From assembly GCA_903907985.1 (NCBI GenBank), contig CAIVQG010000065.1:1-64000 (forward strand): a DNA stretch of 64,000 nt. Direction: 5' to 3'. This stretch comes from an uncultured delta proteobacterium (GTDB taxonomy: Bacteria > Desulfobacterota > Syntrophia > Syntrophales > Smithellaceae). The position numbers and the translations under genes are program-made. The notes beneath the pieces are model-generated. The model had not been told where the DNA came from. It ran no database searches and saw nothing but the letters and a program-made list of their open reading frames with translations. Below, one piece after another: positions 1 through 64,000 of this stretch. Every line of letters begins with the position of its first letter. The first letter of the stretch is position 1.

Positions 1-1
1 A

Positions 2-883
2 CTGGCGGAAGACGCCCTCCGCGAATCGGAGAGTCGTCTGGCCGATATCATCGAATTTCTTCCCGATGCAACTCTGGTGGTCAATTGCGCCGGAGAGGTT
101 ATTGCCTGGAACCGGGCCATTGAGAAGATGACTGGGGTCAGTGCAAAGGATATGGTGGGTAAGGGGAATTATGAATATTCCTTGCCGTTTTATGGGGACC
201 GACGGCCTGTCATCGTAGATTTTGTACTGAAACCGGATGGGAATTTAGAAAAAAAATCTTCAGGATTTGACAGACAGAAGAACGAATTGGTCGTTGAGAC
301 ATGGGTGCCGGGCATAAAAGCTTATGTCTGGGGTAAAGCGAGTCCTCTTTACGATAATAATGGACATATTGTAGGGGCCATAGAGGTCCTTCGCGACATC
401 ACGGAGCGCAAGCTGGCAGAGGAGTCCTTGATAAAAAGAGAACGGGAATTGGAGACAAAATCCCATGAGTTGGAAGAGCTCAATAGTGCACTTACAGTTC
501 TTCTGAAACGAAGGGAAGATGACAAAAAAGAGCTTGAGGGAATGCTGGTTGTTAATATCAATGAGCTCGTTATACCTTACGTGGAGGAATTGAAGCGTAC
601 GAAAATGGATGATCGGTTTATGACGTATGTTAATATTCTTGAGTCGAATCTTAGGAACATCCTATCTCCCTTCAGTCATAGATTGTCTGTGAAGTATTTG
701 CGCCTGACAAACAGAGAAGTTCGCATTGCCGAATTGATAAAAGAAGGAAAGTCATCGAAAGAGATTGCAGAACTTTTGAATGTGACAGAAAGCTCTGTCA
801 ATATTAACAGATATCGCTTGCGTAAAAAATTGGCTTTGAAAAAACAGGATAACCTGAGAGTCTATCTTACATCCCTTTCATAA
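2..883 (+). CDS. PAS-domain LuxR-type sensor regulator (5' end outside window)
   Basis: The frame is open to the left edge, so the gene starts upstream of the window; the first in-frame start inside (GTG at 77) lies within a PAS domain (ALRESESRL..., then FLPDATLVV) and is not the real start. Residues visible: a PAS/PAC unit ending in the usual DITERK stretch near 400, a coiled-coil linker around 430-540, then a C-terminal LuxR/GerE helix-turn-helix (LTNREVRIAELI, SSKEIAELLNVTESSV) ending at the stop. It should be a cytoplasmic one-component sensor that binds DNA. The architecture is common in deltaproteobacteria; ligand and targets cannot be told. A strong hairpin follows the stop and is shared with the convergent gene. 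Confidence 0.85.
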   Translation: MAEDALRESESRLADIIEFLPDATLVVNCAGEVIAWNRAIEKMTGVSAKDMVGKGNYEYSLPFYGDRRPVIVDFVLKPDGNLEKKSSGFDRQKNELVVETWVPGIKAYVWGKASPLYDNNGHIVGAIEVLRDITERKLAEESLIKRERELETKSHELEELNSALTVLLKRREDDKKELEGMLVVNINELVIPYVEELKRTKMDDRFMTYVNILESNLRNILSPFSHRLSVKYLRLTNREVRIAELIKEGKSSKEIAELLNVTESSVNINRYRLRKKLALKKQDNLRVYLTSLS

Positions 884-890
884 ATGGAAA

Positions 891-935
891 AAGAGGAGAT
901 GGGGGTCCGCAGATCAGGTCCCCCCATCTCCTCTT
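891..935. terminator. Rho-independent hairpin between convergent genes
   Basis: Perfect 15-bp stem (891-905 with 921-935, AAGAGGAGATGGGGG and its complement) and a 15-nt loop. On the minus strand it is followed by TTTTT, so it best serves the acyl-CoA dehydrogenase gene; on the plus strand it follows the PAS-LuxR stop by 7 nt but has no T run after it. Confidence 0.8.
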
Positions 936-973
936 CAGTTGTAAATAACATCTTCATGAAAATCGAATTTCAA

Positions 974-2164
974 TTAACGACCGCTCTTGAAGTCATCTCT
1001 CATCAACTCTCTTGCGATGATCATCCTTCTGATCTCGGATGTTCCGGCGCCGATTTCCCACAGTTTTTGATCCAAGAAATGCCTGCTGATCGCGTATTCG
1101 GTGCAGTAACCGTAACCACCGAAGATCTGGACTGCGTCAAGGGCGATCTTTGTTCCCATCTCGCCGCAGAAGAGAAGCGATGCAGCGGCCATACGATCGA
1201 GATCCGTGCCTTTTCCACCCATTTTGGTCGTCTGTGAATCGCAATATGAGGCGGCGCTGTAGGCCAGCCACTTGGAGGCCAGGTAGCCCGTGTACATATT
1301 GGCCAGTTTATCCTGAATAGTCTGGAAGGATGCGATCGGTTTGCCGAACTGAACTCTCTCCTTGGCATACTTCAAGCAAAGCTCAATACAGCTTCTCTGG
1401 CTGCCGAGGGTACAACCGGACAGCGTAATTCTCTCGGTGCACAGACCGCTTGTCAGAATGGCGACACCCTTATTCAGGCCGCCGATCAGGTTCTCTGCGG
1501 GCAGTTCCATGTCATCAAAGGTTACCAATCCCGTGGGAGAGGTTCTCATGCCCCACTTCTTGATCTTCTCTACGGTGCAACCCTTCACTTTGTCAAACTC
1601 GAAGAAGAACGCCGAGATACCCTTGGGGCCAGCGGCGGGATCGGTCTTTGCGTAGAAGGTCATGAACTGGCCGACGGGAGCGTTGGTGATGAATATTTTG
1701 CTGCCGTTAATGAGGTACTTGTCGCCTTTCTTCTCCGCCTTTGTCGCCATGCTCATAGCATCGGAACCGGCGTTAGGCTCTGTGATACCGAGGCAACCGA
1801 TCCATTCGCCCGAGCAGGCCTTGGGCAATACGTACGCCTTCTGCGCTTCTGAAGCATTACGTCTGAAGTTGTCAAAACAAAGTGTCTGACTCGCGCCTAC
1901 GGTCATGGAAAGGGCATTGCTGACTCGCGCGATATTCTCATAAGCGAGAAGCGTCTCTACGTAGCCCATGCCGGCGCCGCCGTACTTTTCTTCAAAGACA
2001 ATACCGTTGATACCGAGGTTTGCCGTTTCTTTAAAGAGTGTCGGCGGCATTTCGTCAACTTCATACAGATGTTCCATCTGTGGTTCCAGCCAGTTGACCG
2101 CCCACTTGTAAACGCTTTCTTCCAACATCTTTTGTTCGTCTGAAAAATCAAAACTTAAAGCCAT
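974..2164 (-). CDS. Acyl-CoA dehydrogenase
   Basis: 396 aa, the usual family length. Oxidises an acyl-CoA to the 2,3-enoyl-CoA with FAD, passing electrons to ETF. Seen: the N-terminal helical domain, the FAD/substrate signature GITEPNAGSDA, and the C-terminal FGGYGYCTEYA, where the Glu of TEY matches the catalytic base of the medium-chain family, then GAGTSEIRR. The start ATG at 2164 has a good AGGAGG 7 nt upstream. It is monocistronic, ended by the 891-935 hairpin. Its promoter region is an inverted copy of the one in front of the acetate-transporter-like gene at 4226, which argues for joint regulation. Substrate chain cannot be decided by eye. Confidence 0.93.
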   Translation of the reverse strand: MALSFDFSDEQKMLEESVYKWAVNWLEPQMEHLYEVDEMPPTLFKETANLGINGIVFEEKYGGAGMGYVETLLAYENIARVSNALSMTVGASQTLCFDNFRRNASEAQKAYVLPKACSGEWIGCLGITEPNAGSDAMSMATKAEKKGDKYLINGSKIFITNAPVGQFMTFYAKTDPAAGPKGISAFFFEFDKVKGCTVEKIKKWGMRTSPTGLVTFDDMELPAENLIGGLNKGVAILTSGLCTERITLSGCTLGSQRSCIELCLKYAKERVQFGKPIASFQTIQDKLANMYTGYLASKWLAYSAASYCDSQTTKMGGKGTDLDRMAAASLLFCGEMGTKIALDAVQIFGGYGYCTEYAISRHFLDQKLWEIGAGTSEIRRMIIARELMRDDFKSGR

Positions 2165-2194
2165 TTCAAATACCTCCTCATTTGTTCAATTTTG

Positions 2195-2330
2195 TTGAGA
2201 TTTAAACAATATGCATATTGACAGCTAAAATTAACACTGTTGTTTTCAGCGGACTAGATATCTAATAAAAAGAATAAGGTCAATGTTAAATATTATTTAT
2301 ATAATATTTCATATATTGTATATATGTAAT
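2195..2330 (-). promoter_or_regulatory. Promoter module, left copy (drives acyl-CoA dehydrogenase)
   Basis: Reading the minus strand: -35 TTGACC (2278-2283), 17-bp spacer, -10 TATCTA (2255-2260). A 9-4-9 dyad (AAATATTAT / ATAATATTT, 2288-2309) sits 4 bp upstream of the -35. A perfect 14-bp palindrome CAATATGCATATTG (2207-2220) lies in the early leader. The whole stretch is repeated in inverted orientation at 3818-3950. Confidence 0.7.
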
Positions 2331-2574
2331 CCGTGACCGTCTTCACCTCTTTTCTCTTGAGTGGCATTGCTATAAACGGTAAAACAGCCTGAAATACATT
2401 GGGTTAAATGATGATGTGCATTTATGTTCTGTTTTATTGATACGCACATCTAAATTCTTTATGCAGAAGAAGTGTCTTATTAAAATTATTGGATATATAA
2501 AGCTAAGGGGAAGTTGTTGCGATAAAAAGCATGCCAGCAACAATAAAGAAGGAAGTGATGAAGGATATTGTACC

Positions 2575-3606
2575 CAGATTACGCAATAGGCATAAGATTT
2601 CTATTGCGTAGCAATAGAAAATTGATTAGGAAAAGATAATTAAAATATTGACATCGGTTAATGTGACTGATTTGAGAATTCACGTAAGATTTTCTTTTAG
2701 GAGAAACGATGAATTTTGAGATCGGATTTACGGATAAGGAGATAACTCCATGGGGCGGGATGGCTTTAATGCAAAGGATGCCGGAAGACTGTAACATTGA
2801 CGCTTTAAGTTCGTGATTAGACCTGCCTGAACCGGGCTCTAATCGTGGATGCAAACCGGAGGAAATCATCAAAAGATTTTTGGTCAGCATATGGTGTGGA
2901 GCGAATCGTTTTATGCATACGGAAGTGACACGCCAATATGCCGTGATCCGGAAGATATTTGGCTGGATGCGGATATGGGGAAGGGAAGTCTCATCATCCG
3001 CTGATGGTTTTTGTTGCTGATTGCCGGCTGATCGCCAATTTATGGTTGAGAAGCGGCAATGCTCATCCAGTCGACAACATTTTTCCCTTTTTGGAAGACA
3101 CAATGCATAAGTTAGAGGGTAAGAAGATCGGATTATTGCGCGGTGACGGCGGCTTTTTCAGAACAGCGACATTTTCAATAACTACCGCTACCATTGTTTC
3201 ATCACCAATCTGAGTCTTCCGGCGCAGCAGATTTGGAATTTGTATAAAGATCGTGCGGATGCTTAGAATCGGATCAAGGAACCAAAATATGATTTTGGTT
3301 TTGACAGTTTCAATCTCCACAGTTTTTACGGCACCGAGTCAGCGTTAAACATGGTCATGCTGGCTTATAATCTCATGAGTTTATTCCGTCAGAGCATTAT
3401 TGGAAAAAAGGTACAGCAGAAGATGTCGACTTTAAGGTACAATCCTTTTGCCATGGATGGCTACATGGTCACAGACGGAAACCGTCATATTCTGAAGTTT
3501 TCGCTGGCGATGAAACACAGAGAGTGGTTTTTGGGACTCTGGAACAAAACGTCACGTTTTTCGCTACGTGTAACCTTGACAGCTTAAATCTCTATTGCGT
3601 AATCTG
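2575..3606 (+). mobile_element. Decayed IS1380-type insertion sequence, internally deleted
   Basis: Bounded by a perfect 15-bp inverted repeat: CAGATTACGCAATAG at 2575-2589 and its complement at 3592-3606. It encloses a broken IS1380-family transposase (2709-3587). At about 1.03 kb it is shorter than typical members because the middle of the transposase is deleted. No target-site duplication is evident next to the 15-mers, so the true ends may lie a few bases outside, or the flanks have drifted. A palindromic CTATTGC-GTA-GCAATAG lies just inside the left end. Confidence 0.65.
2709..3587 (+). pseudogene. IS1380-family transposase remnant
   Basis: Translating across frames gives recognisable IS1380-type blocks in order: an N-terminus like MNFEIGFTDKEITPWGG, LPEPGSNRG with WCGANRF, then, after a deletion and frame change, SHHPLMVFVADCR, LRSGNAHP, LLRGDGGFF, the tract around DRADA-stop-NRIKE (an amber codon where a Glu is expected, near 3266), and a C-terminus ending in LKFSLAMKHREWFLGLWNKT. 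Stops, at least two frameshifts and the missing middle mean it cannot make an active enzyme. Confidence 0.75.
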
Positions 3607-3740
3607 AGATTAAAGTGTATTTTGATGCCTTGCCAGTTTCCGGGGAAATCCTTGATAAACGGCTGACATCGGGTCTGCTCGAAACGCAGATTTAGGGCAA
3701 GTATCTGATGACAGGAGAAGAACTGATGAGCGAAGTTTGA
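3606..3740 (+). pseudogene. Unidentified coding-like fragment right of the IS relic
   Basis: From 3606 the frame reads about 30 residues (KVYFDALPVSGEIL...) to an amber stop, then a further dozen (GKYLMTGEELMSEV) to an opal stop. The composition looks like eroded protein-coding sequence, but I do not recognise the family. It could be the tail of the IS or of a gene disrupted by it. Confidence 0.2.
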
Positions 3741-3817
3741 TACCTGATATCAAAGTAAAGATTAGGAACTATTAGTAAAAATAATTTAATTCCAATGCGT
3801 ACGTATCTTCAGCAATT

Positions 3818-3950
3818 TGATATATATACAAAAAATGAAATAATATATAGATAATATTTAATATTGACCTTATTCTTTTTATTATTTATCCTTAAACGGT
3901 AGAAGTGTTAATTTCTGCTACCAACATACATAGTTGTTTTAAATCTCAAG
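3818..3950 (+). promoter_or_regulatory. Promoter module, right copy (drives acetate-transporter-like gene)
   Basis: -35 TTGACC (3864-3869), 17-bp spacer, -10 TATCCT (3887-3892). Upstream dyad at 3838-3859, again 4 bp from the -35. Downstream dyad CAACATACATAGTTG at 3922-3936. By eye about 58 of 63 bases upstream of and through the spacer are identical, without gaps, to the left copy at 2195-2330 on the other strand; the leader part is more diverged but keeps GTGTTAATTT and TTTAAATCTCAA. Confidence 0.7.
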
Positions 3951-4225
3951 AAAAATGACCTGAAACATGGTCGGTTTGCTAACTATATGCTCGTATATGC
4001 AGACAATACAAGAAAAAAGTACAGTGCCGATTGTCCATTAGCTGCTGAATTCATGAGTTTATGAACATCGCTGACAGTATTTTGTTTCAGCATTATCAGA
4101 TATTATAAAAGAAAGGGGGGAGGAGTAAGAAACAGGAGTTTGTCAAGGTTAGATATGGTTTTTCTTAAATCACATAACTATTAAAGAAGCTCTTCATTAT
4201 TTGAAAAACAAAAGGAGGAATTATT
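3951..4225 (+). other. Long untranslated leader of the acetate-transporter-like gene
   Basis: If transcription starts just after the -10 at 3892, the leader is about 325 nt, against about 90 nt for the acyl-CoA dehydrogenase served by the sister promoter. It has no convincing ORF. An 8-bp inverted pair CTGAAACA / TGTTTCAG (3960-3967 and 4083-4090) brackets its centre. No known riboswitch fold was recognised. A purine run AAGGGGGGAGGAG near 4110-4125 looks like a ribosome site without an ORF; the real SD is AAAGGAGGA at 4210-4218. Confidence 0.4.
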
Positions 4226-4948
4226 ATGTCGCAGGAACACAGTTTTGCAACCCCGGGACCCGCTGGACTAGCGGCCCTTGCAGTGGCGTGTTTTGGTTTT
4301 GCTGCAGTATTTCTGGGCCTGGTAAAGCCGGGCGGTTTGCCCCTGCTGGGCGCATGGCTGATTGGTGGCTGTTTGGTGCAGTTTACTGTCGCCGTGATGG
4401 AATTGAAAGATCATAATATACTAGGCGGCAATGTTTTCCTGTTCTTCTCCGCATTTTTTATGCTTGGCGCGGCAATAAGCGTATTCTCCAAGTTCTTGTT
4501 GCTGGCCGGCTCGGGTGCGCTCATTGCGCAACCGGCGGTTGCGGCAGCAGTGAAGGCGGCAGCGGCAGGATTAGGAAGTGCAGTAGCGGCAGCACCGGCA
4601 GCACCAGCAGCACCGGCAGTGGCACAGGTATTCATGTTCCCGAAACCCGATGCTTATGTTGAGGGCTGGATGTGGATGGCAGGCGCCGGCTTCCTGACAG
4701 TTGTGACCCCGGGTTATGCGAAGGGAAATGCTCTTATCTTCTTGCTCGTTATCTTGATCGACATCGCCCTCTGGCTGATTGTCGGTATTGATTCGGGCTG
4801 GTATGGAAATCCGGCCATCACGAAGCCGATTGTCGGATATTGTCTGATCGCAGGTGGGTGGATTGGTATTTATCTAGCTGGGGCAACGGTCTGCAATACG
4901 GTGTACGGCAAACCGGTTTTCTGGGTGCCCAAGCCCTTAGTGAAGTAA
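4226..4948 (+). CDS. GPR1/FUN34/YaaH (SatP)-family acetate uptake transporter
   Basis: 240 aa with about six hydrophobic segments. Seen: the family N-terminal block around PAGLAALAVACFGFAAVF (where NPAPLGL-type sequence is usual), LLGAWLIGGCLVQF, and the C-terminal pair ending VGYCLIAGGWIGIYLAGA. Family members move acetate or succinate with protons through the inner membrane. Odd: a long Ala/Pro-rich insertion (about residues 95-135) between membrane segments. The start is fixed by AAAGGAGGA upstream of ATG. It is followed by a clear terminator and is monocistronic. The paired promoter with an acyl-CoA dehydrogenase suggests a role in acetate release or reuptake during fatty or aromatic acid oxidation; this is inference. 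Confidence 0.8.
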   Translation: MSQEHSFATPGPAGLAALAVACFGFAAVFLGLVKPGGLPLLGAWLIGGCLVQFTVAVMELKDHNILGGNVFLFFSAFFMLGAAISVFSKFLLLAGSGALIAQPAVAAAVKAAAAGLGSAVAAAPAAPAAPAVAQVFMFPKPDAYVEGWMWMAGAGFLTVVTPGYAKGNALIFLLVILIDIALWLIVGIDSGWYGNPAITKPIVGYCLIAGGWIGIYLAGATVCNTVYGKPVFWVPKPLVK

Positions 4949-4971
4949 TTATTTATAGAAATGTTATGCAT

Positions 4972-5012
4972 AAAGGGCAGGTTCCGCATACAAGGGGCCT
5001 GCCCTTTTCTTT
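4972..5012 (+). terminator. Rho-independent terminator
   Basis: Stem AAAGGGCAGG (4972-4981) with CCTGCCCTTT (4998-5007), followed by TTCTTT, 24 nt after the transporter stop. Confidence 0.85.
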
Positions 5013-5019
5013 GAAAAAA

Positions 5020-5355
5020 ATTTATTTCGCTCCCGCTTCCGCATCGCTATCAGCCTACGCCTATTATGATCCATCCATAGGGCGGAAAACGGATGTTATC
5101 AAGTCATCTATTTTGGATTGATCTAGCATTTTCTTCACCAAAGCCAGGCCACCCCACGGCGTTGTCTGCTTATCCGTAAAGCCGATCTGAAAATCCATAG
5201 AAATCACCCGTAAGAAATACTTACTACCATTTTCTTTGTTTCTACCAGTTGCCGTATCTACTTATGTCTCTGTTTTTCACCGCTTTTCCTAGATCATTTC
5301 TTGTTGCTACGCAATAGAAAGCTTATTCCCGTTGCGAATATGAGATTATGCGAAA
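5020..5355 (-). mobile_element. Second IS1380-type relic (5' end only)
   Basis: On the minus strand an open fragment from ATG at 5198 to the stop at 5064 reads MDFQIGFTDKQTTPWGG, a close match to the N-terminus of the relic at 2709, and then degrades. Upstream (about 5300-5355) the leader also matches that copy: a shared TTTCTATTGCGTAGCAA tract and a decayed terminal repeat (CATATTCGCAACGG versus CAGATTACGCAATAG). The rest of the element is missing. Confidence 0.6.
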
Positions 5356-5566
5356 GTTGGTTTACGTAATCTTTGTGGTTCTGAAATTCGGCAAAAAATA
5401 TGATCCAATTATATGTAGGTTTCAGCTTGACAAGAACGTTATCTACTAACAAAATATTGACAAGATATGAAACAATTGATGATTAACTGTTGTAATATTT
5501 AATTAGTTTCAACTCCTGTAAAATAGACTGTAACCGGGAGTGACCCCACATTACGGGAGATTACCC
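5356..5566. other. Non-coding gap between convergent genes
   Basis: AT-rich and without a supported gene. It carries two copies of CGGGAG followed by TGACC / ATTACC around 5536-5565 (direct repeat next to the end of the CCG-protein gene) but no clear hairpin with a T run. Confidence 0.4.
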
Positions 5567-6550
5567 TTATTGAAGCGCCTTTTTGCATAGTTCCGTTATG
5601 AATATCGGATCAATTGAATCATCCTTGCAAAGCTTCCGCAGATTTAGATAGCACATCGGACAGAGGAAAACCATAGCATCCGCCTTTACTTTTTTTGCAT
5701 CGTCAATATTCCACTTTTTCACGATCGTCGCACGTTCTTTGTCGCGGGCCATCAGCGGGGCGCCGCAGCAAAGTGCGTTTATTCTTTCGTACTTCCGTGC
5801 CGGTCTCTCAACTCCAAGGAGCTCGAAAATCTTATCTAGATAGATATCCTTTCCCTGCGTGTAGCGCGAGGCGCAGGGTGACTGGTAGGCAACACGGATG
5901 GGAAATGCCTTTAGTTGGCCCTTTCGTTTCTTTAGTTCCCTGTAAAGATATTCAAAGATATGAACGGGCTGGAAAGGAACTTTTAACCCATACTCCTGTG
6001 CTAGGGTTGTCAGCATAGTGTAACAGTCATCATGGAAACAGATAATCTCTGTCGCTTCCAAGGCTGCGAGGTTATCGATGAATCTCGTTGCCTCCTTCTT
6101 AACGGAGTTCGGTTTCCCGAGGTGGATGTATCCTACGGTACAGAAATAATCAGCGCCTTCGACAATCGTCAAATCATCAAAAAGAGGATTGTCGAGGAGT
6201 TCACGGACCATATCTCCTACAATGCATAGATTCAGTACAGGTTTGTCTTTTTTGCCTTTTTTTATAACGGTAGGCAGATTATAAAGCTTAGCAAAATTCT
6301 GCATAGCCTGATCGGGAATTCCGAGGACGCCTGTTTCTTCCTGACGGTGGTTCAGTAAATCGAATGGATTGGCTTGAGTTGGGCAGACCAAATTACATGA
6401 TGCGCAAGTAACGCAAAGCCCAACAATGGGCGGTGTTCCTCCTGATACAAGCTCCTTGATTTCCTCCTGTGCTTTTTTGATATCATATTCCACATAAGGA
6501 CAAAACTCCAGGCACTTTCCACATAAGTTGCATTTTTCTTCATGAAACAT
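5567..6550 (-). CDS. CCG-domain [4Fe-4S] oxidoreductase (HdrD/GlpC-like)
   Basis: 327 aa. The N-terminus has two [4Fe-4S] ferredoxin motifs: CNLCGKCLEFCP (residues 8-19) and CVTCASCNLVCP (about 47-58). The C-terminal half carries the CCG cysteine patches of HdrB/HdrD proteins (SPCASRY, ALCCGAP, CPMC). These proteins pass electrons between soluble carriers and thiol/disulfide or membrane partners; in fatty-acid-oxidising anaerobes relatives work with ETF. No flavin or quinone partner gene is adjacent. Start: GGAGGC with 4-5 nt spacing before ATG at 6550. The gene follows the M48 protease by 52 nt on the same strand, so co-transcription is possible. Confidence 0.85.
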   Translation of the reverse strand: MFHEEKCNLCGKCLEFCPYVEYDIKKAQEEIKELVSGGTPPIVGLCVTCASCNLVCPTQANPFDLLNHRQEETGVLGIPDQAMQNFAKLYNLPTVIKKGKKDKPVLNLCIVGDMVRELLDNPLFDDLTIVEGADYFCTVGYIHLGKPNSVKKEATRFIDNLAALEATEIICFHDDCYTMLTTLAQEYGLKVPFQPVHIFEYLYRELKKRKGQLKAFPIRVAYQSPCASRYTQGKDIYLDKIFELLGVERPARKYERINALCCGAPLMARDKERATIVKKWNIDDAKKVKADAMVFLCPMCYLNLRKLCKDDSIDPIFITELCKKALQ

Positions 6551-6602
6551 AAAAGCCTCCAGCTTGATTATTCTGTTACTTAGACCACTGATCCACCGCG
6601 GG

Positions 6603-7988
6603 CTATTTTTTGAAACTCTTTATAGCCTCGTTAATTGCATCGACTCGCCCCGAACCTTCGGGAAAATAATCCAGTGCCTTTTTTAAATGAAAAAGAGCGC
6701 TGTCTTTCTTTTTAATTTTTTTAAAATAAAGACCAAAATTATAATGAGACTCACCCAGAATATTTAATTTCCCATATGCCATCGCAATGTAATAATGAAT
6801 GTCAATATCATCGAGTATTGTGTTTTCCAATTTCAGATAACATTCGAGAGCCTTTTCGTATTTACCAAGAGCTTCATAAGCTTTTCCCAAAGCCAGAGTA
6901 ACTTCATTGTTATCAGCGTTGATGGCGTTTGCACGCAAAAGATAAACCTGGGCCTGAGCAGCATTTCCCATTTTCAGATATATCAGACCTAGAGATTTTA
7001 AGACGTCTTCATCACGGGGGGCAAAGCTTAAGGCTTTTTGATAATGATTTAAAGCTTCATCAATCATTCCCAGTTTGTCTTCAGCAAGAGCAAGAGTATA
7101 AAGCAAATCAACATTCCCGGGATCTTTGACTAATGATTCTTGCAATTGCTTATACCTTGCATTTAAATCGTCCCCATCAAGAATAAGTAAAGCTTGAATT
7201 CTGCCTAGATTGCCAATCCTGTTTTTCAATCCTTTTTGGCGATACTGAGTTAGAATCATGCTGTCGATATAAAAAATACGTTCATCAGTGCCGGGATGAG
7301 TAAGCAGGTAGGAAGGAATGCTCTTCGATATAAACTCGTATTTTTTCATAATTTTGAGGAAGTCCGCCATTGCCGAAGGATAGTAGCCGGCTCCTGCAAG
7401 ATAATCTAGGCCTAAACGGTCCGCCTCTTCTTCATGTTCTCGGCTATACTTAAGACTTAAGCTGGCGGCTCCAGCCATGGAAAAAGCGGCAATTGCCGCA
7501 GTAGCTTCGCCTCCGCCACCAAGGAAAGCACCGGCCAGGACGGCGGCCAGAGTAGCAATATTAATTTTCTGCGATTTATTAATAATGCTGGCAACGTGGC
7601 GGGCATTGGCGTGGGCGATTTCATGAGCAATAACTCCGGCCAATTCGCCCTCGTTTTCTACGGCGTTAATTAGACCTTTGTTAATGTAAATATATCCCCC
7701 GGGGGTGGCAAATGCATTGATAGCGGAATTATTAACTATCGAAAAATGGAATTCAAAGGGTACTCGTTTGTTGCCCTTAAGAATCAAGTTGCCTATTTGG
7801 GTTATATATTCATTTGCCCGTTTGTTTTCTAACAGTAAATGGTGTTTGATCAGTTTATCATAAAACTCTTTGCCCAGTTTCTTTTCATCATCGATTGTGA
7901 ATTCAGCAAAACAAATACCTGTAAAAAAAAGTAAAATAAATGGAATGATAACGAAAAAAATATATTGATTTCGAATGAATTTCCACAT
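6603..7988 (-). CDS. Exported M48 metalloprotease with TPR repeats (BepA/YfgC-like)
   Basis: 461 aa from the ATG at 7988, preferred over TTG at 8003 because GGGAAA lies 8 nt upstream. An N-terminal hydrophobic signal segment (residues 8-28) sends it to the envelope. Zinc protease motif HEIAH at residues 122-126, with the downstream third ligand in HEEEAD near 185-190. The C-terminal half is tetratricopeptide repeats (about residues 270-455). The family (BepA, LoiP-like) degrades or helps assemble outer-membrane proteins. A glycine/alanine-rich membrane-like segment (about 143-180) lies between the two motifs, as in the family. Confidence 0.9.
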   Translation of the reverse strand: MWKFIRNQYIFFVIIPFILLFFTGICFAEFTIDDEKKLGKEFYDKLIKHHLLLENKRANEYITQIGNLILKGNKRVPFEFHFSIVNNSAINAFATPGGYIYINKGLINAVENEGELAGVIAHEIAHANARHVASIINKSQKINIATLAAVLAGAFLGGGGEATAAIAAFSMAGAASLSLKYSREHEEEADRLGLDYLAGAGYYPSAMADFLKIMKKYEFISKSIPSYLLTHPGTDERIFYIDSMILTQYRQKGLKNRIGNLGRIQALLILDGDDLNARYKQLQESLVKDPGNVDLLYTLALAEDKLGMIDEALNHYQKALSFAPRDEDVLKSLGLIYLKMGNAAQAQVYLLRANAINADNNEVTLALGKAYEALGKYEKALECYLKLENTILDDIDIHYYIAMAYGKLNILGESHYNFGLYFKKIKKKDSALFHLKKALDYFPEGSGRVDAINEAIKSFKK

Positions 7989-8091
7989 AAGAATTTTTCC
8001 CAAATTTAATATAATAGTTATGATGCTATCTTTTTTGATCTTTTAATGCAAGAAAGCCTTTTAAGTTATCTTCACGAATAAGGATTAATAA

Positions 8092-8760
8092 ATGAATAAA
8101 AAAATGATCATTACCATCGATGGGCCGGCTGGTGCCGGAAAAAGTACCGTGAGTAAAATGCTGGCAAAAAGGCTGGGCTATATTTATTTGGACACCGGTT
8201 CACTATATCGTGCGTTAGCGTATAAAGCTCTCAAAGATAAAATTGTTTTGGATGATGATTCCGCATTGGATAGTTTATGTTCTAATATTAGTATTGTTTT
8301 AAAAAAAATTGACGGTCAAATGAAGGTATATGTCGATGGTGAAGATGTCGGGGATAAAATCCGTACGGAAGAAATTGGCCTGACTGCATCAAAAATATCG
8401 GCTTTTGCCATTGTTCGTCAAAGGTTGCTTCAACTGCAAAGAGAAGCGGGCGCTCAGGGTGGCATTGTCACAGAAGGCCGGGACATGGGGTCGGTAGTGT
8501 TTCCGCATGCCGATTATAAGTTCTATCTTGATGCCGATATTGAAGAAAGAATAAAAAGGAGACATAAGGAGCTTTTCGGCAAGGGCAATACATCTGAGCT
8601 TCAATCGATTCAAAAAGATATGTTAGTAAGGGATAAGCAGGATTCAAAACGCGAAATAGCACCATTAAGACCAACTTCATCCTCCATAATCATCGATTCG
8701 ACAAAATTATCCGTGCCGGAAGTCATAGAAAAAATTATTCAGCAAATGTCAAGCAAATAA
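8092..8760 (+). CDS. cmk: Cytidylate kinase
   Basis: 222 aa, the normal length. Phosphorylates CMP and dCMP with ATP in pyrimidine nucleotide synthesis. P-loop GPAGAGKS at residues 11-18, then YLDTGSLYRA, EGRDMGSVVFP and the lid segment with REIAPLRPT. It is followed by rpsA after 118 bp, the classical cmk-rpsA order. No unusual features. Confidence 0.97.
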   Translation: MNKKMIITIDGPAGAGKSTVSKMLAKRLGYIYLDTGSLYRALAYKALKDKIVLDDDSALDSLCSNISIVLKKIDGQMKVYVDGEDVGDKIRTEEIGLTASKISAFAIVRQRLLQLQREAGAQGGIVTEGRDMGSVVFPHADYKFYLDADIEERIKRRHKELFGKGNTSELQSIQKDMLVRDKQDSKREIAPLRPTSSSIIIDSTKLSVPEVIEKIIQQMSSK

Positions 8761-8878
8761 CCTGCTCCCGAATGCAAAACAACGAAAATTACGCTGGAAT
8801 TATCTTGCTATTTAATTTTCAGTATGTTACGCAATAAAGATTATCAAGATTTATAAAAAACAGGGGGGTGTTGGTTTA

Positions 8879-10642
8879 ATGGTTAACAATAATAACTTAA
8901 ACTTTGCTAAAGAAAAGGAAGATGATGTAAACAACAATTCAGTGATTCACGCGTTTCAATCCAAAGATGATGATGTTGGTTTTAAAGAACTCTATGAGCA
9001 GAGTCTCAATCAAATACAGTACGGAGATATCGCTACCGGCAAAGTAGTGCAAATTAATGCAGATACGGTAATGGTCGATGTTGGTTGGAAAACCGAAGGT
9101 TTTATACCAGCACGAGAACTTAGAGATGCACAAGGGAATATTAATGTTTCTGTTGGTGATGATATTGTCGTCTTCATTGACAAAAGAGACTCCGAAGGAA
9201 ATTTGATTTTATCCAGAGAAAAAGCGGCAAAACTCAAAGTCTGGGATGAGATTAAGAACGTCTGTGAAAATAATATTCCCATAAAAGGTAAAGTTATTGA
9301 AAAGGTTAAGGGTGGCCTTTCCATTGATATCGGTGTGATTGCCTTCTTGCCCGGCTCACAGATTGATACCCGGCCAATCAAAGATCTGGATAGATTTGTC
9401 GGCCAGACGCTGGATTTTCATATATTAAAATATGACCGGAAGCGCAATAATGTTGTTTTATCGCGCCGGTCGATTGTGGCGGCAGAACGAGAAACAGAAA
9501 AGAAAGATACATTAAGCAATATTAAAGAAGGAAGCATTGTTGAAGGTGTTATTAAAAATATTACCGACTACGGTATTTTTGTTGATTTAGGCGGAATAGA
9601 CGGTCTGCTTCATGTTACTGATATTTCCTGGGGACGGATCGCCAAGCCTGCAGAGACATTCCATAAGGGCGACAAAATTAAGGTCAAAGTTCTTTCCTTT
9701 GACTGCGAGAAAGAAAAAGTTTCGTTAGGTTTGAAACAGTTGACAGAAAATCCCTGGGGAAATATTACTGAAAAGTATCCGGTTGGCGCATTAGTTAACG
9801 GTAAGGTTGTAAATCTGACTGACTATGGAGTTTTTGTCGAATTAGAGCCCGGAGTTGAGGGGTTGGTGCATATCTCCGAAATGTATTGGACTCGAGAAAT
9901 CAAGCATCCGTCCAAAGTATTGAATGTTGGTGAAACGATAAATGTGGTTGTTTTGGAAGTAAATCCCGAAGCCAAAAGAGTATCTTTAAGTTTGAAACAA
10001 ACATCGGCAAATCCATGGGAAAAACTTCGAGAAAAATATAAGGCGGGAACGGTTGTTAAAGGCATAGTCCGGAATATAACTAATTTCGGTGTTTTTATTG
10101 GTATTGAAGAGGGAATTGACGGATTAGTCCATGTTTCCGACATATCCTGGAAGCATCGGGTAACTCATCCGGCGGAGCATTTTAAAAAAGGTCAGGAAGT
10201 TGAAGCTGTTGTTTTAAATGTAGATATAGAGAACGAAAAGTTTTCTCTGGGCATAAAGCAAATTGAAAAGAATCCATGGGAAGATCTGGCGCAAAAATAT
10301 GCTCCGGGCAGTGTTGTTACGGGGAAGATAACTAACTTTACCGATTTTGGAATTTTTGTGGAAATTGAAGAAGGTATCGAAGGTCTTGTCCATATTTCTG
10401 AGATAAGCCAGAAACGCGTTAAGACCTCTTCAGAACTTTATTCAGTGGGAGATACTGTGTCGGCTTTTGTAAAGAGTATTGATACAAAATCCAAGAAAAT
10501 CCGGTTGAGTATTAAAGATATGGAAGCTCCACCTCCGACTCCGTCGTCTAACCAGTATATTAATAATACGGAAAATCTTGGTTCTAACCTGGCCCAGGCG
10601 CTGGCGGAAGTAAAAATCGGAAACGCCAAAAAAGGTGAATAA
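8879..10642 (+). CDS. rpsA: 30S ribosomal protein S1
   Basis: 587 aa. Six S1 OB-fold repeats; repeats 3-6 are very similar and each has the pattern TDYGIFVDL...GLLHVTDIS.W. It brings mRNA to the 30S subunit, especially where the Shine-Dalgarno is weak. It lies in the conserved cmk-rpsA-sppA-IHF/HU order; sppA starts 4 bp after the stop. A G6 run (CAGGGGGG) precedes the ATG by about 10 nt. Confidence 0.97.
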   Translation: MVNNNNLNFAKEKEDDVNNNSVIHAFQSKDDDVGFKELYEQSLNQIQYGDIATGKVVQINADTVMVDVGWKTEGFIPARELRDAQGNINVSVGDDIVVFIDKRDSEGNLILSREKAAKLKVWDEIKNVCENNIPIKGKVIEKVKGGLSIDIGVIAFLPGSQIDTRPIKDLDRFVGQTLDFHILKYDRKRNNVVLSRRSIVAAERETEKKDTLSNIKEGSIVEGVIKNITDYGIFVDLGGIDGLLHVTDISWGRIAKPAETFHKGDKIKVKVLSFDCEKEKVSLGLKQLTENPWGNITEKYPVGALVNGKVVNLTDYGVFVELEPGVEGLVHISEMYWTREIKHPSKVLNVGETINVVVLEVNPEAKRVSLSLKQTSANPWEKLREKYKAGTVVKGIVRNITNFGVFIGIEEGIDGLVHVSDISWKHRVTHPAEHFKKGQEVEAVVLNVDIENEKFSLGIKQIEKNPWEDLAQKYAPGSVVTGKITNFTDFGIFVEIEEGIEGLVHISEISQKRVKTSSELYSVGDTVSAFVKSIDTKSKKIRLSIKDMEAPPPTPSSNQYINNTENLGSNLAQALAEVKIGNAKKGE

Positions 10643-10645
10643 AGC

Positions 10646-11542
10646 ATGAGAAAACATCCGGTAATTTTTGGAATGCTTTTGCTTATTGTTCTGACAGGTG
10701 TGTTTTATATATTCTTTTATGGAATCGGTGCTAGCTCGGGAAAGACAAAAGGTTTTTCTTTAAATCACAAAATCGGTGTTGTTAGTGTTACCGGTGTGAT
10801 TACGGATTCGCGGGAAACTATCGAACAATTGGAAGATTTTGGCAAGGATGATTCTATTGCAGCTGTGGTCCTGCGAATTGATTCACCGGGTGGTGGTGTC
10901 GCTGCTTCGCAAGAAATTTATGATACTGTTGTTGAGTTGAAGAAACAAAAAAAAGTTGTGGCATCAATGGGATCAGTTGCCGCTTCCGGTGGATTATTAA
11001 TTGCGTGTAGTGCTGATAAAATTGTTGCTAATCCCGGTACAATCACGGGAAGTATTTCGGCAATCATGCAATTTGCCAATGTCGAGGAACTGTTCAAAAA
11101 AATAGGACTGAAGGCTTCGACTGTCAAAAGCGGCAAATATAAAGATATTGGCTCACCTTTAAGAGCGATGACTCCGGAAGAAAGAAAAATTATCCAGGAT
11201 TTGGTTGATGACATTTACAATCAATTTGTTGATGTTATTGTCCGTGATCGTAAGATGTCTCGGGAAAAGGTTATTAATATTGCTGATGGCAGGGTTTTCT
11301 CCGGACGTCAGGCAAAGGAATATGGGTTAGTTGATAAGCTGGGAGACATAGGAGCTGCCGCTAAGTTAGCAAGTCAGTTATCCGGGAAAGCTGGGAAGTA
11401 TGACATCATATATCCTAAGAAAAAACGTGCATCAATATTTGATTATGTATTTGAAAGTGCAGCCAACCAATTTAGCCGCTCTTTGAAAGAGAAAGTTGAA
11501 AATTGGGGCGGTGTCGGTTATTTATATAATCCTTCTTTATAA
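10646..11542 (+). CDS. sppA: Signal peptide peptidase SppA (S49 protease)
   Basis: 298 aa, the short single-domain form. One N-terminal membrane anchor (about residues 7-27), then the S49 fold: DSPGGGV, the nucleophile in VAASGG (Ser114) and the catalytic-Lys region SGKYKD (about 162-167). It digests signal peptides left in the inner membrane. It starts 3 nt after the rpsA stop and runs into the HU/IHF gene, so it belongs to the same transcript. Confidence 0.95.
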   Translation: MRKHPVIFGMLLLIVLTGVFYIFFYGIGASSGKTKGFSLNHKIGVVSVTGVITDSRETIEQLEDFGKDDSIAAVVLRIDSPGGGVAASQEIYDTVVELKKQKKVVASMGSVAASGGLLIACSADKIVANPGTITGSISAIMQFANVEELFKKIGLKASTVKSGKYKDIGSPLRAMTPEERKIIQDLVDDIYNQFVDVIVRDRKMSREKVINIADGRVFSGRQAKEYGLVDKLGDIGAAAKLASQLSGKAGKYDIIYPKKKRASIFDYVFESAANQFSRSLKEKVENWGGVGYLYNPSL

Positions 11543-11557
11543 AGTGTGAAAGTAACT

Positions 11558-11839
11558 ATGACAAAAAGAGATTTAATAGTTAAACTACAGGAAACGCTGA
11601 AAGTTTATTCCCACAAAGACGTTGCTTATGCCGTAAACATCATATTTGATTCGATGGTGGATGCTTTAAAGTGTGGTGAGCGCATTGAAATCCGAGGATT
11701 TGGCAATATGACTGTGCGGGAAAGAAAATCACGCATAGGGCGTAATCCAAAATCCGGCGCCAAAGTAAAACTGGAAAAAAGAAAAGCCCCTTTTTTTAAA
11801 ACAGGAAAAGAACTGCGATTAAAGGTTGATAAAAAATGA
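11558..11839 (+). CDS. HU/IHF-family DNA-bending protein (IHF beta-like)
   Basis: 93 aa from ATG at 11558; a GTG at 11546 would add four residues, but MTKRDLI aligns with the usual IHF-beta start. The typical DNA-binding arm is present (GFGNMTVRERKSRIGRNPK) with the family C-terminus FKTGKELR. It bends DNA as a dimer. Position after rpsA matches ihfB of gammaproteobacteria, but HU and IHF cannot be separated firmly by eye. The stop overlaps the next start (ATGA). Confidence 0.9.
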   Translation: MTKRDLIVKLQETLKVYSHKDVAYAVNIIFDSMVDALKCGERIEIRGFGNMTVRERKSRIGRNPKSGAKVKLEKRKAPFFKTGKELRLKVDKK

Positions 11840-12609
11840 CTTATAATACGATTCTCCTGGAGAAAAAAAACGGGTATGCGGTAGTAAAGCTTAACCGGCC
11901 GGAAGAAATGAATGCGATTTCCAGAGAAATGCATCATGAATTGACTGAAGTATTTATTGATCTGGAAAACGATCCGGAAGTCAAAGCAATAATTATTACC
12001 GGTGGAGAATATATTTTTTCCGCAGGTATGGACATCAAAGAAATAGCTGTCATCTCTGATGCGGAGGTTGATGCATATTTTGAATCAGCAGTGACCTATT
12101 TGGGAAAGATTTATTCATGCAAAAAGCCGTTGATTGCGGCAGTTGGTGGATTTGCTCTGGGGGGCGGATTTAATTTAGTGGCGATTTGCGATCTAGTTGT
12201 GGCTTCGGAAAGTGCCATTTTTTGTCACCCTGAATTAAAATTCGGATTCAATCCGCTTTTTTATCCTTTAAGCCAAATTGTCGGGATCGCTAAAGCAAAA
12301 GAAATTGTTATGCTTGGTGAACCTATCGGGGCTAATGAAGCCCTTAAAATTGGTCTGATCAATAAAGTTGCACCTCCGGAAAAATTCATGGAGGAAGCAG
12401 AAAATATGGCAGCAATATTGACCAAACGATCAGCTAAAGCATTGGAAGAGCTTAAAAAGATTACAGCGGTTGTACCTGGCATGGATAAAATTGCTGCTCT
12501 CGAATTAGAATTTACTATTTCGGCACATCTTTTTGCCCGTGACGAGCGGAAGCTTCACATGAGTGAAGTCCTCTTTTTAGAGAAACTGCGTAAGAAAAAA
12601 CAAAAATAA
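11836..12609 (+). CDS. Enoyl-CoA hydratase/isomerase (crotonase) family protein
   Basis: 257 aa, family length. Oxyanion-hole segments: FSAGMDIKEI and GGFALGGGFNLVAICD. One acidic residue in the usual first catalytic-Glu position (HPELKFG); the second Glu found in true hydratases is not obvious (the block reads NPLFYPLSQIVG), so this may be an isomerase or other crotonase rather than a classical hydratase. It is translationally coupled to the HU/IHF gene by a 4-bp overlap, an odd partner, and is probably carried on the rpsA operon transcript. Confidence 0.85.
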   Translation: MTYNTILLEKKNGYAVVKLNRPEEMNAISREMHHELTEVFIDLENDPEVKAIIITGGEYIFSAGMDIKEIAVISDAEVDAYFESAVTYLGKIYSCKKPLIAAVGGFALGGGFNLVAICDLVVASESAIFCHPELKFGFNPLFYPLSQIVGIAKAKEIVMLGEPIGANEALKIGLINKVAPPEKFMEEAENMAAILTKRSAKALEELKKITAVVPGMDKIAALELEFTISAHLFARDERKLHMSEVLFLEKLRKKKQK

Positions 12610-12613
12610 ATTA

Positions 12614-12898
12614 TTACAGGTTATCCCAGTCATTTCCCGGTGCAGCAAAATCTTTGAGTTGGTCTCTTCTTTTTTTATGCTGAAGTTTTTTCAGGGCCTT
12701 AGCTTCAATTTGGCGGATTCTTTCCCGAGTAACACCCATCATGTCACCTACTTCTTCCAGAGTAAATGGTCCATAATTGCAGGCAACCCATGTGCAATTT
12801 AAAAACGCTTCATTTTTCAGACGCCATTCGCAAGTAGTATCGAGACAAACTTCAGCAATTAAAGTTGCCTTTTTCTTGCACTTATATATATTAATCAT
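12614..12898 (-). CDS. Small orphan sigma-70 region 4-like DNA-binding protein
   Basis: 94 aa. The C-terminal half is a sigma-70 region 4 helix-turn-helix: [20 protein letters not shown], then EAKALKKLQ. Regions 1-3 are absent, so it cannot be a sigma factor alone. The N-terminal half has five cysteines (YKC, VCLDTTC, NC, AC), possibly a metal or disulfide site. Such stand-alone region-4 proteins occur in deltaproteobacteria; they may act as anti-sigma-like or -35 recognising regulators. A promoter is predicted upstream at 12937-12965. Confidence 0.75.
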
Positions 12899-12936
12899 CG
12901 ATTAAAACCCTCAGTTGTATTTAATTATTTTTTGTC

Positions 12937-12965
12937 TTCTTATTGCTCTTTAGTTATTTTGTCAA
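12937..12965 (-). promoter_or_regulatory. Predicted sigma-70 promoter for the region-4 protein
   Basis: Minus strand: TTGACA (12960-12965), 17-bp spacer, TAAGAA (12937-12942), about 40 nt upstream of the ATG at 12898. Confidence 0.45.
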
Positions 12966-13092
12966 TAAAAATATATGATTATTGATTACTGTCTTATGTA
13001 AATAATTGATAGTGAAATATCAAGAAATGCTTAAGTAAAAAAATAATCACGTTAACAGGGCGAAAAAAGTTTGTAGAAATTAAAAAGCTTTA

Positions 13093-13425
13093 TTAGAAAG
13101 CCATTTTTTCTGCCGGTCTTCTTTCCGGTACATAGTTATGCTCAAATTTACCTTGATTCCATCTCATTGAAACGTATAAATTACAATAACAACTGCCATA
13201 TTCTTTTACATCATCCGGACGGTAAGCGCATGGACAAAAAATATCACGATCTTTTTCGCGATTACCAGTTGCCAGGCGGCAGGGACAAGACATATATCCG
13301 TAACGTTCCTTATTTACAAGGATGTCTTTGAGAATTGCTAAAACCCATTCTTTATCTTTATTAAAGAAAAAACCTTTAGGTTCCTGAGTATTTCTAAGCA
13401 TTTCGTATAGTTCTTCCGAAGTCAT
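13093..13425 (-). CDS. Ferredoxin-thioredoxin reductase catalytic-chain-like protein
   Basis: 110 aa from ATG at 13425. Six or more cysteines in FTR-beta style: MSCPCRLATG, FCPCAYRP, SCYCNLY. In plants and cyanobacteria the FTR catalytic chain binds a [4Fe-4S] cluster and transfers ferredoxin electrons to thioredoxin; related short proteins occur in anaerobes with unusual thioredoxin systems. The last motif is CYC rather than the common CHC. The longer frame opening at 13488 lies inside the glutaredoxin gene; the stop/start arrangement TGA-C-ATG supports the start chosen here and tight coupling to that gene. Confidence 0.8.
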   Translation of the reverse strand: MTSEELYEMLRNTQEPKGFFFNKDKEWVLAILKDILVNKERYGYMSCPCRLATGNREKDRDIFCPCAYRPDDVKEYGSCYCNLYVSMRWNQGKFEHNYVPERRPAEKMAF

Positions 13426-13426
13426 G

Positions 13427-13675
13427 TCAGATACCCAGTGCTTCCCTAATGTCATGTTCCCGGAAGCCGACGATGACCTTATTGCCAATTATAATGGTCG
13501 GAAACGAACGTTGCGGATTATATTGGACAACTTCGTTCAATATGTTTTCTCTTTCAGAACCTTGAAGCAAATCTACATCATTGAATTCAAAGGGAATATC
13601 GTTCTCTATTAGAAATTTTTTTGCAGCTTTGCAATGACTGCATGTGCTCAATGTATATATTTTTACTTTGTGCAT
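13427..13675 (-). CDS. Glutaredoxin-family redox protein
   Basis: 82 aa from ATG at 13675; a GTG at 13687 would add four residues, but GAGGTG is spaced for the ATG. Redox motif CSHC (Cys12, Cys15), cis-Pro block SFPTIIIG and GFREHDIREAL at the end. It is coupled to the FTR-like protein by one nucleotide, which suggests that the FTR-like protein reduces this CxxC protein from ferredoxin. Alternative: a thioredoxin-like NrdH. Confidence 0.85.
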   Translation of the reverse strand: MHKVKIYTLSTCSHCKAAKKFLIENDIPFEFNDVDLLQGSERENILNEVVQYNPQRSFPTIIIGNKVIVGFREHDIREALGI

Positions 13676-13758
13676 GATTATTAACACCTCAGAATTGATT
13701 ACTATAAATATATGTTTTCTGAATAATATGTCAAGCTAATACGTAGTAAAATTATGGC

Positions 13759-13787
13759 TTGACATATTGCAGAGCAACATATATACA
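13759..13787 (+). promoter_or_regulatory. Strong predicted sigma-70 promoter upstream of EF-G
   Basis: TTGACA (13759-13764), 17-bp spacer, TATACA (13782-13787). It is divergent from the glutaredoxin gene and 130 bp before the EF-G start. Confidence 0.6.
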
Positions 13788-13818
13788 AAACAAAATCAAG
13801 ATGCTCGTTAACGATGGA

Positions 13819-13862
13819 TCCCCACATCTGGCAGAGACTCTTCCAAATGAGGGGATTTTTTT
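13819..13862 (+). terminator. Rho-independent terminator inside the EF-G leader
   Basis: TCCCC (13819-13823) pairs with GGGGA (13851-13855), and the stem continues inward with CAT/ATG and TGG/CCA (10 of 12 positions paired); an 11-nt loop and TTTTTTT follow. With the promoter at 13759 it would yield a transcript of about 70 nt, so it is either a small RNA or an attenuator of EF-G. Confidence 0.65.
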
Positions 13863-13917
13863 ATCGAGAGTTAATAGTTTCAGTATATGATTATTTTAAG
13901 GAAGGTTAATAGGAAAA

Positions 13918-16005
13918 ATGAAGATCGACGATGTAAAAATTCGTAATATTGGTATAAGTGCTCATATTGATTCCGGGAAAACGACTCTTACCGAAAGAAT
14001 TCTTTTCTACACAAAAAGAATTCATGCCATTCATGACGTCAAAGGAAAAGATGGCGTGGGGGCAACAATGGATTCTATGGAATTAGAAAAAGAACGCGGA
14101 ATTACAATAGCTTCTGCAGCTACCTATTGCGAATGGAACGGTTATGAGATAAATATTATTGATACTCCCGGTCATGTCGATTTTACAATCGAGGTGGAAA
14201 GATCGCTGCGGGTTTTAGATGGTGCAATTCTTGTTTTATGCGCCGTCGGCGGTGTTCAATCCCAATCAATTACTGTTGATATGCAAATGAAGAGATATAA
14301 AGTCCCCTGTATTGCTTTTGTTAACAAATGTGATCGCAGTGGTGCTAATCCTTTTCGTGTTATCAGTCAGCTTCGAGCTAAACTGGGACATAATGCGATA
14401 GCAATGCAGATTCCCATCGGCCTGGAAACGGCAGCGGAAGGTGTAGTAGATTTAGTCAGCATGAAAGCGCTTTATTTTGACGGAGATAATGGGGAAATAA
14501 TCCGTACTGAAGAAATTCCTCAAAATCTTTTAGCCGAATCAAAATCAAAAAGGGATGAATTGATTGATGCTGCATCGATATTCTCTGATGAACTAACTGA
14601 AGCGATTCTGGAAGAAAAAGAAATTACCCCGGATTTGCTTTATGCGGCCGTGCGGAAAGGCACTTTAAAAAGAGAAATTACTCCTGTTTATATGGGGTCT
14701 GCCTATAAAAATAAAGCAGTTCAGCCCATGCTGGACGGAGTGAACTATCTTTTACCATGCCCTTCGGAAGTAGAAAATATCGCGCTGGATATGGAAAAGA
14801 ATGAAGAACCGATTGTTTTGGAAAATGATCCGGATAAACCAATAGTGGCGCTGGCTTTTAAACTGGAAGATGGCAAATATGGTCAACTGACTTATATCCG
14901 TGTTTATCAGGGGACGGTATCCAAAGGATCGACAATAGTTAATGTCCGGAGCGGAAAAAAAGTTAAAGTCGGTCGTGTTGTCCGCATGCATGCTGACCAG
15001 ATGGAAGAAGTTGAGAATCTGCAATCCGGATACATTGGCGCTCTTTTCGGAATTGAATGCTCCTCCGGAGATACTTTTGTTTCTCAAGGTCTCAATCTGA
15101 CGATGACTTCCATGTATGTCCCGAAACCGGTTATTTCCCTGGCTATATCGCCGAAGGACAATAAATCACAAATGGCCATGTCTAAGGCTTTAAACAGATT
15201 CTCCAAGGAAGACCCGACATTTAAAACTTTTGTCGATCCGGAAACAAATGAAACCATCATCGAAGGAATGGGCGAACTGCATTTGGATATTTATGTGGAA
15301 AGAATGCGGCGTGAGTACGGCGCTGATGTTAATACCGGTAATCCCCGAGTTGCCTACCGTGAAACAATAACCCAGCGCGCTGATTTCAATTATACCCATA
15401 AGAAACAGACTGGTGGCTCTGGTCAATTCGGACGGATTGCCGGGTGGATTGAACCAATTAGTGATGCCGAATTTGTTTTTGAAAATAAAATATTCGGTGG
15501 TTCTATTCCCACACAATACATTCCTGCCTGCGAAAAGGGCTTTAAACAAAGCATGGAAAAAGGTCCCAAGTTGGAATTTCCAATTACCGGAGTGAAAGTA
15601 GTTATTAATGACGGTGCTTTTCATGCCGTTGACTCTTCGGATATGGCCTTTCAGGCTGCGGCACGTGGTGCATTTCGGGAAGCATATCTTCGGGCGAAAC
15701 CGGTTATCCATGAACCGATTATGAAGGTCGTTGTCGAAACTCCGCCAGAATTCCAGGGACCGGTTATGGGACTCTTAAATCAACGCCGCGGTATGATTAT
15801 CGGCTCACAGGATGAAGGTGTTATGTGCGTAATTGAATCGCAAATACCACTGGCGGAAATGTTTGGCTTCTCTACTGTGCTGCGTTCATCAACGCAAGGT
15901 AAGGCCCAGTTTACGATGGAATTTGCCCATTACAGGCAGGTTCCCCAGGCGATTGCCGAAAAAATCGCTCTGGAAGTAGCTCAAAACAAGAAAACGGCCG
16001 CCTGA
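13918..16005 (+). CDS. Elongation factor G (EF-G paralogue type)
   Basis: 695 aa, full length. GTPase that translocates the ribosome. G1 AHIDSGKTT (residues 15-23), switch regions with RGIT, G3 DTPGHVDF and G4 NKCD (canonical NKMD/NKLD), followed by domains II-V ([13 protein letters not shown]; the C-terminal [17 protein letters not shown]). It is not within a str (rpsL-rpsG-tuf) operon, so it is likely a second EF-G copy rather than the housekeeping one; I therefore leave the symbol empty. It sits behind a promoter plus a leader terminator. Confidence 0.93.
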
Positions 16006-16085
16006 TACTGGGAAAAATGTTAAGAAATACTGCCGCGTTAAGACGTGAAGAAAATATAATCCATTTAACGTATAAGGATATCATA

Positions 16086-16787
16086 ATGCTGAAAAAAGAA
16101 ATAATATACCGTAACCCGTTGCTTAATCTAGGTTATGAACATGAAGACATCCTGCCCAACGGAGGATTAGGGGCCGTTTTAGCACATGCCGGAGTAGGTA
16201 AAACCGCCTTGCTAGTTCAGGTGGCTTTAAACATGATGATCAGAGAAGAATCTGTTTTACATGTGAGCCTGCAGGATGCCGTGAGCAAGGTTGATGTCTG
16301 GTATCATGAACTGTTTCACAATATTGCCGAAAATTTCAATGAAGCCGAAATAAAAGAATATTGGGATAGAATTCAGGCTTACCGGTTTATTATGACATTC
16401 AGGGTGGAAAGTTTCAGTGTTGCCACATTGGAAGAGCGTTTAACAGATTTGCTGGAACAAAATATTTTTAAGCCGCATACCGTAATTATTGACGGATTGA
16501 AATTTGATGAAGCAGGACGGGGACAACTTGCGTTTTTAAAGGAACTGGCGAAAAAGTATGCAATGAGAATATGGTTTACGGTGCACGCCCATCGCCATGA
16601 ACGTCCCGCAGATAATGGTCTGCCGGTTTCTTTCCTGCATGTGGCCGATCTCTTCGATGTTATTGTTCAGTTGGAAGCAAAGGCTGATGAAGTCTATATT
16701 AAAGCTCTGAAAGGTCAGTCGCCAGATGCAAAACAAGATTCATTGCTGTTGGATCCGGCAACTATGCTGATTAAAAACGGCAAATGA
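16086..16787 (+). CDS. P-loop ATPase of RecA/KaiC type, function unknown
   Basis: 233 aa from ATG at 16086 (AAGGAT 7 nt upstream); a longer reading from ATG at 16017 lacks a good ribosome site. Walker A LAHAGVGKTALL (about residues 32-43), hydrophobic beta strand and Asp VIIDGLKFDE as likely Walker B, and WFTVHAH further on. The fold looks like a single RecA/KaiC/DnaB-like ATPase domain with no added domain. It begins 80 bp after EF-G on the same strand. Role unknown. Confidence 0.65.
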   Translation: MLKKEIIYRNPLLNLGYEHEDILPNGGLGAVLAHAGVGKTALLVQVALNMMIREESVLHVSLQDAVSKVDVWYHELFHNIAENFNEAEIKEYWDRIQAYRFIMTFRVESFSVATLEERLTDLLEQNIFKPHTVIIDGLKFDEAGRGQLAFLKELAKKYAMRIWFTVHAHRHERPADNGLPVSFLHVADLFDVIVQLEAKADEVYIKALKGQSPDAKQDSLLLDPATMLIKNGK

Positions 16788-17193
16788 TGCTGATTTGCAC
16801 TCGTTTGTCCGTCATTAGTGCCTGTGTTATCTGATTATCAAGATAAATAATGCGCCGTATTTCTGCCTGTCGAATGACGGGGGAACTTCTTTTTTATAAA
16901 CGGTATGTATGATGAAGCTCCTTCCATAAATACCAATTATGCTTACTGAATTTGATATACAGCAACAAATAAAGAAAAATTCAGCATATTCTCTCTTCAT
17001 TGATATTCAACTCAATAAAGATTTAATCACCCCATGTTTCTCGAAATCCAATATTGTGATTTTCTCCTTAACGTAAATGAAGCAAACAGTTAGGAGGTGT
17101 CTTTCAAATCATTTACAGCCATAGAGTGACATAATCATATCGGGCTGTTAGGTGGTGACATAATCAGATAGCAATAAAAAATAATTTTTTTTC
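16788..17193. other. Non-coding region with short direct repeats
   Basis: No supported gene over about 400 bp. GTGACATAATCA occurs twice (17126-17137 and 17155-17166) with GTTAGGTG between, and GTTAGGAGGTG lies just upstream at about 17090-17100. The pattern resembles a leftover end of an insertion sequence, but no transposase remnant is visible. Confidence 0.4.
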
Positions 17194-17241
17194 TTGACAT
17201 CAAATCGATGTTATAGTTAGTTAAGCAACAGTTGGTTGGTT
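17194..17241 (+). promoter_or_regulatory. Candidate promoter with TetR-style operator
   Basis: TTGACA at 17194-17199, with TATAGT nearby (13 bp away, short spacing) and TTAGTT at the 17-bp position, so the -10 is unsure. Immediately downstream is a 7-5-7 inverted repeat AAGCAAC / GTTGGTT (17223-17229 and 17235-17241, one mismatch), the size expected for a TetR-family operator. It could be the target of the TetR encoded at 29398. Confidence 0.35.
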
Positions 17242-17257
17242 GTCCAATCAAAAAGGT

Positions 17258-17283
17258 GGATGTTCAGTCAACATCTTTTTTTG
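17258..17283 (+). terminator. Short hairpin plus T run in the leader of the island
   Basis: GATGTT (17259-17264), 5-nt loop, AACATC (17270-17275), then TTTTTTT. It lies about 60 nt downstream of the candidate promoter at 17194, so it may be an attenuator or end a short RNA. Confidence 0.45.
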
Positions 17284-17400
17284 CAGGGATAATCTTCTTT
17301 CCGGGAATTTATTCAATTTGCGACAGGGATTGTACTTGAAAATAAATAATTATTTGTCTGTGCCATCAAAAATGTTGATCTTGTCACATATGGTACCGAT

Positions 17401-17982
17401 ATGTTCTTTGAAATCAAGAAACAGTTGGCGTTTATGTTGATGAAAGGATGTCTTCATACCCACACGACATGTTCGGATGGGAAACTCACGCCGCAGGAAG
17501 TTGTTAATGCGTACGAGTCAAGAGGTTATGACTTCATAGCGTTTACCGATCATGACTACCTTTTAAAGCCGAACTACCGCGAAATTTACGGACAGGTAAA
17601 AACCGATATGATCATTTTCCACGGCATCGAACTTACGGTTTATATCCAGGGTTATGTTCATGTCGGGATGATTGAAGGAGTAAAGGAAACACTGCATATT
17701 TTTAACCATATCGGTGAATATGATCTCACTCCGGACCGAGTACTGGAGAGATTGGCGGATCTGGAGCAGATGTATCCTCTGGATGCAGTGGAAATAACGA
17801 CGAAGGGATTTCGCGACACCGTGTTGGAATCACTGAACATAAGGTATCCTAAAATCGCATCGGATGATGCGCACACGCTGCTAGGCGTTGGACGGGCATG
17901 GATAGAGCTGGATGCAAAACGCGAAAAAGATTCAATACTGATGGCGGTCAAACAAGGTGAGTTTTGGAACTGTTACGTGTAA
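17401..17982 (+). CDS. PHP-domain metal-dependent phosphoesterase-like protein
   Basis: 193 aa. PHP metal motifs: HTHTTCSDG near the N-terminus, AFTDHD, HGIELT and SDDAH late. These sites bind two or three metal ions; relatives hydrolyse phosphoesters such as histidinol phosphate or nucleotides. It is shorter than classic HisK proteins and lacks other domains. No convincing Shine-Dalgarno precedes the ATG at 17401; starts at 17434 or 17440 are possible and keep all motifs. First gene after the candidate TetR-type operator, 114 bp before the thiolase genes. Relation to the acyl-CoA genes unknown. Confidence 0.7.
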   Translation: MFFEIKKQLAFMLMKGCLHTHTTCSDGKLTPQEVVNAYESRGYDFIAFTDHDYLLKPNYREIYGQVKTDMIIFHGIELTVYIQGYVHVGMIEGVKETLHIFNHIGEYDLTPDRVLERLADLEQMYPLDAVEITTKGFRDTVLESLNIRYPKIASDDAHTLLGVGRAWIELDAKREKDSILMAVKQGEFWNCYV

Positions 17983-18096
17983 AAGGTCAAGACACATGGC
18001 AGATAGAATAAGGTACAAGCATTATTTAAATGAGAGAAAGGATTAGGGAAAAAAGGACACAGAAAGTCAATTTAGGAGGTTTAAGGAGGATTGGCA

Positions 18097-19242
18097 ATGG
18101 GTAAAAGAATAGCAATCTGCGCCGTGGCGCAGATTAAAAACGATGCGGAATACTGGCATCTTCGTTTTCAGAACATGTTGCTCGAATGCTTCGAGTCCAT
18201 CATGGATCAGACCAAGGTTACCTTCGATATGGAGAAGGGTATCCGGACGATCATCACTTGCTCGAATGACATGTTCGACGCGCGGACGATATCCAACAAC
18301 GGGGTAACGGATGTTGTGGGTGCTCAATTCCGCGGCGAAGAAAAAATGGATCAAGAAAGTATCAATGGACTCGGCTATGCGATGGCCAGCATTCTCAGTG
18401 GTCATGATGACGTGATACTGTTCATGGGCCACTGCAAGGAATCGCAGGGAGAAAGCCGGAGGATGATTTCCAACCTCTCCTTTGATCCCTTCTATACCAG
18501 ACCGCTCGGCATGGACTATCACAACGTAGATGCCATGCAGGCGCGGGCTTACATGGAAAAATCGAAAGTAACAGACGAGCACCTGGCAAAAATAGTAGTG
18601 CGCTCACGGCAGAACGCGCAGAAGAATCCATATGCGCGGGAGAATAAGCTCGTTTCCGAACAAGAAGTCTTGAATTCGCCGATGTATTCTGATCCGTTGC
18701 GAGAGCTCCATATGTATCCGATTACTGACTGGGCTTATGGGATGCTTCTCTGCTGTGAAGAGCGTGTGAAGGAGTTCACCAAAAAGCCAGTGTGGATTAC
18801 CGGATACGGTAGCTGCATGGACAGGTATTTCCTTGGTGACAAGGACCTTACCTCGAATTTCTCGCTGAAGAACGCCTCAAAAAGGGCTTACGAAAAAGCT
18901 GGAATTAAAGATCCCAAAAAAGACATCCAGGTGTTTGAATTATCCGACCACGCCGCGTACCAACTCCCCATGTGGGCCGAGGGCGTCGGTATCGCCGATG
19001 AAGGCCAGGGCGGGAAGTGGATAGACGATGGCGGGATGGACAAATTCAACGTGAATTTGTCAGGGGGACACCTCAATGGTAACCCGCTACTCCTCGGAGG
19101 TGCGGCTAGGGCGATGGAATGCTACTACCAGTTGAGCGGTCAAGCGGGCGATCGTCAGGTCAAGGGCGCCAAGCGGGCAGTAGCTCAGGCGGCAACCGGC
19201 GGAGCCGGTCAGCACCAGGCCGTAATAGTAATGGAAGCGTAG
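18097..19242 (+). CDS. Thiolase-superfamily protein, 'A-type' (SCP-x-like), catalytic residues lost
   Basis: 381 aa from ATG at 18097 (AGGAGG at 18084-18089; a TTG at 18091 is rejected). Thiolase fold seen by FDARTIS, FDPFYTRPLGMD, KAGIKDPKKDIQVFEL and the C-terminal NLSGGHLNGNP. The nucleophile region (INGLGYAMAS) has no Cys, and the histidine of the usual GHP is Asn (NGNP); the CxG motif is also absent. It is paralogous to the protein at 25625 (shared GIKDPKK, FLGDKDL versus FFGDRDL). First of an A+B pair with the gene 12 bp downstream. It may be a non-catalytic or retasked subunit, as in Ltp2-type aldolases; the true reaction is unknown. Confidence 0.8.
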   Translation: MGKRIAICAVAQIKNDAEYWHLRFQNMLLECFESIMDQTKVTFDMEKGIRTIITCSNDMFDARTISNNGVTDVVGAQFRGEEKMDQESINGLGYAMASILSGHDDVILFMGHCKESQGESRRMISNLSFDPFYTRPLGMDYHNVDAMQARAYMEKSKVTDEHLAKIVVRSRQNAQKNPYARENKLVSEQEVLNSPMYSDPLRELHMYPITDWAYGMLLCCEERVKEFTKKPVWITGYGSCMDRYFLGDKDLTSNFSLKNASKRAYEKAGIKDPKKDIQVFELSDHAAYQLPMWAEGVGIADEGQGGKWIDDGGMDKFNVNLSGGHLNGNPLLLGGAARAMECYYQLSGQAGDRQVKGAKRAVAQAATGGAGQHQAVIVMEA

Positions 19243-19254
19243 GGAGGTTGAACT

Positions 19255-20454
19255 ATGGCACATAGAAAGAAAAACAGAAACGTTGGAATAATAGGTATTG
19301 GACAGACGAAGCATTCCAGTCACCGTGAAGATGTTAACCAGCCGGAATTGATATATGAAGCTGTCAGTTTGGCCCTGAAAGACGCGAACCTGACCATGAA
19401 TGACATTGATTGCGTTGTTCACGGCAACATGGAGCTCTTTGAGATGGTGCACCAGCCGGATCTCTGGCAAGTACTGGGTACCGGCGCCTACGGGAAGGAC
19501 TGCATACGGATAACAACGGGCGGTACAGTCGGCGCCACCATCTCTTGCGCTTCGGACAATCTCGTGGCATCGGGGATGTATGATATCGTAATGGCTATCG
19601 GCTTTGAGAAGCTGCAGGAAGGACACACGACCGGTGGTATCACAAATATGGCTGATCCTCTCTGGTTCCGTAAGATTCAGTCGGGCGCACTGACCGGCTC
19701 TTCAGCATATGATGTCGAGCGGGAATTCGGTCTGGAGCGGGCCAACAGGGCATCGCTAACCTATCGCATCATCATGGACAAGCACGCGGGTTTGAATCCC
19801 AATGCGCACCGCTCCTTTGGTCTGGAGTTCAGCCAGATCGACGACCTGATCAGAACTTCGCCGAAGCTTGTCGGTGAACTCAAACTCATCGAAATGTGCT
19901 CCCAGTCTGACGGGGCATGCTGCGTCATCTATGCCTGCGAGAAAAAAGCTAAGGAGCTTACCAAAACCCCGGTCTGGATCCGCGACCATATCTCAGCCCA
20001 CAAGGAAGAATGCTTCCCTATCTTCGGATATGACAGGAAGTATCCCGTTTTGAAGACGCACAAATTTGCGGCGGAACAGCTCTTCAAACGGAATAATATC
20101 AAGAATCCCTTGGACTATTTCGACGTATTTGAAATGTACGATCCAGCCACATGGTGGGCAATTGACTGGCTCAGGGACTTCTTTGCCCTCAAAGGCGATG
20201 AACACCTGAAGCTCATCGAGGACAAGGAGATAATGATTGGCGGCAAGATGCCTATTAACCCGTCAGGCGGCGTAATCGGGTCGAACCCGATTGGCGCAAC
20301 CGCGCTGCTCAGGGTGGCCGAGGCGGCATTACAGGTGCGCGGCAATGCTGGTCCGCACCAGATTCCGACTCCGGTCAATCACGCTCTCGCTTCAGGGTTC
20401 GGTGGTACCATGTGGACCGTGATGACAATGCTCGAAAAGGAACTTAACTGGTAG
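19255..20454 (+). CDS. Thiolase-superfamily protein, 'B-type' (SCP-x-like), nucleophilic Cys replaced
   Basis: 399 aa. N-terminus VGIIGIGQTKHSSH, nucleophile region ITTGGTVGATIS where SCP-x thiolases read NNNCSTGS-like sequence, so the Cys position is Gly. NPSGGVIGSNPIGATAL carries Asn in place of the GHP histidine; the C-terminal motif is GFGGTMW. The loop VFEMYDPATWW is kept. Paralogue of 26782. It follows the A-type gene by 12 bp and is followed by the SCP2-DUF35 gene after 10 bp, suggesting a thiolase-fold heteromer with a DUF35 partner. The missing residues argue against ordinary thiolysis. Confidence 0.82.
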   Translation: MAHRKKNRNVGIIGIGQTKHSSHREDVNQPELIYEAVSLALKDANLTMNDIDCVVHGNMELFEMVHQPDLWQVLGTGAYGKDCIRITTGGTVGATISCASDNLVASGMYDIVMAIGFEKLQEGHTTGGITNMADPLWFRKIQSGALTGSSAYDVEREFGLERANRASLTYRIIMDKHAGLNPNAHRSFGLEFSQIDDLIRTSPKLVGELKLIEMCSQSDGACCVIYACEKKAKELTKTPVWIRDHISAHKEECFPIFGYDRKYPVLKTHKFAAEQLFKRNNIKNPLDYFDVFEMYDPATWWAIDWLRDFFALKGDEHLKLIEDKEIMIGGKMPINPSGGVIGSNPIGATALLRVAEAALQVRGNAGPHQIPTPVNHALASGFGGTMWTVMTMLEKELNW

Positions 20455-20464
20455 GAGGACAATT

Positions 20465-21658
20465 ATGGCAGAGTACTGGGGAGTAAAAGTAGAAGATATA
20501 TTCAACTCAATGCAGGAACGTTTCCGTCCCGAAGGGGCCAAGGATGTCGATAGTTTATTCGGATATGACATCAAAGACGAGGGCAAGTGGAAGCTCACTG
20601 TAAAAGACAATAAAATGACGATTGAGAAGACCGACGACCTGACAGGTTGTATTGCGACCATGAAGGCCGACGGAGAGACCTTTGTCGGGGTAAATACCGG
20701 CAATGTCGATGCGACGAATGCCTTCATGGGCGGCAGAGTCATTGTTGACGGCGACATGGGTGCCTTCGGAAAGACCGGAAAGCTGTTCCGTAAATTCGTC
20801 ATCGCCCAGAAGGAGATGACGACCAAGGACTATCTCGCCGACATGTTTGCAACGATTGTGCCGAGGTTCAAGGCCAATGAGGCCGAAGAAGGGCTGGATG
20901 TTTCCTTCGCGTACGATCTCGGTGGTCCGGACGGCGGCAAATGGACTGTGTTCATCAAGGATAAGAAATGCACGATCACGACGACCATCGAAGGGAAACC
21001 CACGGTGACCCTCGAGTTCAATGACGCCAGAGACTATGTTGACTTCATTCTGGGAAAAATTGACGCCCAGAGCCTGATGGCATCCGGTAAGGCGGGGGCC
21101 AAAGGCGACCTCAATATGATGGCAACGAAATGGCCGATACTTTTTGAGAAATATAAAGACCCAATGGCTGGCAATGTTCCACAGCAGGAACTCATAGTGC
21201 TAAAAAAGATTATATCGTTGAACGAAAAGTTTTCTACCGGTCCCGTCATGGGGAAATTCCTCAAAGGACTGAAGGAACAAAAGATATATGCTAATAAATG
21301 TCCCCAATGTGGCCGTATGCAACTGCCACCGCGGGAAGTGTGCGCCGATTGCCGGGTACGCGTCGATGAATTCTTAGAGGTCGGGCCCAAAGGTGAAGTC
21401 CGCTACATGGACATCATCTACTACGCCATGCCTGACCCGCTTACCGGTCAGGTCCGGGAGACACCGTACGGAGGAATCAACATCCTCTTCGACGGTTGCA
21501 AGGGCAATGAAACACTACCGCACTTTATACGAAAGGATCAGATCGAAAAGATCCAGATGGGTTGGAACGAGAAGAAAGGGACCCGCGTCCGCCCCGTCTG
21601 GGAGGAAAACCGGATTGGCGATATCTGGGACATAAAGTATTTCGAGATAGATGAGTGA
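20465..21658 (+). CDS. SCP2-SCP2-DUF35 fusion protein
   Basis: 397 aa. Residues about 1-125 and 126-235 are two SCP2 sterol-carrier-like domains (VNTGNVDATNAFMGGRVIVDGD in the first; GKIDAQSLMASGKAGAKGD in the second). Residues about 270-397 form a DUF35 unit: a rubredoxin-like zinc ribbon with Cys279, Cys282, Cys293 and Cys296 (CPQCG...PPREVCADC), then an OB fold. SCP2 domains bind acyl-CoA or lipids; DUF35 proteins hold thiolase-family enzymes together and shuttle CoA esters (BbsAB, Ltp2-ChsH2, archaeal thiolase/HMG-CoA synthase). The fusion could deliver substrate directly to the thiolase pair encoded just upstream. Confidence 0.88.
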   Translation: MAEYWGVKVEDIFNSMQERFRPEGAKDVDSLFGYDIKDEGKWKLTVKDNKMTIEKTDDLTGCIATMKADGETFVGVNTGNVDATNAFMGGRVIVDGDMGAFGKTGKLFRKFVIAQKEMTTKDYLADMFATIVPRFKANEAEEGLDVSFAYDLGGPDGGKWTVFIKDKKCTITTTIEGKPTVTLEFNDARDYVDFILGKIDAQSLMASGKAGAKGDLNMMATKWPILFEKYKDPMAGNVPQQELIVLKKIISLNEKFSTGPVMGKFLKGLKEQKIYANKCPQCGRMQLPPREVCADCRVRVDEFLEVGPKGEVRYMDIIYYAMPDPLTGQVRETPYGGINILFDGCKGNETLPHFIRKDQIEKIQMGWNEKKGTRVRPVWEENRIGDIWDIKYFEIDE

Positions 21659-21669
21659 GGAGGAGGTAT

Positions 21670-23097
21670 ATGACAACAAAGCAAAAGAAAGGTTTTGAAG
21701 ACAGCTATGTAGTTGAAGGTAAAATGGCGCTCCCTTATACTTACTTCGCCGGAAGTGTTGGCAGCAAGTTCATCACGACCGTCCGGGATGAGAAGAAAAT
21801 AATGGGAGTAAGATGCCCTACCTGCAACTTGGTATACCTACCGCCGCGGCAAGTGTGCGACAAGGACTTTACCGACATACGTGATAACTGGGTGGATGTA
21901 GGCAATTCCGGCACTGTTACCAACTTCACCGTGGTGCGGTACGACGACAAGCACATGCCTCGCAAGGCACCATTCGTGCTGGCGCTAATCAAGATGGAAG
22001 GCGCAGATACGCCTTTCATGCACATCCTCGAAGAATGCAAATTTGAGGATGTGAAGATAGGTATGAATGTTGAAGCTGTATTCGCCAAAGAGACGACGAA
22101 TACCATCCTTGATATCGATCATTTTAAACCCGTTGCCGAAAGAGCTTCTATCCAGGAACGTAATGCGGGCAGGAAAAAGTGGGTTGCTGATAATGAAAAC
22201 GCAGTTCATGGAAAACAAAAAGGGGGAAAACCAGATATGTCTAAACCAGTAATTATTGCCGCGGCGCTGACTGGGGCCGCGACAATGAGAAACCAGAACC
22301 CATCGGTTCCTTACACCCCGGCCGAATTTGCCACAGAGGCTTACAAGTGCTGGAAAGCAGGCGCGGCCATGGTGCATGTGCATGCCCGTGAGGACAACGG
22401 TATGCCAACTCATGATCATGAGCGGATCAGAGCGACATATAATGCGATCAAGGACAAATGTCCGGAGTTAATCGTGAATCTGAGCTCTGCAGTGGGAATG
22501 GGCAAGACGGCAGAGCAGCGCATATCGCAGATTATAGCTGTAAAGCCCGATATGGCATCTCTGAATACAAATACAATGAACTTCAGCATCGTCGACCGTA
22601 AAACCGGTAAGATATTCATTGAATACGTATTCGAAAACACCTTCACCATGCTACAGGAATTTGGCAAGGCTATGGAGGAGAATGGTGTGAAGCCCGAGAT
22701 CGAGTGCTATGATATGGGCGGACTCGACAACACTTTGCTGATAGCCAAGCAGGGTTTCTTCAGCGAACCGATGAATTTTAATTTTGTCTGGGGAGTTGCC
22801 GGCGGTCAGGCCTTCCGTTCAGATGCTTTTATTGCCATGATGAACGCCATTCCCGCGAACGCAAACTTCACCACATGCGGCGTCGGGACCGACCAATTCC
22901 CGTGCATTATGCAGTCGTGCATTCTCGGCGGACATATGAGGGTTGGCCTTGAGGACAACATCAAGATGCCAAATGGAGCGCTCGCCAAGGGAAGTTACGA
23001 GCAGGTGGAAGTGGCGGTGAACATAGCCGATTCTCTCGGCAGAGCGGTGGCGACCACAGACGAAGCAAGAGCGATAATGGGATTAAGGAAGAAGTAA
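21670..23097 (+). CDS. DUF35-BKACE fusion (beta-keto acid cleavage enzyme)
   Basis: 475 aa from ATG at 21670 with GAGGAGGAGG upstream; the frame opens earlier at 21655. Residues about 1-160 are a DUF35 unit (CPTC at 49-52, Cys63; the fourth ligand position is Asp, VCDKD). Residues 190-475 are a full BKACE (3-keto-5-aminohexanoate cleavage family) protein: metal site HVH at 236-238, NLSSAVG, MASLNTNTMNF, GGHMRVGLED. BKACEs exchange the acyl part of a beta-keto acid with acetyl-CoA, giving acetoacetate and a new acyl-CoA. An internal ATG at 22237 (residue 190), preceded by AGGGGGAAAA, could also start the BKACE half alone. Confidence 0.9.
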   Translation: MTTKQKKGFEDSYVVEGKMALPYTYFAGSVGSKFITTVRDEKKIMGVRCPTCNLVYLPPRQVCDKDFTDIRDNWVDVGNSGTVTNFTVVRYDDKHMPRKAPFVLALIKMEGADTPFMHILEECKFEDVKIGMNVEAVFAKETTNTILDIDHFKPVAERASIQERNAGRKKWVADNENAVHGKQKGGKPDMSKPVIIAAALTGAATMRNQNPSVPYTPAEFATEAYKCWKAGAAMVHVHAREDNGMPTHDHERIRATYNAIKDKCPELIVNLSSAVGMGKTAEQRISQIIAVKPDMASLNTNTMNFSIVDRKTGKIFIEYVFENTFTMLQEFGKAMEENGVKPEIECYDMGGLDNTLLIAKQGFFSEPMNFNFVWGVAGGQAFRSDAFIAMMNAIPANANFTTCGVGTDQFPCIMQSCILGGHMRVGLEDNIKMPNGALAKGSYEQVEVAVNIADSLGRAVATTDEARAIMGLRKK

Positions 23098-23107
23098 AAC
23101 GATTACC

Positions 23108-23147
23108 ATCTTCCCCTGACCTCCTCATTTTGGGGTTAGGGGAAGAT
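23108..23147 (+). terminator. Intercistronic hairpin (REP-like)
   Basis: 14-bp stem 23108-23121 with 23134-23147 (one G-T pair), core CTTCCCCTGACC / GGTTAGGGGAAG, and no T run. More likely an RNA-stability or attenuation element, or a REP-type repeat, than a full terminator. Similar C/G-rich sequence recurs at about 25087, 32422 and 37912. Confidence 0.45.
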
Positions 23148-23197
23148 AAAATAATTAACATGGCCACTTGTCAATCAACATAAACGGGGAAACTCGA

Positions 23198-25036
23198 ATG
23201 GATGTAAATGAACAAACCATAAATGATGTTTTTCGCAACCGTGTAAAAAAATACTCAGACCGGCTGGCAATCGAGAAAAAGATTGGCGGCGTATGGATAA
23301 GCGCGACATGGAACGAATATTATGAGCGGGCGTGCGCGGCAGGGCTGGGATTATATTCTCTGGGCCTGAGAAAAGGGCAGATGGTTTCAATCTTGTCTGA
23401 TAACAGGCTGGAATGGCTCTATACGGATATGGGCACTCTGGGTATCGGTGCTGTAGTGATCCCGGTGTACCCGACCCTCGTTTCTGAGGAAATAGAGTAT
23501 ATCCTCAACAACTCGGGATCAAAGGTTATTGTTGTAGAAAACAAGAAACAGCTTGAAAAGGTGCTGGATGTAGTTAACAACTGCCCAGCACTCGAAAAAA
23601 TAGTAGTTATGGAAGCAAATGATGCGCAAGGCCACGAGAAGGTAATGAGCTTCAATACCCTCATGGAACTGGGACGCAAAAAGAATAAAGAAGACCAGGC
23701 GCTTTTTGAAAAAATGGCGAAAGAAGTGAATGGCGATGACCTTGCTACTATTGTTTACACATCAGGAACAACCGGCCTTCCCAAGGGTGCCATGATATCG
23801 CACGGCAATGTGTTCTGGGTTGTGCAGTCCCTCGACGCGATCAGGCCGCACTTTGCCTCCGATAAGGATTGCACTGTGCCGTTCCTTCCCCTTTCCCACG
23901 TGTTCGAACGCATCGCGGGACACTTCTATGGAATGTACTGCGGCATAACCGCTTCCTATGCGGAGAGTATAGATACGCTGCTGGCGGATTTTGAAGAAAA
24001 GCGGCCCACGATGATACTGGCCGTACCACGGGTGTGCGAAAAAGTGTACCAGAAGATCATTGCCCAGGTCAAGGAACAGTCCCCATTTAAACAGAAGGTA
24101 TTTTATTGGGGCCAGGAAGTCGGAAAGAGCATCAGCGAGTTGCGCGAGAAGCATATAACAATACCCTTCTGGTTGCAGCTGAAATACAAGATTGCGTATA
24201 CCTTGATTTTCAAGAAGCTCCAGGACAAGCTTGGTGGACGCGTTACCTGGATGACCGCTTCCGGTGCTCCCACGGCAGAGGAGATCATACGGTTCTTCAA
24301 CGCGGCCGGCATCACTGTCATACAGGGATACGGAATGACGGAAACCACGGCACCAGCCACCATGCAGTCAATGGTTGATTACCGCATCGGGACGACCGGT
24401 AAGCCGATACCAGGTGAGGACATCAAGATAGCCGACGACGGAGAGATTTTAATAAAGGGTGGCAATGTCATCAAAGGATACTGGAAGCTGCCGCAAGAGA
24501 CCGCAGATGCTTTTACGCCCGACGGGTATTTAATGTCCGGCGACATTGGCATGTTCGATAAAGATGGTAACCTGCTTATCACGGACAGGAAGAAAGATCT
24601 CATTATAACCTCTGGTGGCAAAAACGTTGCTCCGCAGAAGATTGAGAACATGTTCAAGTCTGATCCTCTGTTCACCCAGTTTATAGTAATCGGTGAAAGG
24701 AAAAAGTATCTCACCGGCTTATGCAACATCAATCCTGATGAGGCCGCGTTGCTGGCGAATGAGGCAGGTATAACGTTTAATAATTCGGCAGAGCTGCTGG
24801 AATCGCCGAAATTTCTCGATATTGTGCAGAAGCACGTAGACAAGAGCAACGCGCATCTCGCGAAGTATGAATCAATAAAGAACATCAGGATTGTCAAGAG
24901 CGATTTTTCCCAGGAAGGCGGCGAACTCACGCCTTCCCTAAAGCTCAAGCGCAAGGTGGTGCTCCAGAAATACAAGGACCTTATTGACGATATGTATGGA
25001 AAAGAGGCAGTTGACGAGCTGTATGCAAAAAAATAA
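23198..25036 (+). CDS. Long-chain acyl-CoA synthetase (AMP-forming, FAA1 type)
   Basis: 612 aa from ATG at 23198 (ACGGGGA upstream); a TTG at 23168 is less likely. Activates a carboxylic acid to its CoA ester via an acyl-AMP. Motifs: YTSGTTGLPKGAM (about 196-208), YGMTETTAP, then SGDIGMFDKDG, TDRKKDLIITSGGKNVAP. It resembles the long-chain FAA1/FadD15 group rather than short-chain acetyl-CoA synthetases. It lies in the centre of the island, so it probably primes the substrate of the pathway. Confidence 0.93.
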   Translation: MDVNEQTINDVFRNRVKKYSDRLAIEKKIGGVWISATWNEYYERACAAGLGLYSLGLRKGQMVSILSDNRLEWLYTDMGTLGIGAVVIPVYPTLVSEEIEYILNNSGSKVIVVENKKQLEKVLDVVNNCPALEKIVVMEANDAQGHEKVMSFNTLMELGRKKNKEDQALFEKMAKEVNGDDLATIVYTSGTTGLPKGAMISHGNVFWVVQSLDAIRPHFASDKDCTVPFLPLSHVFERIAGHFYGMYCGITASYAESIDTLLADFEEKRPTMILAVPRVCEKVYQKIIAQVKEQSPFKQKVFYWGQEVGKSISELREKHITIPFWLQLKYKIAYTLIFKKLQDKLGGRVTWMTASGAPTAEEIIRFFNAAGITVIQGYGMTETTAPATMQSMVDYRIGTTGKPIPGEDIKIADDGEILIKGGNVIKGYWKLPQETADAFTPDGYLMSGDIGMFDKDGNLLITDRKKDLIITSGGKNVAPQKIENMFKSDPLFTQFIVIGERKKYLTGLCNINPDEAALLANEAGITFNNSAELLESPKFLDIVQKHVDKSNAHLAKYESIKNIRIVKSDFSQEGGELTPSLKLKRKVVLQKYKDLIDDMYGKEAVDELYAKK

Positions 25037-25140
25037 TCAAGGAAGAAAAGTAGCAATTTTATCAGCATAACAGGAAGATAACGCTAGGATGGTCTTCCCT
25101 TCACCGCAGGGCGAGGGGGAGGCAGAAAAGGAGAGGAATT

Positions 25141-25608
25141 ATGGCCGATCAATTTCAAGGCATAGAGCCGATGGTTTACCAGAGCAAGATCAATGTTCCT
25201 TATTCCTGGTGGGCCGGCGACACGGCTACCAGGTTTTTTGTGGCGCTGCGGGACGAAAAGAAAATAATTGCTACGAAATGCGGCGCGTGCGGGAAGGTAT
25301 TTATGCCGCCCAGGAAAACATGTCCCTTATGCTTCACCGCGAACACGGAGTGGGTCGATGTCTCAGACGAAGGGACGGTGCTGACCTTTTCGGTGGCGCG
25401 GCGTCAGTTAGCTGCTATTCCTCAAGACCGGAAGGTGCCGGTCATATGGGGCCTGATAAAGCTCGATGGCGCTGATACCGCCATATTGCATTATCTAGAC
25501 GAAGTAAAGCCAGAAGACGTAATCATCGGCATGCGTGTGAAAGCGGTATTCTCGGAGACGCGGAAGGGTACCATCCGCGACATTTCGCATTTCAAACCGG
25601 TAAAATAA
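25141..25608 (+). CDS. DUF35 zinc-ribbon/OB-fold protein (first stand-alone copy)
   Basis: 155 aa. Four-Cys zinc ribbon CGACGKVFMPPRKTCPLC at about 54-71, then an OB fold (GTVLTFSVARR, IWGLIKLDGADTAILHY, GMRVKAVF). It acts as a partner subunit of thiolase-superfamily enzymes, placing or shuttling CoA thioesters. Start fixed by AAGGAGAGG upstream of ATG. 16 bp before the A-type thiolase at 25625, so this is probably its dedicated partner. Sequence style matches the copy at 27951 and the DUF35 part of the BKACE fusion. Confidence 0.9.
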   Translation: MADQFQGIEPMVYQSKINVPYSWWAGDTATRFFVALRDEKKIIATKCGACGKVFMPPRKTCPLCFTANTEWVDVSDEGTVLTFSVARRQLAAIPQDRKVPVIWGLIKLDGADTAILHYLDEVKPEDVIIGMRVKAVFSETRKGTIRDISHFKPVK

Positions 25609-25624
25609 GTAAGGAGCACGAGAT

Positions 25625-26770
25625 ATGGATAGAGCAGCAATAATCGGTGTCGGAATGACAAAGATTGAAAAGAGTAAAGTCAGGGAGACTTTTGCCGACA
25701 TGGCCTGGGAGGCTGTGAACAAGGCTCTGGCGGATGCCGGCATGAGCATTGACGATATAGACAACGTGGTGACCACCTCCAGCGATTTCTGGGATGGCAG
25801 GACTATTTCCTGCATGGCCGTCGGAGACGCCAGCGGCGCTGCGGACAAGAATACTTCCTGTGTAGAAGGCGATGGGACATATGGTGCCTTCTATGGCTAT
25901 ACGCGAGCGCTGTCAGGCTCATACAAAACGACCCTGGTGACGGGCCATTCCAAGGGTTCGCAGTGCATCTCCAGCCTGATTACGAATGCGTCGTTCGACC
26001 CCATTTGCGAACGGGGACTTGGTATGGACATGATCACAGCTTGTGCGATGCAGGCCAATGCCTATATGAACCGGACCGGGTTGAGGCCGGAAGATATGGC
26101 CATGGTCTCGGTGAAAAACCATGGAAACGCCCTCAAAAATCCGATGGCGCAGTTACCGATGAACATCACCGTCTCTGATGTCATAAAGTCCGAAATGATC
26201 GCAGACCCTCTCCACAAACTCGATTGTTCGCCTGTGTCGGATGGGTGTTGTGCCGTGATCATCGCTCACGAATCAGTGGCAACGAAGTTCAAACAGAAAC
26301 CGGTGTGGATCAGAGGGTTGTCTCTTTGTACGGACAGTTTTTTCTTTGGAGATCGTGATTTAGCCCGAAGCAATGCATTGGTCGAGGCCGCGAAAAACGC
26401 ATACAAAATGGCCGGAATCAAGGACCCGAAGAAGGAAATAGATATCGTTGAGCTCTATGACGCTTTTACCTACCAGGAACTGCTCTGGCTTGAAGAGATG
26501 GGACTGGCGGACTATGGAAAGGCGGCCAAGCTCCTTGAAGCGGGTGAATTCAACATAAATGGCCCGTTGCCTGTGAATCCGTCGGGAGGGCTTTTGTCTG
26601 GTCACCCCGTGATTGCGGCCGGCCTTTACCGAATAGCCGAAGTTGTTATGCAGTTGCGCGGCGATGCCGGGGAGCATCAGGTCAAGAAAGCCAAGACCGG
26701 CATTGCCCACGGCGTCAATGGCCTCTGCGGTCAGTCGCACTGTGTCTGGATTTTGGACAAGGAAAGATAG
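25625..26770 (+). CDS. Thiolase-superfamily protein, 'A-type' (second pair)
   Basis: 381 aa. Paralogue of 18097 (WDGRTIS, FDPICERGLGMD, FFGDRDL, AGIKDPKKEIDIVELYDAFTYQELLWLEEMG). Of the four copies it is the best preserved: NPSGGLLSGHP retains the catalytic histidine, and the C-terminus has GLCGQ with Cys. In the nucleophile region (CVEGDGTYGAFYG) the usual Cys position reads Gly, though a Cys lies several residues upstream. So it is the most likely catalytic member, perhaps a thiolase or aldolase half-site. It is 11 bp before the B-type partner. Confidence 0.83.
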   Translation: MDRAAIIGVGMTKIEKSKVRETFADMAWEAVNKALADAGMSIDDIDNVVTTSSDFWDGRTISCMAVGDASGAADKNTSCVEGDGTYGAFYGYTRALSGSYKTTLVTGHSKGSQCISSLITNASFDPICERGLGMDMITACAMQANAYMNRTGLRPEDMAMVSVKNHGNALKNPMAQLPMNITVSDVIKSEMIADPLHKLDCSPVSDGCCAVIIAHESVATKFKQKPVWIRGLSLCTDSFFFGDRDLARSNALVEAAKNAYKMAGIKDPKKEIDIVELYDAFTYQELLWLEEMGLADYGKAAKLLEAGEFNINGPLPVNPSGGLLSGHPVIAAGLYRIAEVVMQLRGDAGEHQVKKAKTGIAHGVNGLCGQSHCVWILDKER

Positions 26771-26781
26771 GAGGAATAACT

Positions 26782-27939
26782 ATGGCGAAAAGAGTAGCAA
26801 TCGTAGGGACGGGGCAGACGTTCCACAAGAGCCATCGCCCGGATGTTAATGGTCAGGAACTCATCAACGAAGCGGTTCAGCGAGCCTTGGCGGATGCCAA
26901 CCTGACGATGAAGGATATTAACGCTATTCTCATCGGGAATATGGATCATTTTGAGGGGATAAACTATGTTGACTGTTGGAGCGTTGATGGTTCCGGTGGT
27001 GTGATGAAACCGGTCATCAAAATAACAACCGGCGGTACGACGGGCGCTTCGTTGGCCGTTGGGGGCTATCACATGGTTGGTTCCGGCATGTTCGAAAAAG
27101 TTCTGATAATCGGGTGGGAGAAAAACTCCGAGTCCGATACAACTGGCGCCATTACGACGGCTTTCGATCCCATCTGGGACCGTCAGGTATTTGCCGGCGC
27201 CATATCCGGACTGGCTGCTGAGGCGCAAGCTTACATGGCGCGCTATGGAGCCTCCGACAGAGATGCTGCCCGTGTTTCTGTTCGTGATCGGAAGCACGCA
27301 ATGAACAATCCACATGCACAGCTCAGGAAAGAAATATCGCTGGAAGACGTACTGGCTTCTCCGATGCTGGCGGATCCCATCCACCTCCTCGATGTCTGTC
27401 CCCGAACGGATGGCGCCTGTGCAGTCATTATGGCGAGCGAGGATACTGCTGAGAAAATCTGTCCGAACCCAGACTGGATCTGGGGAACCGGTGCGCGTCA
27501 CTCCTATGCCTATCTCGGTGATTGCGACTGGGGTCGGCTGACGAGTATGGAGAGAGTTGCAAAGGAGATCTTTAAGAAAGCGGGGATCAAAGAGCCGCGG
27601 AAAGAACTTGACGTCATCGAAATGTATCAGCCTTATTCCTTTGCCGGCCTGATCTGGATCGAGGATATGGGCATCGTCGGCCATGGCGAAGGGCCGCAGT
27701 ATGTGGCAGATGGCAACACCGATATGGGCGGGGAACTTCCGATCAATCCCTCTGGGGGTGTGATCGCCTGCAACCCCATTGGTGCGACGGGGCTAATTCG
27801 CTGTGCAGAGGCCGCGATGCAGGTGATGGGCAAGGCGGACGCACGTCAGGTGCCGGATGTCAATTATGCCGTCAGCACCGGTTTTGGGGGCTGCATGTGG
27901 ACTGATATGCTCCTGCACGGGAAGAAAAAACCTAATTGA
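26782..27939 (+). CDS. Thiolase-superfamily protein, 'B-type' (second pair)
   Basis: 385 aa. Paralogue of 19255: VAIVGTGQTFHKSHRPDVNGQELI, ITTGGTTGASLA (Gly at the Cys position), NPSGGVIACNPIGATG (Asn for His), GFGGCMW at the end, VIEMYQPYSFAGLIW loop. Preceded by AGGAGG. With 25625 it repeats the A+B arrangement of the first module, and a DUF35 gene follows 11 bp later. It is expected to form a heteromer with the A-type chain. Confidence 0.83.
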   Translation: MAKRVAIVGTGQTFHKSHRPDVNGQELINEAVQRALADANLTMKDINAILIGNMDHFEGINYVDCWSVDGSGGVMKPVIKITTGGTTGASLAVGGYHMVGSGMFEKVLIIGWEKNSESDTTGAITTAFDPIWDRQVFAGAISGLAAEAQAYMARYGASDRDAARVSVRDRKHAMNNPHAQLRKEISLEDVLASPMLADPIHLLDVCPRTDGACAVIMASEDTAEKICPNPDWIWGTGARHSYAYLGDCDWGRLTSMERVAKEIFKKAGIKEPRKELDVIEMYQPYSFAGLIWIEDMGIVGHGEGPQYVADGNTDMGGELPINPSGGVIACNPIGATGLIRCAEAAMQVMGKADARQVPDVNYAVSTGFGGCMWTDMLLHGKKKPN

Positions 27940-27950
27940 GAGGTGAGATC

Positions 27951-28415
27951 ATGGCTGAAAAGGAACAATTGATTATCGAATCTGGTGAAGCGTCGCAACC
28001 CTTTAAATATGCGGTGGGGATGTACGGCAGTAAGTATTTTACAGAAGTCCGTGACAATAAGCGCATTATGGGTGTGAAGTGCCCCAAATGCGGTAAAGTT
28101 TATATCCCGCCTCGAGGGGTGTGTGGAAGTTGTTTTGTCGAGATGAAAGAATGGGTTGAAGTCGGTCCCAAGGGCGTGATTGGCACGTTTACCATTCTGC
28201 GCTTCGCCTTCATTGATCCGGAAACCGGACATCAGAAACCCGTTCCCTATGGGTATGGGTTCATTAAGCTCGACGGTGCCGACACCTTGATGCAACACTA
28301 TATCAATCTTGACGATGAGAGCAAGGTCAAGATCGGCGCTCGCGTGGAAGCTGTGTTTGCACAGGAGCGTAAGGGAAGCACCAGGGACATCGAGTACTTT
28401 AAAGTAATAGAGTGA
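27951..28415 (+). CDS. DUF35 zinc-ribbon/OB-fold protein (second stand-alone copy)
   Basis: 154 aa from ATG at 27951 (GAGAGGTGAGATC upstream; the frame opens at 27936). Zinc ribbon CPKCGKVYIPPRGVCGSC, then the OB fold (GFIKLDGADTLMQHY, GARVEAVFAQERKG). Likely partner of the B-type thiolase chain just upstream. Its stop overlaps the PP2C start by 4 bp, so phosphatase and DUF35 are translationally coupled. Confidence 0.9.
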   Translation: MAEKEQLIIESGEASQPFKYAVGMYGSKYFTEVRDNKRIMGVKCPKCGKVYIPPRGVCGSCFVEMKEWVEVGPKGVIGTFTILRFAFIDPETGHQKPVPYGYGFIKLDGADTLMQHYINLDDESKVKIGARVEAVFAQERKGSTRDIEYFKVIE

Positions 28416-29314
28416 TTGCGATTAAGGAGTCTCTGACGGTCGAAATAAATCCGGCGAAGAGGATATTGAAAATACCAGGGGTGGTGTGCGGCGGAATCAC
28501 TACCGGCACCGATAAAATTCGCAATGGTTACGGCAACGGCGACTGCCTTTACTTTGATTTTGAATACCGGGTGTTTGCCGTGGCGGACGGTTCGGAACGT
28601 TTTCCCTGGGCGTCACGTGATCTTTTAAATCGATTATCGGAATCTCTGGCACGGTCCGGCGTGCCGGATACGGTGGGAGGCTGGAAAGATCTGCTCAATA
28701 AGGAGATTTACTCCGTTCAGAAATACCAACACAAAACGACTTTCAGCTGCGTTGCCATCAGTTCGCAAAACGAAGGAGTCTCCCTGATAATTTCTCATGG
28801 TGGTGACAGTGTGGTGGCAGTAATGAACAGTGTCACCGGTTTAATCTGCCACCAAACCGGGCGCGATATGAATTTCGCGGGCAGGAGCAAAGATATTGCG
28901 GATGTAACAGAATATTTGCTCACAGACCGCGACTGCCGGGTGCTGATTGCCACAGACGGGTTTAACGATTTTTGGCAGTTCTGTCTGCGTCATTCTCTTC
29001 TTGGTGGCAAGCGTGATGTGTTCGCCCGGTACCCGATGGACGGCATCTGTGAAATGATTTCGGTCATACTGGAAGCAAACAAGGGCAGGTTTGAATACGA
29101 CGATATCGGTTTTATAATTATTGATCCGTTCCAGGTGCAGAATATCGGGGCAAATGCGGTACTCATGGGTGGAACCAAGCCTTATGAGGAAAAACAATTC
29201 CTTTTGGAATACGCGTCGGAATCACATGATCTTTGGGTATCTGACGAGAAGTGGATCGATTACGTCGACGAGTTCTCCGGGGCGGGGATTAGGATAATTG
29301 TTCAGGAGCGGTGA
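28412..29314 (+). CDS. PP2C-type protein phosphatase-like protein
   Basis: 300 aa, GTG start within the DUF35 stop. PP2C/SpoIIE-style metal-site pattern: FAVADG (Asp58-Gly60), SHGGDS (129-133), ATDGFNDF (180-187) and DDIGFIIID near the end. These enzymes remove phosphate from Ser/Thr with Mn or Mg. No kinase gene is near. Its place inside a CoA-ester catabolic operon is unusual; it may control one of the enzymes or a signal for the TetR-regulated island. The C-terminal 60 residues are unrecognised. Confidence 0.75.
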   Translation: MIAIKESLTVEINPAKRILKIPGVVCGGITTGTDKIRNGYGNGDCLYFDFEYRVFAVADGSERFPWASRDLLNRLSESLARSGVPDTVGGWKDLLNKEIYSVQKYQHKTTFSCVAISSQNEGVSLIISHGGDSVVAVMNSVTGLICHQTGRDMNFAGRSKDIADVTEYLLTDRDCRVLIATDGFNDFWQFCLRHSLLGGKRDVFARYPMDGICEMISVILEANKGRFEYDDIGFIIIDPFQVQNIGANAVLMGGTKPYEEKQFLLEYASESHDLWVSDEKWIDYVDEFSGAGIRIIVQER

Positions 29315-29397
29315 TGTGGATTGTTGTATACCGTCTGGAATGTTTCCGAAGAGAGACCGAAAAATAGCATGTTAAATAGCGGAAAGATTGTGCATTT

Positions 29398-30003
29398 ATG
29401 AATGAAAAAAACAAAGGTGACATTATAAGTTTGAGGCGGAATCAGTTGATCAAAGCCGCCTATAATGTTGTCGGACAGAAGGGTTACTACGATTTTACAA
29501 TACGGGACATAGCCCAGGAGGCGGGCATGTCTACCGGGCTCGTACATTATTATTTCAAAAACAAGGAGGATCTCCTGCTGAACCTGTTAAAGGAGATGAA
29601 CAAGAACATCCTGTCCATGCTCAACGGTTCTATCTGCAAGTCCCAGGATCCCCGGGAAAAGCTTAATATTTTTATGAGACAGGCGTTTGACCTCGTTACC
29701 AATGAGAAATATTATTCCTACCTCGTCCTCGATTTTTGGACGCAAGTTAATAAAAACGATCGGATGAAGCGCGCTAATGTCAAGCTGTTTAAGAGTTACC
29801 GCGATGAGGTCGCGGCTATCCTTAAAGAGGGGGTCGCAATGGGCGTTTTCGTTGAGATGGATGTTGTGTACACATCGGCAGTCATCATTTCCATGATTCA
29901 AGGCCTGATCATACAATACGTTATTGATAACAACGCGTTCCCATATGATGATCATACTAGGAAATTGATGGTGCAAGTCAACGATTCGGTTTTGAAGAAA
30001 TAG
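29398..30003 (+). CDS. TetR/AcrR-family transcriptional regulator
   Basis: 201 aa. N-terminal helix-turn-helix: QLIKAAYNVVGQKGYYDFTIRDIAQEAGMSTGLVHYYFKNKEDLL (an extended family signature; about residues 17-61). The C-terminal domain is a helical ligand pocket without recognised motif. Members in such islands usually sense an acyl-CoA and repress the catabolic genes. A plausible 7-5-7 operator lies at 17223-17241 before the island. 20 bp upstream of the acyl-CoA dehydrogenase at 30023. Confidence 0.92.
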   Translation: MNEKNKGDIISLRRNQLIKAAYNVVGQKGYYDFTIRDIAQEAGMSTGLVHYYFKNKEDLLLNLLKEMNKNILSMLNGSICKSQDPREKLNIFMRQAFDLVTNEKYYSYLVLDFWTQVNKNDRMKRANVKLFKSYRDEVAAILKEGVAMGVFVEMDVVYTSAVIISMIQGLIIQYVIDNNAFPYDDHTRKLMVQVNDSVLKK

Positions 30004-30022
30004 AATTTAAAAGGAGGAAACA

Positions 30023-31174
30023 ATGGAATTCGGTTTAACTGAAGAACAAATAATGTTTAAAGACACGGTGTATCGCTTTGCCAAAAGTCAGATTGTTCCG
30101 CTTGTGGAGGAGGCAGACCTCAATTCAGAATTCTCGCCGGAAGTCTGGAAGAAGATGGGCGAGATGGGCCTTCTGGGCTTACCATTTCCTGTAGAGTTGG
30201 GGGGTTCCGGTGCTGATGTGGTTACGTGTTGCCTTTCCGCCGAAGCGATGGGTCACGCCGGTGTTGATCAGGGGCACCTGCTTGCTCTGGGCGCTCACAC
30301 CTATCTGTGCGGAGATACCATTTACAAGCATGGTTCGGACGCGCAATTAAAGAAGTATATACCAAAACTCGCGAGCGGCGAATGGATCGGCTGCATGGGG
30401 CTCACGGAGCCGGGAGCAGGTTCGGACGCAGCTTCGATATCAACCACGGCGGAAAAAAAAGGTAATAAGTGGATTCTTAACGGAACCAAGACCTTCATTA
30501 CCAATGCGCCGGTATGCAATGTGTGCGTCGTGTATGCCACCGTGGACAAAAAGCTGAAGCATAACGGCATAACTGCTTTTATCATCGATAGAGATGCTCC
30601 GGGCTTTTCCACGAGCAAGCCTTTCCATAAGATGGGTGTGCGCGCTTCTACGACTTCGGAAGTCATCATGGACAACTGTGAAGTAACGGAAGAGAACCTC
30701 CTGGGTGAAGTGGGAAAAGGATTTGCGTATACGCACGAGACACTTTCCTGGGACCGCAGTGCGCTTTTGGCTCCTTTTGTAGGCTGCATGCAATTTGCCA
30801 TTGAGGAATGCACAAAATATTCTCAGGAACGCGTACAGTTCGATAAGCCGATTAACCAGTTTCAGGCTATCCAGCAGAAGCTGGCTGATATGAAAATAAT
30901 AAAGGAAGCAGGCAAGATGGCAGTTTACCGCGTTGCCCACGACAAGGACTCGGGCAAACCACTGAATCACATGCATACCTCCATTGCGAAGGCGCTGGTC
31001 GGTGACTGGGGCATGAAGGCGGCAAGCGAAGCAGTCCAGATATTCGGCGGGTACGGCTTCATCCATGAATATCCGATCGAGCGGTTCCTTCGTGACGCGA
31101 AACTCGCGCAAATAGGCGGTGGTACCTCCGAGGTGCAGAGACTTATCATTTCCCGGATATTGAGCTATTTCTAG
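30023..31174 (+). CDS. Acyl-CoA dehydrogenase (first of a pair)
   Basis: 383 aa. GLTEPGAGSDAASI FAD/substrate motif, GTKTFITNAP, FGGYGFIHEYPIERFLRDAK with the Glu of HEYP at the catalytic-base position, and GGGTSEVQR. Good SD (AAAGGAGG). Two ACADs of different sequence next to each other recall heteromeric ACADs such as ChsE1-ChsE2; here both keep the Glu. Forms the enoyl-CoA for the hydratase pair downstream. Confidence 0.94.
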   Translation: MEFGLTEEQIMFKDTVYRFAKSQIVPLVEEADLNSEFSPEVWKKMGEMGLLGLPFPVELGGSGADVVTCCLSAEAMGHAGVDQGHLLALGAHTYLCGDTIYKHGSDAQLKKYIPKLASGEWIGCMGLTEPGAGSDAASISTTAEKKGNKWILNGTKTFITNAPVCNVCVVYATVDKKLKHNGITAFIIDRDAPGFSTSKPFHKMGVRASTTSEVIMDNCEVTEENLLGEVGKGFAYTHETLSWDRSALLAPFVGCMQFAIEECTKYSQERVQFDKPINQFQAIQQKLADMKIIKEAGKMAVYRVAHDKDSGKPLNHMHTSIAKALVGDWGMKAASEAVQIFGGYGFIHEYPIERFLRDAKLAQIGGGTSEVQRLIISRILSYF

Positions 31175-31224
31175 GAAATTGCCCGCAAAACGGATAATCA
31201 TACATATGACAGGAGAATGAAACA

Positions 31225-32397
31225 ATGAATTACGATTTGACGGCGGAACAACTATCAATAAAAGACAATTTTGAAAAATTTTGCAGGAAGGAAATCGAAC
31301 CTCGTGCACACATGCTGGACACGGCTTCTCATGAAGAAGTTGATAAACAGATCAAGGTTAACATAAAGATGCTTGCCGATCTGGGTTATCTCGGCATGGG
31401 ACATGATGAGAAGTACGGCGGCAGCAACAGTGACCTGTTTAGTCAGGCTATTGCCGGAGAGGAAGTTGCTAAAGCATGCGCTTCCACATTTTTGTCCTGC
31501 GGTGCCTCCTGCGGACTATTCGGCGTGCCGTTAAAGCTTTTCGGCACCGATGCGCAGAAGGAGAAATATCTTCCGGGCATCATCAAGGGCGAAATCATAG
31601 GCTGCTTTGGCCTCACCGAGCCGGAAGCAGGTAGTGATGCGGCCTCCATCAAGACCACGGCGGTCAAGAATGGCGACAAGTGGATTATCAACGGGACCAA
31701 GACCTTCATTACCAACGCGACTATAGCCGACGTTGCCCTGGTCTTTGCCTATACCGATCGTGAGAAAGGCCCCGGCGCCGGGGTAACCTGCTTCCTTATC
31801 GACCGCGGAACGAAGGGATTTTCCGTGAGCAAGCCCTTTGACAAAATGGGTTTTCGCGGATCACCCACGGCGGAATTGATACTGGAAGACTGTCAAGTAC
31901 CCCAAAGCGCAGTTATGGGCGAGGTCGGCGCGGGATTTATCCAGGCGATGCAGACACTGGAATATGGACGAATTGGGATGGCCACGGTCTGTCTGGGAAT
32001 TGCGGCAAAATGTCTGGAGCATGCGAATAAATATTCCAAGGAGAGAAAAACATTTGGCAAGCCCATTAACCGCTATCAAATGATATCCTTTAAACTTGCG
32101 GATATGATGATTATGTCCGACATAGCCCGTCTGCTCATTTACCAGGCCTGCTGGGCGAAGGAAACGAAAAATCCTGAATCGGCAATACTGGCATCAGTGG
32201 CCAAAGTGTGGGCATCCGAGGCGGCGACGCAGATATCCAGTATGGCGGTGCAAGTGCACGGGGGCTATGGCTATATCAAGGAGTTTGCTGTTGAGCGCTT
32301 ATACCGCGATGCCAAACTGGGCGAGATCGGTGAGGGTGCATCGGAAATTCAACGGGTGCTGATTGCCAAAGACCTGATACATAAGCACGCATCGTAG
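31225..32397 (+). CDS. Acyl-CoA dehydrogenase (second of a pair)
   Basis: 390 aa. GLTEPEAGSDAASI, GTKTFITNAT, then HGGYGYIKEFAVERLYRDAK: the catalytic Glu aligns with KEF. GEGASEIQR close to the C-terminus. Starts 50 bp after the first ACAD. About as long as the first but distinct in its N-terminal half, so it is not a recent duplicate. It could work alone or as a heterotetramer with the first. Confidence 0.94.
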   Translation: MNYDLTAEQLSIKDNFEKFCRKEIEPRAHMLDTASHEEVDKQIKVNIKMLADLGYLGMGHDEKYGGSNSDLFSQAIAGEEVAKACASTFLSCGASCGLFGVPLKLFGTDAQKEKYLPGIIKGEIIGCFGLTEPEAGSDAASIKTTAVKNGDKWIINGTKTFITNATIADVALVFAYTDREKGPGAGVTCFLIDRGTKGFSVSKPFDKMGFRGSPTAELILEDCQVPQSAVMGEVGAGFIQAMQTLEYGRIGMATVCLGIAAKCLEHANKYSKERKTFGKPINRYQMISFKLADMMIMSDIARLLIYQACWAKETKNPESAILASVAKVWASEAATQISSMAVQVHGGYGYIKEFAVERLYRDAKLGEIGEGASEIQRVLIAKDLIHKHAS

Positions 32398-32478
32398 GAG
32401 GTGCGACCAAGCTTTCGGGTATCCCCTCTCCTGATTTGAGGGCAGGGGAAGCATTAATCATAAATGAGGAGAAAACCT

Positions 32479-32916
32479 GTGGCAATAGACATAAAATTCA
32501 TCGGAAAGGAATATCCGGCGTATACCTACGATGTGAGCAAAGAAAAAATCAAGGAATACGCCAAGGCGATCAAGAATCTTGATCCGCATTATGTGGATGA
32601 AGAATTCGCGAAGAAATCGAAATACGGTGCTATTGTAGCGCCGCCCACTTTCGCAGTTGTTTTCGGCGCCTTCCTGATCGAGCCTGTGTTTCTGGATAAG
32701 GAGCTCAACCTGAACATGGCTATGCTTGTTCATGGCGAGCAGGAAATGGATTTTTTTGAAGTGGTCAAGGCCGGCGATTCCATTTCCACTATGGCGAAGA
32801 TAAGCGACATCAAGAACAAGGAAAAGCTGGACACCATATCGGTAGAAGTTACTTCGAAAAACCAGCACGGCAGGAACGTATGCCGGGGTGTATATACCTT
32901 TGTGGTGCGAAAATAG
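32479..32916 (+). CDS. MaoC-like/FAS1-like dehydratase half (N-terminal hotdog type)
   Basis: 145 aa from GTG at 32479, with AGGAG about 8 nt upstream (an ATG at 32464 has no SD and would add five residues). Single hotdog fold: LDPHYVDEEFAKK, YGAIVAPPTFAVVF. The hydratase Asp/His motif of the catalytic half is not complete here. Such domains pair with a catalytic MaoC unit, as ChsH1-ChsH2 do. The next gene, 9 bp on, supplies that half. Confidence 0.88.
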   Translation: MAIDIKFIGKEYPAYTYDVSKEKIKEYAKAIKNLDPHYVDEEFAKKSKYGAIVAPPTFAVVFGAFLIEPVFLDKELNLNMAMLVHGEQEMDFFEVVKAGDSISTMAKISDIKNKEKLDTISVEVTSKNQHGRNVCRGVYTFVVRK

Positions 32917-32925
32917 GAGGACAAT

Positions 32926-33312
32926 ATGGCAATAACAAAAGGACAGACATTTCAGGACAGTGAAGTTGTCGATAAATACAGGACATTGTATTATGCCGGT
33001 GCATCGGGAGATTTCAATCCGATCCATATCGATCCCGAATTCGGGAAAATGGTGGGACTGGGGGGAGCGATACTCCAGGGGCTGTGCACCATGGCATTTG
33101 CGACGCGGAGCGTTACCAAGTTGATCGGAGATCCCGGCAAACTCAAGAAGCTCAAATGCCGTTTCAGCGCTCCGGTAATGATAGAAGATACCATTACTAT
33201 GCAGGGAACTGTTACGGATATAAAAGAAGGCCTGGGATATATCGATCTTAAAGTGACAACGCAGACGGGGGCTGAAGTGCTGCAAAAAGTCGAAGCCGTC
33301 GTCGAAGTGTAA
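32926..33312 (+). CDS. MaoC-like (R)-specific enoyl-CoA hydratase, catalytic half
   Basis: 128 aa. Hydratase-2 motif ASGDFNPIHIDPEFGK (about 26-41) with the Asp and His of the active site, then GGAILQGLCTMAF. Adds water to the enoyl-CoA. Two-gene hydratase with 32479. Last gene of the island; two tandem hairpins follow. Confidence 0.92.
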   Translation: MAITKGQTFQDSEVVDKYRTLYYAGASGDFNPIHIDPEFGKMVGLGGAILQGLCTMAFATRSVTKLIGDPGKLKKLKCRFSAPVMIEDTITMQGTVTDIKEGLGYIDLKVTTQTGAEVLQKVEAVVEV

Positions 33313-33322
33313 AAAATCATCA

Positions 33323-33411
33323 ATCACCGGGGCAAGTGACGATTTGCTCCGGTGATCCTCTAATCATCGGGGCATATGAAAATTTGATCCGATGATCTTT
33401 CTATTCTTTTC
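33323..33411 (+). terminator. Two tandem hairpins ending the acyl-CoA island
   Basis: Hairpin 1: ATCACCGG (33323-33330) with CCGGTGAT (33349-33356). Hairpin 2: ATCATCGG (33363-33370) with CCGATGAT (33389-33396), then a T-rich tract (CTTTCTATTCTTTT). They look like a duplicated copy of one unit. The rest of the gap to 33616 is AT-rich and I see no gene in it. Confidence 0.65.
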
Positions 33412-33616
33412 AATCAGTTCATTTCGTAAAAATAAACCTTTTTATCGTCCGAAAGCATTTTGGGTGAAACTATGGATTGCTTAAGATTATTACAAAATCA
33501 GCCTGTGGTTCGTGCAGCTTTAATAATCGGTCATACTCTCCTACAATTGTTTTGTTGACAGTTGACGGCATTTTGCCTATATTTCCCCAAATTTAACAAC
33601 GAGAAAAGAGCAGCCT

Positions 33617-34846
33617 ATGAAAGTGGATACTATGCGCAGAATCGATTATTATATCGGTGTTCCTCTGTGCTTGCTGGGTTCTATTTATAATAAATTTGTT
33701 TTACTCTTGTGCAGCAGCAACAAAAAGCCTCTGAAGAAAGTTCTTTTTATTGAATTATCGGAAATGGGCAGCGCCATTTTAGTCGATCCGGCGATGAGAA
33801 AACTACAAAAAGAAATCAATGCTGATATTCATTTTTTAATTTTCCAGAAAAATAAACCCAGTTTGGATTTATTAAAGACGGTTCCTCAGGGGAATATTTA
33901 TACCATCCGCGAAAATAATATGGTTGCCTTTCTCTTTGATACGGTGAAGTTTATTTTCTGGACAAGAAAAAGAAAGATTGATGCAGTAATTGATCTGGAA
34001 CTTTTCTCGCGTTTTACTGCTTTGCTTACCGGATTTAGCGGGGCGCAAAATAAGGTTGGCTTTCACGCTTTCTTCAACGAAGGGCTTTATCGGGGAAGCT
34101 TCTTAACGCATAAAGTCACCTATAATCCCCATATTCATATTGCCAAAAATTTTATTGCTTTGGTTAATTCTTTGCTCGCTGGCCGCGAGGAAGTTCCATT
34201 TTCGAAGACTTTGATTAGCGATGAAGAAATTAAACTGGCCAAAGTCGAAGTCACCGCGGAGCAAAAGAAATTTATCCGGGATAGGGTGAGCGACTGTTTT
34301 AGCGGATATGAACAAGCGAAGCATAAGATTGTGTTGATTAATCCCAATGCCAGTGAACTGCTTATTCAGCGACGCTGGCCTCCGCAATATTATGCCGAGT
34401 TAATGCGGAAAATTCTGGATGCTTGTAAAAATGCCATTATTTTAATAACCGGTGATCCGAAGGAAAGGGAAGAAGCTCAGCTGCTGAAGGATCAAGTGCA
34501 ATCACAACGTGTAATTAATTTTGCAGGTAAGCTGACTTTTGCCCAGCTGCCATTACTGTACAATATTTCAGAGTTTATGATTACCAATGATTCCGGCCCG
34601 GGACATTTTTCCGCCGTCACCGAAATGCATTCTTTTGTAATATTTGGGCCGGAAACACCGGCGTTGTATGGATCATTGGGTAAGACAACGGCAATTTATG
34701 CCGGGCTCGCCTGTTCACCATGTGTCAGCGCGGCCAATCATCGCAAAACCGCCTGTAGGGATAATGTTTGTTTACAGGTTATCAAGCCGGAACATGTATT
34801 AGCAATGATTAAACCCAACCTGGAAAAGATTAATGCTGAAAGATAA
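33617..34846 (+). CDS. Glycosyltransferase family 9 (heptosyltransferase-like)
   Basis: 409 aa. GT9 features: VLFIELSEMGSAIL near the N-terminus, INPNASELL and RRWPPQYYAELM in the C-terminal nucleotide-sugar domain, then TNDSGPGHFSAV. Adds a sugar (usually heptose) to lipopolysaccharide core from an ADP-sugar at the inner membrane's inner face. N-terminal hydrophobic helix suggests membrane association. 14-bp overlap with the next gene; first of the nine-gene lipid A / sugar operon. Confidence 0.87.
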   Translation: MKVDTMRRIDYYIGVPLCLLGSIYNKFVLLLCSSNKKPLKKVLFIELSEMGSAILVDPAMRKLQKEINADIHFLIFQKNKPSLDLLKTVPQGNIYTIRENNMVAFLFDTVKFIFWTRKRKIDAVIDLELFSRFTALLTGFSGAQNKVGFHAFFNEGLYRGSFLTHKVTYNPHIHIAKNFIALVNSLLAGREEVPFSKTLISDEEIKLAKVEVTAEQKKFIRDRVSDCFSGYEQAKHKIVLINPNASELLIQRRWPPQYYAELMRKILDACKNAIILITGDPKEREEAQLLKDQVQSQRVINFAGKLTFAQLPLLYNISEFMITNDSGPGHFSAVTEMHSFVIFGPETPALYGSLGKTTAIYAGLACSPCVSAANHRKTACRDNVCLQVIKPEHVLAMIKPNLEKINAER

Positions 34847-36278
34847 AGATAAGATATTTTTCCTGATAGGTGTTTTTACGTTAATTCGCCTTCTTGTTGC
34901 TCCTTTTTTCGGATTAGGTGTGGACGAAGCCCATTATGTCTTATATGCCAAATATCTGGATTTCAGTTATGTTGATCATCCGCCGCTGGTTGGTTGGGTT
35001 CATGCGCTGATCTTTTATCTTCTGGGAACAAATGAATTTTTAGCCCGTCTCCCGGCTATTTTAATTTTTGCCGCAACATCGTATTGTGCATACATCTTCC
35101 TGATGCGGATAACGGGATCAGTGAAGATATCACTGCTTGCCGTACTCGCTTTGAATTGTTCATTTATGCTCAATGCCCTGGGATTAATGCTGCTTCCCGA
35201 CTCTCTTTTGTTGCTGTTGGTATTTCTGCTGATTTTTATCGCCGAAAAAATTTTCCGGGAAAACAAACCGTGCGACTATATATTACTCGGGATCATATTG
35301 GGGTTGATGGGGCTTAGCAAATACACGGCTATCTTGCTGGTGCCGCCTTTAATAGTCTTTTTTCTCATCAAGAAAAGATACGATATTATTTTTTCACCCT
35401 ATATGTTCGGGGCGGCGCTGATTGCCCTGGTCATGATTAGTCCGGTGATATACTGGAACTATACACACGATTTCATCAGCTTCCGGTATCAGAGCGGCCA
35501 TGTTTTCGGAACATTGGCGGCAAGCGCTAAAAATTTCCTGACCTCGCTGGCCGCACAATTTGGCGCTTACAGCCCGTTTTTATTTTTAATTGCCTTCTAC
35601 GGTTTTTTTCGATCATTGCGATCAACTAATGATTATCTGCGTTTGGCCGTTCTTTTTGCCGGCACGATTATGATCTTTTTTCTTTTAACTTCATTATCCG
35701 AGCGAACTTTGCCGCATTGGCCCGGTATTTTTTATCTCCTCTTTATACCAATCGGGACTTATAATTTATTTATATCTTCCCAAAAATGGAAAAAGAACTT
35801 CCTCTATTTTTCTATAGGTTTCAGTTTAGTTCTGACATTATTTGCTTATACGGAACTGGCCGCAAAATTTTTAACCCTTCCGGATTACAAGTCTCCTTTT
35901 CGTGATATTTATGGATATAGCACCATAGCAAAGGAAGCAGATGTGCTTTTGCAGAAAAATTCTTCCGCAAAATTAAAGGCAATAGCAGTAAGCAACTGGA
36001 CAATGGGCAGCAGGACGATGTATTACAGCTTGCCATACCGGAATGATGTCTATGTTATAGATAATCGTCAGGACCAATTTGATGTTTGGCAGAAAAATGT
36101 GCCTCTGGGTTATGATCTTCTTTTTCTCAATACCCATTTTCATGAATTAAATATTGAAAAATATGCCCGTTGTGATCGTGTCGATGCGGCGGGGAAAACC
36201 GATATAAAGCTCAATGGCGCAAAAGTGGATACAGTAGAATATGTCTGGTGTTATAATTATCAGGGAGTCAGACCGTGA
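34833..36278 (+). CDS. ArnT-like GT39/PMT-family glycosyltransferase (copy 1)
   Basis: 481 aa, about ten to twelve membrane helices. GVDEAHYVLYAKYLDFSYVDHPPLVGW is the PMT_2/ArnT-type DE catalytic loop. Uses a polyprenyl-phosphate sugar donor to glycosylate a lipid or other acceptor on the periplasmic face. Overlaps the genes on both sides (14 bp and 4 bp). Less close to E. coli ArnT than copy 2 in overall pattern; may act on another acceptor. Confidence 0.85.
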   Translation: MLKDKDKIFFLIGVFTLIRLLVAPFFGLGVDEAHYVLYAKYLDFSYVDHPPLVGWVHALIFYLLGTNEFLARLPAILIFAATSYCAYIFLMRITGSVKISLLAVLALNCSFMLNALGLMLLPDSLLLLLVFLLIFIAEKIFRENKPCDYILLGIILGLMGLSKYTAILLVPPLIVFFLIKKRYDIIFSPYMFGAALIALVMISPVIYWNYTHDFISFRYQSGHVFGTLAASAKNFLTSLAAQFGAYSPFLFLIAFYGFFRSLRSTNDYLRLAVLFAGTIMIFFLLTSLSERTLPHWPGIFYLLFIPIGTYNLFISSQKWKKNFLYFSIGFSLVLTLFAYTELAAKFLTLPDYKSPFRDIYGYSTIAKEADVLLQKNSSAKLKAIAVSNWTMGSRTMYYSLPYRNDVYVIDNRQDQFDVWQKNVPLGYDLLFLNTHFHELNIEKYARCDRVDAAGKTDIKLNGAKVDTVEYVWCYNYQGVRP

Positions 36279-36886
36279 AAAAAAGATGGATTGCTGCCAT
36301 TGTCCTTCTCGTTTGCTTTGTGCTGGCGGCATTATCATATAACTATTGGGATATTCCCCTGGCTTATTATTGCCGGGCCTTGAGTCAACCTGTCCTGGAT
36401 ATTGCCCAAATAGTCACAATCACCGGCGAAGCAAAATGGTATTATATTTTATTTGTACCTGCATATGTTGTCTTACGCTTTGTCCGGAAAAATAAATTAT
36501 GGTCGATGAGGATTTTATTTATTGTTTTATCAATATCGGCCTCGGGGTTGATTAATATATTAATTAAGTGGCTTGCCGGGAGAAACAGGCCGATGAATCT
36601 GTTTAATAATGGTCAGTTTGGCTTTGATTATTTTCGGGTGATCCATGAATCAACATCTTTTCCTTCCGGTCACACGGTTACTGCTTTTACTCTGGCTGCA
36701 GCTATCAGCATTCTATTTCCCAGCTTACGTATTCCTGCTTTTGCTTTTGCCGTGGCCGTAGGAATGAGCAGGATTTTAATAACTGCGCATTATTTGAGCG
36801 ATGTATTGGCCGGTGCGGGAATTGGCATATTATGCACGCTCGTGGTCAAATACTTTTTTGATCGATATAATGTCGAGCTCGCTTAA
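36275..36886 (+). CDS. PAP2-family membrane phosphatase (LpxE/lipid phosphatase-like)
   Basis: 203 aa, GTG start overlapping the previous stop. Three PAP2 motif blocks: KWLAGRNRP, SFPSGHTVTAF, SRILITAHYLSDVLAG. Likely removes phosphate from a lipid at the periplasmic face (undecaprenyl pyrophosphate or lipid A phosphate). Placed between the two ArnT-like genes, so it may prepare lipid A or recycle the carrier. Confidence 0.87.
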   Translation: MKKRWIAAIVLLVCFVLAALSYNYWDIPLAYYCRALSQPVLDIAQIVTITGEAKWYYILFVPAYVVLRFVRKNKLWSMRILFIVLSISASGLINILIKWLAGRNRPMNLFNNGQFGFDYFRVIHESTSFPSGHTVTAFTLAAAISILFPSLRIPAFAFAVAVGMSRILITAHYLSDVLAGAGIGILCTLVVKYFFDRYNVELA

Positions 36887-36900
36887 AAAAAGGGTATTAA

Positions 36901-38571
36901 ATGCAAAAAAAATACATCTTATTTTTGATACCCCTGATTCTTTACATCGGATTGCTTTCCGTTATGCCGCAAATGGAGCCGGATGAGGCCCGTTACAGTT
37001 TGATTGCCAGTGCCATGAATGAATCCGGCAATTACATAACACCGCATATAAAAAGTACTATATATCTGGAAAAGCCACCTCTTGTTTCCTGGGCCACGGC
37101 GATATCTTTTAAAATATTCGGGGAAAATGATTTTTCGGCACGCTTATTTGCGGCGTTATGTGCCTGGGGCTGTATTTTGCTTGTATATTTTATCGGCAGA
37201 CATTTTCGTGATGAAAAGACGGGGCTCTTCGCCGCCGCCATCCTGACGGTTTCCTGCTATCATTTTTTTCTGGGACGGATCAATATTCTGGATATGCCCT
37301 TGACTTTATTTATCTGTCTGGCGATCTGGCTGGGTTATCTGGCTTTGAAGCGGCAAAATAAAAATTATCTTTTTTATCTGTTTTATTTCATTTGCGCCCT
37401 GGCCTTTTTAACGAAAGGCATTATCGGAGTGGTCTTTCCGTTTGGTATTTTGATTGTCTGGCTACTTTGGTCAGGGCAGTGGAGGAAGCTCCTGCTATTG
37501 TTTTCACCGGTCGGCATTTTAATATTTTTAATGACCGTTTGTCCCTGGCTAATCCTGGCGCAGAAGGAAAATTCCGACTTCCTGTGGTTTTTCTTTGTAA
37601 GGGAGCATTTCCTGCGCTTCACAACGAAAATGCACGGCAAGACGGAGCCTTTTTATTTCTACCTGCCCATACTAATTGGCGGCGTCCTGCCCTGGGCAGT
37701 TTATTTAATTCAAGCCTGGAAGAATAAATTTATTTCCGAATCATTATTTGCCAGAGATGATAATAAACTGCTGGTTGTCTGGCTTTTATTAATATTTATT
37801 TTTTATACAATTTCTTCATCCAAACTGCCGACATATATTGCCCCCATGTTCCTGCCGCTTGCGCTTTTTGCCGGTTGCATCTTCCAGAAATATGAGGAAA
37901 ATATTTCATCTGAAAGTCCGGGGGAGGGGAGGATGTTATTTCGTGTGATGATAATAATCCAATCCCTGATACTAATTATCGCCTTGTTTCTGCCGCCAAT
38001 CTTTCAGCAGTATTCCGACGCGGAAAAGGGATTGGTTATTATGACTTCGCGTTACTGGTGGCTTTATATATTCCTGCCGGTAATCGCTTTAATATTGATG
38101 ACATTTTTGCCGGATTTGATTTTCCGCAAGTTTCGTAAAGGGTGGTTTTTCACCATCTACATTCTGGCGGCGTTATTCCTGGGCAGCATACTTTTTGCGG
38201 CCAATGATTTCCTGGCTCCTTATCGCAGTGCCCGGGTTGCCAAGGATGCTATTTCCAAGTATGTGCCCGTAGGTCGTGATTTATATCAGTACCGGGTTAA
38301 TTTTTATGGTATAGATTTTTACAACAAAATTCGCACCCCCATCGTCGAGGATTTCGGTGAGTTGTCCGAAGGAATAGTCAAGCTTGCACCGGAAGAAAAA
38401 AAGCGCTATTTTCTTTCACCAATTGAATTTTTTACCTTATGTGGCCAGCAAAAAGATATTTATTGCATTACGCAGCATCAGGAAAGGTTAAAAGAGATCA
38501 GATTAAAAATGCCCAAAACCAAAGTGCTCTGGGATAACGGTGCTTTTTATCTTTTGCAAATTCGGAATTAG
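36901..38571 (+). CDS. ArnT-like aminoarabinose transferase (GT39/83, copy 2)
   Basis: 556 aa, close to E. coli ArnT in length. EPDEARYSLIASAMNES and YLEKPPLVSW match the conserved catalytic loop of ArnT; multiple membrane helices follow, then a soluble C-terminal domain. Transfers 4-amino-4-deoxy-L-arabinose from undecaprenyl phosphate to lipid A, lowering its negative charge. Best candidate for ArnT here. Around 37912-37932 the coding sequence contains an in-frame SPGEG segment that looks like a REP-type insertion. Confidence 0.88.
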   Translation: MQKKYILFLIPLILYIGLLSVMPQMEPDEARYSLIASAMNESGNYITPHIKSTIYLEKPPLVSWATAISFKIFGENDFSARLFAALCAWGCILLVYFIGRHFRDEKTGLFAAAILTVSCYHFFLGRINILDMPLTLFICLAIWLGYLALKRQNKNYLFYLFYFICALAFLTKGIIGVVFPFGILIVWLLWSGQWRKLLLLFSPVGILIFLMTVCPWLILAQKENSDFLWFFFVREHFLRFTTKMHGKTEPFYFYLPILIGGVLPWAVYLIQAWKNKFISESLFARDDNKLLVVWLLLIFIFYTISSSKLPTYIAPMFLPLALFAGCIFQKYEENISSESPGEGRMLFRVMIIIQSLILIIALFLPPIFQQYSDAEKGLVIMTSRYWWLYIFLPVIALILMTFLPDLIFRKFRKGWFFTIYILAALFLGSILFAANDFLAPYRSARVAKDAISKYVPVGRDLYQYRVNFYGIDFYNKIRTPIVEDFGELSEGIVKLAPEEKKRYFLSPIEFFTLCGQQKDIYCITQHQERLKEIRLKMPKTKVLWDNGAFYLLQIRN

Positions 38572-38586
38572 AAAGCGGGAGTAAAA

Positions 38587-39741
38587 TTGAAAATTCGCAG
38601 CGAATTTTTGCCTTTTAGCCGACCTTCCATCGGGGAGTCCGAAATCAGTAAAGTAGTGGCATGCCTGAAATCCGGCTGGATTACGACGGGTGCGCAAGCC
38701 AAAGAATTCGAAGACAAATTCTGTACGTTGACTTCCGCCAAACAGGCCATTGCATTGAACTCGGCGACAGCGGGCATGCATATAACCTTGTCAGCGTTGA
38801 ATATAGGCGCCGGTGATGAAATCATTACCCCTTCGCTTACTTTTGCTTCTACGGTGAATATGATTGCCTTGCGGGGAGCGACTCCGGTGTTTGTTGATGT
38901 TGATTATGGCACTTTGAATATAAATGCCCAGTTAATTGAAGAGGCGATTACGCCCCGGACAAAGGCGATTATTCCGGTGCATTTTGCCGGCGCACCGGTG
39001 GATATGGATAAAATAAATTTGCTGGCGGCAAAATATAATCTGACCGTAATTGAGGATGCGGCCCATGCTGTGGGTACTTATTACAAAGGAATTTCCGCCG
39101 GCGGTTTTGGGAATCCTGCCATATTTTCTTTTCATCCGATAAAAAACATTACCACCGGCGAAGGAGGCATGATCACAATCAGTGACGCGCTTCTGGGAAA
39201 AAAAATACGTCTGTTGAGATTTCACGGAATTGAGCGCGATGCTTGGAAAAGATATGGTAAGGGGGGAAATCCGGCCTATGATATAGCGGAACCGGGCTAT
39301 AAATATAACTTGCCCGATTTGCTGGCGGCTTTAGGGCTGGCGCAATTCGAGCGTTGGCCGGAGCTGAACCGCAGGCGTACGCATCTGGCAAAATTTTATA
39401 ATGAACGGCTCGCAGGGATTTCCGGTATTGATTTGCCGCAGATTCCGGACTATGAACACACACATGCCTGGCATTTATATATCATCAAGGTATTGGCTTT
39501 AAATCGTGATGATTTTATGAATAAGCTTGCCGAATATAATATCGGCTACGGATTGCATTTTCCCCCGGCGCATCTGTTAACGTATGTTCAAGAAAATTAT
39601 TTGGCGGAAATTGGTCCGCTTCCGGAAACCTTACGAGCAGCAGATAAAATCATATCTTTGCCTTTATTTCCGGATATGCAGGATGTTGATGTCCAATATG
39701 TTTGTGAAGCAATAAAGGAGATAGTAAATCATGGCCGATAA
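38587..39741 (+). CDS. arnB: UDP-4-keto-pentose aminotransferase ArnB (DegT/DnrJ/EryC1)
   Basis: 384 aa, TTG start with GGGAG 5 nt upstream. PLP-dependent: FLPFSRPSIGESEI, SAKQAIALNSATAGMH, VIEDAAHAVGT, and the PLP-lysine motif FSFHPIKNITTGEGG. Transfers the amino group to UDP-4-keto-pentose, giving UDP-aminoarabinose. The stop overlaps arnC by 11 bp. Confidence 0.92.
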   Translation: MKIRSEFLPFSRPSIGESEISKVVACLKSGWITTGAQAKEFEDKFCTLTSAKQAIALNSATAGMHITLSALNIGAGDEIITPSLTFASTVNMIALRGATPVFVDVDYGTLNINAQLIEEAITPRTKAIIPVHFAGAPVDMDKINLLAAKYNLTVIEDAAHAVGTYYKGISAGGFGNPAIFSFHPIKNITTGEGGMITISDALLGKKIRLLRFHGIERDAWKRYGKGGNPAYDIAEPGYKYNLPDLLAALGLAQFERWPELNRRRTHLAKFYNERLAGISGIDLPQIPDYEHTHAWHLYIIKVLALNRDDFMNKLAEYNIGYGLHFPPAHLLTYVQENYLAEIGPLPETLRAADKIISLPLFPDMQDVDVQYVCEAIKEIVNHGR

Positions 39742-40681
39742 TGTTCAGGTGTCAATTGTCATTCCGGTTTATAATGAAGAAAAAAACCTGCCGGTTTTGA
39801 GAGACAGGCTTTTACCGGTAATGCAGGGATCAGGAAAAAGTTTCGAAATAATATTCATTGATGACGGCAGCAGTGATAATTCCCTGGTGATCCTGCAGGA
39901 ATTCACCAGGAATGAGCATATCAAAGTGGTGGAATTAACAAGAAATTATGGACAGCATGCCGCTATAATGGCAGGCTTTTCGGTATGCTGCGGCAATGTT
40001 GTTGTCACTATGGATGCTGATTTACAGAATCCTCCGGAAGAAATACCAAAACTGATAAAAGTCATGGAAGAGGGTAATTATGATGTTGTCGGCACCATTC
40101 GCAAAGGCCGCCAGGATTCTTTCTTTCGAATCCTGCCCTCCAAAATAATCAATATGGTGGCACGAAAAATTACCGGTGTGGGAATGCACGACTGGGGATG
40201 CATGTTACGTGCTTATCGACGGGAGGTGGTGGAGCGGATGATCCAATGTCATGAACACGCAACTTTTATTCCTGCTTTGGCGACAGTGTTCGGTAAGCGT
40301 ATTTGCGAAATAGAAGTAAACCATGAAGAACGACATGGCGGCAAATCCAACTATCCCTTGCGGAAATTAGTTAATCTGCAATTTGATCTGGTTGCATCGT
40401 TTTCCGATTTTCCGATTAAATTAATTATGTACGGTGGAATTGGCTTGTCCTTTTTAGGTGTATGTTTCGGTATTGTCCTGGCCGTTGCCCGTCTGGCCTA
40501 TGGCGCTGTCTGGGCGGCAGATGGTGTGTTTACACTCTTTGCCATTTTATTCGTGTTTGTCGGTTTGCAGTTTTTTGCCTTAGGAGTGCTAGGAGAATAT
40601 ATCGGTCGGATATATTTAGAAGTACGCAAGCGTCCGGAATATGTGATTGAAGACATTTATTCGGCGAAAGGAAAAGAATAA
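39731..40681 (+). CDS. arnC: Undecaprenyl-phosphate 4-deoxy-4-formamido-L-arabinose transferase ArnC
   Basis: 316 aa. GT2 fold: VSIVIPVYNEEKNLP, FIDDGSSD, MDADLQNPP, and HERHGGKSNYPLRKL, then two C-terminal membrane helices with a short tail. Loads the formylated sugar onto undecaprenyl phosphate. Overlaps ArnB and is followed by the formyltransferase gene after 4 bp. Confidence 0.93.
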   Translation: MADNVQVSIVIPVYNEEKNLPVLRDRLLPVMQGSGKSFEIIFIDDGSSDNSLVILQEFTRNEHIKVVELTRNYGQHAAIMAGFSVCCGNVVVTMDADLQNPPEEIPKLIKVMEEGNYDVVGTIRKGRQDSFFRILPSKIINMVARKITGVGMHDWGCMLRAYRREVVERMIQCHEHATFIPALATVFGKRICEIEVNHEERHGGKSNYPLRKLVNLQFDLVASFSDFPIKLIMYGGIGLSFLGVCFGIVLAVARLAYGAVWAADGVFTLFAILFVFVGLQFFALGVLGEYIGRIYLEVRKRPEYVIEDIYSAKGKE

Positions 40682-40685
40682 GAGC

Positions 40686-41606
40686 TTGAAAGCAGTTGTT
40701 TTTGCCTACTCCAACATGGGTATAACGGGATTAGAAGCGCTGGCCAGACATGGTTATGATATTGCCGCCGTGTTCACTTCCGATGATGATCCCGGGGAAA
40801 ATTGCTGGTTTGAATCCGTAAAAAACTGGGCAGACCAAAGAAATCTTCCCGTGTACACCGATGAGGACATTAATTTCCCGCAGTGGAAAGAGAAAATAAG
40901 AGATCTGCAACCGGATGTAATATTTTCCTTCTATTACCGGAAAATGATCGTAAGCGAGATTCTTGCTATTCCGCAGATCGGTGCTTTTAATTTACACGGT
41001 TCGCTACTGCCTTCTTATCGCGGCCGTTGCCCGGTAAACTGGGTTATCATTAATGGTGAAAAGAATACTGGCGTTACATTGCATTACATGATTGATAAAC
41101 CGGATGCTGGCGATATCGTCGGGCAAAAAGAAGTGGAGATAGATTTAAAAGATACTGCTAAAACTCTTTATGAAAAAATGTGCCGGACGGCTGCATTGTT
41201 ACTCGATGAGTTGTTGCCCCGAATAAAGAAAGGCGAAATTCCCCGCAAAAAACAAGATTTAGCTGCAGGAAGTTATTTTGGCGGCAGAAGGCCGGAAGAT
41301 GGACGCATTGACTGGGATAAATCAGCAACCGATATTTATAACTTAATTCGTGCAGTTACCGAGCCATATCCCGGTGCCCGGGCGCTTTTAGAAAACAATG
41401 AAAAAATTATTATCTGGTGGGCCCAACCGAGAGAAGGCGTAAATAATGAGACTCCGGGTACGGTAAATATTATCGGTGAAGAAGTTCTTGTACAAACCGG
41501 TAAAAATGCTGTAAAACTCGAGCACATTGAAGTAGCAGGAAAGCATATTTACGGCAGTGAGATCGGCAATTATTTTAGAGACGGGAAGGTAAGCAGGTTA
41601 AAATGA
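40686..41606 (+). CDS. arnA: ArnA formyltransferase half, separate gene
   Basis: 306 aa from TTG at 40686 (aligns with E. coli ArnA start; the frame opens at 40647 inside arnC). FAYSNMGITGLEAL at the N-terminus, FNLHGSLLPSYRGR and the Asp of DAGDIVG. Formylates UDP-aminoarabinose with 10-formyl-THF. In E. coli this domain is fused to the decarboxylase; here it ends at a 4-bp overlap with the second gene. Confidence 0.9.
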   Translation: MKAVVFAYSNMGITGLEALARHGYDIAAVFTSDDDPGENCWFESVKNWADQRNLPVYTDEDINFPQWKEKIRDLQPDVIFSFYYRKMIVSEILAIPQIGAFNLHGSLLPSYRGRCPVNWVIINGEKNTGVTLHYMIDKPDAGDIVGQKEVEIDLKDTAKTLYEKMCRTAALLLDELLPRIKKGEIPRKKQDLAAGSYFGGRRPEDGRIDWDKSATDIYNLIRAVTEPYPGARALLENNEKIIIWWAQPREGVNNETPGTVNIIGEEVLVQTGKNAVKLEHIEVAGKHIYGSEIGNYFRDGKVSRLK

Positions 41607-42637
41607 AAATATTAATACTCGGTGTAAACGGATTTATCGGACATCATCTGATTAACAGAATACTTGCCGAAAAAAAAGACTGGACAGTTTACGGAATGGA
41701 TCTCGGTTCTGATCGCTTAGGCAATGCCCTTCATGATCCACGTTTTCATTTTGTGGAAGGCGATATCGGCATTAACAAGGAATGGATTGAGTTGCAGATT
41801 AAAAAGTGCGATGTGGTCATCCCGCTGGTTGCTATTGCCACCCCGAAAATGTATGTCGAAGACCCGATCGCCGTTTATAATCTTGATTTTGAAATGAACG
41901 TCAACATCATCAAACAATGCGTGAAATATCATAAGCGGGTTGTGTTTCCATCGACATCGGAAGTCTATGGCGCCTGCAGCGATCCGGAATTCAAAGAAGA
42001 TGAAAGTTATCTGGTTGTCGGCCCTATTCAAAAAGAACGCTGGATTTATTCGTGCTGCAAACAGTTAATGGATCGCGTGATCTATGGTTACGGAACCCGT
42101 GGTCATCTGGAATTTACCCTCTTTAGACCTTTTAACTGGGTCGGTCCGCGGCTTGATTCGCTCTATGCCGCCAAAGAGGGAAGTTCACGAGTGGTTACCC
42201 AGTTTATTGCCGAATTGCTTATGCGCCGTCCGATCAATCTGGTTGACGGGGGAATGCAGAAAAGATGTTTTACTTATGTTGATGACGGCATCTCCGCCTT
42301 AATGAAAATTCTGGAAAACAAAAATGATGTTTGCAAAAACCAGATAATTAATATCGGCAATCCGAATAATGAATGCTCAGTGAAGGAATTAGCCGATATA
42401 TTAAAAGAACTTTTTATGAAACATCCGGATCATATCAATGACCCGAGTTATTCCGAGATTGTGGATGTTTCCGCCGATAACTACTACGGCAAGGGTTATC
42501 AGGATATTTACACCCGCAAGCCCAGCATTGAAAAAGCAAAGAAACTTTTGCAATGGGAGCCGAAAATAGGCATGGAAGAATCAATGCGGTTGACTCTCAA
42601 TTCGTTTTTAGAAGAAAATAAAGATATAAGCATTTAA
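41603..42637 (+). CDS. arnA: ArnA UDP-glucuronate decarboxylase half, separate gene
   Basis: 344 aa. SDR fold: ILGVNGFIGHHL (NAD motif), FPSTSEVYG and YSCCKQLMDRVIYGYG (Tyr/Lys). Oxidises and decarboxylates UDP-glucuronate to UDP-4-keto-pentose. The family block FTLFRPFNWVGPRLD is also present. Coupled to the formyltransferase by ATGA. A UDP-glucose dehydrogenase (ugd), needed for the substrate, is not in the window. Confidence 0.91.
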   Translation: MKILILGVNGFIGHHLINRILAEKKDWTVYGMDLGSDRLGNALHDPRFHFVEGDIGINKEWIELQIKKCDVVIPLVAIATPKMYVEDPIAVYNLDFEMNVNIIKQCVKYHKRVVFPSTSEVYGACSDPEFKEDESYLVVGPIQKERWIYSCCKQLMDRVIYGYGTRGHLEFTLFRPFNWVGPRLDSLYAAKEGSSRVVTQFIAELLMRRPINLVDGGMQKRCFTYVDDGISALMKILENKNDVCKNQIINIGNPNNECSVKELADILKELFMKHPDHINDPSYSEIVDVSADNYYGKGYQDIYTRKPSIEKAKKLLQWEPKIGMEESMRLTLNSFLEENKDISI

Positions 42638-42641
42638 AATA

Positions 42642-43499
42642 ATGGGCATGCTCGGATTAAAAATTGATGTCGATACCTATGAGGGCATGAAACAGGGTGT
42701 GCCCTGTCTTTTACAAACATTAAAGGAATTTCAGGTAAAAGGTACTTTCTTCCTCTCCATCGGGCCGGACAATTCAGGCCGGGCTGTTCTGCAGTTAATT
42801 AAAAATCCGTTATTTCTCCAAAAGATGATGCGGACCAATGCCGCCTCGCTTTATGGCTGGAAAACAGCTCTCTATGGTACTTTGCTTCCTGCTCCGATGA
42901 TTGCGCTTTCGTTTCCCGATATTATTAAGGAGATAATTGCCGCCGGACATGAAGTTCAATTTCATGCGTGGGATCACCGCCGCTGGCAGGATGAACTGAC
43001 AACAAAATCTCAACAGTGGATACGTGAGTGGTTCAGTCAGGGTATTGCCGCTTTTACTAGACTAACAGGTAATCAACCGGGTGCTTTTGGTGCACCTTCC
43101 TGGTTGATTGATGATCGGGTATTGGCAATAGTTAAAGAATATAAATTCGATTATGTCAGTTGCACCCGGGCTAAAGCGCCTTTCATTCACGAAATCGCGA
43201 ATGTTTTAGAAATACCTTCTGATTTGCCCTGCTTTGAAGAATTGAATGCAGAGACAGACGTGGTCATAATTTCTGATTTAATTAAAGATGGTGGCATCCA
43301 TGTCCTGCCAGTGCATGCCGAAGTTGAAGGTGGTATTTATAATGATAAATTCCGGACGATTCTCCAAAATGCCATCGCTCTGGGAAATACGGTAGTGCCT
43401 TTAAAAGAAATCATGAAAAAATTAATACTAAAAGATATTCCGCTGCGTCTATACAAAATGGAATTACTTCCCGGCCGCCATTCCGCCTCCGCCGTTTAA
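42642..43499 (+). CDS. arnD: ArnD-like polysaccharide deacetylase (deformylase)
   Basis: 285 aa. NodB-like fold: LGLKIDVDTYEGMKQGVP (metal Asp), FHAWDHRRWQD (metal His), GAFGAPSWLID and HVLPVHAE. Removes the formyl group from undecaprenyl-phospho-formamidoarabinose in the inner membrane before ArnT. Last gene of the operon; a perfect hairpin follows. Confidence 0.91.
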   Translation: MGMLGLKIDVDTYEGMKQGVPCLLQTLKEFQVKGTFFLSIGPDNSGRAVLQLIKNPLFLQKMMRTNAASLYGWKTALYGTLLPAPMIALSFPDIIKEIIAAGHEVQFHAWDHRRWQDELTTKSQQWIREWFSQGIAAFTRLTGNQPGAFGAPSWLIDDRVLAIVKEYKFDYVSCTRAKAPFIHEIANVLEIPSDLPCFEELNAETDVVIISDLIKDGGIHVLPVHAEVEGGIYNDKFRTILQNAIALGNTVVPLKEIMKKLILKDIPLRLYKMELLPGRHSASAV

Positions 43500-43553
43500 A
43501 TCAATATTTTCAACAATACACAAAGAGAAGAAAAGATATTGAGACCTTAAATA

Positions 43554-43589
43554 AATACCGGTTCAATCCAGCAAGATTGAACCGGTATT
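43554..43589. terminator. Bidirectional terminator hairpin
   Basis: Perfect 15-bp stem AATACCGGTTCAATC (43554-43568) with 43575-43589, 6-nt loop. The minus-strand T-rich side favours termination of the chemoreceptor gene; it also lies 55 bp past arnD. Confidence 0.75.
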
Positions 43590-43620
43590 AAGGAATGCTT
43601 AGCTGACAAACTGGTATGAA

Positions 43621-45261
43621 TTAGAAATCCTTAAAATCCTCATCATTAAAGGGAATCAGCTGTTCAGGGGAAGCAGGTTTCTTGAATGACCGGCTGTTAT
43701 CTGCATACTGCCGGCCGGCCTTCTTTTCCGGCAACGCCAGTGCCTTATGCTTCACAGGGGTTTTAGTGATTGCGGTCTTTGATTCGCGCCGAACCGGATC
43801 TCTTCGATCGCGATGGGATGATTGGCTGCTGGCACTTCCGCGAACGACACTGTCCAAATCGGCCACAAAAGATTTCATCTGTGCAGCCTGGGCGGTGAGT
43901 TCTTCCGCCGCCGCCGCCGATTGTTCCGCACTGGCTGCCGTTGACTGCGTTACCTTGTCCATTTCGGAGACTGCCAAATTAACCTGGGAAATTCCATGTG
44001 ATTGTTCCTCGGTTGCTGCGGAGATCTCGTCGATGAGCTGTCCGATCTTTCCGGAGATGGCTATGTTCTCCTTGAACGCCTCCTGAGTGGCGTTCGTCAA
44101 CTCGTTGCCCTTACGCACCGCCTTGATAGTGTTTTCGATCAGTTCATTCGTATTTTTTGCGGCATCAGATGCGCGCATGGCCAAATTCCGTACTTCGTCC
44201 GCCACTACGGCAAACCCCGCGCCGGCTTCTCCTGCCCGCGCCGCCTCCACCGCAGCATTGAGGGCCAGAAGATTTGTCTGGAAGGCGATATCATCGATCG
44301 TTTTAATGATTTTTCCTGTCTCCTCACTCGACCGGGTGATTTCCGCGATAGCCTTGCTCATGTCGTCCATGTGTGCGCTTACCTTCTGCACGACCATAGA
44401 GGCCTCCCCCGTCATGGCCTTTGCGTGCTTGGCATTATCGGAATTCTGCTTGGTCATGGAGGACATTTCTTCCAGTGATGCCGATGTCTCCTCCAGTGAT
44501 GCTGCCTGTTCCGATGTGCCTTCAGCCAGAGACTGACTGGCAGTTGATACCTGACCTGCCGCCACCGATACCTGATCGGCGCCATCCGTCAATCCGGCTA
44601 CAGCACGGTTGATAGGGCCGGCGATAGATTTAGCAAGAAAAAATCCCAACACCAGGGCAATGAGAGATCCCAGAATCATTCCCAGAACGACAATAAATTT
44701 CATGAGAACAGCCCGGCTAGCGGCTGATTTGGTAGTTTTCGTTATATGTTGGTCAACTTTCGGCCGAATTTCACTGAATATCTTGCGGACGTTTTTTAAT
44801 TTTTCCAGTGTTTCTGTTTGATAAAAGGTCAGAGCCTCTTTCCGGAATTCCGGCCCTTTTTTTAATATATTTTCCAATTCCTGGGCTGATTGATGCAACT
44901 TTCGATGAGGATCTTCGATTTGAATCAACAGGTCTTTGAGCTCCGGCATATCGGTTTCTGCCGCTTTTCTGTTTTCTCCATAATACCACTTTCCAAACCC
45001 GCATTTGTGTTCGTCTTTTTCCACATCTAATTCGGTGGCGGTTTCATTTTGCTGAAATTGACTTACCTTCATAACCCAATTTAGATGGTCCATTTCCCGT
45101 TGCAATAATTCCTTCGCCACACCTTGGGTATTATTTAACTTGAGCGAAACATCTACGGAATTGGAAACACCCAGCCATCCGACAAAACCGACGATCAAGG
45201 TGATTATCGCCACCACGACAAATCCACCGATCAATTTAGTATTTAATTTCCAAGCATTCAT
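43621..45261 (-). CDS. Methyl-accepting chemotaxis protein with CZB-type sensor domain
   Basis: 546 aa. TM1 about 10-30, sensor segment about 40-170, TM2 about 185-210, HAMP, then the conserved hairpin ([22 protein letters not shown]). The sensor matches the chemoreceptor zinc-binding (CZB) pattern: [17 protein letters not shown] and DPHRKLH supply the His/Cys/His/His ligands. CZB domains are usually cytoplasmic; here they lie between the two TMs. A C-terminal flexible tail ends in EDFKDF. It likely senses metal or oxidants for motility. Confidence 0.9.
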
Positions 45262-45400
45262 AAATAATTCCTTTGTATGATAATTTCATTTAATTTTGCG
45301 TAGAGCATTTCATACACACTCAGCGCCGACATCCTAGCTTAATTTAGATAACACTAAACCATAATACACTCTTTATATGGATGATGCGATCTGGTCAAGT

Positions 45401-45429
45401 AAAAGCACACCCCCTGTTAAGGTGCTTTT
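45401..45429 (-). terminator. Hairpin downstream of the phosphorelay operon
   Basis: AAAAGCAC (45401-45408) with GTGCTTTT (45422-45429), 42 nt past the stop of the hybrid kinase on the minus strand; only a weak T run. Confidence 0.5.
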
Positions 45430-45470
45430 GCCAATATAACTATATTCAAAATCAACCGGATTATTCTTTG

Positions 45471-48400
45471 TTAATTGTCCAGCGTTTCGCGCAATTTAGC
45501 GGCGAGATTGCTCAAAGAAAACGGTTTCTGAATGAAATGCACGCCATCGTCGAGAACTCCTTGGTGAGCGATGGTGTTAGCCGTGTAGCCGGACATGAAA
45601 AGGCGTTTGATGTCCGGATAAAGTGACAGTATGTTCCGGGCCAGATCACGGCCGTTCATTTCGGGCATGACCACGTCGGTCATGAGCAGGTGGATATTGC
45701 CTCTGTGTTCTCCGGCTAGGCGGATGGCTTCTCCCGGCGTACCTGCTTGCAGCACGTTATAGCCCAGATGCTGGAGCATCAGCGTGGTCATTTCCAGGAT
45801 GGCCGGCTCGTCCTCAGCCAGCAGGATGGTTTCGTTGCCTGATGCGGCGGTATCCGCCAGGTCATCTGTGCGCAACTGCTCGGCTTTGCCCATATGACGG
45901 GGCAGGTAGATCCGGAAGGTCGTTCCCTGTCCCGGTTCGCTATAGACATTGATGAAACCGTTGTTCTGTTTAACAATGCCATAGACGGTGGCCAGACCGA
46001 GGCCGGTTCCTTTCCCTACGCCCTTGGTGGTAAAGAAAGGTTCGAACAGTTTATCCATAGTATCTTTGTCCATACCGCTGCCGTTATCGCTCAAGGCGAG
46101 CAACACGTAGTCTCCGGGCACAAATCCGGGATTATTGGCGCAGTAATCTGCGTCAAAGATGGCGACTCCCGTTTCAATGGTGACTTTGCCTACTCCGGAA
46201 ATAGCATCCCGGGCGTTGACGCAAAGATTGGCCAGGATCTGGTCGATCTGGGTGGCATCCATCTTTATCGTCCATATGGCTGCATCGGGTAGCCAGACAA
46301 GATCAATGTCCTCGCCGATAAGCCGCCGGATCATCTTGAGCATGCCTTCGACAACTTCATTCAAGTCCAGCACCTTGGGCGCTATCGTCTGCTTGCGGGC
46401 GAAGGCCAGTAGTTGCCTGGTAAGCTCGGCGGAGCGCTCGGCGGCTTTCCGGATTTCCTGCAAGTCTTTGTAGGACTGCTGCGCGGGATCAGTCTTCATC
46501 ATGGCTATTTCCGCCCGCCCCAGAATCACTCCCAGCATGTTGTTGAAATCATGGGCTACACCGCCAGCCAGCCTACCTACGGATTCCATCTTATGGGCCT
46601 GGGTCAACTGTGCCTGCAACTTCTCCTGCTCTTCTGCCGCGCGTCTGCGGTCGGTGATGTCTATGCCTACGCCGAAAAAGTAATCATATTCGCCCGCTTC
46701 CTTGAAGACATTTCTGCCATGCCACTCCACTAAAAGCCGCCTGCCGTCTTTTGCCAGAATGTAATTTTCGTTAAGGGTATTTTTTTTAAGGCGAGTTAAT
46801 TGCTCAAAAACTTGAGAGAGCGCCTCCCTGTCACTTTCCGGAACAAAGGTAGCCAGATAGTCCATACCAACAACCTCGTCCCTGGTGTAGCCAAGAGCCT
46901 GCAGGAGCGTATCATTCATCATGATAGTCTTTCCCGTGGGGCTGATGGCAACGAAAAATATGGGAGAGCTTTGAACAAGGGTTTGGCTGAATTCTTTTTC
47001 TTTTCGCAGTTCTTCTGCAGCCCGCTTGCGGTCGGTGATGTCGCGGACAATATTCCGAAAACCGATCGGACGATTATGGGCATCCTTTAATACTGAAGCG
47101 TAAAGATCAAGAGTTCTTGTTTCTCCGTCCTTCCTTTTAGCATCCCATTCAAAATTATTTAAAGGAATACCAGTTTTATAAATTTGGTTGAAGGCATGAT
47201 AGATTTTATTTGCTGAATCTTTTTCCGCAGAGTATAGGCTAAAATTAGAACCTAGGAGTTCATCTTTATTGTAACCACTTATTTGCAGGAACGCATCATT
47301 GATAAAAATAATGTTGCCGGCAAGATCTAATTCATCATAGCCCTCTTCCATTTCATCAAGAATAGTGCGATACCGTTCCTCGCTCTGCCGGAGTGCCTCT
47401 TCGACCTGTCTGCGGTCCGTGATGTCGCGGACAATACCTCTAAAGCCGGTGGGAAGGTCATTGGCATCCCTTAACAACGAAGCGTAAAATTCGATGGTTC
47501 GTCTGACGCCGTCTTTCCTTTTAATCTCCCATTCAAAACTTTTTATCGGAATCCCTGTTTTGAACATCTGATTATAGGCTCGATATACCTTTTTTGCTAT
47601 CTTTTCTTCCGCAGCGTACAGGCTGAAATTCATACCCATTATTTCATGTCTGCTGTAACCAAAGATTCTCAGGAAGGCTTCATTGACAAAAGTGAAATTA
47701 CCGGCAAGATCTACTTCCTGATAACCATCGTCCATCTCTTCAAGAATAGTGCGATATCTCTCCTCACTCTGCCGTTGCGCCGCTTCCGTTCGCTTGTGTT
47801 CGGTAATGTCCTGAAAAGTTCCCATGATAAATGAGCGTTCCCCATCGCTTTTGGGAGCAAAGCCCCGGACCTCAGTCCAGAGACGTTTTCCAGTCTCGGT
47901 AATTGACTCGACCTCGACCGAGAAAGGCTCGCCTTTTTCGAAGCAGTCAGATAACTTTTTCTTAATTAAGGGAATATGCTCGAAAGAATAATACTTCGCA
48001 CCTTCGGTCAATCCGGGCTTGTAATCGCGTGGTATTTCCAGAATATCATAAACGCCCTCTGTCCATTCGAGGTAATTAGTGTGGGGATTTGCTTTCCATC
48101 CGCCAATTCGGGCATTTTTTTGCGTCTCTTTGAGGAATAATTCGCTCTCCAGTAGTGCCGCTTCCGACTGTTTGCGTTCGGTGATGTCAGTTATAAATCC
48201 CTCCAGCGCCAGCAACTCTCCGCTTTCGGAAAATACTCCCTGACCCTGTTCCCAAACCCATTTTATCTTACCGTCTGCTGTTGTTATTCTATAGCTAAGC
48301 CGATATTTATCCTTCTTTTGCACGCCGGCTTGAACACTATCCCATACAAGTTCTCTGTCTTCAGGATGAATAAGATCAGCATAAGAGATTCTCCGGTTGT

Positions 48401-48947
48401 TTACCAGTTCGGCCGGTTTATATCCGGTGAGCTCAATGCAGCCTTCACTGACAAACTCCATGGTCCAATCTCTGTCATTTAGACAGCGGTAAGCCATTCC
48501 CGGCAGGTTGGAAGTCAGGGTGGAAAGCCGGCGTTCGTTCTCCTTCAGTGTTTCTTCCGCACGCTTGCGCTCGGAAATGTCGCGGAGTGAACCGGCCGTT
48601 CCTGTTGTCACACCACTGGCATCATAGAGGAGATGTGTCGCCAGGGATGCTATCGCTCTTGAGCCGTCGCGCTTGATAAGCGTAAGTTCGTAATCTCTCA
48701 CGTATCCTTGTTCAGCCAACGACTTCATGAGCAAAGATCTATCCTCGGGCACTTCGAAAAACAATGTCGTCGGTTGACCGATTACCTCTTCGGGCTTCCA
48801 TCCGGATATGCGGAAGACAGACGGGGATATTATTGTAATAATGCCGTTCTGATCGGTTTGATAATAGATGTCCTCAAAGGACTCAAAAATATTCCGGAAC
48901 TTTGTTTCGCTCTTCCGTAACGCATCTTCTGCCTGTTTGCTCTTCAT
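45471..48947 (-). CDS. Multi-PAS hybrid histidine kinase with C-terminal receiver
   Basis: 1158 aa, no membrane segment. About six PAS/PAC domains (residues 1-130, 130-260, 260-388, 389-512, 513-638, 639-765), then HisKA with [15 protein letters not shown] (His about 799), HATPase_c with [20 protein letters not shown], and a receiver from about 1040 (phospho-Asp in [11 protein letters not shown] about 1091, KPFSL). PAS 4 and 5 (47035-47785) are near-copies of each other and of those in the kinase at 50094. Last gene in the phosphorelay operon; RBS AGAGGAC before ATG. Confidence 0.92.
47035..47785 (-). repeat. Two tandem near-identical PAS modules in the hybrid kinase
   Basis: Each about 375 bp (residues 389-638), both starting [15 protein letters not shown] and reading LAGN..F.N.AFL.I.GY with YKTGIP or FKTGIP and [10 protein letters not shown]. 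The pattern recurs in the neighbour at 52245-53020. Confidence 0.75.
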
Positions 48948-48958
48948 GATGTCCTCTT

Positions 48959-49606
48959 TCAGCTGTCAGGATCGCTGTCTTTGGCGAATTCGGAATAGTG
49001 CTTTTTCATGCAGTCGGGGCAGATGCTGTGGCTGAAGAGGGCATCGGAATGGCGGCTGACATAAGCCTCGACCTGGTTCCAGTAGCCCCCGTCATCGCGT
49101 ATTTTTTTACAGAACGAACAAATGGGCAGAATTCCCTGCAGGGTTTTGATATGATCGAGTGCCTGTTTCAATTCCCGGATTTGTTCAGCCAACTGCTCCT
49201 GCATCCTGATCATCCGGCGTCCTGCATCGACCCGCGCCCTCAGTTCGCCCGGATCAAAAGGCTTGGCCAGATAGTCGTCGGCCCCTGTGTCCAATCCGGC
49301 AATGATGTCTGCTTTTTCATCTCTGGTAGTCAGCATGATCAGGTAACGTCTGTCCGTCGTAGCAATAGAACTGGCGGAAGGTGACTGACCGCTTTCCAGA
49401 GCACGAACACGGCGGACGATTTCCAGTCCATCCATTTCCGGCATCATCCAATCGAAAATAGCCAGACGAGGGGCATCGTGTTTCTGCAGCTCATTCCAGG
49501 CTTCCAGACCGTTGGTTGTTTCCACTACCTCATCTCCGCCCTTTTTCAGTACTGCCGCCAACATGGTGCGGGATGTGAAGTCGTCTTCAGCGATTAAAAT
49601 GCGCAC
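48959..49606 (-). CDS. Receiver protein with C-terminal zinc-ribbon-like domain
   Basis: 215 aa. Receiver: MRILIAEDD, phospho-Asp52 in IFDWMMPEMDG, LTTRDEK, AKPFD. After a coiled coil (about 125-155) comes a small Cys domain: ICSFCKKIRDDGGYW and SICPDCMKKHY (CxxC pairs, probably one Zn). No known DNA-binding or enzyme output; the Cys part may bind protein or a metal. 11 nt before the next kinase gene. Confidence 0.88.
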   Translation of the reverse strand: MRILIAEDDFTSRTMLAAVLKKGGDEVVETTNGLEAWNELQKHDAPRLAIFDWMMPEMDGLEIVRRVRALESGQSPSASSIATTDRRYLIMLTTRDEKADIIAGLDTGADDYLAKPFDPGELRARVDAGRRMIRMQEQLAEQIRELKQALDHIKTLQGILPICSFCKKIRDDGGYWNQVEAYVSRHSDALFSHSICPDCMKKHYSEFAKDSDPDS

Positions 49607-49687
49607 TGTTTAGCTCTCCCGGTCAGGTGCTCAGTCTTCTTCAGTTTAATTATTAAGGCAGCCCGTCCTAAATAAAAATATTTATTC

Positions 49688-50083
49688 TCAGGAAATATTG
49701 ATATATTTTTCAATCTTCTTCAATATCTTTTCTCCGTCAAACGGTTTTATAATATAGTCATCAGCCCCCAGTTTAATGCAACTGATGATCGTATCTTTGT
49801 CTGCTTTTGTGGTCACCATCATTATTTTTACCAGTTTTTCTTTCGGAATATTCTGGAGTTTTTCTATTTGCCGAATTTTATGCACGGCTTCTGATCCATT
49901 CATCTCGGGCATCATGATGTCCATACAGATCAGGTTGTAAGGTTCGCCTGCCGCCAGCGCGATTTCGACTGCTGACACCGCTTCTTTGCCGGTGATGGCA
50001 AGGTCGGAATTACCGTAGTTCTTCAGAATTCCCTGAAGGAGCAGGCGGCTGGTAGAATCATCATCGACAATAAGTATCTTCAT
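49688..50083 (-). CDS. Stand-alone CheY-type response regulator
   Basis: 131 aa from ATG at 50083 (AGGAGAAAAT upstream). Acidic pocket DDD at 7-9, phospho-Asp55 in MDIMMPEMNG, Thr in MMVTTKAD and Lys in IIKPFDG. No output domain, so it likely passes phosphate or binds a target. It lies 10 nt after the kinase with the HPt domain, a fitting partner for phosphotransfer. Confidence 0.92.
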   Translation of the reverse strand: MKILIVDDDSTSRLLLQGILKNYGNSDLAITGKEAVSAVEIALAAGEPYNLICMDIMMPEMNGSEAVHKIRQIEKLQNIPKEKLVKIMMVTTKADKDTIISCIKLGADDYIIKPFDGEKILKKIEKYINIS

Positions 50084-50093
50084 GTATTTTCTC

Positions 50094-53000
50094 CTATAGT
50101 TTCCAGTTTTCAATTTCCTTTTTCAGTGAATCGAACTGCTCTTCCAGGTCGGCCAGGTGCGCGGAGGTGGCGCTGAGGTCACCGGACTTGGCCAATTTCT
50201 CCATCTCGAAGGCTACGGCACGCAATCGCTCTCCGCCAATGTTGGCTGATGCTCCCTTGATGGTGTGGGCCTGGCGTTCGGAGCCTTGAACATCGCCGGA
50301 TTTAAAAAATGCTTTCAGGGAATTGATCTGTTGGGGGATATCCGCAAGGAAACCAGCCAGAATATTTCTGGCCAGATCTTCGTCATTCATCATGCGTTTG
50401 ATCATCCCTGCCTTGTCCCAGACGGGAATTCGGGACTTTTTCCCATTTGCCGTTTTCCCTTTACCAGTTACCGATTTTTTCCCCGATTCTGCGCCGTTAT
50501 CCAATTGCGACTTTTCGATTTCTTCTTCCGGCGGCAGCCATTTCTCCAGCATCTCCGCCAACGCCTTGGGATCAACAGGCTTGGACAAATAGTCGTTCAT
50601 GCCGGCGTAAATGCATTTTTCCCGGTCGCCTTGCATGGCGTGAGCCGTCATGGCGATGATGGGAATGTCGGAAACATTGGACTTTTTCCCATTTCCCATT
50701 TTCCAGTTGCGAATTGTACGCGTGGCTTCAAGCCCGTCCATCACGGGCATCTGCACATCCATCAGCACCAGGTCGTAGGGTATGTTTTCCAGCGTTTTAA
50801 CTGCTTCCGCCCCGTTGGCTACGGCGTCGGCAGAAATGCCGAGTTTATTGAGGATACCCAAGGCTACTTGCTGATTGGTTATATTGTCCTCCGCCAGTAA
50901 CACCCTTGCGTGTCTTTTTTTCAGCATGCTCAGTAGATCGCGGGCCGAATGGCGTGTTATGATTGTTTTCGGTTGAGCAGTGGAAGAGCTTCTGTCGGCC
51001 AGCAACATAGAAAAAACATTGAACAGATCTTGATGCCGTGACGGCTTGTTCAGGTATGCTGAAAAACCTATATCCTGTAAACGGCGGGAATCGCCGCGTG
51101 AACCCAGCGATGTTAACATTACCATTCGGAGTTCCGTTAAACGGGGATCAGCTTTGATAGCCCGTCCCAGAGCTTCGCCGTCCATTTCGGGCATCTGCAT
51201 GTCGATTATGGCAATTCGGAAGGGTTCACCTTCATCTTGCGCCTGCCTAAGAGACCTTAATGCCGCGTAAGCATCTGTAGCTTCCGCCGGCCGCATACCC
51301 CAGGCATTCAGCCGCGTTGTCATAATTTCCCGGTTAGTAGCATTGTCGTCCACGATCAGAACCTTCACATTATGAAAGTCAGCCGTCAGACGCGCTGCAA
51401 TTTTTGATCTTTCGGCCTGTTTACCCAAACGAGCAGTAAACCAGAACTCCGAGCCCTTGCCTTCTTCGCTCACGACGCCCATATCGCCGCCCATCATTTG
51501 GACCAGTTGTTTGGAGATGGCCAGTCCCAGACCAGTTCCGCCGTATTTGCGTGTGGTCGACGTGTCCGCTTGGGTGAACTTGTCGAAGATCAGGCCGAGC
51601 TTGCTTTCCGGAATACCAATGCCCGTATCGCGAACGGCGAAGCGGAGAATAACTGAATCGGAAGACGACGACGTCTCTCCGGCTTCCTGTTTCGTGTTAG
51701 CGGTTTTATTTTCATCCAACAGCGTGACGCGGATGGCTACTTCACCCTGGTGGGTGAACTTTATCGCATTACCCGTCAGATTTATTAGAACCTGACGCAA
51801 ACGGCCCGGATCGCCACGGAGCAATACAGGGACTTGGCGATCTGCAGAGTGGAGCAGTTCCAGCCCCTTATCGTGGGCGCGCAAAGCCATGACTGCCGCG
51901 AAATCCTCGAGGAGGTTCTCCAGATCGAAATCGAGGATTTCCATATCGAGTTTCCCCGCTTCGATCTTGGAGAAATCAAGAATGTCGTTAATCAGGCTCA
52001 GGAGCGATTCCCCACTGGCCCGGACAGTTTCGGCGTAGCGCCGCTGTTCGCCGGTCAGTTCAGTATCCAGTAAAAGTCCGGTCATCCCGATCACCCCGTT
52101 CATGGGGGTACGGATTTCGTGGCTCATGTTGGCCAGGAACTCTGATTTGGCAGTGCTGGCCATTTGTGCCTGCTCGGCCATCTCATTGGCGCGGGCGGTT
52201 TCTTCCGCCAGAATACGATTCATCTCGCGCAGTTCTTTCTCCACACGCTTAATGTCGGTGATATCGTGGATAATACCCCTGAATCCAATGGGACGATTAT
52301 TGGCATCCCTTAATAAAGAGGCATAGAAGTCAATGGTTCGGATGGCGCCGTCTTTCCTTTTAATATTCCATTCCAGATTTCTTAAAGGAATTCCTGTTTT
52401 GTACATCTGATTGTAGGCAGCATAGACTTGTTTTCCGGTTTCTTCTTCTGCAGAGTAGGTGTTGAAATTAGTGCCCAGCATTTCCTCTCGGCCGTAACCG
52501 AAGATTCGCAGGAATGCTTCATTGAAAAAGGTGTAGTTGCCGGCCAGATCGACTTCCTGATAACCCTCTTCCATTTCATCAAGAATAGTTCTATATCGCT
52601 CTTCGCTATTCCGGAGTGCCGCTTCTGCCCGTCTGCTGTCGGTGATGTCGCGGATAATACCACGGAAGCCTGTGGGGAGATCATTGGCATCCCTTAACAA
52701 AGAAGCGAAAAAATCAATGGTTCGTATGGCGCCGTCTTTCCTTTTAATATTCCATTCCAATTTTTTTAAAGGAATTCCAGTTTTGTATATCTGGTTGTAG
52801 GTATGATAGACTTTTTTTATGGTCTCTTTATCTGTAAAGTACAGACTGAAATTAGTGCCAAGTATTTCATCTTTGCTGTAACCACCGATTTTCAGAAACG
52901 CCTCATTGACAAAAGTGATGTTGCCGGCAAGATCTAATTCCTGATAACCCTCTTCCATTTCATCCAGAATCGTACGATACCGCTCTTCGCTCTCCCGGAG

Positions 53001-55214
53001 GGCCGCCTCCGTTCTATTGCGCTCAGTAATGTCCCGTGCTATCCCTCGAAAGCCGATGATCTCCCCTTTTGGGTTTTTCAAAGGAAATCCTGTGATTTCA
53101 GCAAATCTTTTTTTTCCTTCTTTATCAATAGTCCTGTATAAAATATTTCTTTCGGGATTGCCGGTTCGGTAGATATTGTTGAAAGAATAACGCACCGTCT
53201 CGAGAGACTCTTTATCCATGTAAATTCCAACGTTTGTTCCGATTATTTCTTTTTCAGAATATCCTAAGATACGAAAGTTTGCCTCATTAACAAAAGTGTA
53301 ATTGCCGGCAAGGTCAACCTCAAAATAGACATCACCCATTTCGTCGAGTATAGTCCGGTATCTTTCCTCAGACTGCCGGAGAGCTTCTTCCATGCGTTTG
53401 CGGTCGGTGATATCCACCAGCATTCCGATCAGTCCTCCCGGTTTGCCGTCGGCAAGGCGGAATCCATCAACAGAGTATAGTGTCAGGTGGGTATTTCCAT
53501 CGGCGTAAATAATGGGCATTTCATAACTTCGCTGGGTCACCTCGCTAATGACCTTCATGTCTTCATCATGAAACCGCCGGCGTTCCTCCATCGGCAGGTA
53601 ATCGAGTTCCAATACGGTTTTGCCGATTAGGTAAGGAGACGTGGTTCCAAAATACCGTTCATAAGCGCGGTTACATCCAAGAAATCGACCATTGAAATCT
53701 TTGGTGAAGATGGGATAGGGGATGCTGTCAATGAGTGCTTGTTGAAATATTAACCGGTTTGCCCGATCCTTTTCCGCCCGCTTACGGTCGGTGATGTCGC
53801 GGGACACGGAGATGATGCCCACGGGTTCTTGGGCTTCGTTCCGCATAAAAGACACGCTGATCTCCATCTGAACGGTGGAACCGTCCTTTCTGTATTGCTC
53901 CACTTCCAGGATGCGGTTTCTGAGGGGATCTGCCGTGCCACTGGCTTCCAATTTCATTTCTTCTTCAAAGGCCTGAGTGCAGATCTGCAGGGATTCAGGC
54001 GTCATGACCTGTTCAAAGGTTTGCGCTGTGGCCTCTTCAGCCGTGTATCCCCGCATATGCGTGATGGACGGACTTACGTAGATAAAACGCAGATCCATAT
54101 CCATGACAGTGATGACGTCCGCCATATTAGCCACCACCCATCGGTACTTCTCTTCGCTCTCCCGGAGCGCTTCTGTCTGGCGCAAATCATGGCAGACTAG
54201 AACGATACCTATGGCGTCTCCTGCGTTATCTTTTATTTGTGTCGCAGAAATCATTAACGGCATACCGACGCCGTCACTGGTGGACATCATCATCCGCAAC
54301 TGCCGATTCTGATAAAAATCTTCCCCGATATTTCTAATGGTGTCTAGAAGGCTACTTTCTCCCATAAAAAGATCAGATATCGGTTTACCGATGATTTTGT
54401 CAGTACCGGTACCGATTGCCTCTTTTACTCGATCGTTGATTTTAACGATATTACCTTCATTGTTGATCAGGATAATGAGGTCTCTGGCGCTCGCTATGAC
54501 CTGCTCCGCAACAAGGGCTGAATTGATGGTCATCAGTTTGTGCCGGACTATTGAATACCAGATGCCGAATGCCCAGATAAGGCTCAATAGGGGTGCCAGA
54601 GCGGGGAAACGGAAACCGAGTGCGGGCAGTACTATATTAGAAAGCGATCCCAGCAGGAGGCTAGCAAAACCTGTGAAGAAGATAATTCTCGCCTGCATTT
54701 TTTCCCGGCGAAGGCTGCTTCTTTTTCCGTAGTTCCACACGAAGAATAGTCCTAAAATTATATTGACTAAGTAATAGGCAAAAAAGCTTTTGTACCAGAG
54801 CGAATTTCCCTCCTGTAATTCGTAATATCCCCATCCCGTGGGTATAAAGTCGACAGCAGTCAGCACTCCGGTAAATGATTTATAAATAAAAAGAAGCGGC
54901 AGGATATAAAGCCAGAGATAAAGAAGGGGTGACCGGAGTATTTTTTTCCTGTTTGTCATAAGAAGGAAAAAATGAAGGATCAGACTTGAAAAACTGATCC
55001 AGCCTAGGGATGATATTCGAAACCATAGCCATGCTTCCTGTTTGGTTGGTGCCAAATAAAAAAAGCCGTAGGCAAAGCTCCAGATAAAGAATGATAAACA
55101 AGTAAATAGGAACAGGCGGTTGATTGGGGATTTTTTATCGATAAACCATGCGTAGAACCCCATGCACATGTATATGACAGAGACAGCAGCAGTTAAATAA
55201 GTAAGGATATTCAT
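50094..55214 (-). CDS. Giant 7TM-type multi-PAS hybrid histidine kinase with two receivers and HPt
   Basis: 1706 aa from ATG at 55214 (the frame opens at a TTG at 55250). N-terminal 7TM histidine-kinase sensor (about 1-230), PAS units about 240-480, 480-606, 606-731, 731-862, 862-990, coiled coil, His[17 protein letters not shown] (His about 1031), HATPase ([12 protein letters not shown]), receiver 1 (about 1285-1400, Asp about 1336), receiver 2 (about 1425-1545, Asp about 1486) and HPt with [13 protein letters not shown] (His about 1650). A full internal phosphorelay. Two Gly/Lys-rich linkers ([16 protein letters not shown]) are near receiver 2 and HPt. Followed by its probable receiver. Confidence 0.92.
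52245..53020 (-). repeat. Two tandem near-identical PAS modules in the giant kinase
   Basis: Residues about 731-990, each about 130 aa: [54 protein letters not shown] and GFRGII. The DNA match is high, e.g. AAAGACGGCGCCAT-type tracts repeated. Related modules lie at 47035-47785 in the next kinase. Confidence 0.75.
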
Positions 55215-55305
55215 AATTTTCCATTCTAGGCTAATTAGTTGGAATGTCAATAACCTATATTTATAACCGTTACAAATGTCTTTTTTCTTTCAAAAAGAAG
55301 GATAT

Positions 55306-55336
55306 GCAATAATTACGAATAAATACTAATTATTGC
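55306..55336 (-). terminator. Hairpin downstream of the symporter gene
   Basis: Perfect 10-bp stem GCAATAATTA (55306-55315) with TAATTATTGC (55327-55336), loop 11 nt, T-rich on the minus strand afterwards. 6 nt beyond the DAACS stop. Confidence 0.55.
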
Positions 55337-55341
55337 AAGAA

Positions 55342-56583
55342 TTAAGCTTCATTTAGCCAATTCCTGCCGCCGAGCATTCTGGCGACTACCATACTGGCGA
55401 CGTTATCGCCGGTGGCGTTGAGCATTGTTGCCGGGGCATCAACCAGAGTGCCGATCATGGTGATAATCGGAAAGGCCTCCGGCGGAAAACCATATAGGGA
55501 AATAATAAGAAGCTCGCCAATCGTCCCGCCGCCGGGAATTCCACTGACAACCACACCGGTCAAAAGAGCAATTCCCAGAGCAGTGAGAATCGTTCCCGCC
55601 CCGGAAAAATCCATCTGAAACAATCCGAATAAAAAAGCAATTTTTAAAACGGCGGCCAGACAGGAACCTTCCATATGAATTGTTGCCCCGATGGGAATAA
55701 TCACTTCGCTGATATCTTTCGGCACTCCGGTCTTATTGGCGGCTGCCAGATTGGCTGGAATTGTCGCCATACTGCTTCCGGTTGCCAGAGCGGTTAGTGC
55801 CGGAGGGATGATGTTTATCCAGAATCTGCGTACTCCCGTTGTCTTGCCGGCAATAAAGGCATAGAGAGTAAAGGCCAGAAAGAAATATAAAATGGCAGTG
55901 GGGTAGTATAAAATCATTGCCCTCAGATAAGAGCCGAGCAATTCCGGCCCGAAGACGCCGACCAGATAAGCAAAATAGGCGCCTAAACCAATAGGGGCAT
56001 AATACATGATGAAAGAAATAAGCTTCAGCATGACTTCACTGGCGGAAGAAAGAAAATTGGAAAAGGCCTTTCCCCGCTCACCCACGGAAGAAGTTGCCAA
56101 ACCAAGCAGGGTGGCGAAAATAATCAGTGCCAGCATGTTTTTCTTGGAAAGCAGATCAGGAAAGTCAGAGACGGTAAAAGCCTTCACGATCTGATCGGAA
56201 ACTCTGAACTGTTCCATGTTCACTGCCGTACCCAGATTGATATTCACCCCCATCGCCGGTGGGTAGAGCGAAACAACGATAATCATGATAATGGAGGCAA
56301 TAAGCCCGGTGAGAATAAAAACCAGCATCATTGCCGACATGATTTTGCCCAGCCGCCGGATATTAGTCATTGATGCAACAGCAGAGGAAATAGAAAAGAA
56401 GACCAGAGGAATAATCACCATGAAAAGGAGGTTGAGAAAAATATCTCCGAAGGGTTTGAAGATAATTGAATCTTTTTTATAGATAATTCCGAGAAACGAT
56501 CCGATTAAAATAGATAAAATCAGGATCATCGAAAATCCATAAGAGTGGAGAAAAGGTGATAGTTTTGTTTTCATGTTGTTCAT
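55342..56583 (-). CDS. Dicarboxylate/amino acid:cation symporter (DAACS)
   Basis: 413 aa, about eight membrane segments. Seen: TSSVGE, the conserved serine-rich reentrant loop (here ATGSSMATIPANL rather than SSSS), PIGATIHMEGSC and the C-terminal GTLVDAPATMLNATGDNVASMVVARMLGG. Couples uptake of glutamate, aspartate, dicarboxylates or other amino acids to Na+ or H+. ATGA overlap with the dipeptidase upstream; the neighbours suggest that it may take up released D-alanine or small amino acids. Confidence 0.88.
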   Translation of the reverse strand: MNNMKTKLSPFLHSYGFSMILILSILIGSFLGIIYKKDSIIFKPFGDIFLNLLFMVIIPLVFFSISSAVASMTNIRRLGKIMSAMMLVFILTGLIASIIMIIVVSLYPPAMGVNINLGTAVNMEQFRVSDQIVKAFTVSDFPDLLSKKNMLALIIFATLLGLATSSVGERGKAFSNFLSSASEVMLKLISFIMYYAPIGLGAYFAYLVGVFGPELLGSYLRAMILYYPTAILYFFLAFTLYAFIAGKTTGVRRFWINIIPPALTALATGSSMATIPANLAAANKTGVPKDISEVIIPIGATIHMEGSCLAAVLKIAFLFGLFQMDFSGAGTILTALGIALLTGVVVSGIPGGGTIGELLIISLYGFPPEAFPIITMIGTLVDAPATMLNATGDNVASMVVARMLGGRNWLNEA

Positions 56584-57344
56584 TCAATTATAAAATCGAA
56601 ATAGGTTGAAGGGTAGGGCTCGTTGTTCAGTGTATAGTGCCACCATTCCTTTTCAAAGTTCCGAAATCCGTATTTTTCCATTAGCGATTTCAGGAGCATT
56701 CGATTGATTCTCTGTTGCCGCCCGATGTCTTTATTTACGGTGTGGGAGAGTTCATGAAAACAATCAAAGCCGGTTCCCATGTCAATGCTGTTATCCTCGA
56801 AGCGCTGCCCGGCGGGTCGATAACAAGCAGATAATTTTTGTCCCGGAATATAATCGGGCTGACGGGGTGGCGGTAGAGGAACAATGGTCAGATCAACAGT
56901 ACTGCCGCGGCTGTGGCCTGATTTGCTGTCGATGTAACCGTCTTTAAACAAATTTCTTTTGTCCACAGTAGGATAGAATTCCTCCCGGGTTTTCGTATTG
57001 TCAATTTCCGTTGCCCATTGCACAAAATGGTTAACAGCGCGTTGCGGACGATAACAGTCGTAAATCTTTAAGGCTAGCGAAAATTGGCCGAGATCCTTCT
57101 GCACTTTGGTCAGGGCGGCAGCCGCTTCTCTGGTAATGATGCATTTGCCGGCGTTGTAACCGTTAACCATTTCTCCCACAAAGTTGTGGGGGCCGAAATA
57201 CCGGATATCGAGTTGGATGTCCGGTATTACATCCGAAATATCGACAAAGCCTTCGGGCCTCTTTTCGGCGGCACAAATATTGACAAATTGCGGCGCACAC
57301 AGAGTTATAAGAAGAAAAATGCTGAATAGGATTTTTGTTTTCAT
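56580..57344 (-). CDS. Exported VanX/DdpX-like D-Ala-D-Ala dipeptidase (M15D)
   Basis: 254 aa. N-terminal signal peptide (residues 1-25, ending CAA) followed by M15 motifs: SGHSRGSTVDLTI (His and Asp zinc ligands) and EWWHYTL near the C-terminus. Cleaves D-Ala-D-Ala. VanX of resistance clusters is cytosolic; this one is exported, so it would act on periplasmic peptide or peptidoglycan fragments. Overlaps the L,D-transpeptidase upstream and the symporter downstream by 4 bp each. No vanH/vanA partners. Confidence 0.87.
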   Translation of the reverse strand: MKTKILFSIFLLITLCAPQFVNICAAEKRPEGFVDISDVIPDIQLDIRYFGPHNFVGEMVNGYNAGKCIITREAAAALTKVQKDLGQFSLALKIYDCYRPQRAVNHFVQWATEIDNTKTREEFYPTVDKRNLFKDGYIDSKSGHSRGSTVDLTIVPLPPPRQPDYIPGQKLSACYRPAGQRFEDNSIDMGTGFDCFHELSHTVNKDIGRQQRINRMLLKSLMEKYGFRNFEKEWWHYTLNNEPYPSTYFDFIIE

Positions 57345-58069
57345 GGAATTAACCTTTCTAATATATTTTCTGTTCCCATAATAATCAGCGGCTTTGCTTG
57401 CGGATCAAGCCAGCCGAGAATTCTGAGGATTTCATCTTCGGCAACAGCTACACATCCCTCTGTGGCCTTATTTTCCCCGCGCCAAATGTGAAAGAAGATC
57501 GCGCTGCCATAACCTCTAATAACCGGGTTGGTATTGTACTCAATAACAAAACCGTATTTATAAAGATCGTCATTACGCCTCATTTTCTCATAAGATACAG
57601 CTAGTGTATCGTCTTGCTTAACCCAGCGATTATAATCACCGGCATGGACATCATCAATCCATATATCGTCGGGTAATGCCTGCCGGTAGGGCATTTTTGT
57701 CTGGATGGACCTATTATATCCAAATGCCAGTTCCAGGGAAAAAATGCCGGAAGGGGATCGGCCATCTCCCTCGCGTTTTTCACCGGGTCCGGCAAAACCG
57801 TTTTTTCCGATTGTTCCATTAAATGATTTCCTAATTATTTTCCATTTATCGCCCTGTCTTTTCAGAGCATGTATTTTAACTCTAAAAGATGATGGAGAAT
57901 TATTGGTCACCAGCAAGACCTGAGATGATGTATTTATCTTCAGTGAAGAAACTATTGCTTCCATATCAGTTGCGTTAGCTGATGTTACGTAAAAAAACGT
58001 AAATAGACAAAGAGCTGTCAGGCCAAAGAAATAAAATGATATAGCTACAAAAGATTTATTTTTATTCAC
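57341..58069 (-). CDS. L,D-transpeptidase (YkuD family), exported
   Basis: 242 aa from GTG at 58069 (MNKNKSFVAISF... signal peptide ending TSANA); a TTG at 58123 would add 18 residues and lacks an SD. YkuD catalytic His/Cys: FFHIWRGENKATEGCVAV. Forms or remodels L,D cross-links in peptidoglycan, or anchors proteins. First of the three-gene coupled operon with the dipeptidase and DAACS. Confidence 0.87.
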   Translation of the reverse strand: MNKNKSFVAISFYFFGLTALCLFTFFYVTSANATDMEAIVSSLKINTSSQVLLVTNNSPSSFRVKIHALKRQGDKWKIIRKSFNGTIGKNGFAGPGEKREGDGRSPSGIFSLELAFGYNRSIQTKMPYRQALPDDIWIDDVHAGDYNRWVKQDDTLAVSYEKMRRNDDLYKYGFVIEYNTNPVIRGYGSAIFFHIWRGENKATEGCVAVAEDEILRILGWLDPQAKPLIIMGTENILERLIP

Positions 58070-58269
58070 AAGATGTTTTAATTCCTTTAATGCTAATTTA
58101 GTTGAAAGCCGGTGATTATTCAATAAAAATATTAATTTTATTACACTGTCATAGTATGAAATTATACATATTGCAGTCAGCAGAGGTGATAATCAGGCGG
58201 AATTAATTATTCTTCATTTTTTGATTTAATTATTGTAAGCTATATCACCTAATTAAAGAGGTTCAGCTA

Positions 58270-61200
58270 ATGGTCAACTGCGGTATGATGAAATATCCGG
58301 AAAAGATATTCAATTCGACGTCAGCAGTCGTAGCAGTGTTTAACGATGCCGGCGAAACCGTCTGGATAAATAATGCGTTTGAACAGAAGTTTGGTTATAG
58401 CCTCGCTCATCTTCAGAATGCCCCCGATTTGTCTTTTCTGTCAGTAAATAAACATGAAAGATTTTCGAGTATCATCAGGCAGGCGTTTTCCGGAAATAAT
58501 CTGGAATGCTTCGATATACCGGTGACATGTGCGGACAAAACTATTAAGGGTTTTCGTTGGAACACAATGCTTTTTCGTGATGAGGATAATCCATTGCAAA
58601 ATATCGTTGCGGCAGTGGGTATGGAGACCGGGAGCAGGGAAATTAATAAATCTAATTTGGGGGACTTCGAGGATCGATATCGGATAATTTTTGAAAATTC
58701 CGGAGTTGCCCTATTGTACGTTGACGAAAAAATGAAAATCACTCTCGTCAACAAGGAATTTGAAAGAATAACAGGTTACCCCAAAGACCAGGTGGAAGAC
58801 AAAATGAGCTGGACTGCTCTGATCCCGAGTGCCGAAGACCTTGAACATATGAAAACATACCACCGGCTCCGCAGGATTGACCCATCTCTGGCACCGGAGA
58901 TCTATAACAGCAGGTTCCGCACCCGCAGTGGTGAAATACGTGACATTGAGTTGCACGTGATAACGATTCCCGGGATCACCGACAACCTAGTCTCCTTTGT
59001 GGATATAACGGAGAAGAGGCTTGCAGAGGAAGCCATTCGTAAAAGTGAAGAAAAGTACCGTACACTCGTCGATAACATGCAAGACATACTGTACCGGTGT
59101 GATCTGGAGGGAGATATTGTTTTTGTGAGTCCATCCGGTGCCCGGCTTTTGGGGTATGCCGGCACGGAGGAATTAATCGGCAGGAATATTGCCTGGGATT
59201 GCTACTATAATCCGGGGGAGAGAGAATTATTTTTAAGCAAAATTAGAACAGATGGTAACGTTAGAGATTATGAAATAACGTTAAAGAAAAAAGACGGCAG
59301 TCCGGTGCATGTTTCCACCAACAGTTATTTTTTCTATGATCCGGACGGAAATGTTTTGGGTATTGAAGGCATATTAACTGACATCAGTAGGCGTAAAGAG
59401 ACGGAAAGGATATTACAGGAAAGCGAGGAACGACTGCGCGGCATCACCAGCAATATCCCGGGTGTTGTTTATCAGTTTTATGCCCGGGACAACGGGGAAT
59501 ATGGCATGGGTTATATCAGTGAACGTCTGCTGGAAGTATTTGGATTGGCGACGAAGCTCGACGACACATTTCCCGCATTTCTTGCTCATGTTCATGCAGA
59601 AGACAGGGACGGTTTTGCAGCGGCCATACGTAAAGCCGCGGAGACGGACACTTCCTGGAATTTCGAAGGCCGATTTGTGAAGCCGTCAGGCGAAATGATC
59701 TGGTTCCATGGCCTTTCCACGCCGACCCGTCATAAAGATGTTCTGGTTTTTGACGGTATTCTCCTGGATATCACCCAGCGCAAGCGGGCGGAGGAAATGT
59801 CCCGCCAGTCCGAAGAAAAATTTCACAAAATATTTATGATGGCGCCGGAGTGCATAGCCATTACTCAAATGGCTGATGGAAGGATTATTGATATAAACCA
59901 GGGATTTGAGGAGATTACGGGATGGAAAATAGATGAAGCTATTGGGCGGACTTCCCATGAAATTAATTTTTGGGTAAATCCTGCTGAGAGGGATTTCATG
60001 GTTTCAGAATTGAAAGAAGCCAGAGATATCCTGCATCGGGAGTTTCAATTCGGGCATAAGGATGGTTCCGCGCATACCGGTATTTATTCCGCCCGCCCCA
60101 TAAAAATTGCAGACAAAGAGTGTCTAATCTTTATCTTACAGGATATTACTGACCAGAGACGTCTGGAAGGGGAACGCCATAATTTAGAGCGGCAACTGTT
60201 TCAGTCTCAAAAGCTCGATGCAATCGGACAACTGGCCGGCGGCGTGGCGCACGATTTCAACAATATCCTCATGGGCATTCAGGGCAGTGCGACAATGCTG
60301 CTTATGGAGTATGACCCCGCACATCCATATTATCAGAGATTGAGCCAAATTGAAGAGCAGGTGAAGCGCGGTGCAAATCTGACCAGACAGCTTCTGGGAT
60401 TTGCCCGGGGAGGCAAATATGAAGTCAAAACAATTTCCGTTAACGATGTGATTCGGAAAATCGGCCATTTTTTTGTTGAGACGAGAAAGGAAATAGAAGC
60501 TGACTTTCAATTGCATAATGACGTGTATCCAGTGGACGCGGACGCAGGTCAACTAGAGCAGGTGCTGATCAATATCTTTATCAATGCCGGGCATGCCATG
60601 CCTAAAGGAGGACGTCTCCACATTCAGACGGTTAACATGACACTGCAGGAAGCAGATGTCCAATCCCTGGAGATAAAGTCAGGGGATTACGTTAAAATAT
60701 CCATATCGGACACGGGTACAGGAATGGACGGGGACACCCTTAAAAGGATATTCGAACCTTTTTTTACTACGAAATCGCACACAGGTGGATCGGGCCTGGG
60801 TCTGGCATCGGCCTATGGAATCATCCGGAATCACGGAGGAGCCATTCAGGCCGAAAGTGAGCCCGGAGCGGGCGCAACATTCAATCTATATCTTCCTTCT
60901 TCAGGAAAAAAGGTTATAAATGAGGATAAAGCGCCGGATAAAAGTCTGCTCTCCGGCAGCGGAGGTATTTTACTGGTGGATGACGAGCCCATGATCCTGG
61001 AGCCGGCAATGGAAATACTCACAATGATGGGATATACCGTTTATCCGGTTGCCAGTGGACAGCAGGCCGTGGCCACTTATCTGGAAAAGCAAGAAAAGAT
61101 TAATCTGGTCATTCTGGATATGATCCTTCCCGGGATGAGCGGTTCTCAGGTACTGCAAATGCTCAAGGAAAGAAATCCGGATGTGAAGGTCATCCTTTCC

Positions 61201-61347
61201 AGCGGTTACAGCTTGCAGGGTGAAGTGCTAAAAGTTATGGAAATGGGATGTCTGGGCTTCATTCAGAAACCTTACAGATTTTCCGATTTGTCTAAAATTG
61301 TGCATCAGGCAATTAATGCCACCCCAAACACAGGAGATGAAGGATAA
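58270..61347 (+). CDS. Multi-PAS hybrid histidine kinase with receiver
   Basis: 1025 aa, soluble. About five PAS domains (1-125, 137-260, 265-385, 388-505, 512-630), HisKA with [15 protein letters not shown] (His about 661), HATPase_c (NIFINAGHAM, GSGLGLASAYG) and a C-terminal receiver from about 895 (phospho-Asp about 949 in ILDMILPGMSG). RBS AAAGAGG upstream. Divergent from the cell-wall operon across 200 bp. No partner regulator next to it. Confidence 0.92.
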   Translation: MVNCGMMKYPEKIFNSTSAVVAVFNDAGETVWINNAFEQKFGYSLAHLQNAPDLSFLSVNKHERFSSIIRQAFSGNNLECFDIPVTCADKTIKGFRWNTMLFRDEDNPLQNIVAAVGMETGSREINKSNLGDFEDRYRIIFENSGVALLYVDEKMKITLVNKEFERITGYPKDQVEDKMSWTALIPSAEDLEHMKTYHRLRRIDPSLAPEIYNSRFRTRSGEIRDIELHVITIPGITDNLVSFVDITEKRLAEEAIRKSEEKYRTLVDNMQDILYRCDLEGDIVFVSPSGARLLGYAGTEELIGRNIAWDCYYNPGERELFLSKIRTDGNVRDYEITLKKKDGSPVHVSTNSYFFYDPDGNVLGIEGILTDISRRKETERILQESEERLRGITSNIPGVVYQFYARDNGEYGMGYISERLLEVFGLATKLDDTFPAFLAHVHAEDRDGFAAAIRKAAETDTSWNFEGRFVKPSGEMIWFHGLSTPTRHKDVLVFDGILLDITQRKRAEEMSRQSEEKFHKIFMMAPECIAITQMADGRIIDINQGFEEITGWKIDEAIGRTSHEINFWVNPAERDFMVSELKEARDILHREFQFGHKDGSAHTGIYSARPIKIADKECLIFILQDITDQRRLEGERHNLERQLFQSQKLDAIGQLAGGVAHDFNNILMGIQGSATMLLMEYDPAHPYYQRLSQIEEQVKRGANLTRQLLGFARGGKYEVKTISVNDVIRKIGHFFVETRKEIEADFQLHNDVYPVDADAGQLEQVLINIFINAGHAMPKGGRLHIQTVNMTLQEADVQSLEIKSGDYVKISISDTGTGMDGDTLKRIFEPFFTTKSHTGGSGLGLASAYGIIRNHGGAIQAESEPGAGATFNLYLPSSGKKVINEDKAPDKSLLSGSGGILLVDDEPMILEPAMEILTMMGYTVYPVASGQQAVATYLEKQEKINLVILDMILPGMSGSQVLQMLKERNPDVKVILSSGYSLQGEVLKVMEMGCLGFIQKPYRFSDLSKIVHQAINATPNTGDEG

Positions 61348-61356
61348 TAAAACTGA

Positions 61357-61386
61357 TTGACACTAATTGCTTATAAATAGTATAAG
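61357..61386 (+). promoter_or_regulatory. Candidate promoter upstream of the carboxylase genes
   Basis: TTGACA (61357-61362), 18-bp spacer, TATAAG (61381-61386); about 170 nt upstream of the ATG at 61557. A second TTGACA near 61474 has no good -10. Confidence 0.35.
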
Positions 61387-61556
61387 AAACTGCAAATTAT
61401 TAACGAGAAACTGGTGACAGCCTCTCGCTCATTTCCAAGCTGTTTTCAGTAAATCAATTCCGGATTTTCTTGACATGCTTTGTCTCTCACGACATATCTG
61501 CATGGAAAAAAGATGGATAATATTATCGTAATTATTAGATAAAAAGGAAGGAAAAC

Positions 61557-63017
61557 ATGTCTGTAGAACAAAGAAAAATCAAGAAAGTATTAATTGCCAA
61601 TAGAGGTGAAATTGCTTTACGGATAATCAGGACAGTGAAAGAACTTGGTCTGGAGGCAATTGCTGTTTACGAAAAGCCGGACTCAGAATCGCATTATATT
61701 CGTCTGGCTGATGATGCTATAATGATCGGCGAAAGGCCCCGCAAAGAATATCTGGATATTGATAAGATAATCTGGGCGGCACGCAAAACAGGCGCCGATG
61801 CCATTCATCCCGGCTATGGCTTTCTCTCGGAGAATGCTGATTTTTCCGCGGCTTGCGAAAAAGCAGGTATTATTTTCATTGGTCCGCCGCCCCAGGTAAT
61901 CCGGGACATGGGCAATAAAGTTGTTGCCCGAAAAATTATGGAAAAGGCAAAAGTGCCGACAATTCCCGGTACGGGAAACCTTGCGCCGGGAGATGCCGGA
62001 ATTGAACAGGCTAAAGAATTTGCCGGTAAATATGGCTATCCGGTAATGCTTAAAGCCGCTGCCGGAGGCGGAGGCAGGGGGATTCGTAAAGTAAAGAATG
62101 AGGAAGAACTGAAAGCGCAACTGCCACAGGTTCGGTCGGAAACGCGTTCCGCCTTTAATGATGATAGCATTTATCTGGAAAAGTGCATTGAATCCCCGCG
62201 CCATATCGAAATACAGATTCTCGCTGATCATCACGGCAATGTTATCCATTTGGGTTCGCGGGACTGCTCCATCCAGCGCCGGCATCAGAAGTTGCTGGAA
62301 ATAGCACCGGCCGATTTGCCGGCCGATGTTCTCGAATCCATGTATGATGCCGCCATTAAAGGTGCAAGGCAGGTCGGTTATGTTAATGCCGGAACAGTAG
62401 AGTTTTTGGTCGATTCCCAAACCAATGAATTCTGGTTTATGGAAATGAATACACGCCTGCAGGTTGAACATACTGTTACCGAAGAACTGACCGGTGTTGA
62501 TATTGTCCGGCAGCAAATAAAAATTGCCGAAGGAAATGTTTTAGATATTCCGGCCGACCGAGTGCACATGATGGGCAAAGCAGTGCAGGTAAGAATTAAT
62601 GCCGAAGATCCCAAAAATAATTTTATGCCGGAAGGTGGCAAGACACTGGAAGTGTATCAATCACCAGGTGGTCCCGGTGTCCGTTTGGATGGTGTTGTCT
62701 ATCAAGGCTATCGCATTCCTACCGATTATGATTCCTTGATGGTTAAAATGACTGTTCGCGGTTATGACTGGGAGCAAACCATCCAGAGATTGAAGAGAGC
62801 TTTGAATAACTTCCTGATAGTCGGACCGAAAACGACAATTCCCTTCTATCTGGCCATTTGCGATGAGCCGGATTTCCAGGCTGGAAAGTTTGATACAAGC
62901 TACCTCGAAACGCATGAAGAAATATTTAATTATCCGGAACAGGAAAGAGAAGTAGCTAAACTGACGAAATTAATTGCGGAGATTCATGCACGAAAAACGA
63001 ATCCTTACGCATATTGA
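61557..63017 (+). CDS. Biotin carboxylase subunit (AccC/PycA type)
   Basis: 486 aa. ATP-grasp biotin carboxylase: IANRGEIALRII, HPGYGFLSEN, KAAAGGGGRGIRKV, MEMNTRLQVEHTVTE. Carboxylates biotin with bicarbonate and ATP. No biotin carrier domain is fused. Length and the VGPKTTIPFYLAI tail resemble PycA/AccC of acyl-CoA or pyruvate carboxylases. Its partner, a carboxyltransferase-like gene, follows 33 bp later. Confidence 0.93.
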   Translation: MSVEQRKIKKVLIANRGEIALRIIRTVKELGLEAIAVYEKPDSESHYIRLADDAIMIGERPRKEYLDIDKIIWAARKTGADAIHPGYGFLSENADFSAACEKAGIIFIGPPPQVIRDMGNKVVARKIMEKAKVPTIPGTGNLAPGDAGIEQAKEFAGKYGYPVMLKAAAGGGGRGIRKVKNEEELKAQLPQVRSETRSAFNDDSIYLEKCIESPRHIEIQILADHHGNVIHLGSRDCSIQRRHQKLLEIAPADLPADVLESMYDAAIKGARQVGYVNAGTVEFLVDSQTNEFWFMEMNTRLQVEHTVTEELTGVDIVRQQIKIAEGNVLDIPADRVHMMGKAVQVRINAEDPKNNFMPEGGKTLEVYQSPGGPGVRLDGVVYQGYRIPTDYDSLMVKMTVRGYDWEQTIQRLKRALNNFLIVGPKTTIPFYLAICDEPDFQAGKFDTSYLETHEEIFNYPEQEREVAKLTKLIAEIHARKTNPYAY

Positions 63018-63050
63018 TCTATTTAATAAGAAAGCAGGGTTTATTGATTT

Positions 63051-64000
63051 ATGGAAAAAGCAACAAATAATGTATTGGAACAAAGAGTAACACCCAGTGA
63101 ACTAAGAGAGAAGGGCGCCAAATACATCATTGATAAAATCAGGCGCAACAAGGGCTATTATGTGACCAATACGGAAAGAGACCTTTCTCAATCCGATTTT
63201 AAAAATAGAATTATGCCGCATACTCAGCTCCTCGTTGCCAGGGAACGCAACAATTCCGGTTTCTTTTCTCTGGAGATATCTGGTGGGGCGTCAGTTCATA
63301 TTGATATGATGCGCAAACAGATGAATCCTCTCGAAAAGGTGCAAGTCCTGGCGGAAAATATGCCCGATACTTTATTTCAAAATCTTTGTCGGGGAATTAA
63401 TTTATTTGGTTACCGGCCCTATCCGGAAAACGTTATTCGTCTGACGGTAAAATCTTTCGCCCGGTATGTCCATGTCTGGCGTGTATTTGACTTTCTGAAT
63501 TATATACCCAATATGCTTGCCGTAATGGAAGAAGTTAAAAAAGCCGGGTGCATTCTGGAACCTTGTATCTGTTTTTCTACGGGGCCCGAGCATTCCAACG
63601 AATATTATGTGAAAAAAGTCGGGGAAATCCTAGCTGTTACCGGTGAAGATATTATCCTTTGTATTAAAAATCACGGTGGTTTGGGAACTCCGCGCCGTAT
63701 CGGCCAGTTGGTAAAAAACATATTAGATAAATATCCCGGATTGCTGATTCATTATCACGGACATAATTCTGATGGCAATGATGTTGGGAGAATAATTGAA
63801 GCTGTCATTAACGGTGCGAAGATTATTGATGCCAGTGATCATGCGTTTAGTGGATTTTTTGGTCCACCCCCCATTATTACGGTGGTTGATACACTGGAAG
63901 AATACGGATTCGCAGCAGCTGGATTAAACAGACAGGCGGTTGTTGAAGCCTCGAATATCTTACGTCCCCAGAGAGAATATTACCGGGACTTTGAGTCACA
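63051..64000 (+). CDS. Biotin-dependent carboxyltransferase-like protein, atypical (3' end outside window)
   Basis: 316 codons visible, continues past the right edge. HMGL/PycB-type carboxyltransferase TIM barrel: VWRVFDFLN, CIKNHGGLGTP (Lys of the carbamylation motif), IHYHGHNSDG (HxH metal ligands). The first metal motif, usually DTTxRD, reads NTERDL, so the first metal Asp looks replaced. Related to pyruvate/oxaloacetate carboxyltransferases; the missing Asp makes the exact reaction unclear. May carry biotin further downstream. Confidence 0.8.
   Translation, partial: MEKATNNVLEQRVTPSELREKGAKYIIDKIRRNKGYYVTNTERDLSQSDFKNRIMPHTQLLVARERNNSGFFSLEISGGASVHIDMMRKQMNPLEKVQVLAENMPDTLFQNLCRGINLFGYRPYPENVIRLTVKSFARYVHVWRVFDFLNYIPNMLAVMEEVKKAGCILEPCICFSTGPEHSNEYYVKKVGEILAVTGEDIILCIKNHGGLGTPRRIGQLVKNILDKYPGLLIHYHGHNSDGNDVGRIIEAVINGAKIIDASDHAFSGFFGPPPIITVVDTLEEYGFAAAGLNRQAVVEASNILRPQREYYRDFES

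Follow-up and report, generated by a model that had tools for sequence, protein, structure and literature searches.

Background

The described systems closest to the locus analyzed here are the steroid hydratase-aldolases ChsH2/Ltp2 and Shy/Sal, in which a DUF35 domain ties the hydratase to the aldolase (PMC12502768, PMC12329534). Our locus shares with these systems a thiolase-fold subunit that lacks the nucleophilic cysteine, a DUF35 partner of this subunit, the fusion of DUF35 to a further pathway enzyme and a pair of acyl-CoA dehydrogenases encoded in the cluster (PMC12502768, PMC12329534). It differs from them in that the passenger of DUF35 is not a MaoC hydratase but a beta-keto acid cleavage enzyme (BKACE), in that there is no steroid context, and in that each set includes two different thiolase-fold subunits and the second DUF35 protein bears SCP2 domains. 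In the archaeal thiolase/HMG-CoA synthase complex (PDB 6esq), DUF35, which matches ours in sequence, also connects a thiolase-fold enzyme with another enzyme; there, however, a free DUF35 protein links to HMG-CoA synthase, whereas here DUF35 is covalently joined to a TIM-barrel zinc enzyme. Benzoylsuccinyl-CoA thiolase BbsAB (7PXP) likewise combines DUF35 with a thiolase-fold subunit in anaerobic degradation and gives weak NCBIfam hits, but the window proteins score far below the family cut-offs and BbsAB has no BKACE. Thus, DUF35 as an adaptor between enzymes is a known design, and BKACE is a new passenger.

BKACEs convert a beta-keto acid and acetyl-CoA to acetoacetate and a shortened acyl-CoA. 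One of them, BKACE15, is a zinc-dependent homotetramer that is inhibited by acetoacetate and accepts beta-ketohexanoate (PMC11961710). An additional domain located N-terminally of BKACE is present also in the bifunctional 3-aminobutyryl-CoA ammonia lyase/Kce (NCBIfam NF052389), where it is a lyase rather than DUF35.

Domain architecture of the fusion protein

The window, a 64,000-nucleotide stretch of a contig from an uncultured member of the Smithellaceae, contains a gene (21670-23097, plus strand) with a single open frame that extends from the ATG at 21670, preceded by GAGGAGGAGG, to the stop codon at 23095-23097 and encodes a protein of 475 amino acids. An initial annotation made from the sequence alone had interpreted this gene as DUF35 fused to BKACE. 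This interpretation is borne out by the continuous frame, by Pfam, by AlphaFold and Foldseek, and by the recurrence of the fusion in at least 26 loci; the fusion is real and conserved.

DUF35 accounts for the N-terminal third of the protein (21781-22131, plus strand) and consists of a zinc ribbon, C-x2-C...C-x2-D, and an OB fold. The Pfam profile zf-ChsH2 matches residues 40-65 with 20.1 bits, slightly below the cut-off of 23.2, and OB_ChsH2_C matches residues 74-138 with an E-value of 2.8e-12 (score 46.8, cut-off 27.1). By sequence, the domain is similar to PDB entries 3irb and 6esq_E; by fold, Foldseek matches it to 6ok1_D, the ChsH2 DUF35 domain of the Ltp2-ChsH2 aldolase (E-value 6e-8), and to the archaeal thiolase/HMG-CoA synthase complex (6esq) and BbsAB (7pxp). 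The C-terminal 280 residues form a complete BKACE TIM barrel that begins with an ATG of its own (22237-23097, plus strand). Residues 193-472 cover the entire PF05853 profile (positions 1-274 of 274; E-value 3.8e-93; 312 bits, cut-off 24.8), and the Foldseek match is Kce (2y7f; E-value 8.8e-27). The linker between the domains (22132-22236, plus strand) is 34-37 amino acids long in all fused copies but variable in sequence. The AlphaFold model, built on 42 relatives, includes two confident domains, with pLDDT of 82-96 in most blocks; in the second half of the linker, the pLDDT drops to 55-58 (approximately residues 171-190).

In the alignment with Kce, the motifs HVH and HMRVGLEDN of the window BKACE correspond to HLH and HIRCGFEDN. 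The zinc ligands His236, His238 and Glu428 and the Arg424-Asp429 pair are conserved and match the zinc ligands His46, His48 and Glu230 of Kce and its catalytic residues Arg226 and Asp231. In contrast, Glu14 of Kce, which recognizes the amino group of the substrate (PMC10470551), is replaced by Ala204, so that an amino substrate like that of Kce is excluded. Given this alanine and the score of 274 bits against a cut-off of 382, a Kce function in lysine fermentation is ruled out; for all other named BKACE functions in NCBIfam, too, the window protein falls below the cut-off.

Distribution and origin of the fusion

The scan of GTDB genomes yielded 65 loci. Of these, 22 encode both domains in a single ORF of equal length, and about 20 have DUF35 and BKACE as separate adjacent genes within the same operon; in the remainder, BKACE either has no adjacent DUF35 or lies next to a different one. 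Whole-genome searches added three fused loci (L075, L084 and L091), which, together with the window and the 22 GTDB contigs, brings the total to at least 26. A domain-fusion search had been proposed in the initial annotation with the caveat that the fusion could prove to be already described in many database entries. Many entries indeed exist, but a search of open-access papers found no description of a DUF35-BKACE fusion, which is thus undescribed as far as the searched literature shows.

A sequencing or assembly error that joins two genes, for which one could invoke the adjacent unfused genes of the relatives, is ruled out because at least 26 loci, drawn from many independent assemblies, share the identical joint and linker length while about 20 relatives possess separate adjacent genes.

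The fused gene is rare and patchy: whole-genome searches detected it in 14 of the 155 genomes of the order and in 4 of 297 drawn from the phylum. The hosts are Syntrophales/Smithellaceae and Spirochaetota MAGs, several of them Smithella, and some of the fused loci reside on contigs of 150-300 kb (L013, L018, L030). In the BKACE tree, which was rooted with the genome's own paralogue so that the position of the root is unreliable (branch of 3.75), the fused state requires one or two changes and 18 fused rows form a single clade (100/99). Adjacent genes gave rise to the fusion, with one or at most two origins on this tree. The operon copies of Spirochaetota (L013, L018, L020, L030) and Syntrophales (L008-L019) are intermixed in this tree, and the presence of intermingled fused copies in both groups suggests that the operon moved by horizontal transfer.

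Genomic context

The first gene of the operon, conserved in this position, encodes a PHP-domain protein (17401-17982; this and the following genes are on the plus strand). It is followed by two thiolase-fold proteins, T1 (18091-19242, start codon uncertain; Pfam Thiolase_C_1), whose motifs show a degenerate active site, and T2 (19255-20454), a putative retro-aldolase subunit. The next gene (20465-21658), identified by Pfam and synteny, encodes an SCP2-SCP2-DUF35 protein, so that the operon has two fusions of DUF35 to a passenger; the stop codon of this gene overlaps a GTG that is in frame with the DUF35-BKACE gene. Downstream of the DUF35-BKACE gene are an AMP-forming acyl-CoA ligase (23168-25036), a free DUF35 protein that is a paralogue of the fused DUF35 (DUFc, 25141-25608; 45%), the thiolase-fold proteins T3 (25625-26770) and T4 (26782-27939), paralogues of T1 and T2, respectively, a free DUF35 protein that is a paralogue of the SCP2-fused DUF35 (DUFd, 27936-28415; 35%), and two acyl-CoA dehydrogenases (30023-31174 and 31225-32397). 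An ORF of 300 amino acids (28412-29314) has no Pfam match but occupies the same place in the operon of several relatives, and a TetR-like ORF was recognized by eye.

In the relatives, the order is PHP, T1, T2, SCP2-SCP2-DUF35, DUF35-BKACE, (enoyl-CoA hydratase), acyl-CoA ligase, (CoA-transferase alpha/beta), then DUF35, T3, T4, DUF35, the ORF, a TetR-like regulator and two acyl-CoA dehydrogenases. In the window, the hydratase and the CoA transferase are missing from these places (for the latter, 25036-25141, where many relatives have the alpha/beta pair; compare L010:8176-9968), and a CoA-transferase pair with 60% and 72% identity is encoded on another contig of the same genome (L089). The operon includes two paralogous quartets (18091-21658 and 25141-28415), each with two thiolase-fold and two DUF35 proteins; passenger domains are attached to both DUF35s in the first quartet only.

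Genomic context also bears on which partner the fused DUF35 serves. Two loci (L085 and L086) contain PHP-T1-T2-SCP2DUF35-DUF35 without an adjacent BKACE, and their DUF35 is 66-68% identical to that of the window; hence, DUF35 of the fused type appears to belong primarily with T1/T2. Alternatively, DUF35 might act on BKACE itself, for instance by handling CoA or lending stability, and not dock to T1/T2. This reading agrees with the position of DUF35 beside the bound CoA in characterized complexes, but is improbable in the face of these two loci and of the many BKACEs of about 70% identity that occur without any DUF35. Such solo relatives have no informative neighbors, the genes beside them being unrelated (flagellar, DUF4015, ABC-transport). 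Among the solo BKACEs with approximately 70-75% identity (L037, L039, L044, L066, L071), flagellin/FliD genes and a LysM-DUF4015 gene are neighbors in several genomes. BKACE adjoins thiolase-fold/DUF35 genes also in Chloroflexota (L054, L063, L065) and in two more distant genomes (L087, L088), so that the association is wider than the fusion; the functional link to the thiolase-like genes proposed in the initial annotation is thereby supported.

The thiolase-fold proteins

A thiolase is recognized by the nucleophilic cysteine, the histidines of the HDxF and GHP motifs and a second cysteine. In T2 and T4, the nucleophile position is in the sequence TTGG, tyrosine (MYDP/MYQP) replaces the HDxF histidine and asparagine replaces the GHP histidine, all invariant or nearly so (in T2 of the window, Cys to Gly, HDxF to YDP and GHP to SNP). 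T1 has no nucleophilic cysteine and is variable at the HDxF position; T3 has a cysteine in 13 of 16 cases, albeit in a shifted context, mostly a tyrosine, and the conserved GHP histidine. Given that none of the four retains the canonical catalytic set, T1-T4 are probably not thiolases, which changes the picture of a thiolase-like enzyme given in the initial annotation.

The combination of glycine at the nucleophile position and tyrosine in a YDxx motif in T2/T4 is that of Sal and Ltp2. These steroid retro-aldolases use the tyrosine as the base, and CtSal, with glycine at the nucleophile position, is incapable of thiolysis (PMC12329534). By these residues, T2 and T4 look like enzymes that work in the manner of Sal/Ltp2-type retro-aldolases, although no counterpart of the second catalytic acid (Tyr344 or Cys304) was identified in them. 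Membership in the Sal/Ltp2 family is not claimed because, by overall sequence, T1-T4 are closer to SCP2-thiolase and archaeal thiolase, with 6ok1 and 9myr ranking lower among PDB matches. The initial annotation had further treated DUF35 as a CoA-shuttling unit, a view that has to be changed given that in known complexes it is a docking subunit (PMC12329534).

A probable internal translation start

The ATG at 22237, with which the BKACE domain begins, is located 10 nt downstream of a Shine-Dalgarno (SD) sequence (AAGGGGG, 22220-22226, plus strand; AAGGAGG in most fused relatives). The suggestion that this start could yield free BKACE in addition to the fused protein finds strong comparative support, and the site is unusually well conserved: an ATG at the BKACE start behind an SD is present in 26 of the 26 fused copies, including the three loci added later. 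In clade A, GGAGG stands 10 nt ahead of the ATG and the segment is translated as (K/R)GG-KPD-M, the SD itself coding for (K/R)GG; in clade B (L023-L026, L084), AAGGAGG precedes the ATG by about 6 nt in a segment translated as ERRKA-M, where the SD codes for ERR. The SD is therefore kept at the DNA level in two reading phases, in two unlike linkers and over different amino acids. Among the 30 invariant glycine columns of clade A, that of the SD is the only one limited to GGA/GGG. The variable part of the linker differs at 46% of amino acid pairs, whereas the GGKPDM block differs at 11.5%, comparable to the folded domains (14-15%).

Among fused genes of common ancestry, to which these statistics refer, all 23 copies analyzed have an anti-SD pairing energy between -8.7 and -13.3 kcal/mol, against 4.7% of 448 control ATGs, located in frame elsewhere in these genes, that reach -8.7 or below, and local RNA structure is weaker at the internal start than in the controls (mean of -7.2 vs -14.1 kcal/mol). 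In the window, the SD has drifted to AAGGGGG, still with a pairing energy of -10.7 that includes one G-U pair, but the spacing is long. When the genes are tested one by one by synonymous recoding, most are not individually significant. Ribosomes likely initiate also at the internal ATG, giving free BKACE beside the fused protein; this is considered only likely because the fused genes share ancestry and the per-gene recoding tests are weak. The fused protein itself is very probably made because the frame would be free to drift if BKACE came solely from the internal ATG; in clade A, all linker indels are multiples of three, without stops, and the length stays at 34-37 codons.

AAGGAGG-like SD sites also precede the unfused BKACE genes that were inspected, so that the internal SD was inherited from the free gene, and it could be an ancestral relic. 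Extending this view to the entire fusion, the stop codon between two co-expressed genes would have been lost with nearly neutral effect, the linker and internal start would be relics, and DUF35 and BKACE would act independently. Such a scenario is in keeping with the common occurrence of unfused operons with the same genes, with the fast divergence of the middle of the linker and with the same SD on free BKACE genes. However, although the linker has diverged, its length, the frame, the SD and the ATG are maintained in about 25 genomes of two phyla, and BKACE is a neighbor of thiolase-fold/DUF35 genes in other lineages as well; accordingly, we regard a nearly neutral fusion as rather unlikely.

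Proposed function

The reading that we favor, with a probability of roughly 0.55, is that DUF35 docks BKACE onto the retro-aldolase-like T1/T2 complex and that the internal start provides free BKACE subunits, which enter mixed tetramers. The DUF35 half would bind T1/T2 in the same way as other DUF35s bind Ltp2, Sal, BbsB and the archaeal thiolase, and the flexible linker of about 35 residues would hold BKACE next to this complex. As its residues suggest, T1/T2 might cleave a beta-hydroxyacyl-CoA to yield a carbonyl product together with an acyl-CoA, which is probably acetyl-CoA. The hand-over of a keto acid to BKACE that was suggested in the initial annotation is possible. Should the carbonyl product be a beta-keto acid, both substrates of BKACE would arise beside it, to be converted to acetoacetate and a shortened acyl-CoA, as expected from the family, and acetoacetate could be recycled by the CoA transferase, which is encoded in the operon in the relatives and elsewhere in the genome of the window. 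Retro-aldol cleavage by Sal/Ltp2 releases aldehydes or ketones rather than beta-keto acids. For a keto acid to result, the substrate would have to resemble HMG-CoA, and an intermediate of this type, cut to acetyl-CoA and a beta-keto acid, would feed BKACE. For Shy-Sal, flexible linkers were judged to be inconsistent with direct channelling (PMC12329534). If every subunit of a BKACE tetramer bore a DUF35 arm, the tetramer might cross-link dimeric T1/T2 complexes; use of the ATG at 22237, for which the comparative evidence argues, would yield tetramers with fewer than four arms, and free subunits could limit such cross-linking.

It is a more tentative and rather doubtful proposition that mixed tetramers of DUF35-BKACE and free BKACE at a heteromeric thiolase-fold retro-aldolase are central to a so far undescribed pathway of anaerobic degradation, with retro-aldol cleavage as the source of both the acetyl-CoA and the beta-keto acid used by BKACE. 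The identification of the operon with the missing propionate-dismutation pathway of Smithella, where BKACE would split 3-oxohexanoate into the butyryl-CoA branch, might seem attractive given that several fused loci come from Smithella MAGs, that the enzymes of this pathway are unknown (PMC13248872) and that BKACE15 accepts beta-ketohexanoate (PMC11961710). The patchy distribution renders this identification very unlikely: within the family to which the window belongs, the majority of genomes lack the operon, including many nearly complete ones, but Spirochaetota have it, and the scanned operon genes include no coenzyme B12 mutase.

Under the docking model, BKACE would be the third kind of enzyme tethered by DUF35 to a thiolase-fold partner, after HMG-CoA synthase and MaoC hydratases, and the operon of about 15 genes points to a concrete multienzyme assembly in syntrophic anaerobes. 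If correct, two steps of a degradation pathway would here be connected in an unrecorded manner, and the conserved internal ribosome site would represent a gene fusion that may retain both the joined and the free product.

The zinc ribbon of DUF35

The initial annotation correctly noted that the ribbon lacks its fourth cysteine: in the window (CPTCNLVYLPPRQVCDKD), aspartate stands in this position, so that the four-cysteine zinc ligand set of the DUF35/ChsH2 C-terminal domain is incomplete. Aspartate is found throughout clade A and in L030, whereas the fused L023-L026 and L084 have cysteine; among the unfused relatives, only L033 and L034 have aspartate. A connection between the loss of this cysteine and the fusion is thus ruled out. 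Four cysteines are not strictly defining for DUF35, given that the DUF35 domain of CtShy has a zinc site of three cysteines and one histidine (C3H1; PMC12329534).
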